A stretch of 64,000 nt of DNA, from contig JASSKH010000014.1 of NCBI GenBank assembly GCA_031763025.1, positions 8,856,563 through 8,920,562 on the forward strand. Reading direction: 5' to 3'. The translations under genes and the position numbers were made by a program. Within the stretch, counting starts at the first letter, position 1. Every line of letters starts with the position of its first letter. Of the stretch, positions 1 through 64,000 are shown one piece after another. This DNA is from Macrocystis pyrifera. Taxonomy: Eukaryota > Sar > Phaeophyceae > Laminariales > Laminariaceae. A model generated the notes under the pieces. It saw nothing but the letters and a program-made list of their open reading frames with translations, did no database searches and was not told the origin of the DNA.

Positions 1-950
1 CCGGACTATGGCAAAAGAGCATGTGAGGCATATACACTGCGTCTGACGTTGGGGAAAACATCAAGGAAAATGCGCCTTGGCAGAGCTCCGGGGTATGATA
101 CGGTATGTCAACAATATGCACGGTTGGCAAAGCGGGGAAGGACAGAACTGCACAATTTAGCGTCCTCGGTACGGCAGATACATGTCTATCAGGAAAGTTA
201 AGCCTCCCAGATTACGGTTCTAACGTTTCCAGTGAGTGGACGATGCTGTCTCGCACAACATCAAATTCGTCTCGAAGGTCACACCCTCCATGAATATACC
301 CTTTGTTTTCTTCATCATCCTCAAAATTAATCAACAGGTGCTGCCACCGCTGTGAATGGGCTTGACACGAAGCGCGCTCAAGAACCGGAAACGGCAAGTA
401 ACGTGAGCGACACCAACCTGCACAAGTACACATGGCGTGCTTGACCGCGCGCGTGGTGAGACTGGCCGTTGGAACACAGCGCGCCCAAGCTTGGGGAGGG
501 TGGATGACGATAGTCTATAGCGACGACATATCACATCATCATAACGTGTTTTACGATGAAAGACACGAACAATACATTCGAATACTGTACGCAACGTACA
601 GTAGTTCATATTCGTATACTCTTGAACATCGTACCTGAAGCGGGCCATCTACCCCGACCGGCGCCCTTGGCATCCGCACGGGCACTGGCGGCTGCCTCGC
701 CACCTCCGCGCCTCCCGCGTAGCGATTGACTCCCAGCATCCTCCCAGAGTTGACGCTGCCGACACGACACGGAGATAGCGCACGCGTTTGTATAGCATGT
801 AGCAGAGGAAGGCGGCAAAGAGGCGGGACGATGAGTTGGTTCCGTGCTCACACCAAAGGCGATGCTTGCCCTCTCACCAGTGTGTACTGCGAAGGGATCC
901 CGACTAATGAAGATATCGAGCAATAACGAAAACAATGATAAAGGTGGCAA
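1..950. other. Gene-free stretch
   Basis: All open frames here are short, mutually overlapping and of unnatural composition. I see no recognisable domain, RNA or transposon end in this stretch. Confidence 0.5.
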
Positions 951-1590
951 GGGGCGTGGCACTGAAGACGGGAACTCTAGGGTGATAATCAGGGTTAGGG
1001 TAAGGTCAGGATCAGGGTCAGGATTTGTGCCAAGGTTAGGTTTACGGTTAGAATTGTCAGGATCAGGATTATAAGATCAGGGTTAGGCTAGGATAAGGAA
1101 TAGGGTCAGGGTCAGGATTGGGGTCAGGGTTAAGGTCAAGGGTAGGAATATTAGCATCAGGGTTATAGGGTCACAATCGAGATTAGGGTCAGGGTAAGGA
1201 AACGGCCAGAACTGGGGTCAGGGTTAGGGTAAGGCAAATGGTCAGGATTCGGGGTCAGGGTCAGGGTTACGAATAGTAGCATCAGGGTCAATAAGGGCAG
1301 GATCAAGATTAGGGTCAGGGTAAGGGTAAGGAATAGGGTCAGGATTGGGGTCGGGGTTAAGCTAAGGAGTAGGGTCAGGGCCCGGTCAGGATTGTGGTCA
1401 GGTTTAGCGTTAGGGTTGGGTCATTAGCACCAGGGTTGTAGGGTCAGCATCAGGATTGGGGTCAGGGTTGGGTAAGGAATAGGGTCAGGGCCAGGATTGG
1501 GGTCAGCATCAGGGTTGAGCGTCAGGATTAGGGTCGAGGTATTAAAATTCTCTAGGGTCAGGATGAGGGGCAGGGTTATTACGCAGAGGT
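951..1590 (+). repeat. Degenerate telomere-like tract
   Basis: About 640 bp of imperfect GGGTTAGGG, GGGTCAGGG, GGGTAAGG and GGATTGGGG words, all G-rich on the plus strand. The unit drifts between 6 and 12 bases, with GGTCAGG more frequent than perfect TTAGGG. It has no coding frame. It looks like an old interstitial or subtelomeric TTAGGG-type array that has diverged. A live chromosome end would be more homogeneous and sit at the contig terminus. Short pieces of similar sequence recur at 2594-2608, 15866-15888, 33975-34025 and 42085-42125. Confidence 0.75.
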
Positions 1591-4500
1591 TTACGTACTA
1601 CGCCCGCATGGGTCCTAATCCAGCCACTTCCGAGGGACGTTAAAAGGGAGCACTGCGAATGTGCAAACGAGTTAGCAGGTGTAGAATCCGAAACACCCGA
1701 GGCATTATTACCTGGGCAAGTGCGGCGTCGACGAAGACCTTTGGTAACTCAGCTCCTGGCTGGAAGCGTCGGAGGGGACATTCCCCGTGAAACCCTGTGT
1801 CTGGCAAATGCCAAAGCAAAGGTCAGTGGGGTGGTGAACATGCTAGGCAGGTGGAAGCGTCGATCTTGCGAACATTGAACCGGAATCGCGGCACGGCGGG
1901 GGGGGGGGGGGGCGCGCGCAGATTTGTCGAGTATGGTGGTTTCTCACACGCGGAACCGGCACCGGCATCAGCACCGGCTGCCATCATACGGACCCACGTT
2001 TCCCCCGAGTACGTCTACTGCTGTAGCTCAGGCCGCAAAACAGGTGCACATGCGGGAAAACAGCACCGAAATGTTGGGGACATGTACAAGCTTTTCAATG
2101 CCGACAAAGGGGTTACGCGTCGGTTTTGCGCATCGGTTTCCTGCGAGGCTTTTGGCGCGAACGTGCGTACACGCAGCTTTGTCCCGGATGAACCTATCGA
2201 TTGTGTGCCGGTAAACCGCCTCGCATCGGTATTCTACGGGGCGTTTAGCTCCTTGTGTGCGCCGCGCCCAGATTGGCAGCTACAAGACGCGACGATCGTT
2301 GTTCGCCATTGAAGCTACGAAAACAGACGTCGATAATGACATGTAAACGGTACCGCATCAAGCAAAAGCAGAACCCGGAAGCATGAGCGCCGCTTATGGC
2401 CTGCGGCAAACGCAGTGAGAATTCCAGCATGCGCGAAAAACCGCCCGTAGTCTGCAACAACGTCGCCAAGAGAACTCAACCAGGAGCAGTCGTGGTTACC
2501 ACTTGGGACAGCTTCGGCAACAAGATTAACAGTCCGCACTACTGTAAAAGTCTGCATCGCATCTTCATCCCGACAATGTTCCCAGGCGGTTGGGGTTAGG
2601 GTTAGGGCTACTACGAGGAAACATACAGTAGGAATCAGGACCAAACATGGTTCGTAAACGTAGGCGGATACCTGGTTTCTGGGTCTGATTACCATGTCCC
2701 CCCCGGAAAGTGTTTATAGTCAAGTGCGTTCCAACATTCTTGTCCGAGCTGGCCCCAGATCTTAGGAACACCCGGAAGCCAGACAAGCTGCTCATACCAG
2801 TATCGGCCCGCCAACAAGAAACGCCTCGTAACTTCGAGCGACTATCGAAACTTATCGTGAAACCAACGTTGAGCAACCTCGAGTTTAGTGTAGCGCTCTT
2901 CGCTGAGCACGATTTCTGAACCCAAATTTCTCAGCGTTCACCCAAAAGTGAGGCTGAAGTTCTTACCATATAAGTAGGTTCATACGTTCCTACTCGTGGG
3001 CCCGTATAGACAGTAGTCTGCAAACAAAAGCCACCACGACAACCCCGCCAGGCAAAAAAAAAAAACAGTCCTCGCGCCCCCAGTAGCACGAAAGCCGCCC
3101 ATGGTCTAGACTAAACCTACCAATGAAAGGTCACCTTCGCGCACATCAGACAGACCAGATAGATCCCTATTGCAGTACCTAGATCTGCCGGGGCATATAT
3201 ATATATACCCGATTTATGTGATCTGCAAGATCTTTAGATAAATGTTTGCTGGGTGGGATCTGAGCGACACTGCTCTTGCGCATATATGTGCTTGACGCAT
3301 GGGATCTGTGTTCAGCGGCTCTTTGCAGGTCATTTCACAACGGAAAGTATATAATCTAGATGAGCTAGATGAGGTACAGTAGACCGTGATATGCCCGGTG
3401 CGTGCACCTTGGTCTTCTCTGGAGCCAGCGGTATCTCTCGGCCGTTGGAGGTCCGCAAGCAATGCACCCTCGTCGTGGCTGGGTCCACCAATGCGCTTAA
3501 GGGGAAATTAACCATGGACGCCGCTCCATATAACTCCAGAACCTTTTTGTCATGCCTGCCAGCAATCAAGCGGCGAACGGCAAAAAAAATAAATGGCCGG
3601 TCAACGACATATTTTACGTGCATTTTCGTCATATACTCAGGCGAATAGGTAAACATAGAGCTTAGGCCAGGGGTACACGAAAACATCTTTCTCGACACCC
3701 CCATAACCCATTTTGCGAGATCCAGGCAGGGGGGCTATACGAACTAAAACGAACTGAAAATACAGATATTGAATATAAAACGAACTGAAAATACGAAAAT
3801 CAACAAAACAAAAACTTCCTGTTCGTAATTTTCGTCCAGAAATCACGCCATACTGTCTTTGTTTGCAATTTGATATTTTCACGTTGGAGCGTGGTATTTT
3901 GTCTTTTTGTCGAGCACCCCTGCTTAGGCTCATCATAAGATACGATACGGTCAAAGGGAAGGCAAGAGAATGGAAGGGGCGGTGGGGGGAGTGCGTCTTG
4001 TGAGGTAGAATATGGTGTGGTAAGTGCGTATGGGACGTACTGTAGCAGCATGGAGCGGTGTAAAAACATTAGGGCTGAGGCTGGACTTGTTCACTTGACG
4101 GCTAGTTATTAGTTGGATTAGTTGGATTAGCCGGGTGTGGCGAAGCGAGACAACTAACTGACTTTTTTTTTCATACTTCCTGACGTCAAAAAAGACAAAT
4201 TTTGAGCGACAAACGCCCTATAGTCAGATGCGAAAACGCAGAAATTACGCAAATTATCGCACGCAACAAACTACGACTATCTACGTGGTCAACTTATAAC
4301 TAGTCGGCGAATTACAGTCAGCCAACTGACATCCCTAGAGAAGACAATGCTGTGAGGTTGGCAGGCTGTCTGTAGCGTTGGAATACATGCCTTCTCAGCC
4401 GAACACACCGCAGTGACTGACGGAAGCGACCGCCTCTTGACGTTCAAGCAATTGCTGAATTTGCCTCTAATCGTTCACACCCTGTGCTTGAAATAACCAC

Positions 4501-5240
4501 TTCCCACGCGTAAAAAAAGGAGAAAAACCCTTCGAGCTTGCAAAAATCTCCAAATCCCACCCCATGCAGAAACTCGTTAGATCCCAAAGTTGATTCTCCA
4601 CATCCCACTCTTGGATCGTCGCATCGCATGTATGAGCAAATCGGGGACACAAATAAAAACCAAAACCGCGACAAATCAGAACAAGCCCTCACTCGCAAGA
4701 TGCGACAGGCTGCACGCAAGCGCAGAAATCTTACGCAAAGGCGGCGTCTTCTTCGTGGTCGTGTGACGCAATTTCCATCTCTCGCCCCTGGAAGCTCACG
4801 ACAGACGTCCACTTGTTCTGGCCACGAACACAAAAGCGCGGAAAGGACAATATGAGGGATACAAGGTGGTCGCACCGAGGGCGCTGTATTGCATGGTAGC
4901 AGCTCTTTGACGCGGTTCGGAATGAGTGGTGAGCATAACTGAGCGTAACCCTCTAATATGGACATATACAGGGGGGAAAAAAGTGTCTAAAATCACTGTC
5001 GATTACAGCACTGCCCACACCAAGCAGCCTGCGCTGCCGGGGTAGGGGACGTCTCCGAAGTGCAAGGTAAGGAACTGCACACGACACATGCGCACCATGG
5101 TGGTATCGTATTGCCGCACGCTCTTCCTAGTCTCTTGATACGTCGCACCCGATTTTTCGGGCCGCTATAGATGGGCTCCCAGAGGATGAAGCCCCGGGGT
5201 ATGTATGATAGATAGGGGTGCTCGTAGCACGTACGGTAGA
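1591..5240. other. Gene-free stretch with minor low-complexity sites
   Basis: No gene is supported. The stretch holds a G run at about 1899-1911, a short telomeric stub (GGTTGGGGTTAGGGTTAGGG, 2590-2609), an A run near 3053 and an AT-rich part (3720-3860) in which ACGAACTGAAAATA occurs twice. A 171-codon open frame at 1797-2312 spans a G run, has no recognisable domain and is not called a gene. Confidence 0.45.
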
Positions 5241-5248
5241 CGTTCTGA

Positions 5249-5270
5249 GGACTCCTTACGTAAGGAGTCC
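5249..5270. repeat. Perfect 22-bp palindrome centred on TACGTA
   Basis: GGACTCCTTAC is followed at once by its exact reverse complement, with no loop. It is isolated and I see no second copy in the window. Its role is unknown; it could be a binding site or the remnant of a foldback insertion. Confidence 0.7.
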
Positions 5271-5413
5271 CAACAAGCGGATCATGAGATTAAAAAAAAT
5301 GGTTAAAAGTCCCATTACACACAAATCCCATGGGCTAGGTATCTAACAATGTTTGAATGGAATCTGCATAAATATGCATCGAATCCAACGATATTGGCTA
5401 CCAGGGCAGCTTG

Positions 5414-5523
5414 CTACTACGGGGGACCACAGTAAATAGGACCAAGTATTGTTAGTAAAAATAGGTAAATATATAGGTTCTTGGAGTACCGTAGGCCCTA
5501 TTTACTGTGGTCCCCCGTAATAG
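5414..5523 (+). mobile_element. MITE-A copy 1 (TA-flanked palindromic element)
   Basis: About 110 bp with near-perfect ~30-bp terminal inverted repeats. It begins TACTACGGGGGACCACAG and ends with the matching inverted sequence, flanked by TA on each side. The middle holds the family core TTGTTAGTAAAAATAGG. It is non-coding and matches a miniature inverted-repeat transposon with TA target duplication, as in Tc1/mariner-type elements. Confidence 0.8.
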
Positions 5524-5586
5524 TTGATAGGCTCCATTAGTGAGAAATATTTCTAAACTCAAGAGTGTGACCCCTACCGTAGAAAA

Positions 5587-5690
5587 GCTCTCAACGCTTT
5601 TTACGACTGCAGTCCCGTTTGGGGGATAGACACCTTAGAATTTGAGCGGTTTGACTCCTCAACGGGACTGCAGTTCAAAAAGGGTTGAGC
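5587..5690. mobile_element. MITE-B copy 1 (hairpin element)
   Basis: Arms of about 33 bp face each other: GCTCTCAACGC, then ACTGCAGTCCCGTT, against AACGGGACTGCAGT and GGGTTGAGC, around a loop of roughly 40 bp. It shares the core GCAGTCCCG/CGGGACTGC and the terminal GGGTT(G/A)AGC with the element at 36599-36684. It is non-coding. Confidence 0.65.
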
Positions 5691-5730
5691 TACGTTTTTA
5701 CCCATCCGCCTGAGGAACACAAGAAAAAAG

Positions 5731-5850
5731 GTCTATTACGGGGGGCCACAGTAAATAGGACCAAATATTGTTAGCAAAAGCACGGAAACATATACGTTTT
5801 TGTCTGTACCGTAGGTCTTACCAGGTATTTGCTATGGCCCCCCGTAATAG
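5731..5850 (+). mobile_element. MITE-A copy 2
   Basis: Same terminal repeats as the neighbouring copy at 5414: TATTACGGGGGGCCACAG at the left and its inverted match at the right, with TA outside. The core reads AAATATTGTTAGCAAAAGC, slightly diverged from the family. The two copies bracket MITE-B, so three independent small palindromic elements lie within 440 bp. Confidence 0.8.
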
Positions 5851-6923
5851 AGAGAGTCTACTGTAAATCAGCGGCGTCTCGTCTGAGACAAGGAACGGAC
5901 AGAATATGGTGCAGCGGGACACAGCACGAATTTACCACTCGACCGCGCCACCGTCAGTACTCGGAGTACTACTTCAACAACGGCGCACACATGGGCGAAT
6001 CACTCTTCAATTTGGTCGTGTCGATGGGGGGGGGTGGTGGCAGCTTTCCTACAGAGGACATGGCAACCAACTTTCGCGCCAACCACAACACGCAGGGCAC
6101 GCGACATACGGGCCATCTGTTGTTCTAGAGCCAGCAAGCTGTCACGTTGTTGTGTTTCCTTCGTCAGAACGCACAGGCTGTTCGTGAAACGATCGATCGT
6201 CGGTTGTTGCTTGGAGCGCCACGCGTGCGTCACTGCCTCGACGATGCGCGTCGGACAACCATTCTCCACCCCTACGAGACGCGGTCGACACGTGCAGCAC
6301 GGCGCGACAAACAAAGAAGTCCCCCCAACCGTTGTCGATCGTCGTCGCCTTGTCAGTAAGCGCAACCGATAAAACCCGCCCGGCGGCAACTCGGATCGAA
6401 CCAAAACGACCGAAAGCCAAGAAGAGCGTCCCGCGTGTACAAAGACGAAACGAAATATGTACGTACTTACTAAACTTCCTCGCGTCGATGCATAGCTATT
6501 ACGCCACCGGCCTTTCTAGGCGCGTCAAGGCCTCTCGTGGCCTTGATATACCTGGTACTAGTTTTAGTTCAGGGGGGCGGTCAGTCACGGGTCAAACCGC
6601 TGTCTTCTACTATATTTGCTGCATAGCCGCACGAGATTCATTCGAGGCGTTTTCGACACGGGTTATTATGGTTATTATACCGTTGCGCGGTTGAACCGGG
6701 TGCCTCGGTGCGGTTGCCCCGGCTGGCGCGCGGGGTACGTCTTCAACTGCACCCACGACGCCCCGACCGGCGAATCGCCAGCCGCAAGCGGTGGCACTCC
6801 CACGGGGCCCATCGGCGATCCCTGCCAAACATTGCGGGGGAGGGGGCACAAACAATATGGATCTTAGTTACACACTGAGAATATAACCGCCAAAAATACC
6901 CCGTAGGGAGCGCTAAAGCTGGA
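5851..6923. other. Degraded sequence, possible minus-strand coiled-coil remnant
   Basis: Open frames exist on both strands but none has a clear domain. The minus-strand frame around 6100-6240 gives a helix-prone stretch (TKETQQRDSLLALEQQMARM), which resembles the coiled-coil tail of transposon-encoded DNA-binding proteins. It is interrupted on both sides, so no gene is called. Confidence 0.3.
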
Positions 6924-7033
6924 TATTACGGGGGTCCAAGGTTAATAGGACCTATGGTATACATAAAAACCTATACATTCAACTATTTTTACTAACAATA
7001 TTTGGTCCTATTTACTATGGTCCCGCGCAATAG
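6924..7033 (-). mobile_element. MITE-A copy 3
   Basis: Inverted relative to copies 1 and 2. The left end TATTACGGGGGTCCAAGG pairs with a right end that has decayed (GCGCAATAG instead of CCGTAATAG). The core CTATTTTTACTAACAATATT is on the plus strand. Confidence 0.8.
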
Positions 7034-7260
7034 TAGCTTACAAAGAGTGGTTGTAACGATAACCCGCTTTGGAGCATGCTTGGGGTTTGGTGGACATATA
7101 TCGATATGTTCGGGACTTGATGGGCCGTTCTCGCCCTTTTCCTCAAAGTACAGCGGGGGGTTATATTAAAAAAAGGTGTCTACCGTAATACACTCAGATG
7201 TTTGCTAGTCATGCTGTACTCCCGTGTGCGTGTCGATCCGTCGAGTGTACCTGTTTGTCC

Positions 7261-7331
7261 GTCCGCCTATCTATCTACTTCGAAGTATCTATCCATCTAT
7301 CTAACTATCTATCTATCTATCTATCTATCTG
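7261..7331 (+). repeat. (CTAT)n microsatellite
   Basis: Imperfect tetranucleotide run, perfect from about 7305 to 7329, preceded by interrupted CTAT/CTAA units. It is translated in several frames but is not coding. Confidence 0.85.
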
Positions 7332-7438
7332 TTGCGTCTGTTTTTCTGTCTAGCCTATTCGTCGAACATGCGGCTTCAAGTGGGCGTCATCGCACCTACA
7401 GCTTCCCCATAAGTCACGTCGGACCCAAGCCCCCCCCT

Positions 7439-7490
7439 CCCACACTACGGCCATGCACGATAATGAGTACATCCCCCCCCCACACTCTCC
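7439..7490 (+). mobile_element. R1 retroposon, 3-prime end only
   Basis: Only the last ~35 bp of the R1 consensus are present (ACTACGGCCATGCACGATAA then TGAGTAC), followed at once by a C tract. Everything 5-prime of this is missing, as expected for a severely 5-prime-truncated insertion. Confidence 0.6.
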
Positions 7491-8106
7491 ACCCGTGTGT
7501 GCCGCGGTCATATGGCCGCGCGGGTGTGGTGCGGTGTGACGCGCCGGCAGTCCTTCGACTCGGGTGTATGGTACTCTCCGGCCTGGCACTTGGACTACGT
7601 AATGCTTGCTGTAGTTGCAAACGACTCACCCCATACACGAGAACATGCCAGAATACCCCTAAAAAAAGGCTACGGCATTGCAACGCCATCCACCACCGTC
7701 ACCGATGTCCAGTTTCAAAGTAAGCAATAACAACATCAGCCGCCGACGTAGAAATCAACTACGTAAATGACGTGCCGCCAGGTATAACCAAATCCCAGGA
7801 AATGATTGCGCCAGGAGCCAGAAGCCATTGGCTTCGTTGCGTTTGCGTCCTTATGCCAACACCCGACACAGCAATCGCCTCCACAAGCAGAGCATATACC
7901 GGCGTCTGGGAACTTTTAGACAGCGCTAATCGTAGCCGCCCGACTCGATGGACCCGCCCTTGTTGGCTGGGCCTGGGATTCGTTGTCGCAGCACACACAC
8001 CAAAAACGGGGGATTTTTTTTTTAGTTTACTGAAACGTACTGGTTGTGGTCGTCGGCTTAATCTCCCTTCCTTCCTTCCCCAACTCCTCCCCCCTACAAG
8101 TATGCT
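7491..8106. other. Gene-free stretch
   Basis: No gene supported. A T run (8010-8018) and a CT-rich tract (8065-8095) lead into the next R1 copy. Confidence 0.4.
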
Positions 8107-8605
8107 ATCGTCGGTTGGCAACGTCACTGTAAAACATGCCGCTCACTGCGTGAGCTAGACAACCAGGGCAACATTTCGTTTTTTTATGCGGTCTGTTACG
8201 GCTGGCGACCGAGCTAGATCACATGTGTGCGGGGTGGAGGACCTGGACTCCGCACTAGGGGAATGATCGTATCACATACCTGCTAGTGTTTATGGTAAGG
8301 CACCCACGAGGCAGTTACATAGTAAACGCAGTGCTGTCTCTGGAAGTGGCCACACCACAAAAACAAATCCATCCTTTGACGCTGTCATCCATATGCTTGA
8401 AATCCGCCTACAAACGGTTCTAGGTAGGATGCAGTTTTTTACCCTTTATGCGACTCGCTCAAACTCCTCACGGCGCTTCGGGCTTGGTGCAAGCAATGTC
8501 TGCTTGATTGGTGAAAACCTGACGTGCCCCGTCCCGGCATTGTAGGGATGCAAGGGTCTATGGTCATACGACTACGGCCATGCATGATAATGAGTACACC
8601 TCCCC
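8107..8605 (+). mobile_element. R1 retroposon, near full length
   Basis: About 500 bp matching the copies at 61858-62347 (+) and 39300-39820 (-). In order it shows a 5-prime segment TCGGTTGGCAACG, the hairpin CTCACTGCGTGAG, paired GTGCGG/CCGCAC segments, a middle block around GCTGTCATCCATATGC, and a conserved 3-prime block that runs through CCCGGCATTGTAGGGATG to GCATGATAATGAGTAC. The element is preceded by CCTCCCCCC and followed by a C-rich stretch. There is no open frame of note and no clear pol III box. Confidence 0.75.
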
Positions 8606-8835
8606 ATCCATTGATGCTGTCATGCATATGCAAGAAAATCCGCCTCTAAAGCGTTTCTCAGTAGGATGCAGCTCACCTCTCATGTGACTCGCCCAACACC
8701 TCACGGTGCTTCGCCCTTGGTGCAAATAATGTCTGCCTGGTCGGTGAAAACCCGACGTGCTCCGTTCCGGCATTGTAGGGATGCGAGGGTCCATGTCATA
8801 CGACTACACGGCCATGCATGATAATGACTACACCC
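8606..8835 (+). mobile_element. R1 retroposon, 5-prime truncated
   Basis: Begins at the internal block TTGATGCTGTCATGCATATG and runs to the shared 3-prime end GCATGATAATGACTAC. A C-run follows, then a (CCCT)n tract. It stands directly downstream of the full copy in the same orientation. Confidence 0.75.
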
Positions 8836-8913
8836 CCCCCCTCCCTCCCTCCCTCCCTCCCTCCCTCCCTCCCTCCCTCCCTCCTCCCCCTCCCTCCTTC
8901 CTCCCTCCTATCC
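8833..8913 (+). repeat. C-rich (CCCT)n tract
   Basis: Starts as pure C directly at the R1 3-prime end and becomes a CCCT/CTCC repeat. It may be the diversified tail of the R1 copy. Confidence 0.8.
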
Positions 8914-9051
8914 CCTTCTCCCACCTGATGGTGATGCAGCTGGTGCTGGTGCTGTCGATGCCGATGCTGCTGCTGGGGTTGCTGAATCTTGGGACCACCA
9001 CTGCCACCGTGTGGGAACATCTGCACCACCGACCGGACCCCAAGTTAATAT

Positions 9052-9052
<1 letters not shown>

Positions 9053-9088
<36 letters not shown>

Positions 9089-9235
9089 ACTCATTATCAT
9101 GTATGGCCTTAGTCATATGACCATAGACCCTCGCACCCCTACAATGCCGGGGCTGAGCGCGTCGGGTTTTCACCGACCAGGCAGACATTGCTTGCACCAA
9201 GGGCGAAGCGCCGTGAGGTGTTGGGCGAGGGGAAG
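9053..9235 (-). mobile_element. R1 retroposon, 5-prime truncated, with 35-bp G tract at its 3-prime end
   Basis: Read on the minus strand, the copy starts near CGCCCAACACC, carries the CCGGCATTGTAGGG block and ends CATGATAATGAGTAC. It is followed by about 34 C residues (plus strand G tract 9053-9086). The junction between the conserved 3-prime end and the homopolymer is abrupt. Confidence 0.75.
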
Positions 9236-9308
9236 GGGGGATAGAACAATGCGTGCACTGAGCGTGGGGGTGCTCTTGGAAAGTTGGCTTCGCCAACGCC
9301 CCTCCTAA

Positions 9309-10117
9309 GGGCCCATCTTAAGGATAAATCTGTTATATGATGATCGAATAGGAAAAACGATTTCATTTGATTTGAATATAATTTCGTTAAAAATATGCCT
9401 TTGGGTCCTATCGAGGAACCGCGTATTTTGCTGGAAATCTCGAAGAACGCACAAAGGTCAATGAGCACCCGAGGGCAATCAACGAGGCGAGCGACGGCTC
9501 GCGTCCTCCCCGGGGTGCCGCGGTCAGCGGCCGATTGTTTCTGCCGGCACCGCCGAAGAGGCTATCGCTCTTGGGATGTCTTGGGTGGCTGGCGCAGCCC
9601 CGAAGCCCCACGGCAGGCAGCAGCGACGGGGATAGAGTGATCGAACTTCTTAGCGAAGTCCGTGACCTGGTCGGTGCTCGTGTGGTTTGAGAGGCAAAGA
9701 GGGATGAAAAACTGGGTTTGCGGCGGCCTTATTGATTTTTGAGAAGCGCCGCGGATGGTCTACTCTGTGCCAGGGGCCGTCGGGCGTCGCGCTGCGGCTG
9801 TTCCGGTGAGCCTGTCTCTCGGGAATGGTGGATCTCACCTATGAAGCAGTCGACGACACGGCTCAAGTTTGCGTGGCTTGCTTCGGTTTTAGGAATATGC
9901 CACGTCGAGTTGGACAAACTCCCCGAATTGGATAACACCAAGAGCAAAAGAAGCCCCGAAAGACTTGTTTGTCGAATTCGTTTTTTTTTTTTTTTTTTCG
10001 AATCTCAAGAAAAACCGCCTGTTCGGTTATATGCACTTTTCGACTAATCAGATGCAAATCAAATCGAAGAAAAAAATGGTTGGCGGAATATCATTAACAT
10101 CTCGTTAATACAGGCCC
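9309..10117 (+). mobile_element. TAA-flanked TIR element A (Harbinger-like)
   Basis: 809 bp bounded by GGGCCCATCTTAAGG and, inverted at the right end, GGGCCTGTATTAACG, with TAA at 9306-9308 and 10118-10120. TAA duplications with GGGCC termini fit PIF/Harbinger-type elements (inference from family knowledge). No transposase domain is visible. One plus-strand frame near 9545-9600 reads KRLSLLGCLGWL, whose counterpart occurs at the matching offset in element B. T- and A-rich tracts lie near the right end. Confidence 0.6.
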
Positions 10118-10120
10118 TAA

Positions 10121-10927
10121 GAGCCTATCTTATCGAGGACTTTTATTTCACGCCGAAAAGTAGATCGCCAAGCAGGCGTTCTCAAGGCAATTAAAAATTT
10201 CAATTCGAGTGAAAAATCTTTGGGGCCTTTTTTGTGTTATTTTTTCAATTCCAATTTGGAATTTGCGAGTTGATCAGCCTCGATGTAGCATGCTTATGGT
10301 GGGTCAATACCCCAGGTGGAGTCTGGTGTGATTCTTGGCCGCTTCGGTGGCCACGATCGAAGCGATAAAACGCGAACCTCATCGAGAGGCGACGGGAGCA
10401 ATAGCCGCGCTCACGTCCACAGACCATAGCACATCGTACCCCGGCGGTGGCGCCCAAAAACAAATCATGGCGGCCGCAAGCCCATTTTTTTGGCCTGCTC
10501 GATCGGCCAACCATCACGAAAACCGCGCAAACGAGCGAAAAAACAGAAGATACGCTCGAGACCTCGATAGCTGCATCAACGTTGCTGTTCTGCACGTGGC
10601 GCTTGAGGGCTCCCTCCGCCCACCCAAGACATCCTGAGAGTGATAGCTTCCTATCCTGCGCCATCAAAACAAAAAAGAGGCTGGCGGCGGCGCGCACGCG
10701 ACAAAGTAAACCTTCGCTCTCGTCTACGCTCGTCGCGGTTTGCCGGCTGGGCGTTGCGTGACGCGGTGCGTTATTCCAGGCTATTCCGAATTCCTTCTTG
10801 TTTGGCAGTTGATACGCCGATTCCCGACGGGACACAAACATGTTCTTTTTTCGAAATCAAACTAGAATTCATTAAAAAAAAAAAAATTCCAAACAACGAA
10901 TTTAGCGTTCCCCGTTAAGATAGGCCC
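10121..10927 (-). mobile_element. TAA-flanked TIR element B (Harbinger-like), inverted relative to A
   Basis: 807 bp. On the minus strand it begins GGGCCTATCTTAACGGGG and ends at GAGCCTATCTTATCG inverted, with TAA at 10118-10120 (shared with element A) and 10928-10930. The motif GGATGTCTTGGGTGG lies about 290 bp from its outer end, close to the offset in A. A minus-strand frame at 10245-10841 (198 codons) contains RKLSLSGCLGWAEGALKRH. The frame is open and partly conserved with A, but no known domain is recognised. Confidence 0.6.
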
Positions 10928-10930
10928 TAA

Positions 10931-12488
10931 TGACAAGTACAGCCAAGTTTGAGGATAAAAAACGCAAGCATGGTTCTAAGTTGATTTAGATGTGGTGCCC
11001 GAAGGCCTCGGGTCTAAAGGTGAGGAGTTGGCTCCACATAGTCATGTTCTACACAACATTATCCCTGTCGTGGCCCGCATCCTGCGCGGAGCATCCGGGG
11101 ACCGACCGGTCGCTAGCCCCTTGTACGCCCGGATAATGGTGTCGGACGCAGTTGGCATCAAAATTTGGTCTGTTTCGGTCTACGCTACATGCAGAGATGT
11201 TTTATGATAAAGCAGCATACTTAGGGGTGTGAATCGCCGCCAAATTCCTGCGGCTCAACCGTACGATGCAATCGATACCGGGATATAGAAATGGAAATAA
11301 TTGTTGTGCGATCTATTCATATCGGCTTGCACCGGGTATATTGGCAGCCTCGCAAGTTGGGTGCGCGCGCGGGGGGGGGGGGTGATTGGAGCCCGCCTAG
11401 CTAACCCGGCTCGCTCCGCTCGCTCGATATGACCCAAAATTCAAGCGGGGCGATATACCAGATATCAACTACATGCGATTAATCGGCTTGGGTCTAAATC
11501 GATCTATTAATAGTGATATTCTTTCGTATAATATGTTCGTTTCTTGCTCGATAGCATGGGGAGAAGGTATGGAAACTAAACTTGCTCCTGCTTCACAAAT
11601 ACTCCTATATAATAGTGCACCTCATTCGGCGGCGACAAACCAATCCTCAGCGAAACATGTCACAAAACCATGTTCGCGGCGAGCCCACTTGACATAAAGT
11701 TCCCTACCAGGTACATGTTGAGCTATAAGAACGGAAAACAACGACAGTTGAAACAACGCGATCAGCCGAAGCGAGACGCTATGATACTACTACAGGAGTA
11801 GATACCCTCAATATTCACGACGCAAAAAAACGTGCATACACAACGGTGATGTAATTTTTCATTCGAGCGCATGGGTGTGCCGGCGGTGACGGAAGACAAC
11901 CATATCGATACCCGTACATATTGTCAACCAATCGGTATCCGTTCGTGTTCGGTTCCATGGAGTCGACCTCAACAATACAGTAGTATTCCGCTCCTGTCGT
12001 GCCAATAGAGTCAGTTTTGGGGTTAACTGAAACCTCCTCCACCAGGCAGGCCGTCCTACCCATACGTTTAGGCTTATGGCCAGGCCTTGTCCGATGGCCC
12101 ATTGTTTGGCGTCGTTTGGACTCCCTGTCGCTCGGCATACCAGAGCCTAAAGTGTGGTTTTCACATTAAACCGTTCTTTCCACCCAATTACGTGACATCA
12201 GTACATTCAGTGTCCGTCCTGATTCTTTATCCTCGAGACACAGACTAGGTGGTCACAGATTGAGGAGACAAAACAAAATCGCAAAATAAATGGAAGGTGA
12301 GGCAAGTAAAATGACAACGTACCGGGTACGAGAACACAATAAAACAAGCCGGACCAGAAAGTAACGACAAAGAAACAATAAAATAAAGCAAAACTCAACT
12401 GACACATATTACACAACGCAAGATCATACATCAGAAAGGCTGCAAGAGGAAACACACCAGGGTAGCCCATACAATACATATATTTTTC
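10931..12488. other. Gene-free, partly AT-rich stretch
   Basis: No supported gene. A G run occurs at 11369-11379 and an AT-rich section at 12280-12430. The minus-strand frame at 12207-12539 is hydrophobic and Phe/Cys-rich because of base composition. Confidence 0.4.
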
Positions 12489-13415
12489 TCCTGCGCTTGT
12501 GTTGCACCGCCCACAAAACACAAAAACTCCTGTCAACAAGAGACATTCGAACCACGCCAGCCACCGTTCTTTTCCCTGAGGACATTTCGTTTTTCTGCTC
12601 TAGCTCCGAACGTTTCCATCGAGCCAAAATTTGATAGGGCAGATATGAGCTCGTTCGTGCACTCCCGCGAATGTGCCAAAGCGACAGCACTTTCCGTGCC
12701 CTCCTTCGGGGGCGGACCTCGTCATTGAAGTTTGAAAATGTGATTCCAGGGGCTTAAATTTTCTCGTACTGTAGTAAAGTATTCTTGTGTCTGCTGTAGA
12801 AAGAGCAGGAGGCACGCAGGAGGAGCTACTCCTGCACATGCTCTCTCGCACACACGATAGGTGCAGAAAATATGCTCCGTGGTTCTCTCGCTGCCCTTTC
12901 CAAGAGCACAGCCAGTCTACAATATCGGGGCCAGTGCACTACGTGTTGTCTGTGTGGGCATCGGGAGAGAAAACGGGGCTCTTTGGCATGCTTCTACTGG
13001 CGCAGGCGAGAGCACGCGAGCCGAAATGTGTACCGCAAATTGTGGGTACGTAGTACAGCTTGTGCGCTTCTCCTTCTCGTTCTACATAAAAAAGAAAAAT
13101 ACTTGGCTACAGTACGATAAACTGAAGAATCAAGTGCCAGGAACCACATTTTCAAACTTTCAGCGACGAGGTCCGCCCAGCAGGAGGACACGGAAAGTGC
13201 TGTCGCTTTATCACAATCACCGGAGTGCACCAAGGAGCTCATATCTGCCCTGCCAAATTTGGGCTCGATGAGAACGTTCGAAGCTACGGTAGAGCAGAAA
13301 CACGAAACGTCTTCAGGAAAAAGAACGGAGGCAGACGTGGTTCCAGTGTCTTTGTTGTCGGGAGTTTGGGCAATATCCGTTTCTTTTTGTGGGCAGTGCA
13401 GCACAGGTGCCTGAA
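12489..13415. repeat. Long inverted repeat with ~300-bp arms
   Basis: Left arm about 12489-12790, right arm about 13112-13415, spacer about 320 bp. Matching segments include GCCCACAAAA near the outer ends, GAACGTTTCCATCGAGCC against GGGCTCGATGAGAACGTTC, and ACTTTCCGTG against CACGGAAAGT. Arms are roughly 75-80% similar by eye. It could be a foldback or long-TIR transposon, or an inverted duplication. No gene is recognised inside, and the right end runs straight into R3 copy a. Confidence 0.65.
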
Positions 13416-14352
13416 CGTGCTCGGTCGGTACATTTTTGGGATTTCAGAGCCCCCACTTAGACACCGCCTCCTACTATTACTTGCCGGCGAGAGCCTTTCT
13501 CTTTTTTCCTCCTTTTGTTTTGTGTCCGTGCGTGTACCCAGAGCACGGCACCGCGGGCGAGCCCGGCTCCATCGCGGGGTGTCAGCGGGCGCTGACGGGT
13601 AGAGGGGTGGTTGGAAGGAGCGCGGTCGTCGTTTTCGTGGCTAGGTGTCGCGTGTGCATCGAGACACGAGGGAAGCATGAACGGGCTGGCCTCCTGGTGT
13701 GAGGTTGGATAAAATATGTACGAGTCTATCAGGGTCGTTTAGATATGCAACACAAATTTCAAGCAGTGCCTTTTTTTGAGACCAAGCTGAGTTTCACAGT
13801 AGAGAGCATCGCAGTCTGAGCACCAAGATTGTCGAGCTGGCGAACGAGGGCCGCGGTGAGCACCGGGCTTCACGCGAGGCGCGCGACGGGGCTCACTGTG
13901 GCAGAGAGGGAGGAAATCTTAACCCGGATCGAATCGGTGGGGATGTGGTTGCTAGAGGGGCGGGCAGGGTACGAGGCTGAGAGAAGGTCACCTGCCCGAT
14001 TTTTATTCTTGACACGCGCAAGGTGTTCCAATGAGGCGGGAAATAATTACATCAGAGGGGACGGGGATTCTTTTTTCTTTCTGAAATTTCCATGTTCTTT
14101 TTCTTGATTGTTTCGGCGGTGCTGTGCCGTGCTGTGCTTTCCCTTTTGTACAGATCAAAGAGAGAAAATAAGTACCAGGTATGTACGTAAATGCATGCGG
14201 CGTTCGGGTTGGTTGCTTGGATGGAGCATAGAGCTCTTGGCATTTGCAATTCGCCTGTTCGCACCTAATTGTTTAGACCATCTGTTCCGTTCCTTTCTTC
14301 TTCCTCGTGAGCGAGCGTAGCGGGCGGAACCGCCCGCTACCACAAGTACCTG
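13410..14352 (+). repeat. R3 repeat, copy a
   Basis: One of four copies (also 17848-19190 minus, 19574-20762 minus, 53229-54362 plus). From 5-prime to 3-prime it shows CGTGCTCGG(T/C)(C/T)GGTACAT, a GTACCCAGAGCACGGC block, the segment ATTGTCGAGCTGGCGAACGA, a frame reading LTVAEREE then GRAGYEAER (13829-14010), and the terminal palindromic GCGGGCGGAACCGCCCGC. The reading frame in the middle is shared by all copies although nucleotides differ, which suggests descent from a protein-coding element. Confidence 0.7.
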
Positions 14353-15460
14353 GTACCCCAAGCAACACCCAAGATGATCACACCCACGAGGAATAATTTG
14401 CAAGCTGTCTTTCTCGACAACAGTAGTGACAGCAGTGCAAACGCCGAGCGATTGGTCTATATACACATGGAAATATCTGCACAACACCTTGTCAAAAGCC
14501 GGCTTTTTTGTTGTGTTCGCCCCGCTTGTCCTGGAGAAAATAGTCGGCGCGAATCATCCCAGGGCTGCCCAGGTGGTGAATATCTTGGGCCGTAAAGCAG
14601 TACGCGTCAGCAGTTAAGCATCTCCTATTTTGGTTAAGGCTCGCGGCATACTGTGATATCGAAGCTGAGCATAGGCCCTCAAAGGCCATTGTATAGAATG
14701 TAGAGCGATGCTCCTCGCTGAACACCAGTATTCACTCGTGGCTTGTATTCGTACTAGTAGCGGTGAATTCTTACCTGGTACCAGGTACCTAGTAAATTGA
14801 AAAAAGTCAGACTGAACTTTCAACTCCAATTTTATTCAATACACATTCGTACAGTAGCTTACAGTACTGTACACCAGTGATGTCGGATTACGGCCGGAAA
14901 TGCTTATACTTGAACGCTTTTCGGCAAAATGAGAAAAATGCGTGCGTACGGGTAATTACGGCAAAAACAGGGGACGTTTAAGAAATCCCCGTTAGAATCA
15001 AAAGGCACGTCCAAAATTGTGCAGACCCTTATTTGATACTTTTTCGCAATTTATGTGAATTTATAACCTATTCCTTAGGTTCGTGCTGCAGCGCCGTGGC
15101 ACTGCTGCCGTAAGCTGTACGCCTCCGTCAGTCCGTCAGCATGACACCAACGGAGACCGCCCTGCTTGTGAACTACCAGGTATAGTAGTGAGTCTTGAAT
15201 AACATGGATTGAATTTATCGGGACATGCAATACCGGGCCCCCGACAACTCATCACTCACAGGTCCTAAGAGCTTCCACTATTTCGTGTCTCGTGACCCAT
15301 TGCCCGGTCACAGGCATCATCACGTTCGCAGAATATTATTTGGCGAAAAGGCCGGTCTAACTATATATGTTTTCAAAATGTTCTTGACGTAAATCGACCC
15401 CTCCGCCCGTTTTCGTTCTATCAATAGAGCTTGTTCTAGTTTTTTCTCTCTATCTACGAA
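14353..15460. other. Gene-free stretch
   Basis: No supported gene. It contains the overlapping palindromic words ACCTGGTACCAGGT (14774-14787) and two further TACCTGGTA-like words at 14173 and 14346, a motif over-represented in the window. Confidence 0.4.
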
Positions 15461-15776
15461 AAACTCGAAGTGACACGTAATACTGCCCTCGACGTCCGAG
15501 GGCGCCAGAGGTTGTGCAGTCGTACATTACAGCAGGTCGCAGGGGCACAGCGCAAGCTCGAAGGATAACTGTGGCTGTTGGGAAGCAATAATGCGGGCGT
15601 GCACTATGTGCAGCTGCAAACTCGAAGTGACACGTAATAGTGCCCTCGACGTCCGAGGGCGCCAGAGGGTATGCAGTCGTACACTACAGCAGGTCGCAGG
15701 GGTACAGCGCAAGCTCGAAGGACAACTGTGGCTGTTGGGAAGCAATAATGCGGGCATGCACCATGTGCAGCTGCAT
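15461..15776 (+). repeat. Tandem duplication, 157-bp unit
   Basis: Two units begin AAACTCGAAGTGACACGTAA at 15461 and 15618 and each ends GTGCAGCTGC. They differ at a few positions only. A palindromic CCTCGACGTCCGAGG lies inside each unit. Not coding. Confidence 0.9.
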
Positions 15777-16035
15777 CCTGCACAAAACTTTGTGCAGGAC
15801 ATGCGTCGTCAATTTCAACCTTCCACGTGGACCCGGACCCAGACCAACCCGACCCCAGGCCTGGTCCTAACCCTAACCCCAACCCTTTGGGGGGCTCGAG
15901 GTCGTCAGGGGCAGTCACGCGGCTCCGTGTTATGGTGGCGTTTTTCCACGTTTTTCCAAAAAAAACGCTGGGCGGCCGAAAGACACTCCTTGACCAATAA
16001 AGATGAACAGTTTTTTGTGCAGGATGCAGCTGCAC
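15765..16035. mobile_element. TIR element carrying telomere-like repeats
   Basis: 271 bp bounded by 24-bp inverted repeats. The left end begins GTGCAGCTGCATCCTGC (15765-15788) and is matched inverted at 16010-16035. Inside is a second hairpin (15777-15798) and, at 15866-15888, TCCTAACCCTAACCCCAACC. There is no open frame of interest. The left TIR overlaps the end of the preceding tandem unit, so it inserted at, or grew from, that end. No clear target duplication beyond AT. Confidence 0.6.
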
Positions 16036-17098
16036 ATAAGTCGAGTTAATAATGCGGGGTTTCCTAGAGACTTGAAAGACTTCTGTTCATAGGGGACTGG
16101 GGGCGTAGCGTAATTTCGCCGGCCCAGTCCCTATTACTTACCGCTAAAACGGCTCGCCGTGAGGACGAAAGTACGTAATCCGACATCAGTTCTGCAAACG
16201 GCATTGTCCGTATGCCGAGAACGCCCAGAACAAAAAGGGACGATGCTATCATACAAGTAGTTTACATTGAAATCCTGCAGATGTATAGGTCCGAGCAGAA
16301 CGTTCGGCAAAGGTACAAGGACACATTGCCATACAAAGGTAAGGCGTAAAGCGCCAAGTGTTGGCTTAAGTAGAGCGCGTGGTAGACCGGCCTAAAGTCG
16401 CCATCGACTCGGACATCTGGTCTACGACGATCAAGAGACGTTGTACTTCTTTGTCGAACCAAACAATACTTCGTACTTTACATAACCTAAATACCTACAA
16501 TACCTACACATCGTAGTCGTCATAATTAGTAGTGTGTGTGCCTCGCATCCGATATGAAGACTCCTCAAGACAAAGAGAACGGCATCATTGCCTCGAGCAC
16601 TGGTTTGTTTACCCATGGAGTACGTACAAGGCAGAGGCGCAGGTGGAAGACGGAAGACAGGCCTGTGTTGCCCAGTGTTCCACGTATGTACGTACTATGA
16701 TACAGAAACTTCAAAGAGTGTGGTATAAACGAATCTTGCAGCACCCACAACTTCTGCTGCTAGAACGAATGCTGTGACAACCCCGACAAGCGCATGCATC
16801 GAGATAAAAGAGGCCAGAACAGAACTCTTTGTCACCTTTGAACCAGGGAGCGCCTTCATCCACCTACATCAGCCCCACTGCTCTTGTTGCGAATTTTATG
16901 TCGACAGGGGGTTTTATATGATAATAGGTTGGAATTCGATCCGTGGAACGCAAAGAAAAATCCCCCCGCATATTGCACCATGCGATGCAAGAGCAGCTGC
17001 GGCCCTATACCCTCAGTGTCGGCCTTCGTACATGACACCAGATGCCACGGCGATCATATTATACCTGGTAACTGGTACGCTGTAGACTCGGCAAGGCG
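16036..17098. other. Intergenic stretch, one small ATG frame
   Basis: A 49-codon frame starts at 16554 (MKTPQDKENGIIASSTGLF) and could be a short first exon, but nothing confirms it. A 14-base match to the hammerhead stem II/core word occurs at 16160-16173 without the rest of the ribozyme. Confidence 0.3.
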
Positions 17099-17521
17099 AT
17101 GACCAGACGACTTTGGGACAGGGGAGGGGACGACCGGGACCACGAGGATCAAAGATCCACTCGGTCACGCCAGAGTACCAGACGTACACGAGGCGTCAGC
17201 TTCCTTTTCGTTGCGGCCGCTGCGGGGTCCTTCTTTTTTGTTGTGGAGTACATCGTCTGCGTCTGGCTGCGAGACCACCTCGCCCGTGATCAAGGTGAGG
17301 GAAAGGAGCTACTGCGCCTGGGCGTGCCAGCGGGGGTCACGTTGGAGGTGCACGACGAGGCAGTAGCGCGTAGAGGTAAGCACGATCGTTGTTGTTCTCG
17401 GTTTGCTCTTTTGCAGGGAAAGGTGGGTCGTCCGTGATCGGTGGTCGGTGGTCGATAGTCGATATGGTCCGGCCGCACCTGTCCGCAGAAGGAAGGAAGG
17501 AAAGAGGAGAGAAAGGACCAT
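17099..17521 (+). CDS. Possible two-exon membrane-protein fragment
   Basis: An open plus-strand frame has a basic N-terminal part, then one strongly hydrophobic segment of about 24 residues (FLFVAAAAGSFFFVVEYIVC, about 17190-17265). A hydrophilic tail follows (LLRLGVPAGVTLEVHDEAVA). At 17376-17416 there is a 41-bp candidate intron with donor GAG|GTAAGC and acceptor TTTTGCAG|G. Splicing it keeps a frame open to a TGA at about 17521. An alternative donor, CAAG|GTGAGG, lies near 17294. No family is recognised and no start codon in context is convincing, so this may be an isolated exon or chance. It is more protein-like than the neighbouring frames. Confidence 0.3.
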
Positions 17522-17847
17522 GACATCATCACATCGCATCGTTATTTTTCAATCGCTACGCCTACCCAGGGCTACAGACTGGATCCTTCCCCCCAGTGCT
17601 TCTTTTTTCTTAAGTCGATTGTTTACCCACAGATAGAATCTAGATGCTGTTTTCGAGCGATTGTTTTCCCACAGATGCTGCCTCATTCTTGTTAGATCCA
17701 TGTCTCCCTCGTCCATTGCAGATTGCATTGGCATCGGATCAGAGTAATCATATCTCACATCATACGCTATCGCACGTATGTTATTTACCTGGTACGCAGC
17801 AAGAGCAGCACTACTGCTGCTGTATACCAGGTACCAGGTATATTATT

Positions 17848-18339
17848 GCAAGGCGCTTCGCTCCGCGGGCGGCCTACGCCCCCCGCTACGAGTACGCTCG
17901 CCCAGGAAGGAAAAAAGTACATCAAATTATACGACGCGGACAGAGGTCCATGATTGAATATTGTTTTTTTTCATGACTGTAGTTGCAAACTGGCGAATAC
18001 ACAAGGCCAAGAGTCCCGCCGCCATTCTTCAGGCGAAAACAGCTCGGACGCCACATACGCTTCGCGTCGCGGGCGGTTTTCCGCTATATACGCTCGCTCA
18101 CATGTCTTACGTACGTACATCCCCCAGGTATGGTACTTATTTTCTTCTTTCGATATGCTCTGTATCTGTACTCGTATGTACGAAAGATGAAGCACAGCAC
18201 GGCACAGCAACACAGCAAAAACAATGAAAATGAAACCGAAAATTTCTGCAAGAAAAAAAATCCCGTCCCCTTTCGTATAATAATGTACTACCTGATTGGA
18301 ACACCCTTACACCAGTCAAAAAAAAAATGAAAAACAAAG

Positions 18340-18381
<42 letters not shown>

Positions 18382-19190
18382 AAAAAAAAGAAAAAATAAA
18401 AAAAAAAAATATAAACAAAAAGAAAAAAAAAAAAAACAAAAAGAAAAAAAAAAAAAAAAATAAAAAAAAAACAACAAAAAAAAAAAGTGGAAAAAAAGAA
18501 AAACAAAGAAAAAATCAAACGGCAGAGCTTCTCTCTTAGCCTCGTACGCCGCCCGCCCCTCTCGCGACCATCTCGCCACCGATTCGGTCCGGGTAAAGCT
18601 TTCCTCACTCTCTTCCACAGTAAGCCCCGTCGCCCGCCTCGCGTGAAGCCCGGTGCTCACCGTGGACCTCGTTCGCCAGCTCGACAATGTTGGTGCTCAG
18701 AATGGATACCTCCCTCTTGTGATTTCAGCCCGGTCACAAAAATAAGCACCGCTTGAATATTATCTTACAATCCCGAACTACCCTCAAATAGTCGTACGTA
18801 CTGCATCAAAAATCACAAATGGAGGCCAGACAGAGCCTGTTGATGCATCCCTCGTGTCTCGAGGCAACCGCGACGCCTAGGCACGAAAGCGGCGACCGCG
18901 CTCCTTGCAACTCCCCCCCTCTACCCGCCAGCACCCGCTGACACCCGCGACGATGCCGGGTTCGCCCGCGGAACCGTGCTCCGAGTGCACGTACGCATAC
19001 GAAACGAAAGAAAAAAAAAGGAAAGAAGGACTGAAAGTGCCAAGAGAAATGGAGAAAACAAAGACCCGCTGGAAAGGTCCGGCAAAGTAATTAAAGGAGA
19101 CTATTCCCAAGTGGGAGCTCTGAGAGGCCAGGGATGTACCAACGGAGCACGCTCAGAGATCGAGATATCTATAAGTAGTTGTATACCTGG
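17848..19190 (-). repeat. R3 repeat, copy b
   Basis: On the minus strand it runs from the terminal block at 19190 (AACTACTTATAGATATCTCG) to the palindromic GGCGGCC end near 17850. The middle carries the family frame (EESFTRTESVARWSREGRAA, about 18540-18630). It is longer than the other copies because an A-rich tract has expanded in its centre and the palindromic GCGTCGCGGGCGG end block occurs twice (17857 and 18062). Confidence 0.7.
18327..18490 (+). repeat. A-rich tract inside R3
   Basis: About 160 bp of A with scattered G, T and C, in the position where the sister copy at 20015-20035 has only short A runs. The Lys-rich and Phe-rich frames it creates are artefacts of composition. Confidence 0.9.
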
Positions 19191-19573
19191 GATAACATGG
19201 GCAGCGGCGCGCGATCGACCGAGCGAGCGGCGACGGCGGGAGATTGAAGAAGGCGGCCCAGGGCCGCCAACAAATTGCCGAGCGAACTGCGGCGCGTCGA
19301 TCGACCGGGCGAGCGACCGAGCGGGCGATGGCGGGTGACCGACGAAGGCGACACCATAATCCACGAACAAACACGAATAAAACCGACGAAAAACAACGAA
19401 AACCCCGTTCTGTTGTTACGGTACGGTACAGCCGATGCAGGTCTAAGGTATTGCACCCCACCAGCAGAAAAAACACGATAATTGGAAAAAAAAAACTCTG
19501 GGTTCAGAGGCGAGATGATAGGCAACAGTTACTCAGCAGGTGGTACAGCAGGCGTGATGATTATGATATGGTA
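19191..19573. other. Spacer between two R3 copies
   Basis: GC-rich segment with repeated CGACCGAGCGAGCGG and GCGAGCGACCGAGCGGGCG words. No gene recognised. Confidence 0.4.
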
Positions 19574-20762
19574 CTACAAGGCGCTTCGCTCCGCGGGCGG
19601 CCTACGCCGCCCGCTACGCTCCCTCAGGAAAGAAAAGTCCATCAAAACATGCGAAGCGGACAGAGGTCCATGGTTGTATATATTAAGTGTAGTTGCAAAG
19701 TGGCGACTTGATAATGCCAAGAGTCTCGCCGCCATGCTTCTGGAGAAACAGCTCGGACGCCACATGCGCTTCGCGTCGCGGGTGGTTCCGCCCGCTACGC
19801 TCGCTCACATGCCGTACGTACGTAAAATACCCCAGGTAGGGTAATTATTTTCTTCTTATGATACGCTGTATGTACGAAAGAGGAAGCACAGCGCGGCACA
19901 GCCAGCAGCACCGCAAAAACAATGAAAATGAAGCCGAAAAATTCGGAAAGAAAAAAAATCCCCGTCCCCTCTCATGTAATAATTTTCTGCCCGATTGGAA
20001 GACCTTGCACCGGTCAAAAAATTAAAAATTAAACAGCAGAGTTTTTCTCTCAGCCTCGTACACCGCCCGCCCCTCTCGCGACTACCTCGCCACCGATTTG
20101 GTCCGGGTAAAGCTTTCCTCCCTCTCTGGCACAGCGATCCCCGTCGCCCGCCTCGCGTGAAGCCCGGTGCTCACCGTGGCCCTCGTTCGCCAGCTCGACA
20201 ATATTGGTGCTCAGACTGCATAGCTCTCTCTGTGAGCTTCAGCCGGTCGCAAAAATAAGCACCGCTTGAATCTTACCTTGCAATCCCGAACGAGCCGTAT
20301 GGACTCCTACATACTCAATCGAATCTTACCTTGCAATCCCGAACGAGCCGTATGGACTCGTACATACTCAATCGAATTACGAGTATGCAGATCGAGGCCA
20401 GACATAGCCCCATTCATGCTTCCCTCGTGTCTCGAGACCTGCGCGACTCCTAGGCACGAAAACGGCGACCGCGCTCCTTTCAACCCCCCCTTTACCCACC
20501 AGCACCCGCTGACACCCGCAACGGCGCCGGGCTCGCCCGCGGTGCCGTGCTCCGAGTACACGCACGCACACGAAGCGAAATAAGAAAAAAGGAAAAAAGG
20601 AAAAAATAACCAAGTGCCAAGAGAAATGGGGAGAACAAAGAACCGCTGGAAAGGTCCGACAACCAATGAAAGGAGACGCTGTCCATGCGGGAGCTCTGAG
20701 AGGCCAGGAATGTACCAACCGAGCACGCTGAGAGATTGAAATATCTGTAAGTAGTTCTATTA
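19574..20762 (-). repeat. R3 repeat, copy c
   Basis: Same orientation as copy b and 400 bp from it. It ends with GAAATATCTGTAAGTAGTTC like copy b. The conserved frame (minus strand, about 20030-20160) is present. A 53-bp tandem duplication (AATCTTACCTTGCAATCCCG at about 20269 and again at 20322) is specific to this copy. Confidence 0.7.
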
Positions 20763-21300
20763 CAGCAGTATGATGCAGCAAAAGTAAGTTATCCGCCTCC
20801 CCGCGGTTGTGGTAGTGGTGAATAGTCGTACATACAGCAGCAGTAGGCATGGTGGTTATAATATAGTGCGTCTGCCTCCCTCTATTAATAGTTCGGTTTT
20901 CCACACAACCCTTCAGTGTGTGTTGTGGTTGTGATATCGTATGATATACGGTACAGCAGCAGGGATGGTTATATCGTACTTACAGCAGCAGCAGGTATGG
21001 TGGTTATGATATGGTACTGATGATGTGGTGTGTCTGCTCCTTCTCGTTCAGTTTTCCACTTCAATCTTCGCAGTGTGTGTTGTGGTCATGACAAACGGTT
21101 CAGCAGGAGCAGGTATGGTGGTTATATACTCGTATACATCAGCAGGAGGTGTGGTCGTGATGATATGCTACATCAGCTGATGATATGGTACATCAGCAGA
21201 AGGTTGGTGTTGTTACGGTATGGTACGGCAGGTGTATCACGATATGGTACACCAGCAGAAGGTTGGTGATGTTACGGTATGGTATAGCAGCATAATATGG
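20763..21300 (+). repeat. Degenerate minisatellite rich in AGCAGCAGGTATGGTGGTTA
   Basis: Irregular repeats of CAGCAG(A/C)AGGT(A/T)(T/G)GGTGGTTAT and GATATGGTAC words across roughly 540 bp. Non-coding. Confidence 0.65.
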
Positions 21301-21309
21301 GACATAAAA

Positions 21310-21620
21310 CAAAAAAATGAAAGGTTTCAAAAATATTCCCGGGTCAATAATTTTTCCTAGAAATATGGAACTCCTTGAAAACAATCGGACGCAGCTCGCT
21401 CTCGATGGCCTCGTACGCCCGACGCCCCTTTTTTCCACTACCTCCATGCCGATTCCGCCCGGACGAAACCCGCCCCCCTCTCTGACCCTGTCTCCCCCCC
21501 GGCCCTTGGCTCGCGTTCGGCACGCCGTCCCTCTAGGCGCTCGTTCTGCACTCGATCGATGTCGCCATCAGAGTTCCGGACTTGCTCTCCTTAAGACCTC
21601 TCTGTCCGAAAGTTTAGAAC
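21310..21620 (-). repeat. Diverged relative of the R3 coding segment
   Basis: The minus-strand frame gives GRRAYEAIESELR in the same order and spacing as GRAAYEAEREAL of R3. It follows a Gly/Arg-rich part that also matches in layout. Nucleotide similarity to R3 is low while the peptide pattern persists, which favours an ancestral protein. Stops interrupt the frame. Confidence 0.4.
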
Positions 21621-22249
21621 CCGATTCAATATTGGTTCTTGTGGCGGAACGGCCCTTATATGCAAATCACAGCCCGGTGTTCCTCGAAAAAAGAAACATC
21701 AGCGATCGGCAGCTGGGGGCGCCCGGGGGGCACCCGTCGTTCCCGGACGAACGCGGGCCACCGCGCCACCAGAGGGCCTGTTCCGCCCTGTCTGCACCCT
21801 AGCCTCCCTACCCTTGGCGAAATCCGGGGCCGAAACGCCCCAAAAGGCGCTCCCGGCGCGGCCCGCAGCAGATATTTCTCCACACTAGCTCCAAGTAAAC
21901 ATTGCAGACAACACACGCGCTGCACACCCTACTACAACCAACTACACCCTACGCCCTACCATGTACACCCTACATCGTGCAGTCTTAGACATGCAGATTC
22001 TAGCATAGCGCGCAGAGGGGTTGCTCTGCACGCGGGTCCCAGTGACGGAGTTCGCATGGATTGTAACCACGGCCAGTACTACAGCGAAATACGAGTATTG
22101 GTAGAGTAGGAGGCCTAAATGACGCGTCGTAGAGCTCTACATTGATGTGTGTGGTGTGGGAGCAGAGTCTATCCTACTATATACTCGTATTCCAGTGCTG
22201 ACAGGGTGACCCACTCCGCTTCCTGTTGGCTTCGTGCGAATTCATCCCA
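21621..22249. other. GC-rich, no gene recognised
   Basis: Several overlapping frames but no recognisable domain. A TACACCCTAC-type minisatellite lies at about 21928-21973. Confidence 0.35.
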
Positions 22250-22375
22250 TTAATAATTCACAGAGTCGGAGAGGCCATCCGTGGCACGCGTACAATACGG
22301 GGTTTGTCAACGGGGAGCCCGGACACGCTCCCCGCCGCCCCGCCTATGAGTGTGTGGTGTATGGCTGGCGGTATT
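22250..22375 (+). repeat. R9 direct repeat, copy 1
   Basis: About 125 bp, matching 23398-23525. Shared words include AGTCGGAGA, GCACGCGTACAATA, GGGGTT(T)GTCA and GTGTGG(T/C)GT. Function unknown. Confidence 0.65.
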
Positions 22376-23397
22376 ATTCGTGTTTCAGCTTGTTTGTACT
22401 TCTGCTGGTATGAAAACTGACGCACGGGCTCATATAGGCCCAGATGCATGGTGATGTCAGCGGGATTGGATCCATCCCTTGAGGCCACGCTTGCACCCAA
22501 GCGTCTTCTTGTCCCTGGGCTTCCGGTTACTCTATCCCCTAGATGTTTTATCGGAACAGAAAGAACATCGCTATTTTAACACGCTGCGTTTAGAACTTCG
22601 GCTGGTTCGTGCTTACCGGAGAGCGACCGTGACTTGAAAGATGTTCATCACAGCAGCTTGCGTCTCTCTCGAGATTGATCTCGCGCAGGTTCTCAACAGA
22701 GGCCTACAACTCGACTTAACAGGTGCCGCCGTGGTCGGAATTGGTCGAAATTTGGAGTGCACAAAAAAGACAAACACAACCTCCGATCGATTTTTTTTTT
22801 GGGGTGCACAAAAAGAGACTGCAAACAACCTTCGACTGAAATTTTGCACGTCACTTGCGGACAGCTACAGCTCCTCACAGGAAACTGCAGCCCGTGAAAT
22901 TGGGGGATGCTCCGGATGGGGTGTGTGAGGGCGTCGGGTGCGCCAGACGGCAGTTGTAGGTAGCCAGAAACGACTCACGAGGTGTTTTCGTGTACTCGAA
23001 GTTGCGAGCAAGTAGCGCGAAAAGCTCGCAAAAAATGCAAAATGTTTCATTTCTCGCAAGGGAGCATAGCACAATGGCTACATCACCGATGAAGAAATGA
23101 CCTTCGCCCAAGTATTGTTGTTCTCCAGGCGGATTTTGTGTCTCTTTAGTAGTCGTCGTCGAAGATGCTGCGAGAGTTCAAACTACGTTCCCATGATGAG
23201 TAGTAAGTTATTGGGCCCAAAAAAGGACAAAAATGGGCTGAAAAGCTCAGGATTCTTGTGTATTTGCATGAACTATTCTACAACTACGAAATACGGATCT
23301 TCGTTGCAAATCCCTTGCTCTAATTCCGAGTCGAATGTGTATGTTGCCGGAACGCCTGCGCGCGCTGGACGACGCATTCCTGAGGGTGTTAGCGTCC
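22376..23397. other. No supported gene
   Basis: Frames at 22641-22928 (+) and 22865-23111 (-) overlap in antisense. The plus frame starts with an ATG and a plausible N-terminus, but it reads through a T10 tract and shows no domain. Confidence 0.35.
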
Positions 23398-23525
23398 CCT
23401 TGCATAATCCTCGGAGTCGGAGAAGCCCTCCCTTGCACGCGTACAATATGGGGTTGTCAGCAGGGCAGGGAGCGGGTCTCCCCCGCCACCGCGCCTGCCT
23501 GGCAGTGTGGCGTGTGGTGGCCTAT
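23398..23525 (+). repeat. R9 direct repeat, copy 2
   Basis: Second copy of the 22250-22375 segment, about 1.15 kb downstream in the same orientation. Confidence 0.65.
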
Positions 23526-23610
23526 ATGTGGGCCATGACAGTCGACAAAGCAGGACAGAGTGCTATAATTTCAGTGGTCAGCACAGATGGTACGATTTTT
23601 CCAGCTTGCA

Positions 23611-23721
23611 CTATTACGGGGGTACATAGTTAATAGGACCTATGGTGTACATAAAAACCTATGTATTTCCCTATTTTTACTAACAAAATTTGGTCCCGTT
23701 AACTATGGACCCCCGTAATAG
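23611..23721 (-). mobile_element. MITE-A copy 4
   Basis: Nearly intact. TATTACGGGGGTACATAG faces its inverted match ending CCCCCGTAATA, with TA duplicated at both ends. The core CTATTTTTACTAACAAAATT lies on the plus strand. Confidence 0.85.
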
Positions 23722-24109
23722 TACAGGTTGGTACAGGATATTATAACTGAAGCAGGCCCTTGGTCCCGAGATAGCCCCGAGTGGACCAATGAAAAAATTG
23801 ACGCGAGTCAGAGCAGAGTTTAGTAAGTCGTGTCGAGTATCGAATTGAAAAGCCATTGGCGACGGGAAAGCTTCAGAACCAGAATCTACGTACCCGATGA
23901 TGAAAGGTCGAGTAGATGATTGATGGGCTACAGAGCTAAATCGTGTTTTGGTTACTAAAAAAAAAATGGAAATTAACCTCGAAATCGAATTGAAAAGCAG
24001 GGTTTTTGGGGATATTAATAATTTCCGTGCCAGAGCCCAGTGACTAGTAATGTACCTGATGCTTTGTTAGTTGTGCTCGGTAACACGACGGAGGTGATCC
24101 GTCGTAGAT

Positions 24110-24360
24110 TGAGGAGCTTGTGGTGTCGTCGCGAGGAAACGGATCATCCACAGCACTCGTACACGTACATAGACGGCTGAAGTCAGCAGGAGCCCGGGGC
24201 CATCATCGCTGCACACCCGGCTCGGTAGATGGACCCATATCAGTTCAAGTAGAGAAATATGAGTGTCATTTCATGCGTCATAATACGTACGTAGTCGGTG
24301 ATGAGTACGGTAAACCCGTGGATATTCCCGACGATAACCCCCAGACGCCACAGCACCTCT
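24110..24360 (+). repeat. R10 direct repeat, copy 1
   Basis: Similar to 25885-26100. Shared words include GTGTCGTCG, TGCACACCCGGCTCGGTAGA and ACCCCCAGACGCCA. It ends 640 bp before the giant G tract; the second copy starts 415 bp after it. Confidence 0.65.
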
Positions 24361-25470
<1,110 letters not shown>

Positions 25471-25884
25471 CACAGCACAGCCTCGGCTGCTCTCACAACT
25501 CCTGCACGGTGTCGCTCTAGCCTGCGACGCAACACAGCAGTCGTCCTTGGCAGCATCTAGAGTCGCAAATATCCCGGTAACGCCGCTACATTCTCCAGCA
25601 AGAAAGGCCATTGTCCAGATCTTCCCCTCCAGATCATACGCGTATCGTACAAGAATCATGTTTTTTCTATGTTTTCTTCTGCACGCGGTAGGAAACCCTC
25701 ATCGTCACGGCCAAAACACAGCAGGGTGACGAGACCGCATCAAGGCCACCGACTTCCTCTGCACGCAATGGGAGACCCTCGCTGCCGGGGCTATTACCCA
25801 ACGCGACAGGAAGATGCCCGTATTGCGTGCACTTGACCAAAATTCGTAAAAAGTCGCATCATTCGTAGACCTTGAAACGTTCGA
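25471..25884. other. Gene-free flank of the G tract
   Basis: It contains a short internal direct repeat (TCTGCACGC then GGAAACCCTC or GGGAGACCCTC) at about 25678-25700 and 25755-25782. No gene. Confidence 0.4.
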
Positions 25885-26100
25885 TCGGATCATGGTGTCG
25901 TCGCAAGGAAACGAATAATCCACGGCACTATACCTACACCCCTGAACTCAGCAGGGTCCCGGGGCCAGCATTGCTGCACACCCGGCTCGGTAGATAATGC
26001 CCAGATCAGTGTAAAACGAGAAACAGTGTGTCATTTTACAGATCATTACTAAACCCGTGGTTACGCCAGAGGATGACCCCCAGACGCCAAAAATTCCATG
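25885..26100 (+). repeat. R10 direct repeat, copy 2
   Basis: Second copy of the 24110-24360 segment, same orientation, moderately diverged with small deletions. Confidence 0.65.
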
Positions 26101-27172
26101 CTGGATATTCTGGTAGTGGGGTGTTGGGGTGTCGGGGTTTTGTGCGATGTCTAACCGTGCCTCCCGATGTCACTCGTTGCGTTTTTCCTTATGAGGTGCG
26201 CAGTCAGCTCGAGGGCTGGCCAATAATACGACAGAGAGAGAGAGAGGTTTGATTCACCGTCTGGAGTCATCGTCACGCGATCCCGTTCCGCCTGTGTCTA
26301 CACATTTAGAGACTGGTCAATATACTATTAAATAGTGGAACGATTAGCTCTTCATTGGTAGGCAGTGTCGGCGATCCCGGAGGGGAGGAGCATTGCTTTC
26401 AGTTCATGTCAGCTCGCGAAGATGTTGGCAAGGAGCTGGAACATAGCAAGGAGTAAGGTTAGTATAGATGCCGCTAGGAACTCGCGCAGCAAGAAATTTG
26501 TAACTGTCGTGAGCTTGTGCGCGTTGGTGGACAGTGAACAGCAGTGGACAATTGATTGAGACATTTCTGACGACACATATTTGACAAGTTTTTACCAAAC
26601 AAAATAGCAAGTTTATAGAAATTTGTACCTGCCAAAATAGCAAAACAAAATGCCGAAGTTTTTTTTAACATGTCGGTTCAGTTTCGTTGGAAATATATGG
26701 AAAGTGAGATTGGCCGTTTTATTTTCCATGTTAGCCCAATAACGCCAACGCAAGGTTGTACGAACTAGACCAACCCACAACGCCCAACGCTAGACTCGCT
26801 CTACTTGCGTAATAGAGGGAGATACGGAGATTACACGGTGGCATTGACAACAGCGATCATAGGGCTGGCGACGCTGGCCGTGAGTCAAGTGTGGATGCGA
26901 CATGGGTGTCGTTTTGTGTGGGTGCTAAAAAGGAATCACCAACAGCAGCCGCCCCAGCTTTTGCCAGGAGATTTTGGCCGGGCTGGAGGGGCTGCCAACC
27001 TCTGAGGTACATGGACTGTGCCCGGAGTCCTTCTTCTGCGGCAGAATTTACTCCATAGAGAGCATCGGCGTGCTGTCAGCTACCTGCTGCTGCTGTAAGG
27101 GGTTCGAATACAATCATGATGCGAACATTTGCCCAATATTGCCAAATATACAGTGTTTCACAGTAGAAGGTT
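26101..27172. other. Gene-free stretch
   Basis: No supported gene. A short (GA)n run is at 26233-26246. The AT-rich part at 26570-26670 repeats TGCCAAAATAGCAA-type words, which recur at about 27290-27330. Confidence 0.4.
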
Positions 27173-27283
27173 CACTACGGGGGTCCATAGTTAACGGGAC
27201 CAAATTTTGTTAGTAAAAATAGGTAAATATATAGGTTTTTATGTATGCCATAGGTCCTATTAACTATGTACCCCCCGTAATAG
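27173..27283 (+). mobile_element. MITE-A copy 5
   Basis: CTACGGGGGTCCATAGTTAA at the left, inverted match at the right ending CCCCCCGTAATAG, core TTTTGTTAGTAAAAATAGG. It lies inside a TGCCAAAATAGCAAG-type repeat. Confidence 0.85.
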
Positions 27284-27418
27284 CAGCTTTTTGGCAAGTT
27301 CTGGATTTTTTTACTTGCCAAAATAGCAAGTTTGTTGTGTTACATTCGGGCCGTTTCTAACGACCGAATGAAACACAAAAAACTTGTTGTTGGTTACAAC
27401 TACTATCTCTTCACCATC

Positions 27419-28035
27419 CAGAGGCACGTACTCGTACATACGGTAGCAACAAAAAAGTATCAGGAGCCAGGAGAAAAAGTACCTTATGAGTACGTGGCGT
27501 GAGGCACGACGACCACCACCACCACCTGGCTTCGCGTCTAGCTCCGTTCCTCATCCTAACCCGCTCCCTTCCTGCTTCGTCCAGTCGCTGGCTGTCGCTA
27601 CTCTCCCCTCGAACGGGCAGAGACCATAGAGGCACGTACTCGTACGTGCTGATACGGAGCAAGCAAAACACAAAAAAAGCAAGACCTGTCGGGAGAAAAA
27701 GTATCATACGACTACGTGCCGTGAGGGACGACGGCCACCACCACCAGGCTTAGCGTCAGCTCCGGTCCGCAGTCGAACCACCTCCGTTCCTGATTCGGCT
27801 CGTCGCTGGTTGGCGTTATCGCTCCCCTCGGCCCGTCTCTGCTGCTGGTGCTGCTGTGGGGAAAACATATGAAAAAGTTGTAGTGTCAAACGACGACTGC
27901 ACCATTACCACGACGATGACTACCACCACAACACTAACCACGACCACCACCGCCAGGCTTCGCGTCTAGCCTCGCACCGCAGTCGATCCTTCTCCCCTAC
28001 TGCTTCGGCCGACGCTGGGTGCGTGTGGTTGTGCG
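27419..28035 (+). repeat. Degenerate ~210-bp tandem repeat
   Basis: Three diverged units, starting about 27419, 27628 and 27890, share AGAGGCACGTACTCGTAC, (CAC)n clusters and a GCTTCGCGTCTAGC-type segment. The CAC runs give His/Thr-rich or Trp-rich frames that are not credible proteins. Confidence 0.55.
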
Positions 28036-29996
28036 ACTGTTCTGGTGGTGTTGTTGTGCTGCTCGCTTGACAATAGTCTTGAAGGAAACGGGGACACGAA
28101 AACCCATTTTTGTAATTGGTAAACGCGTTACTATGTTTTTTTTTTACAACCACCGTTGTTTCGGCACACGTCGGGTGTGACAAAAGAGGTGGCACCGGGT
28201 CCCTTTTTATGGCGCCGTCAAAATGAGGAACTCGCATTAGCTCGTAGTAAGTTAGAAGGAGGCCGAGCTCCTCATGACCCAGAAGGCGACACAACGGCTC
28301 CAGAAAGAAATCAGACCTGGAGGGGCAGCTCTGTGGGCGTCGTATGCAGCAGAGCCTTTCGTGGCCTGAGTTGGGTTTTGGCAGATGGAGATGGACTGCC
28401 GGGCTGAACTCGAGAGCATGAGGTGCCGATGATAAAGGAGAGGTGTCTGCTTCTCCCTTTAAGAAGAGTTCGAAAGGAAATTGGAAAGGCAAGTGGTTGG
28501 GTACGAGGGCCCAGAAAGAGTACCAGAAGAGTAAGAAGGGAGAGATGCCGCCCCAGTAGCAGCAGCAGCACGATGCCAGCAAAATCCAAGTATGAGCCGC
28601 AGCTGGTAGATCCGCTTGGCGCTGGTGGCGAAGGCGTTGGAAAGCAGCAGCTGCAGGGGCAGCAGTAGCCCCAGCCACTCCGTTAGGAACAACAATAGCA
28701 GCCGTCAGAGGATCGCTGCGCTTGTTGCGACGATGAAGCGCAGGCACGCCATCAGCAAAACGTGGCCGCCAAAGGAAAAGTGTGACGCTTGGAGCGACGA
28801 CGCAGTACTGCGGCCCCAGCGGCACGACCCCAGCTAAACCAGCCATGATATCTGTGGGCCCATTTTCGTTGGCGGCGAAGCAGAAGAACAAAAGAGCAAG
28901 AGAGGACGTTAGTTGGTCGGCTGGAGCCGCAAGGGGGGTGGAGACAGCGGGACCGGCGCTGAAAAACCGTTTTGGAATAATCACTTTCCTAAACTGCTAA
29001 AACAGGGGCGCCCGCAGGTGGACGATGAGGGATACGTTGCCCCTGGAGAAGGAGAGAGACAGAGTGAATATGGGCGCTGGTGGAAGAGTCTGCGTCATCG
29101 GTTGGGGAGCAGTGCACGGGTGCAACAGGCGGCGCTGCCCCATGAGAGAGGGGACGAGAGAAGAAACGGAGGCGGTATACGGACTCTGACGACCGCTATT
29201 TTCTACCAGGGTCTCCGCGAGTACGGTCCGGCAGCATAGCAGCAGTAGTACAAATGCAGCTACAGTATCAACGGCGGCAGCAGCAACAACAACGTGACCA
29301 AATTCTGAAGTAGTGTATCAGGTACTAGCTACGCATTTACCGCCATATCAAGAATACTGTTTTATGACGCTGAGCCCCCTCTTCCCTGCTCCACCTGGTA
29401 GGCGTTTTTTCCATGTTCCCAGTAGTCCTCAACTGGAGCGTTTCATTGCTCAACTCTCAACAAAAGGTTAGACTGCAAGGATAACCCATGTCTGGGTAGA
29501 CTGCACAAATTGGCTTGTCCAACCTCTTTTTTTCTGTAGCTCCGGTAGTAGTTGGTAAATACCTTCACAGATGGCGTCAACAGCAGGACACAAAAGCCCC
29601 TTCACAGTTCACATCGAAAACCAAAACGAACTCTCAACGCTAAGTGTTTCACAACCCACAACCGAAAGAAACGCATCAATGATGCATTAAGCCATACGGC
29701 AGCATAGCAACATAAATTCCCTCGCAAACTTTTCTCGGGCCTGCCAACAGCCGCACTCGCTGCGAGACGCGGTGAAGTCGACTCCTTCGACCGGCCAGGC
29801 GACCAAGGTTATAGAAGGCTATTGATAGGTGGCACCTATACTACGTCGATTCAGGTGCTAAAATTTATACCAGGTATATTTTAATTCTACTGTAGTACCG
29901 GTGGGGGCATCGGCCCGCTGGGGTAGGAGATGTGTTCGAAGCTCAACGTAGGGAGATGTGTCCGAAGTTCATCCTTGAAAGATGTTTCATATCGGC
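28036..29996. other. No convincing gene; longest open frame of the window is antisense noise or an unknown fragment
   Basis: A 354-codon minus-strand frame (27920-28984) stays open but has no domain, begins inside a repeat and ends in Trp/Arg-rich sequence created by a CAC repeat. On the plus strand shorter frames (28156-28407; 28913-29239, with the stretch EYGRWWKSLRHRLG) are equally unrecognised. From 29240 to 29996 nothing is seen except a short duplicated GAGATGTGT(T/C)CGAAG at about 29928 and 29952. Confidence 0.3.
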
Positions 29997-30335
29997 GTCC
30001 CCGGTGGCTTGGTAGGTGGTCCGCGAGCCTCTCAAGATCAATTTCGTGAGTTGTCTCACCGAGTGCATGCTCGTAGGGACTTTTTCTTGCATAAAATTGA
30101 TTAGCGGAAAGCGCGAGAGCGTGAGTTAGCTGTATATTCGATGAAAATCGACGAGCAGTGGGAATGCTGAACCCTATGCGCGATAAAAACTAAAGGCACG
30201 TACCGGGGAGGAGAAGGGACGACACCTGTGACCACGGCTTGTCCAGAAGGTCGTCGAGGGTGAAACCTCCTACGAGTGGGCTGGAAAGTAAGAGTGTTGG
30301 AAAAAAATAAAAAATAAAAATAAAAAATCGCACGC
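29997..30335 (+). mobile_element. tRNA-derived SINE (R2), copy 1
   Basis: Starts GTCCCCGGTGGCTTGGTAGG, carrying the pol III A box, but the B box region has lost bases (GTGAGTTGTCTCACC). The body includes CGATGAAAATCGACGAGCAG and GACCACGGCTTGTCCAGAAG, and the tail is A-rich (AAAAAAATAAAAAATAAAAA). It matches the better copy at 35685-36021. Confidence 0.7.
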
Positions 30336-30519
30336 ATGGAGCATGATAATACTTGCACTGCTGCAAGCTCTGCCGAGATTTTTGATTATACCGCAATTCT
30401 CGTTTTTGCAGGCCGCTAAGCCTGGGGCCCACAAAGGTTCATAACTTGCAATTTTAAGCAACACTGAAAATGCTGACATGAGCATATACGAACGATTATA
30501 TGTTTTTAGTAGGGTTAGA

Positions 30520-31008
30520 GTTAGGTCGGGGCCGCAAAGGTTCGTAACTTCCAATTTATAAGTAGGGAAATTGCCATATGGGGGTATACCCCTCGATTTT
30601 TCAGCCATTTGGGGGTATAGGAAAAATGCGCCCGCGGGAGGCGTTCCCACATGCCCCAGCCGGCTCTGAATTCTGTTTTGACGCGCTGGCAAGGTGCCCG
30701 CAGGCCATGCCCAGCACGCCCGCCTTCTTTTTTTTTTTCGGGCACGTTGTTGGGGCTAACGGCACCGCCGCGCAGGAGGGGTCTAACGAAATTCCCCTTT
30801 GACCAAATATTGCGGGGGTATTCCCCCGAAACTCTACTAAATTTTATGTGGTGCCCCCGCGAGACCATCTTAACCCCCTTTGACCGAGCGCACTACCCCG
30901 CGATGACCACTTGTCACAGCCCCAGAAACAGGTATGCACATTTGTACACGCCACCCTATTCAGCAGCCCGAACGGCCCAAGGGCGGAACATCCAGCAGTT
31001 GCGAGTAG
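30520..31008 (+). repeat. R5 repeat, plus copy
   Basis: About 490 bp, matching 37455-37915 in inverted orientation. Shared words include GGGGGTATAGG(A/C)AAAATGCG, CGGGCACGTTGTTGGGGCTA, CCCCCGAAACTCTACTAAAT and CACAGCCCCAGAAACAGGTA. Frames are interrupted. It abuts repeat R6. Confidence 0.75.
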
Positions 31009-31412
31009 TTCTCAGTTTGTAGAACTGAGCCTCTGTTTTGATAAATGCAAATCTGTATGTCTGTCTGTCTGTCTGTCCGCTAGGCTTATATTTTCGAGCA
31101 CTTTCCAATGGTTGACATATAAGCTCGTTACAGATGATATTCGTACGACGTATTCGACCCTTACGGACCTTATATACTGAAACATACCATACCACCAGGC
31201 AAATTTAGCGATATAATACATCCACGACATCGTACCATGGTACCATACCGCAAACGTACCATACCATATACTGTGTTTTTCCCGTACCATACCGTCAACA
31301 CATACGATACCACATACGGTGGTTTTCCCATATTCCCCTATACCATACCACCAACATATCCCATATCCCATACTCCCATATACTATACCACCAACATATC
31401 CCATATCCCATA
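31009..31412 (+). repeat. R6 repeat, copy a
   Basis: It begins with the hairpin TCTCAGTTTGTAGAACTGAG, then (CTGT)n, then a GATATTCGTACGACG block, then a long stretch of degenerate ATACCATACCACCA words. Related copies are at 50440, 52595 and 55715. Confidence 0.75.
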
Positions 31413-31414
31413 CT

Positions 31415-31626
31415 GAGTTGGGGAGACGTCTATACTCCAGACCAGGTGCCTGCTACTGCCGTCTTGTTGTGCAAGGGTGGCGATGAATACAAGAGTTGGC
31501 TCAGACGCCCATACCGAGTTGGGGAGACGTCTATACACCAGACCAAGTGCCTGCTACTGCTGTAGTGCTGTCTTGTTGTGCAAGGGTGGCGATGAATACA
31601 AGAGTTGGCTCAGACGCTTGGGTCCT
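31415..31626 (+). repeat. Tandem duplication, ~101-bp unit
   Basis: Two units begin GAGTTGGGGAGACGTCTATA at 31415 and 31516. The second has a small internal insertion (TGTAGTGC). Confidence 0.9.
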
Positions 31627-31831
31627 ACGCTCAGTGCAGCGCATTGGCCGCTGGTGTGCACGAAATAGATGAAAAACATTATCTACGAGTACTACTACTG
31701 CTGTATCCGTCTCGAATGGCAAAAAATGGGCCTTTTTTTCAGTTTTGGGAGGATACCGTAGGACGCCGCCGGCAAGCTTTTCCCCCCTAGAGCATGCATC
31801 CACCTCATTTCTTTTGAGCCCGTCATCTATA

Positions 31832-31943
31832 CTACTACGGGGGTCCATAGTTAACGGGACCAAATTTTGTTAGTAAAAAACAGGTATTTATATAGGTTCT
31901 TATGTATACCATAGGTCCTATTAACTATGGACCCCCGTAATAG
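31832..31943 (+). mobile_element. MITE-A copy 6, with empty-site paralogue
   Basis: Intact element with TA on both sides, inserted in R8 sequence CATCTATAC/GTTGATCTATCCC. The uninterrupted paralogue at 33427-33446 reads CATCTATACTGGTTGATC, so insertion boundaries and the 2-bp target duplication can be read directly. Confidence 0.9.
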
Positions 31944-32109
31944 TTGATCTATCCCGCCACCGAGCGGGTTGCCCGTGGGCTGAGTCTCTATCGAGATCGA
32001 GCATCTATCGTCTGTCGTCGCACGAGCAGGTGTTTAACAGTTACTGTACAACAAACGTCTATCGTCTATCGTCTCACGAGCAGGTCTTTTACAGTTACTA
32101 GAGTGTCTG

Positions 32110-32322
32110 CGCATAATATTTTTGTTTATCAAGGATTTCCGTCGGAAAGGTAATCATAATCGAAAGCCTTTGGGCGTGCGCATAATCGTAGACGAAAAAA
32201 AACAGCTAAATATTGGATTCTTATGTTAGAAAAAAAACACTTGCGGCAGCGGCAGCACTTTTTTTTGTACCAAACGAGCCGAACACAAGAAGTCGTGCAA
32301 GCAGCAGCAGCAGTACCTACCT

Positions 32323-32356
<34 letters not shown>

Positions 32357-32560
32357 CAGCAGCTGCAGGAGCAGTAAGCAGCAGCAAGCAGTAACAGGCA
32401 GAAGTGCGATCTATCTAGCGCTCCTCGACACTCGCTGTGCAAGCGACGCCGCCACAACGAGAAGATCGCCCTCCTTCTTCGTCGTCCTCTCTGGCCGAAA
32501 AGGGGTCGAAGCGGCGAAGATCAGGGGCGTGGCGGCAAAGGTGCATGTGCTTGCAGCACC
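32110..32560 (+). repeat. R7 repeat, plus copy
   Basis: Matches 54425-54975 in inverted orientation. Shared segments are GTCTGCGCATA, TTATCAAGGATTT, a CAGCAG-rich part, and CCTCGACACTCGCTGTGCAAG then CGCCGCCACAACGAG. No intact frame is shared. Confidence 0.7.
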
Positions 32561-32802
32561 AGCAAAAGGTGCGCATGCTTGCAGCACCAGCAGCGCCTGC
32601 GACAGCTCTTGCAGCAGCGCTTGCTTGAGGCAGCTCTCTCGCTTCCAGCAACGCTTGCTTGCAGCAGCGCTTGCTTGCAGCAGACCTTGCTTGTGTGCAG
32701 CAGCGCTCGCTTGCAGCAGCGCTTTTGTTTGCAGCAGCGCCTGCTCACCGCAGTGCTTGCTTATTATTGCCGCAGTGCTTCCAGCAACAACAGCACTTAC
32801 TT

Positions 32803-32835
<33 letters not shown>

Positions 32836-33000
32836 CACACTACATGCAGTAGTAGCAGTAGTCGGTGACGTACAGCAGCAGCAGCAGCTGCAGCAGCACC
32901 TACCTAACAGTATCTGCTGCTGCAGCAGCAGGCAGCAAAGGCATGCAGCATCAGCGGCAGCAATTCTTCTCGCAAAACTCCGCCGGTAGCAGACACATGC
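32295..33000 (+). repeat. CAG/GCA-rich and GCAGCAGCGCTTGCTT-type repeats
   Basis: Pure (GCA)n segments (32320-32355, 32806-32834) alternate with a 15-18-bp repeat TTGCAGCAGCGCTTGC (32590-32770). Frames read Ser, Ala, Gln, Leu or Cys repeats, and the 209-codon frame over it is not a gene. Confidence 0.8.
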
Positions 33001-33797
33001 ATGGTCCGTCGAGGCCACTCTCAGGGCAAGCTTGGCCAATCCAAAGCATCCGGAGAGTTTTTCGGCCAACAGAATGCAGCGGTCGAATCTCATATCACAC
33101 AAATATGGCTCTAGTATAATATGCTATCCCAAAATACATAACTTCGTCATTTTTATGCAAATTTGATTAGGATATTTGATTAGTCGTCGGTAACGGGGGA
33201 ATAGATAAGCAAAATTCGTAATGTTTTTTCTTTTGCGCAGACACTCTACTGTACAACAAACGTCTATCGTCTATCGTCGCACGAGCAGGTCTTTTGCAGC
33301 AGTACAACAAACGTGTCGAATGGCAAAAAGTGGGCTTCTTTTCAGGTTTGGGAGGATACCGTGGGACGCCGCCGGCAAGCGCTTGCCCCCTAGAGCATGC
33401 ATCCACCTCATTTCTTCGAGCCCGTCATCTATACTGGTTGATCTATCCCGCCACCGCGCGGGTTGCCCATGGGCTGAGTCTCTGTCGAGATCGAGCGTCT
33501 ATCGTGTATCGTCGCACGAGCTGAAATAATACTTTTTTGGTGTACTTCGCGTTTCCATTCGCGTACTATAGCAGGTCGTTTACAGTACAACAGGAGTGGG
33601 CTACTTTTTGTGCCACAGCAAAATTATCGACGAGTACTGCTACTGTAGTAGTGCTGTATCCGTCTCGAATGGCAAAAAAAATGCATACTATCGCAGGTCT
33701 TTTACAGCACCGAAAGGCAAAAAATGGGCTTTTTTCAGTTTTGGGGGGATACTGTAGGACGCCGCCGGCAGCAATGGATTACTTTCTACTTTTCGCC

Positions 33798-34119
33798 GAG
33801 TAGGTTTAGCAATCTGGGAGAAGGGATCTTTAGGGGTGTTTTTGACTTTAAAATTGCGTAGCGCGGTCTGCACTTCGGAATCGTCTTCTGCAATTGAGAA
33901 CTTTCCTGGTTCGATGCAAACGCGGTGCAGCCGCGTTTGTGGCCAGTTTTGGCCCGTTTTGGCTGCGGTTTGGGGTCAGGGTTAGGGTCAGGGTTAGGGT
34001 TAGGGTTAGAGTCAGGGGTTGGGTTGGGTCTTCGCCCGTACCTTGATCCCAACAGGAACCAAAACACCTGAACAGCCTACCAACCTAAAGATCCCTTCTC
34101 CCAGATTGCTAGGGGACCT
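33798..34119. mobile_element. MULE-like TIR element with 9-bp target duplication and internal telomere repeats
   Basis: 322 bp flanked by direct CTTTTCGCC at 33789-33797 and 34120-34128. Terminal inverted repeats include AGCAATCTGGGAGAAGGGAT then CTTTAGG (33808-33834), matched exactly inverted at 34084-34110. Inside are GGGTCAGGGTTAGGGTTAGG words (33972-34025). The uninterrupted R8 paralogues at 34578-34600 and 34707-34730 show a single CTTTTCGCC, confirming insertion. An 8-11-bp duplication with long TIRs fits Mutator-like elements (inference). It is non-coding, so non-autonomous. Confidence 0.85.
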
Positions 34120-34926
34120 CTTTTCGCCTTTATTTGTTTGCGATCGTCATCGTATGTTTCGGTACTCGCAAATAATAACCCGTCAGTTGAAAATACATGT
34201 CAATCTGTCGAATGTGTAATAACCCACAAAATGTTTTTCAATGGCCAACAAAGCGCCGTCATTCGTATACTATAGCAGTAGAGCCTGGTATCAGTATAGG
34301 GCTACCCTATATATACCCCCTATACTACATGATGTTTCCGTAGTACTTAGTCACGTTTTTTGCCCCCTAGAGCATGCATCCACCTCATTTCTCATTTGAC
34401 CAACAACAACGTCGCATACTATAGCACAAGCAGGTATTTTACATGACAACAACAGGAGTGGATTACTTCTTGTGCGACAACAAAATTTTCTACGAGTACT
34501 ATTACAAAATTGCATACTACTAAAAAATTGCATACGAACTATCGTAGGTCTTTTACAACAACAGCAGTTAGTTTATTGCTTTCTACTTTTCGCCTTCATT
34601 TGTATTTTGCGATCCTCGTCGTATGTTTCGGTACTCGCCAAAAGAATTACCCAAAATTGCATACTGTCGCAGGTATTTTGCAACAGCAGTTAGTTGATTA
34701 CTTTCTACTTTTCGCCTTTATTGTATTTTGCGATCCTCATCGTATGTTTCGGTACTCGCAAAAATAATAACCCGGCAGTTGAAAATACGTCAACCTGTCG
34801 AATATGTAACAACAGACAACAAAAAATGGGCTTTTTTAGGTTTGGGAGGATACCGTAGGACGCCGGCGGCAAGCTCGTGCCCCCAGCATGCATCCACCTC
34901 AGTTCTCATTTCGCCAACGACAACTA

Positions 34927-35400
34927 TTTCGCGGTACAGAGATTTCTTGTCAATCTGTCATTTACTTGTAATAAACAACCGACATGTTTTGCTTTGGCCA
35001 AGAGAGCGTCGTCAGCTTTCTGACTGATTGTTGGAGATCTCTCCCCGTTCATGTTTCGTTTTTCATTGGCCAACAGTCTTGTATCTAGCCCTGCAACCCC
35101 AATTACACCTCAATGATGTCGATCCCATTGCTGTGGTACTGATGCGGGTGCTCGTGCCGTCTTCGTGTGCTGCTGCTGGACATATGTCCCCGCCGAGTAC
35201 TATACCAAGTGGTACCGATAGTCAACAAGTAGACGCTCTGCCTGTGCCAAACACGGCACTCTGGGGTTCCGTCTGTGCTCCCGACTGGCCTCTCCCGTCA
35301 CTCTCAACAACTCCACCTGCGACTTCACAAAAAAAGAGACAAGCAAACTGAGAACAGCGCTCGAATGCATTTCATCGAGGGCAATGACAACCTCCATAAA
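34927..35400 (+). repeat. R6-associated upstream block
   Basis: CGGTACAGAGATTTCTTGTC and GACTTCACAAAAAA, with CAGCGCTCGAATGCATTTCA, recur upstream of R6 copies at 52595-52910 and 55715-55880, and the first word in the tandem block at 51704-52092. Here the CTGT hairpin part is missing. Confidence 0.55.
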
Positions 35401-35525
35401 AATTTGAGGAAAAGCACACGGGGCAACAAATGACATGCACAATCTGTTCTTCATATTCTACAAAAATATGTGAAACTTTGGTGGGTCGTGTGTGTACCGT
35501 ATACCAAGTCTATAATTGCCTGTAA

Positions 35526-35542
35526 CTATTACGGGGGTCCAT
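35526..35542. mobile_element. MITE-A terminal fragment
   Basis: Only one terminal repeat (CTATTACGGGGGTCCAT) remains, followed by unrelated sequence. Confidence 0.6.
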
Positions 35543-35684
35543 TACGGTGTGTTATCTCTGTGTCGTAGTCTGTGACCACAGAGCTCGTATCTTTCTAGGG
35601 TGAAGAATCAGCACGGACACTGGGCTTGCTGGATGTCGACGAGTAGAAGAACGGTTTAATGTGAAGAACACACACACACACATA

Positions 35685-35987
35685 GTCCCCGGTGGCTTGG
35701 TAGGTGGTCCGCGTGCCTGTCAAGATCAATTTCGTGGGTTCAAGTCCCACCGAGTGCATGCTCATAGGGGCTTTTTCTTGCATAAAAAATTGATAAGCGG
35801 AAAGCGCGAAAGCGTGAGTTGGCTACATTCGATGAAATCGACGAGCAGTGGGAATGCTGAACCCTATGCGCGACAAAAAATAAAGGCACGTACCGGGGGG
35901 AAGGGACGACACCTGTGACCACGGCTTGTCCAGAAGATCGTCGAGGGTAAAACCTCGTACGAGTGGGCTGGGAAGTAAAAGTGATGG

Positions 35988-36021
<34 letters not shown>
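35685..36021 (+). mobile_element. tRNA-Asp-derived SINE (R2), copy 2 with poly-A tail
   Basis: The head folds on a tRNA pattern: A box TGGCTTGGTAGG (35693-35704), T arm GTGGG/CCCAC around TTCAAGT with B box GGTTCAAGTCC (35737-35747). At the position of residues 33-36 it reads TGTC, that is anticodon GTC for Asp. The acceptor stem does not pair, so it is not a functional tRNA. The body (CGATGAAATCGACGAGCAG ... GACCACGGCTTGTCCAGAAG) is shared with 29997. The tail is ~30 A residues. Pol III boxes, body and A tail together define a tRNA-derived SINE. Confidence 0.85.
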
Positions 36022-36024
<3 letters not shown>

Positions 36025-36114
36025 AATAGGACCTATGGTGTACATAAAAACCTATATATTTACCTATTTTTACTAACAAAATTTGGTCCCATTAACTACG
36101 GACCCCCGTAATAG
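36022..36114 (-). mobile_element. MITE-A copy 7, left end lost at the SINE tail
   Basis: Begins at GTTAATAGGACC without the outer ~18 bp of the terminal repeat and runs to an intact right end CCCCCGTAATAG. The missing end is replaced exactly by the poly-A tail of the SINE. Confidence 0.85.
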
Positions 36115-36598
36115 TTACCTTCTTCGTGTTACCGTTCCCCTAAATGAACACCACAGACTTTACAGCAGGTACGTGTCGTAGTCAAATTACAAGTACCTTT
36201 CGCCCGGAGAAAATGAAAAAAAACGTGAGAACACCATACAAAAGCGAGAAATGGAGACCAACGACAACCACGACCACGGAAAGGAACAACGTCCCTTCCT
36301 TCCACCGAACACACATGCATGTACATGGGCAAGAAGAGAAACGACAAAAGCTCCAACACATGAGGGAAGACAAGGGGAAAACAGACAGGCCGAAAACAAG
36401 CAAGAACAAAAACAGAGGCCGTAAATAAGGAAGACCAAACCAAACTGAATCATACAGACAGCAAGCGGCGGCGCCAGTACTCTCGGACGGAAAACGTCCC
36501 CATCATGCCAGAAATTTCCTTCTGTGTCCTTTCGTTCCCTTTCGTTCTGATTCATACTGCGCTGAGCGCAGTCAGTGTCTGTTATAGACCTGTTAGCT
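36115..36598. other. Gene-free stretch
   Basis: Overlapping frames on both strands and no domain. The minus frame is hydrophobic and Cys/Phe-rich. Confidence 0.35.
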
Positions 36599-36684
36599 CC
36601 TTTAGTACCGCAGTCCCGATTTGGGGACAAACCAGTCTAATTCCAAGTGATTTGTCCCCAAAACGGGACTGCGGTACTAAAAGG
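36599..36684. mobile_element. MITE-B copy 2
   Basis: An 86-bp hairpin with arms of ~34 bp: left CCTTTAGTACCGCAGTCCCG then ATTTGGGGACAAA, right arm the inverse with one extra T. The loop is about 20 bp. It interrupts the first unit of the ~340-bp tandem array. Confidence 0.8.
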
Positions 36685-36699
36685 GTTAAGCACGATTTA

Positions 36700-37500
36700 T
36701 TGATGTAGAATATGAACATCTGGTTTTGCGTGCCGTTTGTTCCCCTGTGTGCTCTTCTTCAAATTTAGATGAGGACTACTTGCAACTGCTGGATGTTCCG
36801 CCCTTGGGCTGTTCGGGCAGATGTGGTCTACATACCAATTTCCATCCCAGTTTGGCTATGCATACACATGTTGTGGAGGAGATGGCCTGCTTGGCAGACG
36901 TTCACGCTCGAAGCCGCTGGATACCCGTGTGCTGTTCGCTTTTGCCGGGTGTCGCTGCGTTGCTTGGTTTGTAGTCTGTAGCCGTCTGCCAGTGTCTCAT
37001 TGTAGGCCTGTTAGACGACCCACTCCAAAGTTTCGTATATTTATGTAGAGTATGAAGATTCGATTTTGCGTATCACTTGTTGCCCCGTGGGTTTTTCCTC
37101 AAATTTGGATGAGGACTACTTGCAACTGCTGGGTGTTTCGCCCTTGAGCTGTTCGGGCAGATGTAATTATCCATAACAATTTCCATACCAATTTCGCTAG
37201 ACATCTCGTGGTGGAGATGACCAGTTGTGCAGGAGATGACCTGCTTCGCAGGCGTTCACGCTCGAAGCCGCTGGGTACCCGTGTGCTGCTCGCTGTTGCC
37301 GGGTGTACTATTAATAGTTCGCTGCGTTGCTTGGTTTGTGGTCTGTGGCTGTCTGCTAGTGTCTCGTTATATACCTGTTACAGACGACCCACTCCACAGT
37401 TTCATACATTATGTAGAATATGAAGAATAAAATTTTCATGTCATTAGTTGCCCCGTGTGTGTTCCCTCAATTTTATATTGAGACTACTCGCAACTGCTGG
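36700..37500 (+). repeat. Tandem array, ~340-370-bp unit
   Basis: Units begin around 36710, 37050 and 37420. Each has TTTTGCGT or a variant, GGATGAGGACTACTTGCAAC, TTCACGCTCGAAGCCGCTGG and a GACGACCCACTCCA(A/C)AG block. The third is cut short where it merges with R5. No intact shared frame. Confidence 0.8.
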
Positions 37501-37915
37501 ATGTTCTGCCCTTGGGCTGCTGCTGAATAGGGTGGCGTGTACAAGTGTTCATACCTGTTTCTGGGGCTGTGACAAGTGGTCATCGTGGGGTAGTGCACTC
37601 GGTCAAAGGGGGGTAAGATGGTGGTCACGCGGGGGTACTACATAAAATTTAGTAGAGTTTCGGGGGAATACCTCGCAATATTTTGGGTTAAAGGGGATTT
37701 CGTTAGACCCCTCTTGCGTGGCGGTGCCGTTAGCCCCAACAACGTGCCCGAAAAGAAGAGAAAAAGACGGGCGTGATAGGCATGGCCTGCGGGCACCTTG
37801 CCAGCGCGTTAGATTTGAATTCGGAGCCGGTTGGGGCACGTGGGAACGCCTCCCGCGGGCGCATTTTGCCTATACCCCCAAACGGCTAATAAGTCGAGGG
37901 GTAATATGACCATTT
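37455..37915 (-). repeat. R5 repeat, minus copy
   Basis: Inverted copy of 30520-31008, about 85% similar by eye. It ends ~140 bp before the first recognised coding exon downstream and could have displaced that gene's upstream part. Confidence 0.75.
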
Positions 37916-38057
37916 CCCTTTTAAGTAACCCTGACATGCTGATATATACATATACGAATGATTGTATGTAGTAGTCTATAAATCAAAGCTCTGGTACATA
38001 TTAGCTGTCTTATCTTCCTTCGCTCCCAAATACGGAGTAAAATGGCGTGCTCGATAG

Positions 38058-38527
38058 CCCTCGACCAAGTTTTTGTCGGTGTCCCTTCTCAAACGTTACT
38101 CCGGGGCAGGCAGCAAGCCAAGCGGAGACGAAGACGGAGCCTTCGAGATCGCTGCAACGCGGCACTCGGAAAGGAACGGAGTCAAACGCGCGAAAGCAAA
38201 AATCGCACCGCCAACTAAAGCACCAGCAGACGCAGCCTTATCAACAGTACACGCCAAGAAGGATATCCGAACGTCTAAGACCCTTACTCGATTGCGGGGC
38301 GGTCAGTGCGAGGTGTCCGATTGCAGGGTGCTCATCTCCGGATGTGGGAGGTCGGGAACCCACTTCCTCGCGGAGCAGTTCGAGAACGCAGGTGTGATAT
38401 TTCTGGAGAGGGCGAAGGCGCAGATATTAGCAGCAGAGCAAGCTAGATGTACAGCCGCCATGACAGAGTCCGTCAGGGGGCAAACGGATTGCCTATAGTA
38501 GACGATAGTGTATAGCAGCAACAGCAC

Positions 38528-38563
<36 letters not shown>

Positions 38564-41500
38564 AACCACGCCTGCTTGCCTTTGAGGGCCAGCCCCTAAG
38601 GCTTCTGAGGCTCCTTCCTCGCTTGAAGGAGCTCCAAACCTCTCACCCGAAAAACTGTTTTGTTTTTTTGAAATGCATACTGTGTGCTTAGCCCGATGAA
38701 CAATGCGATAGCCTGCTGTAGGTAAACAATGAACAATATTCTGAAAACACGTACGGGATTCCAACCACGCTAGATATCACGGGGGACATAGTAATCAACA
38801 CCCAATATGCTTGGTAAAGAATACGGGAATACGTAGGCTTTTGTGTAAATGATGGGTCCTGATTGCTATGGTCCCCCGTTTTAGTACCCCAATCGAAAAG
38901 CCCCGTCAGCCAGAATTACGTCCGCCTGAAAGCGTTTCCCCTATCGTACAGTAGCGCGCGTCCAAAGCAAATGGAACACCATGCAAGGTCGAACGAAAAG
39001 GCTTTGGGGTCGCCCGCCAGTAACAGTACAGCTCTATGGCTTGCACCGTCCGACATTCCACCACCCGACGCCGTAGGGATCGCGATGTCGCACGAAATCA
39101 TCGGGAAGGCTGGAGCGATCTCGTGGGTGCACGCGGCGCCTTTCCGGGAGGAGCTCCGAGAACTGGAGGAGTGGTTCTCGAACCCCGACAGCGTCAAGCT
39201 CAGGGCCAGCAAAGACTTCCAGTTCTTTCCCTTGGTGAGGCAGCCAGCCACGAACCATGCATTTACAGTGCGGTACAGTGCAGTAGGAGGGAGGGGGGAG
39301 GGGGAGGTGTACTCATTATCATGCATGGCCGTAGTCGTATGACCATAGACCCTCGCATCCCTACAATGCCGGGACGGAGCACGTCGGGTTTTCACCAACC
39401 AGGCAGATATTGCTTGCACCAAGCGCGAAGCACCGTGAGGTGTTGGGCGAGTCGCGTGAAGGGTAAGCTGCATCCTACTAAGAACCGCTTTTGCAGCGGA
39501 TTATCTTGCGTATGGATGACAGCGTCAATGGCTTGGTTTATTTTCTGGTGTGGCCAGTTCCAGAGACAGCAATGGGTTTACTATGTAACCGCCTCGTGGG
39601 TGCCTTACCGCGAACACTACGTGATACGATCACCCCCCTTGTGCGGAGGGAAGGTTCTCCCCGCACAAAAATGATCTAACTCGACCGCCAGACGTGGTGA
39701 CTGCCGAAAAAAAAGCCGGTATCCTGGCTGTCTAGCTCACGCAGTGAGAGGCGTGTTTTACAGCATCGTCGCCAACGGACGCCAACCCAATCTATATTAT
39801 ATGCCAGGTATATTATATAAGCGGGGGGGGGGGGACGAACTATGCCTTTGCAGTGCGGTACAGTGCAGTAGGAAGGGGGGGGGGGGGGTGGGGGTGTGTA
39901 GTCGATATCGTGCATGGGGGAGGGGGGTGTGTACTCGATAAGAGAAATGTACTCGATCTCATGCATGGCCGTAGTCATATGACCATAGACCCTCGCATCC
40001 TTACAATGCCGGGAGGAGCATGTCGGGTTTTCACCGACCAGGCAGACATTGCTTGCACCAAGCGCGAAGCGCCGTGAGGAGTCCGGCAAGTCGCATGAAG
40101 GGTGAGCTGCATCCTACTAAGAACCGCTTGTGAGGCGGACTTGCATATGGATGACAGCTTCAATGAGTTTAGTTTAATTTCCGGTGGGGAGGCGGGGTAC
40201 TTGTTGGGCCCCACTTTTCTTTTTCTAACTGATGGGACTCCTCCTCGGTTGAAGAACTACGGCACCGAAACGTTTTTGCAGTGCCATCTGCGTTTCACGA
40301 ATTTCATCGCCACATGTCTATAGCCCAAGGGATGGTGCATAAACCAAGTTGCTCGAAAAGGTGTTTTGTTTCGTATGGTCGGGTTTTGGGTGAGATACAG
40401 ACATAGCTCCTGTTATTGTTTATGCAAAATAACCTGATGAAAACCGAGTGCAGTGGCATGACCCCCACGCGAAACGTGGTATGACTCCCACGGACACCGC
40501 GGCATGAATTGACACGCACGACGCGGCATGACTGCCACGTGAAACGGAACCTGAGCATGCGCCGCTTGTGTCGCCTACCTTTTGTTTTTAGATTTGAATT
40601 CTGCGGCGGGTGGGCTTGAAACCCATCCAGTGCTGCAGATACATGTTTATGATGTACGATTTTCTAGTAGATACGCAGTTCGGAGGAGACCGGTATTGTG
40701 AGGCGAATGGTGACCTCTTTCTCATTTACGAAGTATTCGGACAAACTACACCACGTATCATTTTTTTGGTAGCACTTCTACCTGTAGCCTCTGTCGGGGT
40801 TGTCGAACTTTAAAACCCTACGTTTAGAGGTTTAACTATCCCTGGTAAACGGCTCCTCAGTCCCACAGCGAGCCACCTGATGAGACGCTTATCGTTTCCA
40901 AGAGTGTAGGTCCCACTCGGAAACAATTCGAGCTGCTGAGCATTTGTATCTGTCATCAACTTTGTGCGCTGGTGGTGGAACGCACCATCGGTTTGTCATG
41001 ACTGGATGCATGCTAGGGTAGGGTGTACCTATCATTTATTGAGGGTCCTCCCTTAAGGAGCTCCTTAGCCACCCCGAAACCTGACCTCGAAGGAACATGA
41101 TTGCAACTCGATGGACGATCTCATGGCCTTGGTGTAATGAAACACCGAAAATTGGTGGCATTCCAGCGAGATATTGGGTAGTTCTTCTGCCTAGGAATCT
41201 CGTCAATCAGAAATATTTTTGGCCAGAACAAATCACCACTCTGACCCGAAATATAGGGAACGTTAGCATATAATTATTCAGTCTAAACGGTCCATATATT
41301 TTGGTTCGGAGTGGTAGTCCTATCGTAGCACGCGTCATTGATCCAGAACGAACCTGAGAACTTTCGGTCGAAAGTCTCGGAGATCCGGTCTTACACATCT
41401 CTCTGGTTCACCAAGCTCAATAAGGAGCCTCTTGCCGGGAATGTTTTAGGCGGCCGCTCCACAACGCAATTCATTTAGCTCATAACAATTGAGTATTGTG

Positions 41501-44500
41501 TTTCAACCTAGATACCTGTTTGCAGTTGCAGCTTATTTCATCGATGCTCTACAGCGGGCAGCAAGGTCTATATAGCAAGTCGTACCGCATGTGTAATCTT
41601 TTAGTCGAACTGCCATGCAAGTTGCGGTTCGACGAATGTTTTGAAATTTTGGTTGCGGTTTCACGAGTATCGGCTGTGCCGCTGAGGAAGTCGGATCGAC
41701 AAGGTTGACAGCTGTTACGAGGGTCCATAGTTAATAGGACCTATGGTATACATAAAAACCTATATGTTTACCTATTTTTACTATTACGGGGGTCCATAGT
41801 TAACAGGACCAAATATTGTTAGTAAAAAAATAGGTAAATACATAGGTTTTTATGTATGACTATGGACCCCCGTAGTAGTAAAAATAGGTAAATATATAGG
41901 TTTTTATGTATACCATAGGTCCTATTGACTATGGACCCCCGTAATAACAACATTTGGTCCTATTAACTATGGACCCCCGTAATAGTACGTGGCAGCGAGA
42001 AGGATATCATGCCGTACGAGGAATCATACAGATTTTGTGGCCACCTACTTCGTCCCCCGTGATAGTCCGTGCCCCCATCGCCCTGAACCCAACCCAACCT
42101 AACCCACTGACCCAACCCCAATGTAAGCGGCGTGGGTCGTGTCATTAGTGGGCCCACTCCCCCACCCACCCACCGCCCATGCTTCTGTCGCACACCAACC
42201 CAAGCCCAACCCAACCAAGCCAAGCCCAACCCAACGCAATGCAACCCAACGTGAAGTTTCACATGGTGCGGCATCCTCTTGCGGCTCTCACGTCCCTCAC
42301 GGAGTGCTTCTGCGGCTGCGGCAGCATGTCATGCGGCGCCTGGGCCGACCTGCCTTCATGGAAGTGGGCGGGAAAATTCGTGGAATTCTCCGACCGATAC
42401 TGTGCCAGGTGAGCGATCGCCCACTTTGGTGTGCGGTAATTTTCATCGCCGGGGGGGGGGGGTGGAGGAGAAGGAGGGGGGTCGATCAGAGGATAGGAAT
42501 AGGTGTTGCGGTTTTGGTAACAGGCGCGTTTGTTTTGGACGGTTGTGTTCTGGTTATGTAGCAGGGCTTTTGTTTATGCATGGGTTTGCTGTGAAAAGGT
42601 TATGTTTGCCGCGCTCCGTGCCAGAAGCGGCTTGAAACAGGTACCTGGGCACCTTCTTCACCTACTAAAACATAGTTGCGTCGAGCATTGGGTGTTAGTG
42701 CAGTGGTCAAGAGAGCGTGGTGAATGGTAGCACATTTCCCCCGGGCTTGCCATTTGCTGCTGCTATAGGTTCCGTGGAAACCTTCCCCCCCTTCCCCCCT
42801 TCCGCCCCTTCCTCCCTCCCTCTCCCCTCCCCTCCCCCCCCCCCTCCCTCCTTCCCCCCGTCCGGCTGGACAGAATGAAGAATGACGAGGTTTGCGCAGT
42901 TCACAATCACCCTTACGGTAGGCTCATCCGGTCTATGGAGTACTGGGTGCAATGGAATGAGCTGATGGGGTCTCAGGCGCACTATCGACTACAATTAGAG
43001 ACGGTAGGCATGAGACGAATCGATGTTTGTTGCACATTCCTACGATAGAGGTACCCTACCTTTTTTTGTCCTCTTCTTTCTGACTGATAAGACATGGTCC
43101 TCAACTGAACAAACAACCCAATATCGCGGGAGTATCGTGCTTTTTTTTCTTCTGTTTTGTCGACATTTTGCGCCCCTCTTTTGCGAATTTAATTAATTAG
43201 ACCCCCCCCCCCCCCTCTTCTTAGTAGGATGGCAGCTCACCCTTCATGCGACTCGTCCAACACCTCACGGTGCTTCGCCCTTGGTGCAAGCAAGGCCTGC
43301 CTGGTCGGTGAAAACCCGACGTGCTCCGTCCCGGCATTGTAGGGATGCGAGGGTCTATGGTCATACGACTACGTCCATGCATGATAATAAGTGCCCCCCC
43401 CCCCCCTACATACAGGGGGGGGGGGGGTCTTCGTGTCGTGGAGTATTATGTTTCCTTGACTTGTTGCCGGGGGAGGAATTTCTCTTCATCGTTTTGGGGA
43501 AGATCCGAAGACCATTTGTCTAAGGTAGAGGTGGGACCCTGCGGGTACCCCCCAATTTTTGGAGCCCGGACCCTACCCTGCCCGCCGGGTATTGCCATTT
43601 TGACGACCGGGTACCCGGGTACCCGGCGTTCTTCATGATGTTTTTTCTCCATAATTCATTGCCACGAAGAATCAAATTTGAGTAGAAGGTAGTGTGCAGT
43701 ACTGTACTCTGTTATATGCCGAAACGACGAGTACGAACCGTTTTTAGTATTGATTCGATACACAAACCGCATTAACTTGTCTTCTTGTCGTGTATTACAC
43801 GAAAAGTGTGAAAATATGTACGATGAAGGGGCGATGGTTGACGGTCTCTCACTTAGAAGGCTGCTGTGAACGTTTTCCGACCCACTACGTACCCGATATC
43901 GGAAAGTAGCACTATTTTATCAACAAAATGATTGAGCGTGTGTAATGCTGAATTGCACTCCGTTGTATCATAGTAATACGAAACTACCGTGGATAGCTGT
44001 GATGCTGAAATTCAATCTGTTGTATCATAGTAATGCGGAACTACCGTAGGTAACATATCAACAACGGAGCGTCTTCTTGCTGGACGCCGGGGAGGCTCCC
44101 CTCGCGATGTGCTTGCCACTGCTGTTTTCCGGACCAGCGGCAACCTTTGCATTCTTGCGCTTGGGCCGGCGCACTAGCAGTAACTGCGCCCGCAACACCC
44201 GAACCCCCGTCATTGGCCTTCGGATTTTCCGCGGGCGCTGGTACCTCTTCGACGAAGTCATCGCTATTGTCCTGCTCAGATTATCTACTGCTGCTGTCAA
44301 AGCCAGGGACTGGAGAGTCTTGGCTGTCGTCGCTGCTGCTGTCTGCATCGCTTTCGAGGGCGCTTTGCACAGGCGCCCTTCAACTTTCGGCGGGATTCTG
44401 AGCAAGTTCGCCCCCCGCCAGCAATTCGGTATCCTGAGAGACCGCGCCAGGATCGCTCGCCTCCTGGCTCACTGTGCCCAGGTGGTGCCGCGTGACGATA

Positions 44501-46412
44501 CTGCCGTGTGCCGTACGCGTCCCCTTCAGCGTTGAATGTAGCTGGTTGATGGTTTATGTGGTTGACATGTGTGTGAGTGTGTGTTTTGAAAGGGTTTCCT
44601 AAAGATATTTTCCAGGCATAATGAACAGGGAATACCAATTACCCGCGGGTACCCGGGTACCCGGCCCCCGACGATGCAACTACCCGCAGGCTCCGAATAC
44701 CCGGCGGGTAATGAGCTCGGACCCTACCCGTCAAACGGAGAGGACCCGTCCGGGTATATACCCGCCGGGTACCGGGTTGTTGAAATCAGGGTCCTACCTC
44801 TACTCGAAGGGTTGCTTCGTTCGATGCTCCCAACATGGACCCCACGTTTGAGTCGTATTAAACCCCTCCTACAATACGGTTGCTTTCTATACCCAGACCA
44901 TGACGTTCTCCGTCGGGTTGCACTTGGACTTTTCCCGACGTCAGGGTTTGGTGGGGATACCATATCCTCAGAACATTTTTTTCAAACGTATTAGCAGTAC
45001 CCCTATATCGTGTGTACCATGTATCAGACTTGAAAAAAGTGAAATGGATCTGATCTGTTCAACGTGTGCAGTATTCCAAGGTTTGTTCGGTAAGATACGT
45101 ACAGAACCACACCCGGGGTATTTTCCCGCGTATTACCCGTACCCGGAGCTTCTGTGAGTTCTGTACGACATTCATGCCCGTATCCGGAAAATCTGCGAGC
45201 TCTGTGAGATTTCCATATCCGTACCCGGAATCTACAAAAAAAGCTTGCAGATCATAACCTTGCAATATGATGTCCCGAACGATCTTGATCATGGAATAGG
45301 AATCTGATCCGTCCAGCGTGTGCCCATGTTATGTCCCGAACGATTTAGATCATGGAATGGGGATCTGATCTGTCCAACTTGTGCCCATAATTTGTCCCGA
45401 ACGATCTTGATTTTGGAATGGGAATCTGATATTTCCAACCTGTGCCTATATTATGTCCCGCACGATATAGATCATGGAACGGGCATCTGATCTGTCCGGA
45501 GTGTGCCCATAATATGTCCCGAACGACCTAGATCATGGAATGAGAATCTGATCTGTCCAGCGCGTGCCATTATTATGTCCCGAGCCACCTATATCATGGA
45601 ATAAGGATCCGATCTGTCCATCGTGTTCCCGCATTATGTCCCGAACGATTTAGATCATGGAATGGGAATCTGATCTGTCCAGCGTGTGCCCATATTATGT
45701 CCCGAACGATCTATATTATGGAATGGGAATCTGATCTGTCCAACGGGTGCCCATATTTTGTCCCGAATGATCTATATCATGGAATAGGAATCTGATCTGT
45801 CCAACAGGTGCCCATATTATGCCCCGGACGATCTATATCATGGAATGTGGATCTGATCTGTCCAGCGTGTGCCGCGTTATGTCCCGAACGACCTAGATCA
45901 TGGAATGGGAATCTGATCTGTCCAGCGTGTGCCCATATTATGTTTCGAACGACCTAGATCATGGAATGGGAATCTGATCTGTCCAGCGTGTGCCCGTATT
46001 ATGTCCCAAACGACCTAGATCATGGAATGGGTATCTGATCTGTCCAGCGTGTGCCCATATTATGTCTCGAACGACCTAGATCATGGAATGGGAATCTGAT
46101 CTGTCCAGCGTGTGCCCATATTATGTCCGGAACGATCTAGATCATGGAATGGGAATCTGATCTGTCCAACGTGTGTGCACTGATGTTAGGTCAACATATC
46201 GGAGGTGGTAGAGGCAGCGTCGCAGCTCGGTACGCAGATGATGAGTGACGATAGTACTGACCCGAAGGACTTGAGGCAAAAGCCGTTCTCCAGCAAACGT
46301 AACAGGAGACGAACGGTACATGAGGTGTCGTGGGGACACGATGCGATCGGCGGACGCCGCCCTAGAGGCGAAGGTGTGGGAGCTCGCGCAATCGTACGGG
46401 TACTCCAGGTGA
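38058..46412 (+). CDS. Sulfotransferase-like gene, five recognisable exons
   Basis: Exons: 38058-38391, 39077-39234, 42257-42408, 42874-43003, 46190-46412, about 330 codons. Every junction has GT-AG borders (donors AG|GTGTGA, TTG|GTGAGG, CAG|GTGAGC, ACG|GTAGGC) and all phases agree (1, 0, 2, 0). Exon 1 ends in the PAPS-binding loop GCGRSGTHF (38340-38366). Exon 2 reads SHEIIGKAGAISWVHA. Exon 3 opens with FHMVRHPLAALTSL, matching the 3-prime-phosphate motif VRxPxxxxxS, then WADLPSWKW. Exon 4 reads LIRSMEYWVQWNELMG. Exon 5 ends ALEAKVWELAQSYGYSR before TGA. Expected role: transfer of sulfate from PAPS to a carbohydrate or protein, probably in the Golgi; the substrate is unknown. No ATG is in frame in exon 1, so an upstream exon or loss of the start is likely. 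A one-base frameshift lies near 46349. Possibly a pseudogene. Confidence 0.8.
38528..38562 (+). repeat. (CAG)n microsatellite in intron 1
   Basis: About 11 CAG units just downstream of the read-through end of exon 1. Non-coding in the spliced model. Confidence 0.85.
38774..38884 (+). mobile_element. MITE-A, diverged copy in intron 1
   Basis: TATCACGGGGGACATAGTAA faces GGTCCCCCGTTTTAG. The core TGCTTGGTAAAGAATACGGG is recognisable but much older than the other copies. Confidence 0.65.
39300..39820 (-). mobile_element. R1 retroposon, near full length, in intron 2
   Basis: Read on the minus strand: 5-prime TATAATATACCTGGCATATA, GGCGACGATGCTGTAAAAC, CTCACTGCGTGAG hairpin, GTGCGGGGAGAACC, GCTGTCATCC, CCGGCATTGTAGGG, and a 3-prime end CATGATAATGAGTACACC joining a C-rich tract (plus strand 39286-39307 G-rich). 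A C run (G13, 39821-39833) also precedes its 5-prime end. Confidence 0.8.
39836..40165 (-). mobile_element. R1 retroposon, 5-prime truncated, with conserved downstream spacer
   Basis: The R1 part is about 39936-40165 and lacks the 5-prime half. Its 3-prime end leads into C-rich sequence and then CCTACTGCACTGTACCGCAC (minus strand, 39864-39883). The same spacer follows the neighbouring copy at 39260-39290. Two R1 copies thus stand in tandem, each followed by C tract plus spacer. Confidence 0.7.
40166..41711. other. Middle of intron 2, no gene or repeat recognised
   Basis: It includes a short internal GCCACGTGAAACG / CCCACGCGAAACG repeat (40463-40545). Frames are short. Nothing supports an additional exon. 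Confidence 0.4.
41712..41990. mobile_element. Nested MITE-A cluster in intron 2
   Basis: An outer minus-oriented element starts TGTTACGAGGGTCC at 41713 and is interrupted within its TTACTAACAA core at about 41781. It resumes as ACAACATTTGGTCC at 41947 and ends CCCCCGTAATAG at 41986. The interrupting DNA is a plus-oriented MITE-A, TA-flanked, whose right half (AAAAATAGGTAAATA ... CCCCCGTA) is present twice in tandem. This gives a relative order of insertion and direct proof of the TA duplication. Confidence 0.85.
42063..42250 (+). repeat. CCCAA-rich tract at the end of intron 2
   Basis: Degenerate CCCAACCC / CCTAACCC / AAGCCCAACC words fill the last ~190 bp of the intron, ending a few bases before the proposed acceptor GTGAAG|TTTCAC. 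The region is pyrimidine-rich but A-interrupted. It resembles decayed telomeric sequence. Confidence 0.65.
42776..42862 (+). repeat. C/T-rich tract at the end of intron 3
   Basis: Almost pure CCCTTCCC-type pyrimidine, directly before the acceptor CTGGACAG|A of exon 4. It can serve as an exceptionally long polypyrimidine tract. Confidence 0.7.
43201..43394 (+). mobile_element. R1 retroposon, 5-prime truncated, in intron 4
   Basis: Starts directly after a C16 run at TCTTCTTAGTAGGATGG, holds CCGGCATTGTAGGGATGC, and ends CATGATAATAAGTG, then C14. C tracts lie on both sides. Confidence 0.75.
43515..45240. mobile_element. Possible transposon with GGGTACCC-rich inverted ends, in intron 4
   Basis: Left block about 43515-43625 (GGTAGAGGTGGGACCCTG ... 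CCGGGTACCCGGGTACCCGG) and right block about 44630-44815 (the same words inverted, ending CAGGGTCCTACCTCTAC) face each other around ~1 kb. More (A/T)CCCGTACCCGGA words continue to 45230. Repeated ACCCG-type subterminal motifs are known from hAT-type elements (weak inference). Inside, a minus-strand frame at 44150-44500 gives an acidic, Ser/Asp-rich stretch (SALESDADSSSDDSQDSP) with stops, possibly the tail of a former transposase or nuclear protein. Confidence 0.4.
45262..46180 (+). repeat. 61-bp satellite, about 15 units, in intron 4
   Basis: The unit carries ATGTCCCGAACGA(C/T)CTAGA, TCATGGAATGGGAATCTGAT and CTGTCCAGCGTGTGCCCATA in succession. The first three TGTCCCG words are at 45271, 45332 and 45393, an exact 61-bp period. 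Later units are nearly identical and early units more diverged. An outlying half-unit is at 45045-45070. The last unit ends ~10 bp before the acceptor of exon 5. Confidence 0.95.
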
Positions 46413-46436
46413 GACCCTCCACTCCACCCCCCCCCC

Positions 46437-46505
46437 GTCTATGGTCATACGACTATGGCCATGCATGAGATCGAGTACATCTCTCCTATCGAATACACCC
46501 CCCCC
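46437..46505 (+). mobile_element. R1 retroposon, 3-prime end only
   Basis: A C tract (46429-46437), then GTCTATGGTCATACGACTAT and GGCCATGCATGAGATCGAGT, then CACCCCCCCCC. It lies 25 bp downstream of the sulfotransferase stop codon. Confidence 0.65.
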
Positions 46506-47338
46506 CGTCCCCGTCCCCCCGCCCGTCACACATGGCGCAGTAGAGGTTTTGCGACGCCATGGATTGCGCGATAGTAGCACATCCATGCAGCATCGAGATG
46601 GAAACCCCTTTTTTCCCTTCTCGCCAACTTCAAAGTGAATGAAAAAATGGCCTTCATGAAAAACGAAGAAAAAAACAAGACGAAAAGCCTAACACTCGTA
46701 TATAGTTCCGTAGAATATGTTCTATCAAGAGCTTCGAATCGTACTGCTGTTCGCGGGCAAGGACTTGGGCGTCATACGTTTACCACGTGTCGGAATTGAT
46801 CACCGGTTCCCACACAACGATCTAGATCGTTCAGGGCAGCTATGTTCCTGATCGATTTGATGTAGCTCATGTTGCCGGGTGGAAGCCGTATGGTCTGCAT
46901 GATTTAGCACATGATTGCTGGGTTATACGAGTCCTGCACAACATCTCACGACGGCAGGTTAGGATACAGATGATCTACTGTAGATAGATAGATCATGATC
47001 AATCTGTAGATGATCTGTCCGACATGTGGAAATTTCCATGCATAGGTGGCCTCTCGCGTTTTTATTAGTTTTTACACGTGATACGTACGTAGCTCAGCAG
47101 CAGCCTTCTTTTTTGTTTTCGTCTTCGCGCGTGGTACATACATAGCGCGGGAGCAGTTTTGGCAATCGCTTGTTGCGTGATGGCGAGATGGCAGAAGTAC
47201 AACACTACTGTAGTATGCAGGTGCCGGCGTTGGCTGTATATTTCAACACAGGGTGGTGGAATAGTTTCGTCTGGCGTTTAACTTGACGTGTAACTCGGCG
47301 TTTTTTTGTTGACAGACACCGAACGGCATGGCGATTTG

Positions 47339-47340
<2 letters not shown>
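46506..47340. other. Gene-free stretch
   Basis: No supported gene. GATCTAGATCGTTC and GATGATCTGTCCGACATGTG words at 46819 and 47008 recall the 61-bp satellite and may be decayed relatives. Confidence 0.4.
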
Positions 47341-47435
<95 letters not shown>

Positions 47436-47457
47436 ACCCCCCCCCCCCCCCCCCCCC
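47341..47457 (+). repeat. C homopolymer tract
   Basis: 117 bp of C with one A at 47436. The Gly/Pro frames over it are meaningless. Either a collapsed or expanded homopolymer or an artefact. Confidence 0.95.
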
Positions 47458-48750
47458 TGCGTTTTTGTGACTTTTTCTTTGTATCTTTTTTCTGTGACAG
47501 GGATGCCCCATGACCCGGAATTGTTTCAGGCCGGCATCGTGGCAAGCGCTGTCTACCTTGGACAAGATGCGCCACGTCCTCAATTCTCCCGTAACCCTGT
47601 CCTGTCCTGTGTGCTCAAAAGCACTACCGTAAAACACGCGAGACCGCACATATATAGCCAAACTCAGACGAATTTGCAAGCCAATTTTCTCTGCAACGGG
47701 AAGCCTGCAAGCGCCGAGCGATGCGTCTCTACGAACTGCGAGATTATCTCGACGATGTCTTCCCAAATACCCACCATTTCCGTTGTGTGTGTATCCTCCT
47801 GGTGTTGTGTGCCCCCCCCTCCCTGCTTTGGAGAAAATCCTCTCGAAAATTCATCCCAAGGGTGTGTGTTGTATGTGTTAAGCGGTAAACGTCATGGGTG
47901 ACTGACTACTAGTTGATGCAGATACTGCAAGCTTACCAGCGAGGGGCGGGAGCTGTAATCGGGCGAGAAAAAACACCATGCGACAAAGCACAGTCTTGTA
48001 AGGTTTGTGTTTAATAGTAGGCCATTTCTACTGTTCCGCCCAGAAGGGCCGGTAATTCCCTGGGAAAAACGTAGCTGGGTCGTATTCTGTGCTACCTACG
48101 AGACGTATCTTACATGAGGAACCAGCACTGCATCACTTTACAGAATATACGCGGGTACCTATATATTGATAACAAATCCGGTTTGGGACCACCGGGGTAC
48201 CCCAGAGTATATACGTATCCCTGGTATACTCTACCTGGTACCGAAGACCCTTGCAATCTTGATGTGTGGCGTTGCTTGGCCATGGCATCCCGGCCCGACC
48301 GCACGAGTGACTTTTCTTGTTTCCCTACTCTGGTCCAATAGTGAACCTGGTATACTTTTTGCGGAACTTCTCACGCTGTTTGTTGTCGTTGTTGTTCTGG
48401 TTTGAAGGCGAAATCAGCATCGGGGTCGAACACGAACCGCCCTCCACCCCCCCCGGGGTGGTGCCGAGGCCAGCGCTACGAAACGCAACCCCTGTTTCCG
48501 TCCCCAGTAGGTAGATATGCGCCCGATGGCCCGCGTGGAGAACTGGCGGATATTTTTTTGGACAGTTGGCGTGACCTTCCCCGAGTACTTCGTAGTTTTA
48601 GGGTTGGTTTCCCACCGTCAGAGCCAGTCGCCCCTGTAGTGTCTGTAGACCGCAGCCAGGATCTCCACTTGATAGCCTTCAAATGTGTATCACAAGAGTA
48701 TTTGTTGGCAGTGTATACGTAGTATGGTTATCTTATTGCTAAATGGTACC
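47458..48750. other. Gene-free stretch
   Basis: A 144-codon frame (47467-47901) has no domain and lacks a credible start. TACCTGGTA-like words occur at 48228 and 48347. Nothing else is recognised. Confidence 0.4.
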
Positions 48751-48753
48751 TTG

Positions 48754-48838
48754 TACTTTGTAGGCAGAGTGGATGGTGCACATATATGCGTTGTGCGAAT
48801 AGGATCTTGAGGTTCAATCCCTGGGTCGAAGTTTTTTT
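48754..48838 (+). other. tRNA-like sequence with pol III boxes and T7 terminator
   Basis: A-box-like TAGGCAGAGTGG (48761-48772), B-box-like GGTTCAATCCC (48811-48821) and TTTTTTT (48832-48838). The acceptor and T stems pair poorly, so this is a tRNA pseudogene or SINE head. Confidence 0.4.
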
Positions 48839-49133
48839 CAATTATCTATTTTCTTGGCTGTGTGCGACCGCCTATTGGCAGCTATGGTGCACGTGGGATC
48901 AGGACATCTGTGGGTAGACCCTTCCGGCGGCGAATTACATGCCCAGGGTCAGCTTGGAGGGTCCAGGCCTGGGTGGAATCAGGTCCGGGTGGCATCAGCT
49001 CTGGGCGGGATGAGGGTGCCAAGTGCGAGCGGGTATTCGGCAACAATATTGTGGATCATTCTCGGATTGTAACTTTTGTGTTTGTGACGATCTACCGTGC
49101 GGAAACCTCCGCGAGTACTCGTAGAGTGTAGCA
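48839..49133. other. Short gene-free stretch
   Basis: GGGTGGAATCAGG / GGGTGGCATCAG-type words repeat at 48970-49005. No gene. Confidence 0.35.
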
Positions 49134-49205
49134 GAACACGTGGTCTGTTGGTTGACCGCGAACAATCCAGCGATTGGTCCAAGGTTCGGATCCCTGTTAG
49201 TTCGT
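49134..49205 (+). other. tRNA-like remnant
   Basis: A-box-like TGGTCTGTTGG (49141-49151) and a near-consensus B box GGTTCGGATCC (49183-49193), with four of seven acceptor pairs possible (GAAC with GTTC). The anticodon arm is not convincing. A short (GTC)n run follows. Confidence 0.35.
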
Positions 49206-50439
49206 CGTCGTCGTCGTCCCCGCCACCGCCCCGAGGACACGACACGTGCTTTTTGTGACGGGGGGGGTACGGCTACAGCTCTTGTAACCGTCGCGGCCAC
49301 CATGGGGCGTTGGGTTTATCGATTGGGCTGGTCCAAGGCCTAAGGATCCCCGCTTTTTCTCGGGTGCAGCATTCTTACCCCTTTTCCAACGGGAAAAAAA
49401 GGATCGATCTAACTCCAACTTCCAGTAATTTCCCCCCAAAAGATAGCGCGCAGGCAGCTTATATGGGGGATATTAACCCGTGAAATGGTGCGTCTTTTTA
49501 TTTACCTTTTAGGCCTGCACCCATGTTTTTGAGCGTGTACTTTTTACTTGAGGTCAGCGTATGATTTTTTTCCAGCGGTCGTTTAAGGTTGATACGCCAC
49601 AGCAGTGGTACTTTTGATGCGCACCCTACATACAGCACAGCGCAGCTATCGATACCATTCAAACGAACATAATGTAGAAGGCCAGGTTGAGATTTACCGG
49701 GGAAATACGGGTAAGAAATTCAGGGGTCGCGTATCGTGTACGTACCCTACGTACGTATTTACATGGACACGTTTTTTCGAAATTTGCCGCCAACTGGAAT
49801 CCGGCTATCACCTCCAACCAAACCGCTAGGGTGGACTCGATGGAGGATTTAATAGTCAGGCTTGTCTGCGCGGGGGAGAGGGAGAGGCGAGTTGGAAGAG
49901 CGGTTCCGAAGAGTAAAGGGTGTCTGTTTAGACGGAGCTACAGTACCTGTTAAGTGACTGAAGTGGCCAGGGAAACTATTTGAAGGAGTAAATTTTTTCT
50001 CTAAAAAAAGGGTTCATATAATGAAGGGTGGTGATATTAGACCCCGCGACCCGAAACCTATGCTCTGCCGTCGACGCCTTTTGGTATGTTATTCTGTTGG
50101 GCTACCGGTAAAAAGGTCAACCAATCACCTACCCAAACTAGGTGGTGTAATACCAACAGGGGGTCCTTCTATTTATCATAAAAGAGAGCCGAGTGGTGGG
50201 CACACTCCTTGACCTCTGCTTGTCGTGCACACGGCGGGGTGTCCTTGGGGGTAGTTTATACATGTTTTGGAGCGTGGCTCGAAGACTGAGTTTCTTATGT
50301 AACTATATACGTACCATAGCTGTATCAGTTTGCCCGCTGTGGCGATCGCATCCGATTAATGCTATATATTCATCTTTATTCTTGAGATTTGGCTTAATTG
50401 TAGGCTTAAATTGAAGACGATTTTTCATCAACAGCAAGC
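49206..50439. other. Gene-free stretch
   Basis: Short frames only, no domain. No repeat shared with the rest of the window was noticed. Confidence 0.35.
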
Positions 50440-51400
50440 TAAATTCTCAGTTTGTAAAACTGAGTCTCTATTTTGGAAATCACAGATCTGTCTGTCTGTC
50501 TGCCTGTCTGTCCGCATCCCTTCTTTTTTCGAATATATAGTGGTACGTTCCAAGTGTCGATATATTATTAGGCCGTTACAGATGATATTCATGCGACGTA
50601 TTCGACTCTTACAAACCTTATATACTGAAACATACCATACCAATATGCCATATCACATACCGTGATGTTTCCTTATAGTATATCGAATCGTACCATCATA
50701 CCATACCAACATACGATATAGCCTACCGTGCCACACCACACACCATGCCACACCGTACCGTACCATGCCATACCATACCCATACTGTACCAACACTGCCC
50801 GGGGGGCTCAACCATACAAGGACTGAACGAGTATATATATCATCATACTGCTGTACCATCAAAGACCACGAGTGCACAAGAGCACGCCTTCAGGGCGACA
50901 GAGCAGGAAGAGCGAGTATAGTTACCATACTACTGTACCAACATCACAAGTACACAAGAGCATGCGAGCTCGCGGCGAGCGATGGCAGAGCGTCAGCTCT
51001 CTGACCCCATACTGCTATACCAACACCACAAGTCCACAATGGCATGCCTTCAGGGTAACAGCAGGAAGAGCAAGCGCGCGACGAGCGATGGCAGAGCGCC
51101 GTCAGCTCTCTCACCGCAGAGCCGCATACTACAGTACCAACACCACAAGCACACAAGAGCATGGAGGAGCGAGCGCGGGCCGAACGATGGCAGAGCGTCG
51201 TCAGCTCTCTGACCGCAGAGTCATACGAGGACACAAGAAGAGCATGGCTCGCGCAATGTACTTGATCACGAACGAGTATAGATACCATACTGTTGTTGTC
51301 CCAACACCACACGAACGAGTATATATACCATACTGTCGTTGTACCAAGATACCACTCGTACTGCTGTTGTTGTACCAACACCACACGAACGAGTGCAGAA
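50440..51400 (+). repeat. R6 repeat, copy b, with internal ~110-bp tandem units
   Basis: CTCAGTTTGTAAAACTGAG hairpin, (CTGT)n, GATATTCATGCGACG, ATACCATACCA words, then about four units of CACAAGAGCATG ... GATGGCAGAGCGTCAGCTCTC (50860-51240), then ACGAACGAGTATA(T/G)ATACC units of ~45 bp. The most complete R6 copy. Confidence 0.75.
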
Positions 51401-51703
51401 ACACGTTGGGTTTTGAAAAATGGTCTCCACAGCAGTAAGTACTTGAAATAAGACGGCACGACAAGAATGAGAACGAAGCAAGACGGACACCGAGCGACTA
51501 TTATAAGATGAGACCTTTCCACCAGCCTGAAACTTTTTCTATAATTTCATGTGTAATGTGTGTGTTCACTGTATCTTTCCACCCGTAATTATCGCCGCAG
51601 CTGCAGCATAAATAAACGGAAAAACTACCGATTGCAGTATCATTACAATATTTGAAGATTCCAATTGCGATTTAATGACACTTATTTGCTGAACATTCCG
51701 CCA

Positions 51704-52092
51704 GAGATCTCTTGTCAGCAATGGGAATGACTAGGTCCTAGTCATTCCCATTGCTTGTCATTCTGTCGTTTACTTTGTAGAAAGCGTCGTGTGTGTTTCT
51801 TGGCACAACCGACATTTTTTTCATTGGACAACCGACGTACAACCGACGGCAGGCAGGCGCATGCCGCAGCCGCAGTATCAAGGAGCCTCGCTGTAGGAAA
51901 TATGTCGGAAATGCTGTTGTTGCGGAACTGCTTGTTGGGGAGCCCGACCCTGGTGGACCCTTATATTTCGTGGTACATAGATCTCTTGTCAGTCTGTCGT
52001 CTACTTTGTAGTAGCCATCGTATGTGTTTCTTGGCACAGCTGACATGTGTTTCATTGGACAACCGATATATAACCGACGGCAGGCAGAAATC
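51704..52092 (+). repeat. Tandem pair of R6-associated blocks
   Basis: AGATCTCTTGTCA then TCTGTCGT(T/C)TACTTTGTAG ... TTTCATTGGACAACCGA ... ACCGACGGCAGGCAG occurs at 51704-51865 and 51979-52092. The first block is interrupted by the 36-bp insertion at 51718-51753. Confidence 0.85.
51718..51753. mobile_element. 36-bp palindromic micro-insertion with 7-bp target duplication
   Basis: Arms GGGAATGACTAGG and CCTAGTCATTCCC around one T, extending to 19 bp each, flanked by direct CTTGTCA at 51711-51717 and 51754-51760. Uninterrupted relatives at 51984 and 34945 have one CTTGTCA. Confidence 0.85.
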
Positions 52093-52594
52093 GATCACAA
52101 AGCTATAGTACTCGTGCAGGTACCCATGCCGCTGTGGAAGTTGGAGTAGTTGTGTAAGGGTGCTGCGCTGTGACGCAAGTCGCTGAAATAATGTTTTTAG
52201 CACTTCGAAACCGATTATCTAAATGAAATCGATTCCAATGCTGTTGTATTGGTGCGTGGCCCGTGCCGTTGCGGTGTGCTGCAGCTGGTGGTACTACACT
52301 TGAAACCGAAGCGTTGTTCGTGTGTCCTCACAGTCAGTCGTCCCTGGTTTGTTGTGTGCCCGAGATCTCTGCCGGCTGGCACCACCTGTCGCCTGTTCCG
52401 GCCCAACTGGCGGCACATCTATCGTTAGCACTACTGTATATGACGAGGCTAAGAACGACGACAACACATCCATGACTGCGCAACAATCGTCAACCCAGTA
52501 GCTTCATGCAGTTGGGAGCTTGACCGCTGCCACCGTATATCTGTCACGTTCGCCATTCTCTCTGTTCTAGTATCAGTAGGCTGTGAAAACGTCT
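52093..52594. other. Gene-free stretch
   Basis: Overlapping short frames in antisense pairs, no domain. Confidence 0.35.
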
Positions 52595-53225
52595 GGTGCA
52601 TTATCACTGTCAACAACACGAAGCAGAAATGTTTCTAGCATATCGAATGCCCTTTTCGAACCACGACGAATATCCCATATCTCCGCCCAGTACTAACACG
52701 AGCAGTACAGATAGCCAGCACGCAGACGTTCAGTCTGGGCCAAAACCTGCCTGCTGGGGTGCCGTCTGTGCCGGTGTGCCGACTGGTCTCTCTCGTCACT
52801 CTCACCAATCCAACGCGACTTCACAAAAAAAAGACGAGTAAAAACTGAGACCAGCGCTCGAATGCATTTTATCGAGGGCAATAAGCTGGTTCCAATTATC
52901 GATATTCTTGTATCAGTTCTCAGTTTGTAAAACTGAGTCTCTATTTTGGAATCTGCAGATCTGTCTGTCTGTCTGCCTGTCCGCGTCCCTTATGTTTTCG
53001 AGTTTACATTGGTTCGTTCCAATGATAGATATATTAGTTCGTTACATATGATATTCATACGACGTGTTCGACTCTTGCAGACCTTATATACTTAAACATA
53101 CCATACCACCAGGCAATACTTAGCCATATAATATATCCACCACACTGTGCCATCATACCATACCACCGACATACCATATCACATACTGCGATTTCTCCAA
53201 ATAGTATATCCACCACATCGTACCA
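52595..53225 (+). repeat. R6 repeat, copy c with upstream block
   Basis: CGAATATCCCATATCTCCGCC, CGACTTCACAAAAAA, CAGCGCTCGAATGCATTTTA, the CTCAGTTTGTAAAACTGAG hairpin, (CTGT)n, then ATACCATACCACC words. It runs directly into R3 copy d. Confidence 0.75.
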
Positions 53226-53228
53226 TCC

Positions 53229-54362
53229 TACTAGAACTACTTGCAGATATCTTACTCTCTGCACGTGCTCGGTTGGTACATCGCTGGCCTCTCAGAGCTC
53301 CCACTTGGACACCACCTCCTTCGATTACTTGGCGGGCCTTTCCAGCGGTTCTTTGTTATCCAGTGTTGTTTACACTTGCAAACCTCTTTTTCCCTTTTTT
53401 TCTTCTTTCGTTTCATGTGCGTGCGTGTACCCAGACACCAGCCCGGCGCCGTTGCGGGTGTCAGCGGGTGGTGACGGGTAGAGGGGGGGGTGCAAGGAGC
53501 GCGGTCGCCGTTTTCGTGGCTAGGCGTCGCGTGTGCCTATAGGCACGAGGGAAGCATGCATGGGCTCTGTCTGACCTCCATTTGTTGAATTGGATAAAGT
53601 ATGTACGAGTCTATAAGGCTCGTTCGTGATTGCAAAATAATATTCAACCGGTGCTTGTTTTTGTGACCAAGCTGAAGTGCACAGAGAGAGAGCTACGCAG
53701 TGTGAGCGCCAACATTGTCGAACTGGCGAACGAGGGCCACGGTGAGCACCGGGCTTTACGCGAGGCGGGAGACGGAGCTCACTGTGGCAGAGAGGGAGGA
53801 AAGCTTTACCGGGACGGAATCAATGGCGAGGTGGTCGCGAGAGGGGCGGGCGGCCTACGAGGCTGAGAGAGAAGCTCTGCTGTTCGATTTTTTTTCTTTT
53901 TTTCTTCTTAACCGGTGCAAGGTGTTCCAATCAGGCAGAACATTATCATATGAGAGGGGACGGGTATTTCTTTTCTTTCCGAATTTTTCGGTTTCACCCG
54001 AGTGTCTGCGCAGAAGAAAAAAGGTAATTTGTTGTATATAAAAAGGTAAAAAGTCACGTCAGCTGTGAGTTCAACCGATCGGTCGATACTCAACTTTTTT
54101 GCGGTGCTGCTGTACCGTGCTGTGCTTTCTCTTCGTACATACAGCATCTTAAAATAAAAAAATAAGGACCCTACCTGGGGTATGTACGTACGTACGACAC
54201 ACGGCGTTCGGGTTGTTTTTCCTAGATAGAGCATGGAGCTCTTGGCATTTGTAAATCGCCTGTTCGCACTTAATTGTTTGGACCGTCTATGCCGTCCCAG
54301 CCTTATTCCTCGTGAGCGAGCGTAGCGGGCGGAACCGCCCGCGACGCGAAGCGCTTGTACCA
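53229..54362 (+). repeat. R3 repeat, copy d
   Basis: Probably the most complete copy, from AACTACTTGCAGATATCTTA to GCGGGCGGAACCGCCCGC then GAAGCGCTTGTACC. It carries two helix-like frame segments, ERELRSVSANIVELANEGHG (53675-53740) and, in a shifted frame, ELTVAEREESF and SREGRAAYEAEREAL (about 53778-53880). The shift between them is the main lesion. Confidence 0.75.
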
Positions 54363-54424
54363 ACATACGATATCACATACCGCCGTGCCACACCACACAC
54401 CATGCCATACCATACCCATATTAT

Positions 54425-54742
54425 GTACCAACACACCACCCGAGGGGCTGCGGCAAGCAAGCACTGCAGTAAGCAAGCGTTGCTGCAAGCAAGAGAGCGG
54501 CTTCAAGCAAGCGCTGCTGCAGGCGCTGTCACAAGCACTGCTGCTGCAAGCGCGTGCACTCTTGCTGCCACAATTCTGATATTTGTCGTCATGACTCCTT
54601 CTCGGGCGGAGGGGACAACGAAGAAAGACGGTGATCTACTCGTTGTGGCGGCGTTGCTTGCACAGCGAGTGTCGAGGAACGCAGGATAGACCGCACTTCT
54701 GTCTGTTCTGTTGGTGCTTGCTGCTGCTTACTGCTTCTGCTT

Positions 54743-54773
<31 letters not shown>

Positions 54774-54975
54774 TGGCCGCTGCAGGCAGGTACCGCTGCT
54801 TGCACGACTACTACTCGTACTGCAAGTGAAGTGCTGCCGCTGGTGCAAGTGCTTTTTTTTCCAACGTAACAATCGAATATTTAAATTGTTTTTTCGTCTC
54901 CGATTGTGCGCATGCTGGCAGACATTCAGTTATGACCATCTTTCCGACGCAAATCCTTGATAAGCGAAAATAGTA
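54425..54975 (-). repeat. R7 repeat, minus copy
   Basis: Inverted copy of 32110-32560, with a (GCA)n core on the minus strand (54741-54772) and GCAAGCAAGCGCTGCTGC-type repeats (54455-54560, plus). Confidence 0.7.
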
Positions 54976-55038
54976 TGCGCAGACCCCCGTATAATTGCTT
55001 CTCTGTGCGGTACAGATATCTCCTGTCAATTAGTCTGT

Positions 55039-55185
55039 CGTACACTTTGTGCTCGATGAAAACCGACGAGCAGTCGGAATGCCGAGCCCTCTGTGTGATA
55101 AAAGTGATCGCACGTACCCTGGGGGCAGAATGAACTACATCTGATCTGCGACCGCGGCTTGTCCAGTTTTTAGAAGCTGGACAGT
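55039..55185 (+). mobile_element. R2 SINE body fragment
   Basis: Starts inside the SINE body at GCTCGATGAAAACCGACGAG and continues through GACCGCGGCTTGTCCAG. It lacks the tRNA-like head and the A tail. Confidence 0.6.
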
Positions 55186-55714
55186 GACAGTGAGATAGAG
55201 GTATCGCACGGTTGGGGCGCAGCCGAGTTTTGAGCTCCTCACATGAGGCGCCCGGAATAGTGCAATTCGAAGAAATCCGTTCACCTAACTAGACCAACAC
55301 TACTATGCGCTAGTCCTCAAACACGTATACTCTTAAGGCGTAGTATCGCTGAGTTCACGTGAGATGCCTGTTTTTGTTCACAACCAACGGAATTAATTGT
55401 TTATAGTCATGGGCTCTACAGACGGAAACTAAATGGCTTAATTTGTTCAGAGGCAGAGAGAACAGAAGAACGGCTACATTTATCCCGTGCCCCCTCTTAG
55501 CCTCTCGTGATAAGTGCACGAGTAGAGCACGGCACTGCTCGCTGCCGATTGATAGGCCTAGAGGCTAGGCCTACAGTTGTGGTTTCAGGGGGAAGTTTAT
55601 ATACGTTTGGTCCAAAGCGTCCAACCCCTAACACCGTGGGAAGACTAGTTAAATAACAATGAAAATGAAATGATTGTACAGTAGCATGCGAGGACCACCG
55701 ATACTGAATGCCCT
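55186..55714. other. Gene-free stretch
   Basis: No supported gene or repeat. Confidence 0.35.
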
Positions 55715-55919
55715 TTTCCGAATATCCCATATCTCCGCCTCTGTGCGACCACAAGTATTTATGATGAGGCGCTTAGACGTTCTATTTGATTCAAGACCCA
55801 CCAGCTGGGATGACTTCTGTATTGGCGAAGCAAACTGAGAACAGCGCTCGAGTGCATTTCATCGAGGGCAATTCTAAGTTGGTAAAACTGAGTGTCTACT
55901 TTAGAAATTGCAGATCTAT

Positions 55920-55956
<37 letters not shown>

Positions 55957-56410
55957 CACATCCCTTATATTTTCGAGTTTATATTTGTTCGTTCCAATGA
56001 TCGATATGTTAGTTCGTTACATATGATATTCATACGACGTTATTCGACTCTTACATACCTAATATACTAAAGCACACCATACCACCAGGCAACATTTAGC
56101 TATATAACATACCCACCATCATACCATCAAACCATATAACACACCGTGGTTTTTCCATATAGTGTATCCACCAAACAAACCGTACCATCATCTCATACCA
56201 ACATACGATATCACATACCGTGCTGCATCATACACCATGCCAAAATCGTATCGTACCACGTACCATACCATACGTGTATTCTACCAACACTGCCTGAGGG
56301 TCTCAGCCATATGAGGACACAAGAACAGCAAGCCTTCTGAGCGAGAGAGCAGGAACGAGCGCGTGACGTGCGATGGCAGAGCCTCAGCTCTCTGACCACA
56401 GAGCGCGCCT
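55715..56410 (+). repeat. R6 repeat, copy d
   Basis: CGAATATCCCATATCTCCGCC, CAGCGCTCGAGTGCATTTCA, (CTGT)n (55918-55952), ATACCATACC words, and at 56315-56405 one GATGGCAGAGCCTCAGCTCTC unit as in copy b. Confidence 0.75.
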
Positions 56411-56794
56411 GAGTAGGAGCCATCTCGTGAGCGCTGTCCACCTACTAGCATGGTTTGTCGTTAGGATGTTGTCGGTCTGTGTGCTGTGCTGTGTGATATT
56501 TGTTGTGCTGTGTAGTTTGTGTGCTTGCTTGTTGCAGGCTCGCTGTGTACTCGATCCTCGGAATCAATTGAGGGGCGAGTAATTATTTACTGTAGTTTGT
56601 TTAGGCACGCCGCTCAGCCACACGAGCGGGCTACCCCTCACCACCGCCAACGTCGCTGGTGTTGTTGTACACGTACATGGTAAGTTAATTTCCTTGGGCG
56701 CGAAGCAGCAATGTCGGCGGCGTTGAGCCTTAGCCTGGCAGCCAGAACAGTAGTCAGACTGCGCAGGCTTCACAAGAGAGTAGTCACGCGACGA
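56411..56794. other. Gene-free stretch
   Basis: GTGTGCTGTG-type words; no domain on either strand. The retroelement remnant begins just above. Confidence 0.35.
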
Positions 56795-58200
56795 GCGTGT
56801 CAGGTCAGTCCTGCCGTTAGTGCGGGTAGTAGGTCGTATCTCCAGTAAACCTTCTCGACGCAGTACCCACGGGCCGCTTCAAAACTGACATCGGATAGGT
56901 AGTGTCGTTTGGGCGGTCGTTTCAGCGCGGTGAGCCAGGAGGCACACGTTGCCTCCCCTATCTGTAGGAGCTAGCGATTTATCGCCCACTTCTAAAAAAG
57001 GAGGTCGGCATGGAACTCTCTGTCTATTCTCACGCTGTGCTGACTCCTAGGGTTTCGCTCGTTATGCAGCCCCGTGAGCTTCAGCATTCTCCACACAAAA
57101 TATCTCCCGGCGCGTACTACGTATGTCAGGTTCCAGAGCTCCCCTGCCATACTGAGGACGTCCCTCGCTTTGGCGTATCGTCTGCGCGTAGGCCAGTGAC
57201 CGACCAACAGGCTTTTGATCGCTTCGTTTTTTTTCACGTGCCAAGGAAATTCTCATGTGTGCGAGTTTATGGTGAATCCTAGGGCATCAATCGTGCAATC
57301 CCAATCTGTATTTTTTTATAGCTAGGATCGGCGTGGCGCCAGCCTCGCCCGGCCCGAACAAACGTACGGGATCGGAGGCTAGTGAGGCAGCGGCGATTAT
57401 CGCAGACGCGTCTACGTCTGAATACTGCAACTTAGTGCGCATGTAGTCGTCCACGTATACTGTAACGAACAAAGAGGCCGATTCCACCCCCCCACGATTC
57501 GCTCGAACTTTTGCGTCGGCAGGTACAGTCGTTGTTGGGTTTTCTCGGTTTGCCCCCTTCACGTGAGCCATCATGTTTGTTCCCTGTCGCAGTATTTGGG
57601 CCGACGCCACCGTGGTGTTACAGTGAGCGTGTCGTGTTCAGCGGCTGCCGATATCATGCCCCAGAAACCCGGGGACCCTGACTACCCGAACGTCAGACGG
57701 AAATCAACGACCACCAGTTCCCCTACCGTGTAGCAGAAGGTATAGGCCTCTTCGGGGTCTATTCTACCTTTGCGAAAAAAATCATACACGTCAGCCTTGC
57801 TCATCAAAATACGCATGGTCGGGTATTTCTTTCTCAGATTGACTAACTCCGCGAGGAACTTGGGCAGGGCCTCTGCGCACAGGCACTGAGGCACGCTGTC
57901 CGGGTCGGTGTGTGCGTCCAGCCCTCTTTTCTTCTTGCTGTTCTGATTCTCGATGATAAGTCGTTAATTTCCCGAACCTTGTGTCTGACGACTGCTCCCA
58001 GCGCTGACCACCGTAAGGCTTGGAAGTTCGTGCGCGGGCGCGTTCTTTAAACCGAGACAAATCTGTTGGCTTACGTCTTTACAAGCTTTTCCCAAATCAA
58101 TGACAAGTGCCCCGAGGCGCTGCGGTGGTTACCATACTATAGAGCGCGCTCCAGACCCCATCTGTGGGGTACTGCCTTCACCACCTCGCGCGAGGCTCAC
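56795..58200 (-). pseudogene. Reverse transcriptase / RNase H retrotransposon remnant
   Basis: Read on the minus strand from 58200 down. It shows a linker around 57950-58060, then an RT N-terminal part (KADVYDFFRKGRIDPEEAY, frame 57682-57894) ending in VVVDFRLTFG. A TAG follows where the family has Trp before SGSPGF. The catalytic YVDD is at 57446-57457 in another frame. A connection region (LWNLTYVVRAGRYFVW) is near 57100-57150. An RNase H-like segment (YLSDVSFEAARGYC) is near 56880-56920 in yet another frame. At least five frameshifts or stops separate these, so it cannot encode an active enzyme. No integrase or recombinase is seen, so the superfamily is not settled. The gag-like pseudogene upstream on the same strand may be its partner. 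Confidence 0.8.
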
Positions 58201-58267
58201 TCAGAGAAAACCTCCGAGATAGTGGGGCCGGTCACATCTAACCGCGTCGCGAGCGTGCCCCGAACAA

Positions 58268-58759
58268 ATGCACAACATAACGCAAGAAAGAACGCAAAAA
58301 CGTAGAGGGACAGATACCCGCGGGCCGGCAACGGTCCACACGGTACCGCGGCCGGAGCCAGAGGGCCGTAGTCCACCCGCGCTCGAAGACATGCACATTA
58401 CAGGATCGAAACAGCGGCCGCGACGAGGCGGAATGCGCCGGCCACGTGTAGCCAAGCACACGTTCGATCTGGTCGAGTCGCGGACAGGCAGCGGGTCGGC
58501 ACGCTCGCGGCTTCCTGATGGGGAATCGCTCCGTCGACCGCAGACCAAACTTACGGTACGGACCTGGCATACAGAAAAAGCCAACCTTGGCAAGGGAAAC
58601 CTCGATGCACGCGGTAAACAGGAACTACTGTACAAGCTTGCCTACATTTGCACGGACCTGACGAGACATTACCGCGGCGTCGTGGGCGACGTCGCCAGAG
58701 CGCTGGAGGGGTCTCTGATAGCCGCACCAGTAGATGCCATGCAAAACAGCGGTATTTAG
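58268..58759 (+). CDS. Orphan ORF of 163 codons, unknown function
   Basis: An uninterrupted ATG-to-TAG frame, the cleanest in the 56-64 kb part. The first ~95 residues are Arg/Pro/Gly-rich and probably disordered. The C-terminal ~60 residues have a folded, helical composition (ELLYKLAYICTDLTRHYRGV followed by VGDVARALEGSLIAA). No family is recognised. It is divergent or antisense to the retroelement remnants and is followed within 60 bp by the ~165-bp tandem array. It could be a domesticated fragment, a transposon accessory ORF, or a chance frame in GC-rich DNA. Confidence 0.35.
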   Translation: MHNITQERTQKRRGTDTRGPATVHTVPRPEPEGRSPPALEDMHITGSKQRPRRGGMRRPRVAKHTFDLVESRTGSGSARSRLPDGESLRRPQTKLTVRTWHTEKANLGKGNLDARGKQELLYKLAYICTDLTRHYRGVVGDVARALEGSLIAAPVDAMQNSGI

Positions 58760-58809
58760 GTGACACAAAAGGTTTTAGTGCCATTGATAAACTGATCACG
58801 ATAGCTACG

Positions 58810-61040
58810 AGAGTGTCACGGACGACCCTCGCGGGAGGGGGAACCTATCCCCGAGGATCCACGCCCGCGCACTCGATCAACAGCTGGTTGTGAACCTTCT
58901 CCTGTCTGAAGGAAACAAGGAAACAAGCCCTGGGGAAGCGTGCCCCGGGGGACGAAGCCCTCGCACTCAAGCAGCTGCGGGCGTACGAACGTTGACCTCC
59001 GACAGGGGGGGGGGGGGGGGGGTAGCTCTGGGGAACCTAGCCCTCGTACACAAGCCGCGATTGAATAAGCCTTCCGCGGTTCGGTACTAGCGACACGCTC
59101 GGAAAGGAGGAACCGAGCCCTAGGGGGCCGAGCCTTCGCACTCGTACAACTGCCGACAGTGAACTAGATGTCCCGTTGGAAGGGGAAAGCGGGAATCCAG
59201 CCCTTGGCAAACAAAAGAAAAGCACCCAAACTGAATGATTCTCTCGCGATGTCGGCACAGCCGACGCTCGCGGGAGGAGGGGCCTAGCCCTGAGGGACCT
59301 AGCCCTCGCACTTAAGCACCTGTGGGCTGTGACCTGTTGTCTCGTCCGAAAGGGAACAAAGTGGGGGAGAACCCAGCCCTCGTAAATAAACGCACTAAAG
59401 CTGCATGCGCCTCGCGCGGTGTCGGCCTAGCCGACGTTCGCGGGAGGGGGAACCTAGCCCTGGGGAACCTAGTCCTCGCACTCACTCGCGGGAGGGGGAA
59501 CCTAGCCCTGAGGAACCTAGCCCTCGCACTCAAGCAGCTACAGGCTATGAACTGTTGTCCCGTCTGAAAGGGAAAAAGGGAACCCAGCCCTAGGAAACAA
59601 ACACGCCAAAGCTGAATGAGCCTCCCGCCGTGTCGGCACAGCCAACACTCGCGGGAGGGGGAACCTAGCCTTGGGGGACTCGGCCCTCGTACTCCAGCAG
59701 CTAGAGGCTGCGAACTGTTGTCCCATCCGAAAGGGAAAGGGGGCACCCAGACCTCAGAAACTAACACACCAAAGCTGCATGCGCCTCGCGCGATGTCGGC
59801 ACAGCCGACGCTTGCCGGAGGAGGGACCTAGCCCTGAGGACCCTAGCCCACGCACTCAAGCAGCTACGGACTGTGAACTGTTGTTCCGTCTGAAAGGGAA
59901 AATCGGGAACCCAGCCCTCGGAAACAAGCACACCAAAGCTGAATGTGCCTCTCGCGATGTCGAACCGGCCCATGCTCGCGGGAGGGGGAACATAGCCCCC
60001 GCACTCGAGCAGCTGCAGGCTGTGGTCTGCTGTTCCGTCTGAAAGCGAAAGGAACCCAGCCCTCGGAAACGACAACACCCGAGCTGACTAGGCCTTTCGC
60101 GATGTCGACACAGCCGACATTCGCGGGAGGGGGAACCGAGCCCTCGCACTCAAGCAACTGCATGCTGTGAAAACTTGTTCCGTTGACATAGCGGGGGAAC
60201 CCAGCCCTGGGGAAGCCTAACCCTTGTACGCTGGCAACGGTTGAATGAGCTTTCCAACCCTTCGGTACGGCCGACACGCGCAGAAGGGGAACCAAGCCCG
60301 GGGGAGAACCCCCCTCGTACTCGCGCAGCTATGGGCTGCAAACGGTTGTCTAACGGGGGAGGGGGGAAGGCAACCCGGCCCTCCACAGCGAAACGTCCGA
60401 AAGGAATGAGCCTCTCGCGATGTCGGTACTGCCGGCACTCGCAAGAGAGGGGACCTAGCCCTGGGGAACCTAGCCCTCGCACTCAAGCGGCGACAGGTTA
60501 TAAACGCTGTCCTGCCACAGGAAAGGGGAACGAAGGCCCTGGGAACCTAGCCCCGTACGCAAGCGGCGGTTGAATGAGGCTTTCATGGTTCGGGACAGGC
60601 GACACGCACGGAAAGGGGAAGCAAGCCCTGAGGGACCGAGCCCTCGCACTCACGAAACTGCAGACTGGGAACTGTTGTCCCGTCTGAAAGGGAAAAAGAG
60701 GGAGCTCAGCCTTCTGAAACGAAACGCCAAACCTGAACAAGCCTCTTGTGCTGTCGGCACAGCAGCCGCTCGCAGGAGGGGGAACCTAGCTCCGGGGAAC
60801 CTAGCCCTCGCACACGACCAGCTGCGGGCTGTGAAGGCTTGTTCTGTGGACATGACAGGGGAACCTAGCCCCTGGGGAAACTTAGCTCTAGTACGCTGGC
60901 AACGGTTGGATAAGCCGTCCCACGGTACGGCCGACGTGCGTTCGAGGGGGAACCAAGCCCTGGGGAGGCCAAGCCCTCGCACTCGAGCAGCTGTGGGTTG
61001 TGCACGGTTGCCATGTTTAAAAGGAAATAAGTAACCTGGC
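58810..61040 (+). repeat. Degenerate tandem array, ~165-170-bp unit
   Basis: A dozen or so units. Each has CTCGCGGGAGGGGGAACCTA, GCCCTCGCACTCAAGCAGCT, CTGTTGTCCCGTCTGAAAGG and CTCGCGATGTCGGCACAGCC. Unit starts include 58824, 59267, 59437, 59649, 59811, 59976 and 60119; a partial unit is inserted at 59486. Several units share a plus-strand frame giving SREGEPSPGEPSPRTQAAT, but frames break between units. A G run (59007-59022) interrupts the first part. Confidence 0.85.
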
Positions 61041-61857
61041 CCTCGCGGTTGTCTGTTGCGCGCACACTCGTGAAAATCCTTGTACCACCACGAGAACACT
61101 TCCGAGTGTTCGATCGAGGAGAGGGCAGGGGAGAAGTGATCTGACATGGACGTCAAGGGAATCGACCTGCGCGGGTCTGCGGCGCACCGACACTGCAGTA
61201 CGAACCCGCCGGGTCTGCTGTCCTGCGCCCCTACCACCAACCCATTTGTGGCCCGCAATCACTCTCTGCGCTGCGTCATTCGTACTCACACCACGCTGTT
61301 TTGTGTTAGACACTCACTGTGAAACAAGGCCGGCGAAACCGATCCGGGTGTGGGAACGCGGTGAAGTCCCACGGACCTCGAGGCGTCAGCGAACACCTCG
61401 CTTGCTCCTCCTGGCTCACCCCCACCCGTGGTCGGCCCTGTCTGGCGGCAAAGCCCATATGGTCTGTTGCCACCCCTGCCTCTGGTCGCTCCGGCATCTG
61501 AGGGAGACGCGTTCTACGGTAGAGATGACACTTTTCCGCTATTTGTTTTTCTGAATGACGGGGTTCCTAACCCAAAATCGTCGGAATGTCAATTTTGTTT
61601 CGAAAAATGAAGTTTTTGTGTACTTGGGTCATCGAATGATTCATCGGGATGCAGTTTGTTTCTTTTGCTGAAGTCAGTTTTCGGGTGAGATATGAAGCCC
61701 TTAAAGTGAGGAGCCTCAGAAAAACTAGGGTGAACCTCTATCGCAGAACGCCTCGGGAGCCGCACCGTTCTCGCCTCCGGTGTAACTCCTGCTGAACCGC
61801 CCGACGCTCGGCACCCCCCCCCCCCAGCCCCTATATTATATACCTGGTATATATAAA
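61041..61857. other. Unresolved sequence between tandem array and R1
   Basis: A minus-strand frame at 61017-61313 includes NDAAQRVIAGHKWVGGRGAG, which is plausible protein sequence and might belong to the same retroelement. No domain is recognised. A C run (61807-61820) precedes the R1 copy. Confidence 0.3.
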
Positions 61858-62347
61858 GTTTGAGTTGGCGTCGGTTGGCGACGACGCTGTAAAACACGCA
61901 TCTCACTGCGTGAGCTAGACAGCCAGGGTACCGTGTTGTTTTTTTTTGGTGGTTACCACGACTGGCGGTCAAGTTGGTCATTTTTGTGCGGGGAGAACCT
62001 TCACTCCGCACAAGGGGGATGGTCGTATCACGTAGTGTGTATATGGTGAGGCATCTACGAGAGGCAGTTACATGGTAACCCCATTGCTGTCTCTGGAAGT
62101 GGCTACACCAGAAATTAAATCAATTAATTGATGCTGTCATCCATATGCAAGAAAATCCGCCTCTAAAGCGGTTCTTGGTGGGATGCAGCTCACCCTTCGT
62201 GCGACTCGCCCAACACCTCACGGCGCTTCGCGCTTGGTGCGATCAATGTCGGCCTGGTCAGTGAAAACCCGACGTGCTCCGTCCCGGCATTGTAGGGATC
62301 GAGGGTCTATGGTCATACGACTACGGCCATGCATGATAATGAGTACC
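61858..62347 (+). mobile_element. R1 retroposon, full length reference copy
   Basis: About 490 bp: TTGAGTTGGCGTCGGTTGGC, GCTGTAAAACACGC, hairpin CTCACTGCGTGAG, GTGCGGGGAGAACC/CTCCGCAC pairing, GGCAGTTACATGGTAACC, GATGCTGTCATCCATATGCA, CACCTCACGGCGCTTCG, CCCGGCATTGTAGGGATC, and GCATGATAATGAGTAC then CCCCCC. C runs lie at both ends. It sits downstream (in minus sense) of the gag-like pseudogene and interrupts the interval between gag and RT. Confidence 0.8.
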
Positions 62348-62439
62348 CCCCGCTCCCCCAGCTACGCTGCTTCCCCCGGCGCCGGGGGCCTGCAGCCGCT
62401 GAGGTGGAGGGGGAAGGGGCAGGGGAGGGGGGAGGGATA

Positions 62440-63890
62440 GCGTGTTTCGTGCCTGGCCAGCACCCCCAGCGCGGGCCGAGGGGGAGCCCTGGTGATGATC
62501 GAAAGGACAGGCGGGGCTGGGACAGTCGTCGCCGCTCCACGCGTAGCGACACGTGTTAGTCAGCAGATTACTTAAGATGGCGGGCCGCGACTTCGGGAGG
62601 ATCTCACCCGCCCCCCGGAGCCCGTATGGCCCTTCGCGACCGCCGCCTTCCGTCCGTTGGCGCCTGGGGAGGTCTTGCGCTTCCCCGAACCCCCACCCTT
62701 TGCGGTCGCGCGCGCGCAGGACCACATCTCGGAGCGCACGACGAGACTGTTCGTGCTGCCTTCCTCCACGAGCGCCCGTAGCTGCTTGAAGGCGACAGCC
62801 TGAAAAACAGGACCGCTGCCCGACGGACTTGGCACGAGGGGGTGTTGCCTCCGCATGACTGCTGCTACGTTGATAGTGAGCTTGTACATGTCATTTTTCA
62901 GGTCCACGTCGATGGCCTGTATGAGCACGTCTTGCACCTGCGCGTGGTACGGGGCAAGGGCCAGGCCGTGAAACTGCAGATACGCCCAGAGTTCTCCCTC
63001 GTCCGGCCCGAGCGCATCCCGCACGCTCCCGACAGTGTGCGTGCACATCACCGGGGCGTCCTCCATGCCGTACTCGCGGACGGCCATGATTGCGGCGATG
63101 AAAATACCGAAGTGGATCTCGGCTGGCATACCCGTTGGGACCTCCCCCGCTGGCGCGGGTGGGCAGAAGTCTTGCACCGGGGAACCCGACAAAGAGCGCA
63201 GCTGCTCCACCGCGTCGTCCGATGCACCGGCGACCGTTGACAGAATGTGACACACGAGGCCGTGCGACGTCCCCTCGGAAACGTGGAAGCAAGCACGCGT
63301 CAAGTGGAACTTTTATCATTATCAGGATCGCCACAGGTCCACCGTGACTTTCCCGTCGGCTTTTACCACCGCACTAAGCGCGGCCTGCTTGCTGGGCCTT
63401 GGGGCGGGGGGAGGGGTTGAGCTGCAATCAGCCCGCCCCCTCCCGGTAAGGGCTTCTCCCTGGCGAGTATGCCCCCCACGAGGTGGAGGCCTGGGTGGGC
63501 TGGGTAGAGGACCAGTTGTGGCTGTTGCACCTGTGCCTGCTGATGGACTTGTATCTATTCGATGTGGGAGATACGGGCCTCGAGGGCGTGCTGCCCCGCC
63601 GGCATGGCCTGCAGGTGCTGCAGAACGGCGTCGAAACCCGCGGGGAGGGCTGGGCCGGGATGGGCCTCGCCCTCTGCGTTGTTTCCAGGACTATCCCAGG
63701 GTCGCCGACGCCCCCTGCTGCGACCTCGTCGGGGGGCGTGGGGACGGCAGCATCACCTACTGACAGGGCGGCCGCGTCCCCCCCCGGCGGTTGCGCCGCC
63801 GCCGACATCGATGGGACCCCCGACGAAATCAACGTTGTCGCCCTTGTTAGAGGCGCTGGGGTGAGGCGAAATTTGCTGTCGAGGAGAGTC
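62440..63890 (-). pseudogene. Gag-like retroelement pseudogene with CCCH zinc finger
   Basis: On the minus strand in order: a Gly/Pro/Ala-rich start; a helical segment (AVLQHLQAMPAGQHALEARI, about 63578-63640) followed by a TAG at about 63568; KADGKVTVDLWRS near 63330-63370 followed by stops. Then comes the long frame 62572-63303 with RACFHVSEGTSHGLVCHIL, EIHFGIFIAAIMAVREYGM and ending in a Lys/Arg-rich tail. In a shifted frame, a C-x8-C-x4-C-x3-H motif (CRYAWSGDDCPSPACPFDH, 62495-62551) follows. A basic tail plus a C-terminal zinc finger is typical of nucleic-acid-binding Gag-like proteins. At least two stops and two shifts make it inactive. Assignment to a named superfamily is not possible from this. 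Confidence 0.6.
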
Positions 63891-64000
63891 GATCTATGAG
63901 CATAGTCTCGCTGTCTTCTACTACGCGAAGGTCATGATACCACGGTACCCGGACCAGCTGCGACTGGAAGCCAGCTCTCTCCCTCGTCCGCACCGACGTG
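63891..64000. other. Window edge
   Basis: Probably continues the gag-like region on the minus strand; too short to interpret. Confidence 0.3.

Follow-up and report, generated by a model that had tools for sequence, protein, structure and literature searches.

R1, a short retroposon of the giant kelp Macrocystis pyrifera, and a likely partner LINE, both bounded by C tracts

The short repeat R1 of the giant kelp is very probably a non-autonomous retroposon that is copied in trans by a kelp LINE targeting oligo-C/G tracts, with the G strand of the tract serving as primer. Nine copies of R1 lie in the window, the whole 64,000-nt stretch of DNA that was analysed:

7444..7472, + strand: R1 copy i, ~30 nt, 3' end only; C8 (7430-7437) before, C9 (7473-7481) after.
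8100..8605, + strand: R1 copy a, near full length, without ~35 nt of the AT-rich head; 5' side CTCCTCCCCCC, 3' tail CACCTCCCC.
8608..8831, + strand: R1 copy e, 5'-truncated, sitting directly in copy a's C-rich tail; C9 and (CCCT)n on the 3' side.
9088..9229, - strand: R1 copy g, 5'-truncated; C-rich on the 5' side (sense CCCCCCTTCCCC), C35 (9053-9087) on the 3' side.
39310..39822, - strand: R1 copy b, full length; C12 (39823-39834) on the 5' side, C/T-rich tract on the 3' side; ~41-bp imperfect duplication on both sides.
39948..40189, - strand: R1 copy d, 5'-truncated, 5' side CCCCGCCTCCCCACC; tail of repeated ATCGAGTACAC-like units, then C14 (39875-39888).
43218..43393, + strand: R1 copy f, 5'-truncated; C14 (43202-43215) before, C13 (43394-43406) after.
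46437..46478, + strand: R1 copy h, ~42 nt of the 3' end; C10 (46427-46436) before, tail repeat and C9 (46498-46506) after.
61826..62346, + strand: R1 copy c, the full-length reference (521 nt); preceded by C12 (61814-61825) and followed by C-rich sequence.

With the R1 region as query, BLAST against the window returned the self-match and eight other places, with E values of 2e-6 to 1e-124. The 23-nt R1 3' end is found eight times in the window at up to three mismatches, against 0.00 expected (100 shuffles); copy f (43218), which has more changes within these 23 nt, was missed by this motif search and added by BLAST, and all nine copies claimed in the preliminary description are thus real. That they have the same 3' end and pass from it into C-rich sequence holds as well, with f, d and h carrying a variant form; in d and h the C-rich sequence is reached only after the repeated tail unit, and in some R1 tails an extra unit, ATCGAGTACATCTCTCCTATCGAGTACACCCC, stands ahead of the C tract. 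Two of the earlier measures change. Full length is about 520 nt rather than ~490 bp, an AT-rich head (TATATAATATACC...) being visible right after the C12 run in copies b and c, and the minus-strand copy placed at 39836 is a match at 39948-40189, position 39836 lying in a duplicated stretch that adjoins C12. C-rich sequence is present on the 5' side too, which the earlier description lacked (C12 at b and c, C14 at f, C10 at h, C8 at i, and CCCCCCTTCCCC at g); it is weaker at copies a and d, and copy e lies in the tail of copy a. Of the 24 C/G tracts of at least 8 nt in the window, 11 have an R1 end no more than 60 nt away. Some R1 copies (L006, L011, L016, L020, L023, L025 and L029 of the loci described below, and window 46437-46506 and 39890-39970) end like GAGATCGAGTACATCTCTCCTATCGAGTACACCCC, with a repeat of their last ~10 nt ahead of the C tract that resembles a slippage tail.

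The host assembly measures 537,376,219 bp in 223 contigs. A search of it with R1 gave 6,948 first-look candidates, 40 of which were scored; the figure of 6,948 is not a copy count, and the genome probably holds thousands of R1 copies. The counts given here were drawn from the window, from loci L001-L030 (chosen by a long R1 match), L031-L050 (chosen by a match to the LINE endonuclease) and L051-L054 (6-kb stretches around LINEs); L001, which belongs to the window, was excluded, and two upstream stretches, L055 and L056, stand outside the counts. Chaining of matches gave 68 R1 pieces and 46 LINE pieces, and the former include eight of the nine window copies, the 30-nt copy i falling below threshold. 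The 5' junction set consists of 67 R1 and 26 LINE junctions; dropped from it were pieces that a locus end interrupts, LINE pieces whose match opens at the query start, L048 and L051. Twenty-nine of the R1 pieces are the matches by which loci were chosen; they were selected for near-full length, which biases 5' completeness over the whole set. The other 39 come from the neighbourhood of further R1 or LINE copies and do not sample the genome at random.

In this sample both elements have the fixed 3' end and variable 5' truncation that are the hallmark of target-primed reverse transcription. The 3' end is reached within 10 nt by 64 of 67 R1 pieces and 21 of 25 LINE pieces; two of the three R1 pieces that miss it still have GAGTAC and then Cs, and the four LINE misses are the main piece of L051 (internal deletion), L048 (broken by another repeat), L022 (which passes straight into a C-run) and L013 (truly short). 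The 5' ends, by contrast, are spread from nt 1 to nt 484 of 520 in R1; in the LINE they range between nt 118 of the query and the point at which 56 nt are left. Among the 39 R1 pieces that were not used for fetching, nine are 5'-complete and 35 of 38 are 3'-complete. The preliminary description had read R1 as a retroposon from its constant 3' end and 5' truncation and had proposed to see whether, over genomic copies, 3' ends coincide while 5' ends scatter; they do so in the copies sampled, and the reading is supported. We observe in addition that 11 of the 26 LINE 5' junctions (L053, L012, L021, L009, L004, L013, L020 and L022) fall within query nt 4586-4599, a 14-nt stretch that coincides with the start (4590) of the domain common to LINE and R1 (see below). 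Many LINE copies accordingly hold little beyond this 3' domain, as mini-copies of ~56-69 nt, which represent either a strong stop for reverse transcription or a separate mini-retroposon.

Some R1 copies are clustered locally (window 7.4-9.3 kb and 39.3-40.2 kb; L012, L019, L020 and L021), as would be the case if C tracts recombined or slipped against one another and R1 thereby multiplied as DNA, in tandem or segmental duplications. The window copies, however, are 9-20% diverged from copy a by BLAST, 3' ends coincide where 5' ends do not, R1 copies lie on many contigs with differing flanks, and the ends are common to an element that codes for proteins, the LINE. We consider spread as DNA extremely unlikely.

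C tracts, read on the sense strand of the element, border both elements on both sides. A C-run of at least five lies within 25 nt upstream of 46 of the 67 R1 and 21 of the 26 LINE 5' junctions, against a background of 3.5% for 20,000 random positions in the same loci; at the ends of other window repeats a C-run is found in 8 of 275 cases and a C or G run in 19 of 275. Upstream G-runs of at least five are absent (0/67 for R1 and 0/26 for the LINE, 0/93 together). The R1 figure rises to 52/67 if the count takes in the first 6 nt of the match, and 26 of 38 R1 pieces not used for fetching have such a C-run at the 5' junction by the same count; in some full-length R1 copies the Cs are hidden inside the match. 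On the other side, a C-run of at least five lies within 45 nt downstream of 55 of 64 R1 and 20 of 21 LINE copies, and G-runs are found there in 2/64 and 0/21. C-runs are present on both sides in 42 of 63 R1 and 12 of 15 LINE copies (the upstream part counting the first 6 nt of the match). Against this pattern, there is no C-run of even four in the 25 nt before the junction in 14 of 67 R1 and 4 of 26 LINE cases; the upstream sequence is seemingly truly C-free at L006, L009, L014, L034 and the LINEs of L013 and L026, and the L026 LINE has no C-run on either side.

The Cs could instead be a tail, the RNA ending in a C tract (templated or made by slippage) and insertion having no preference for such tracts. 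Nearly all 3' ends do pass into C-rich sequence, some of it very long (C35), and the repeated ATCGAGTACAC units of some tails look like slippage tails. A tail alone, on the other hand, predicts no C-runs upstream of truncated copies, where runs of at least five are found in 17 of 30 R1 and 21 of 26 LINE cases, and predicts neither insertions in the C tracts of a minisatellite nor insertions behind the ends of older copies, both of which are described next. We judge this explanation very unlikely.

The neighbouring empty units of that minisatellite and the nested insertions indicate that the C tract precedes insertion. The minisatellite, at 18.89 Mb of contig C211, has a 32-bp unit like GTGTGATAAGATAGCACCCCCCC. 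Among 22 segments from L052 (some of them fragments) most have a C-run of 4-7, one has C11 and a few have none; in a 118-nt segment an R1 3' end (37 nt matched, plus the tail repeat) lies inside the C tract, with C13 before and C23 after it, and the unit sequence resumes directly behind. At the same locus the C11 of another unit (L032) precedes a 5'-truncated LINE; between the LINE's own C tract and the return of the array lie ~50 nt, with a further C-run and a little non-unit sequence. As for nesting, a GAGTAC-type motif is found no more than 60 nt upstream of 21 of 67 R1 and 8 of 26 LINE junctions. This 6-nt motif is loose and expected by chance at ~5% by rough arithmetic, and chance may account for one or two of the LINE cases; insertion behind older copy ends can be read clearly in individual loci. 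A C tail without a target is rejected as sole explanation by the upstream C-runs of truncated copies and by minisatellite units that carry the tract without an insertion. The wording "C tracts instead of a poly-A tail" in the preliminary description is accordingly unsupported, C tracts being present on both sides and the minisatellite and the nesting indicating that the tract came first. An added C tail may still accompany the pre-existing tract on the 3' side, in a mixed model of target plus tail.

Visible target-site duplications begin with the C tract, as does CCCCCCCGCGTCTT in L021; the others are CCCCCCGATTAT, with one change, around a LINE of L017 (near the locus end and outside the counts), and CCCC(T)TCTACGTTAG, with changes, in L015. 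Duplications that extend past the C tract are rare and are clear by eye only in L015, in L021, at the one L017 LINE and, oddly, at window copy b. The general signal for duplication of a copy's own flanks is weak (105 of 10,000 permutations are as high; 78 copies); duplications made of Cs only are invisible, and a weak signal is what would be expected, though it is no proof, if most duplications consist of Cs only. Copy b is flanked by a ~41-bp imperfect duplication, TACTGCACTGTACCGCACTG...GTTCGT (window 39250-39875), with 12 Cs between the upstream duplicate and the element. A simple target duplication does not explain this arrangement, which fits an added tail and possibly reflects non-templated addition or an older tandem duplication.

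The likely partner of R1 is an APE-type LINE of the same genome. A PF14529 profile search of the genome gave 41 matches, and the LINE copies in four stretches around such matches are 94-96% identical to each other. The LINE has an AP-like endonuclease and a reverse transcriptase, as is typical of APE-type LINEs, with scores of 28.8 bits for PF14529 (cut-off 27.4) and 81.8 for PF00078 (cut-off 29.6); in L053, whose second frame is split in three, Exo_endo_phos_2 is matched at E 1.2e-6 and RVT_1 at E 7.2e-23. Among solved structures the closest reverse transcriptases are 8c8j (an RNA-directed DNA polymerase by its entry) and L1 ORF2p 8uw3, at E ~3e-18, followed by R2; this order is not a clade assignment. 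One LINE copy spans C212:7073657 to 7079174 (5,518 nt), L055, L050 and L022 being parts of it, and the full length is ~5.9 kb when pieces of several copies are joined (1,144 + 1,037 + 3,717 nt minus a 4-nt overlap). Like R1 the LINE is bounded by C tracts; its 5' end in two copies (L055:3358 and L056:3365) is at CCCCCTCCC and CCCCCC. The 5' part contains tandem repeats of roughly 127 nt (L055:3567-4200, L056:3574-4234), and the small first frame has 118 codons. The last frame ends ...KGCVVNGQMTKASNK-stop, the stop TGA lying within AAATGAGTAC, and in most copies only GTA or GTACG (3-5 nt) separates the stop from the tract, a few copies having some nt more. Nineteen LINE copy ends were examined and 15 could be evaluated; 12 of these 15 read the last codons without an inner stop or a shift, the exceptions being L003, L009 and L004.

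R1 resembles this LINE at both ends, in the following parts of copy c:

61861..61899, + strand: R1 5' domain, nt 36-74 of copy c; 90% and 87% identity to two LINE 5' ends.
62274..62345, + strand: R1 3' domain (72 nt of copy c), resembling the 65 nt at the end of the partner LINE.

The terminal 72 nt of R1 match the terminal 65 nt of the LINE at 71% identity (E 1.8e-5). The consensus 3' ends score 31.5, where the highest of 5,000 letter shuffles reaches 17; without the last 12 nt the score is 27.5, again with 17 as the shuffle maximum. At the other end the 39 nt of the R1 5' domain match the two LINE 5' ends with E values of 1.7e-8 and 2.2e-7. The R1 middle, ~375 nt, has no convincing match in the LINE parts searched.

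A shared 3' fold is plausible from structure prediction. The minimum-energy folds of an R1 end (window 62272-62348) and a LINE end (L022:943-1012) are alike. Both are predicted to be closed by a GUGCUC/GAGUAC stem and to form two hairpins, a small one (UCCC/GGGA or GUCUC/GGGAU) and one on UGGUC....GACUA. Their stability is not unusual (z of 0.10 and -1.67). RNAalifold found nothing (-0.39 kcal/mol) on 34 mixed R1 and LINE ends, in which the families look misaligned in the 5' part, and for both-side changes among 53 R1 sequences (52 distinct) 22 of 500 and 2 of 500 shuffles are as high for two versions of the fold, with little beyond slid controls. At the 5' end, predicted folding gives a z of -2.0 for the LINE and of -0.1 to -0.8 for three R1 heads.

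Searches for another source of R1 found no tRNA in the window (ARAGORN, 0) and no Rfam family at the gathering threshold in the whole window, copy c giving only two weak unrelated matches at E<=5; Rfam likewise detects no HDV-like ribozyme at the 5' end of R1 or the LINE. Ten window ORFs, of which two overlap copy b, match no Pfam family at E<=0.01, and one scan of viral contigs for exact matches to the 23-nt R1 end gave 0. An origin from a tRNA, 7SL or another known RNA was rejected, none having been found by ARAGORN or Rfam and the head matching the LINE 5' end instead, but R1 may have a very diverged Pol III head or an unlisted Pol III promoter. The earlier statement that R1 has no clear tRNA or 7SL origin stands to the extent that no known RNA family is found, and gives way where the origin is partly resolved, both ends resembling a LINE of the same genome. 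Of the features of a classical SINE, R1 has the 3' end common to a partner LINE and lacks a head derived from tRNA, 7SL or 5S; like RIME and NARTc it has both ends in common with one LINE and no coding capacity. Since both ends are shared with the LINE and no known RNA family is recognised, R1 is best called, from sequence likeness, a LINE-derived passenger like RIME and not a classical SINE. RIME also has the 3' end of its LINE, ingi, in common with it.

The mechanism that we propose would begin with recognition by the LINE protein of the shared ~65-nt 3' RNA domain. In a C/G tract, the LINE endonuclease or another agent would expose a 3'-OH on the G-rich strand; the oligo-G end so formed would pair with the C-rich RNA end and prime reverse transcription, and the copy would be joined upstream within or just past the same tract. 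The G strand is named as primer because under target-primed reverse transcription the 3' junction demands that strand. Each insertion would turn one C tract into two, so that the R1/LINE pair would renew its own target, which would explain the nested clusters.

The nick would come either from the LINE endonuclease or from breaks in G-rich DNA. If the latter, insertion would be endonuclease-independent: breaks or stalled forks at G/C tracts prone to G-quadruplexes would give G-strand 3' ends that the reverse transcriptase only uses. This alternative differs from the preferred explanation only in the source of the nick, and the confidences placed in the two overlap; by itself we think it rather unlikely. 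It agrees with the long G/C tracts of the window (G387, G59 and C96) and with the scarcity of visible duplications, as repair-like joining predicts, and is opposed by the APE-type endonuclease that the LINE encodes and by the clear duplications of L021, L017 and L015. Returning to copying by the LINE with the G strand of the tract as primer, we see about even chances that the pair forms a mononucleotide-homing system, in which an APE-type LINE and its passenger would use G-strand 3' ends as primers, the folded 3' recognition domain would lie inside the coding end of the LINE, and each insertion would double the target, so that the family would spread its own landing sites.

Insertion of R1 and the LINE is mostly into a defined repeat that appears to have been present beforehand, as is usual for target-specific non-LTR elements; this is seen in the flanking C-runs with their controls and, at one locus, in the empty minisatellite units. 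Several known systems are similar in part. In trypanosomes the ingi/RIME and L1Tc/NARTc pairs each comprise a short non-coding element that has the 5' end of a LINE and is moved in trans, and their insertion is not random (PMC8190864). R1 is likewise non-coding, with 5' sequence common to its LINE, and differs from those pairs in a 5' end without an Rfam-detected HDV-like ribozyme, an oligo-C target, and a middle of ~375 nt unrelated to the LINE parts searched. Togen targets (TG)n, and Togen and some HERO families are microsatellite-targeting elements of the restriction-like-endonuclease group; APE-type target-specific elements occur in the R1 and Tx1 clades (PMC4640811). The kelp pair resembles Togen and HERO in inserting in simple repeats, a plentiful target, and is unlike them in that the LINE endonuclease is of the APE type and the target a C/G run. 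The ~70-nt 3' end common to a short and a long element, with similar predicted stem-loops, is as in stringent-type SINE/LINE pairs, whereas the kelp 3' domain lies inside the LINE reading frame, with the stop 3-5 nt before the tract in most copies, and the kelp end is C-rich and not A-rich or a short tandem unit (PMC3747384). Nested clusters of LINE copies are also formed by the green-algal Zepp, which in Coccomyxa has one cluster per chromosome; unlike Zepp, R1 and its LINE are on many contigs and mostly in C tracts (PMC3446292).

Repeats make up 57.6% of the giant kelp genome, and the main text of the paper that describes it does not contain the words "SINE" or "retrotransposon" (PMC10498591). 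A search of the literature, with most subscription journals, Repbase and supplementary tables beyond its reach, found no poly-C-targeting LINE and no R1/LINE family of kelp. Microsatellite-targeting LINEs, pairs with shared tails, RIME-type passengers and nested clusters are thus each known singly; no case combining them with a plain C/G target and an APE-type enzyme came up in the literature searched, although a Repbase entry may exist.

Target-specific LINEs serve as models of how target-primed reverse transcription selects its sites. From a pair directed at C-runs it would seem that pairing between a homopolymer primer and the RNA end can suffice for this selection, and the target would be common, mostly harmless and self-renewing. 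R1 and the LINE would be the source of probably thousands of kelp repeats and, with 11 of 24 window tracts near R1 ends, would help to explain the origin of C tracts in a large, repeat-rich kelp genome.

Other repeats of the window were noted in passing. Very long tracts, which could be true sequence or an effect of assembly, lie at 24996-25470 (G387 and G59, with short interruptions) and 47340-47457 (C96 and C21), with no adjoining R1. A palindromic, MITE-like repeat, CTACTACGGGGGTCCATAGTTAATAGGACC ... GGTCCTATTAACTATGGACCCCCGTAGTAG, is found at 5414, 5733, 6924, 23612, 27172, 31832, 36005 and 41713-41940; by eye, one copy of it breaks the L048 LINE and one lies in the L052 array. Tandem arrays are present at 45146-46297 (61-bp unit) and 58817-60858 (~163-bp unit), and degenerate, telomere-like repeats of the GGGTTAGGGTCAGG type lie inside the contig at 987-1522 and 33951-34019.
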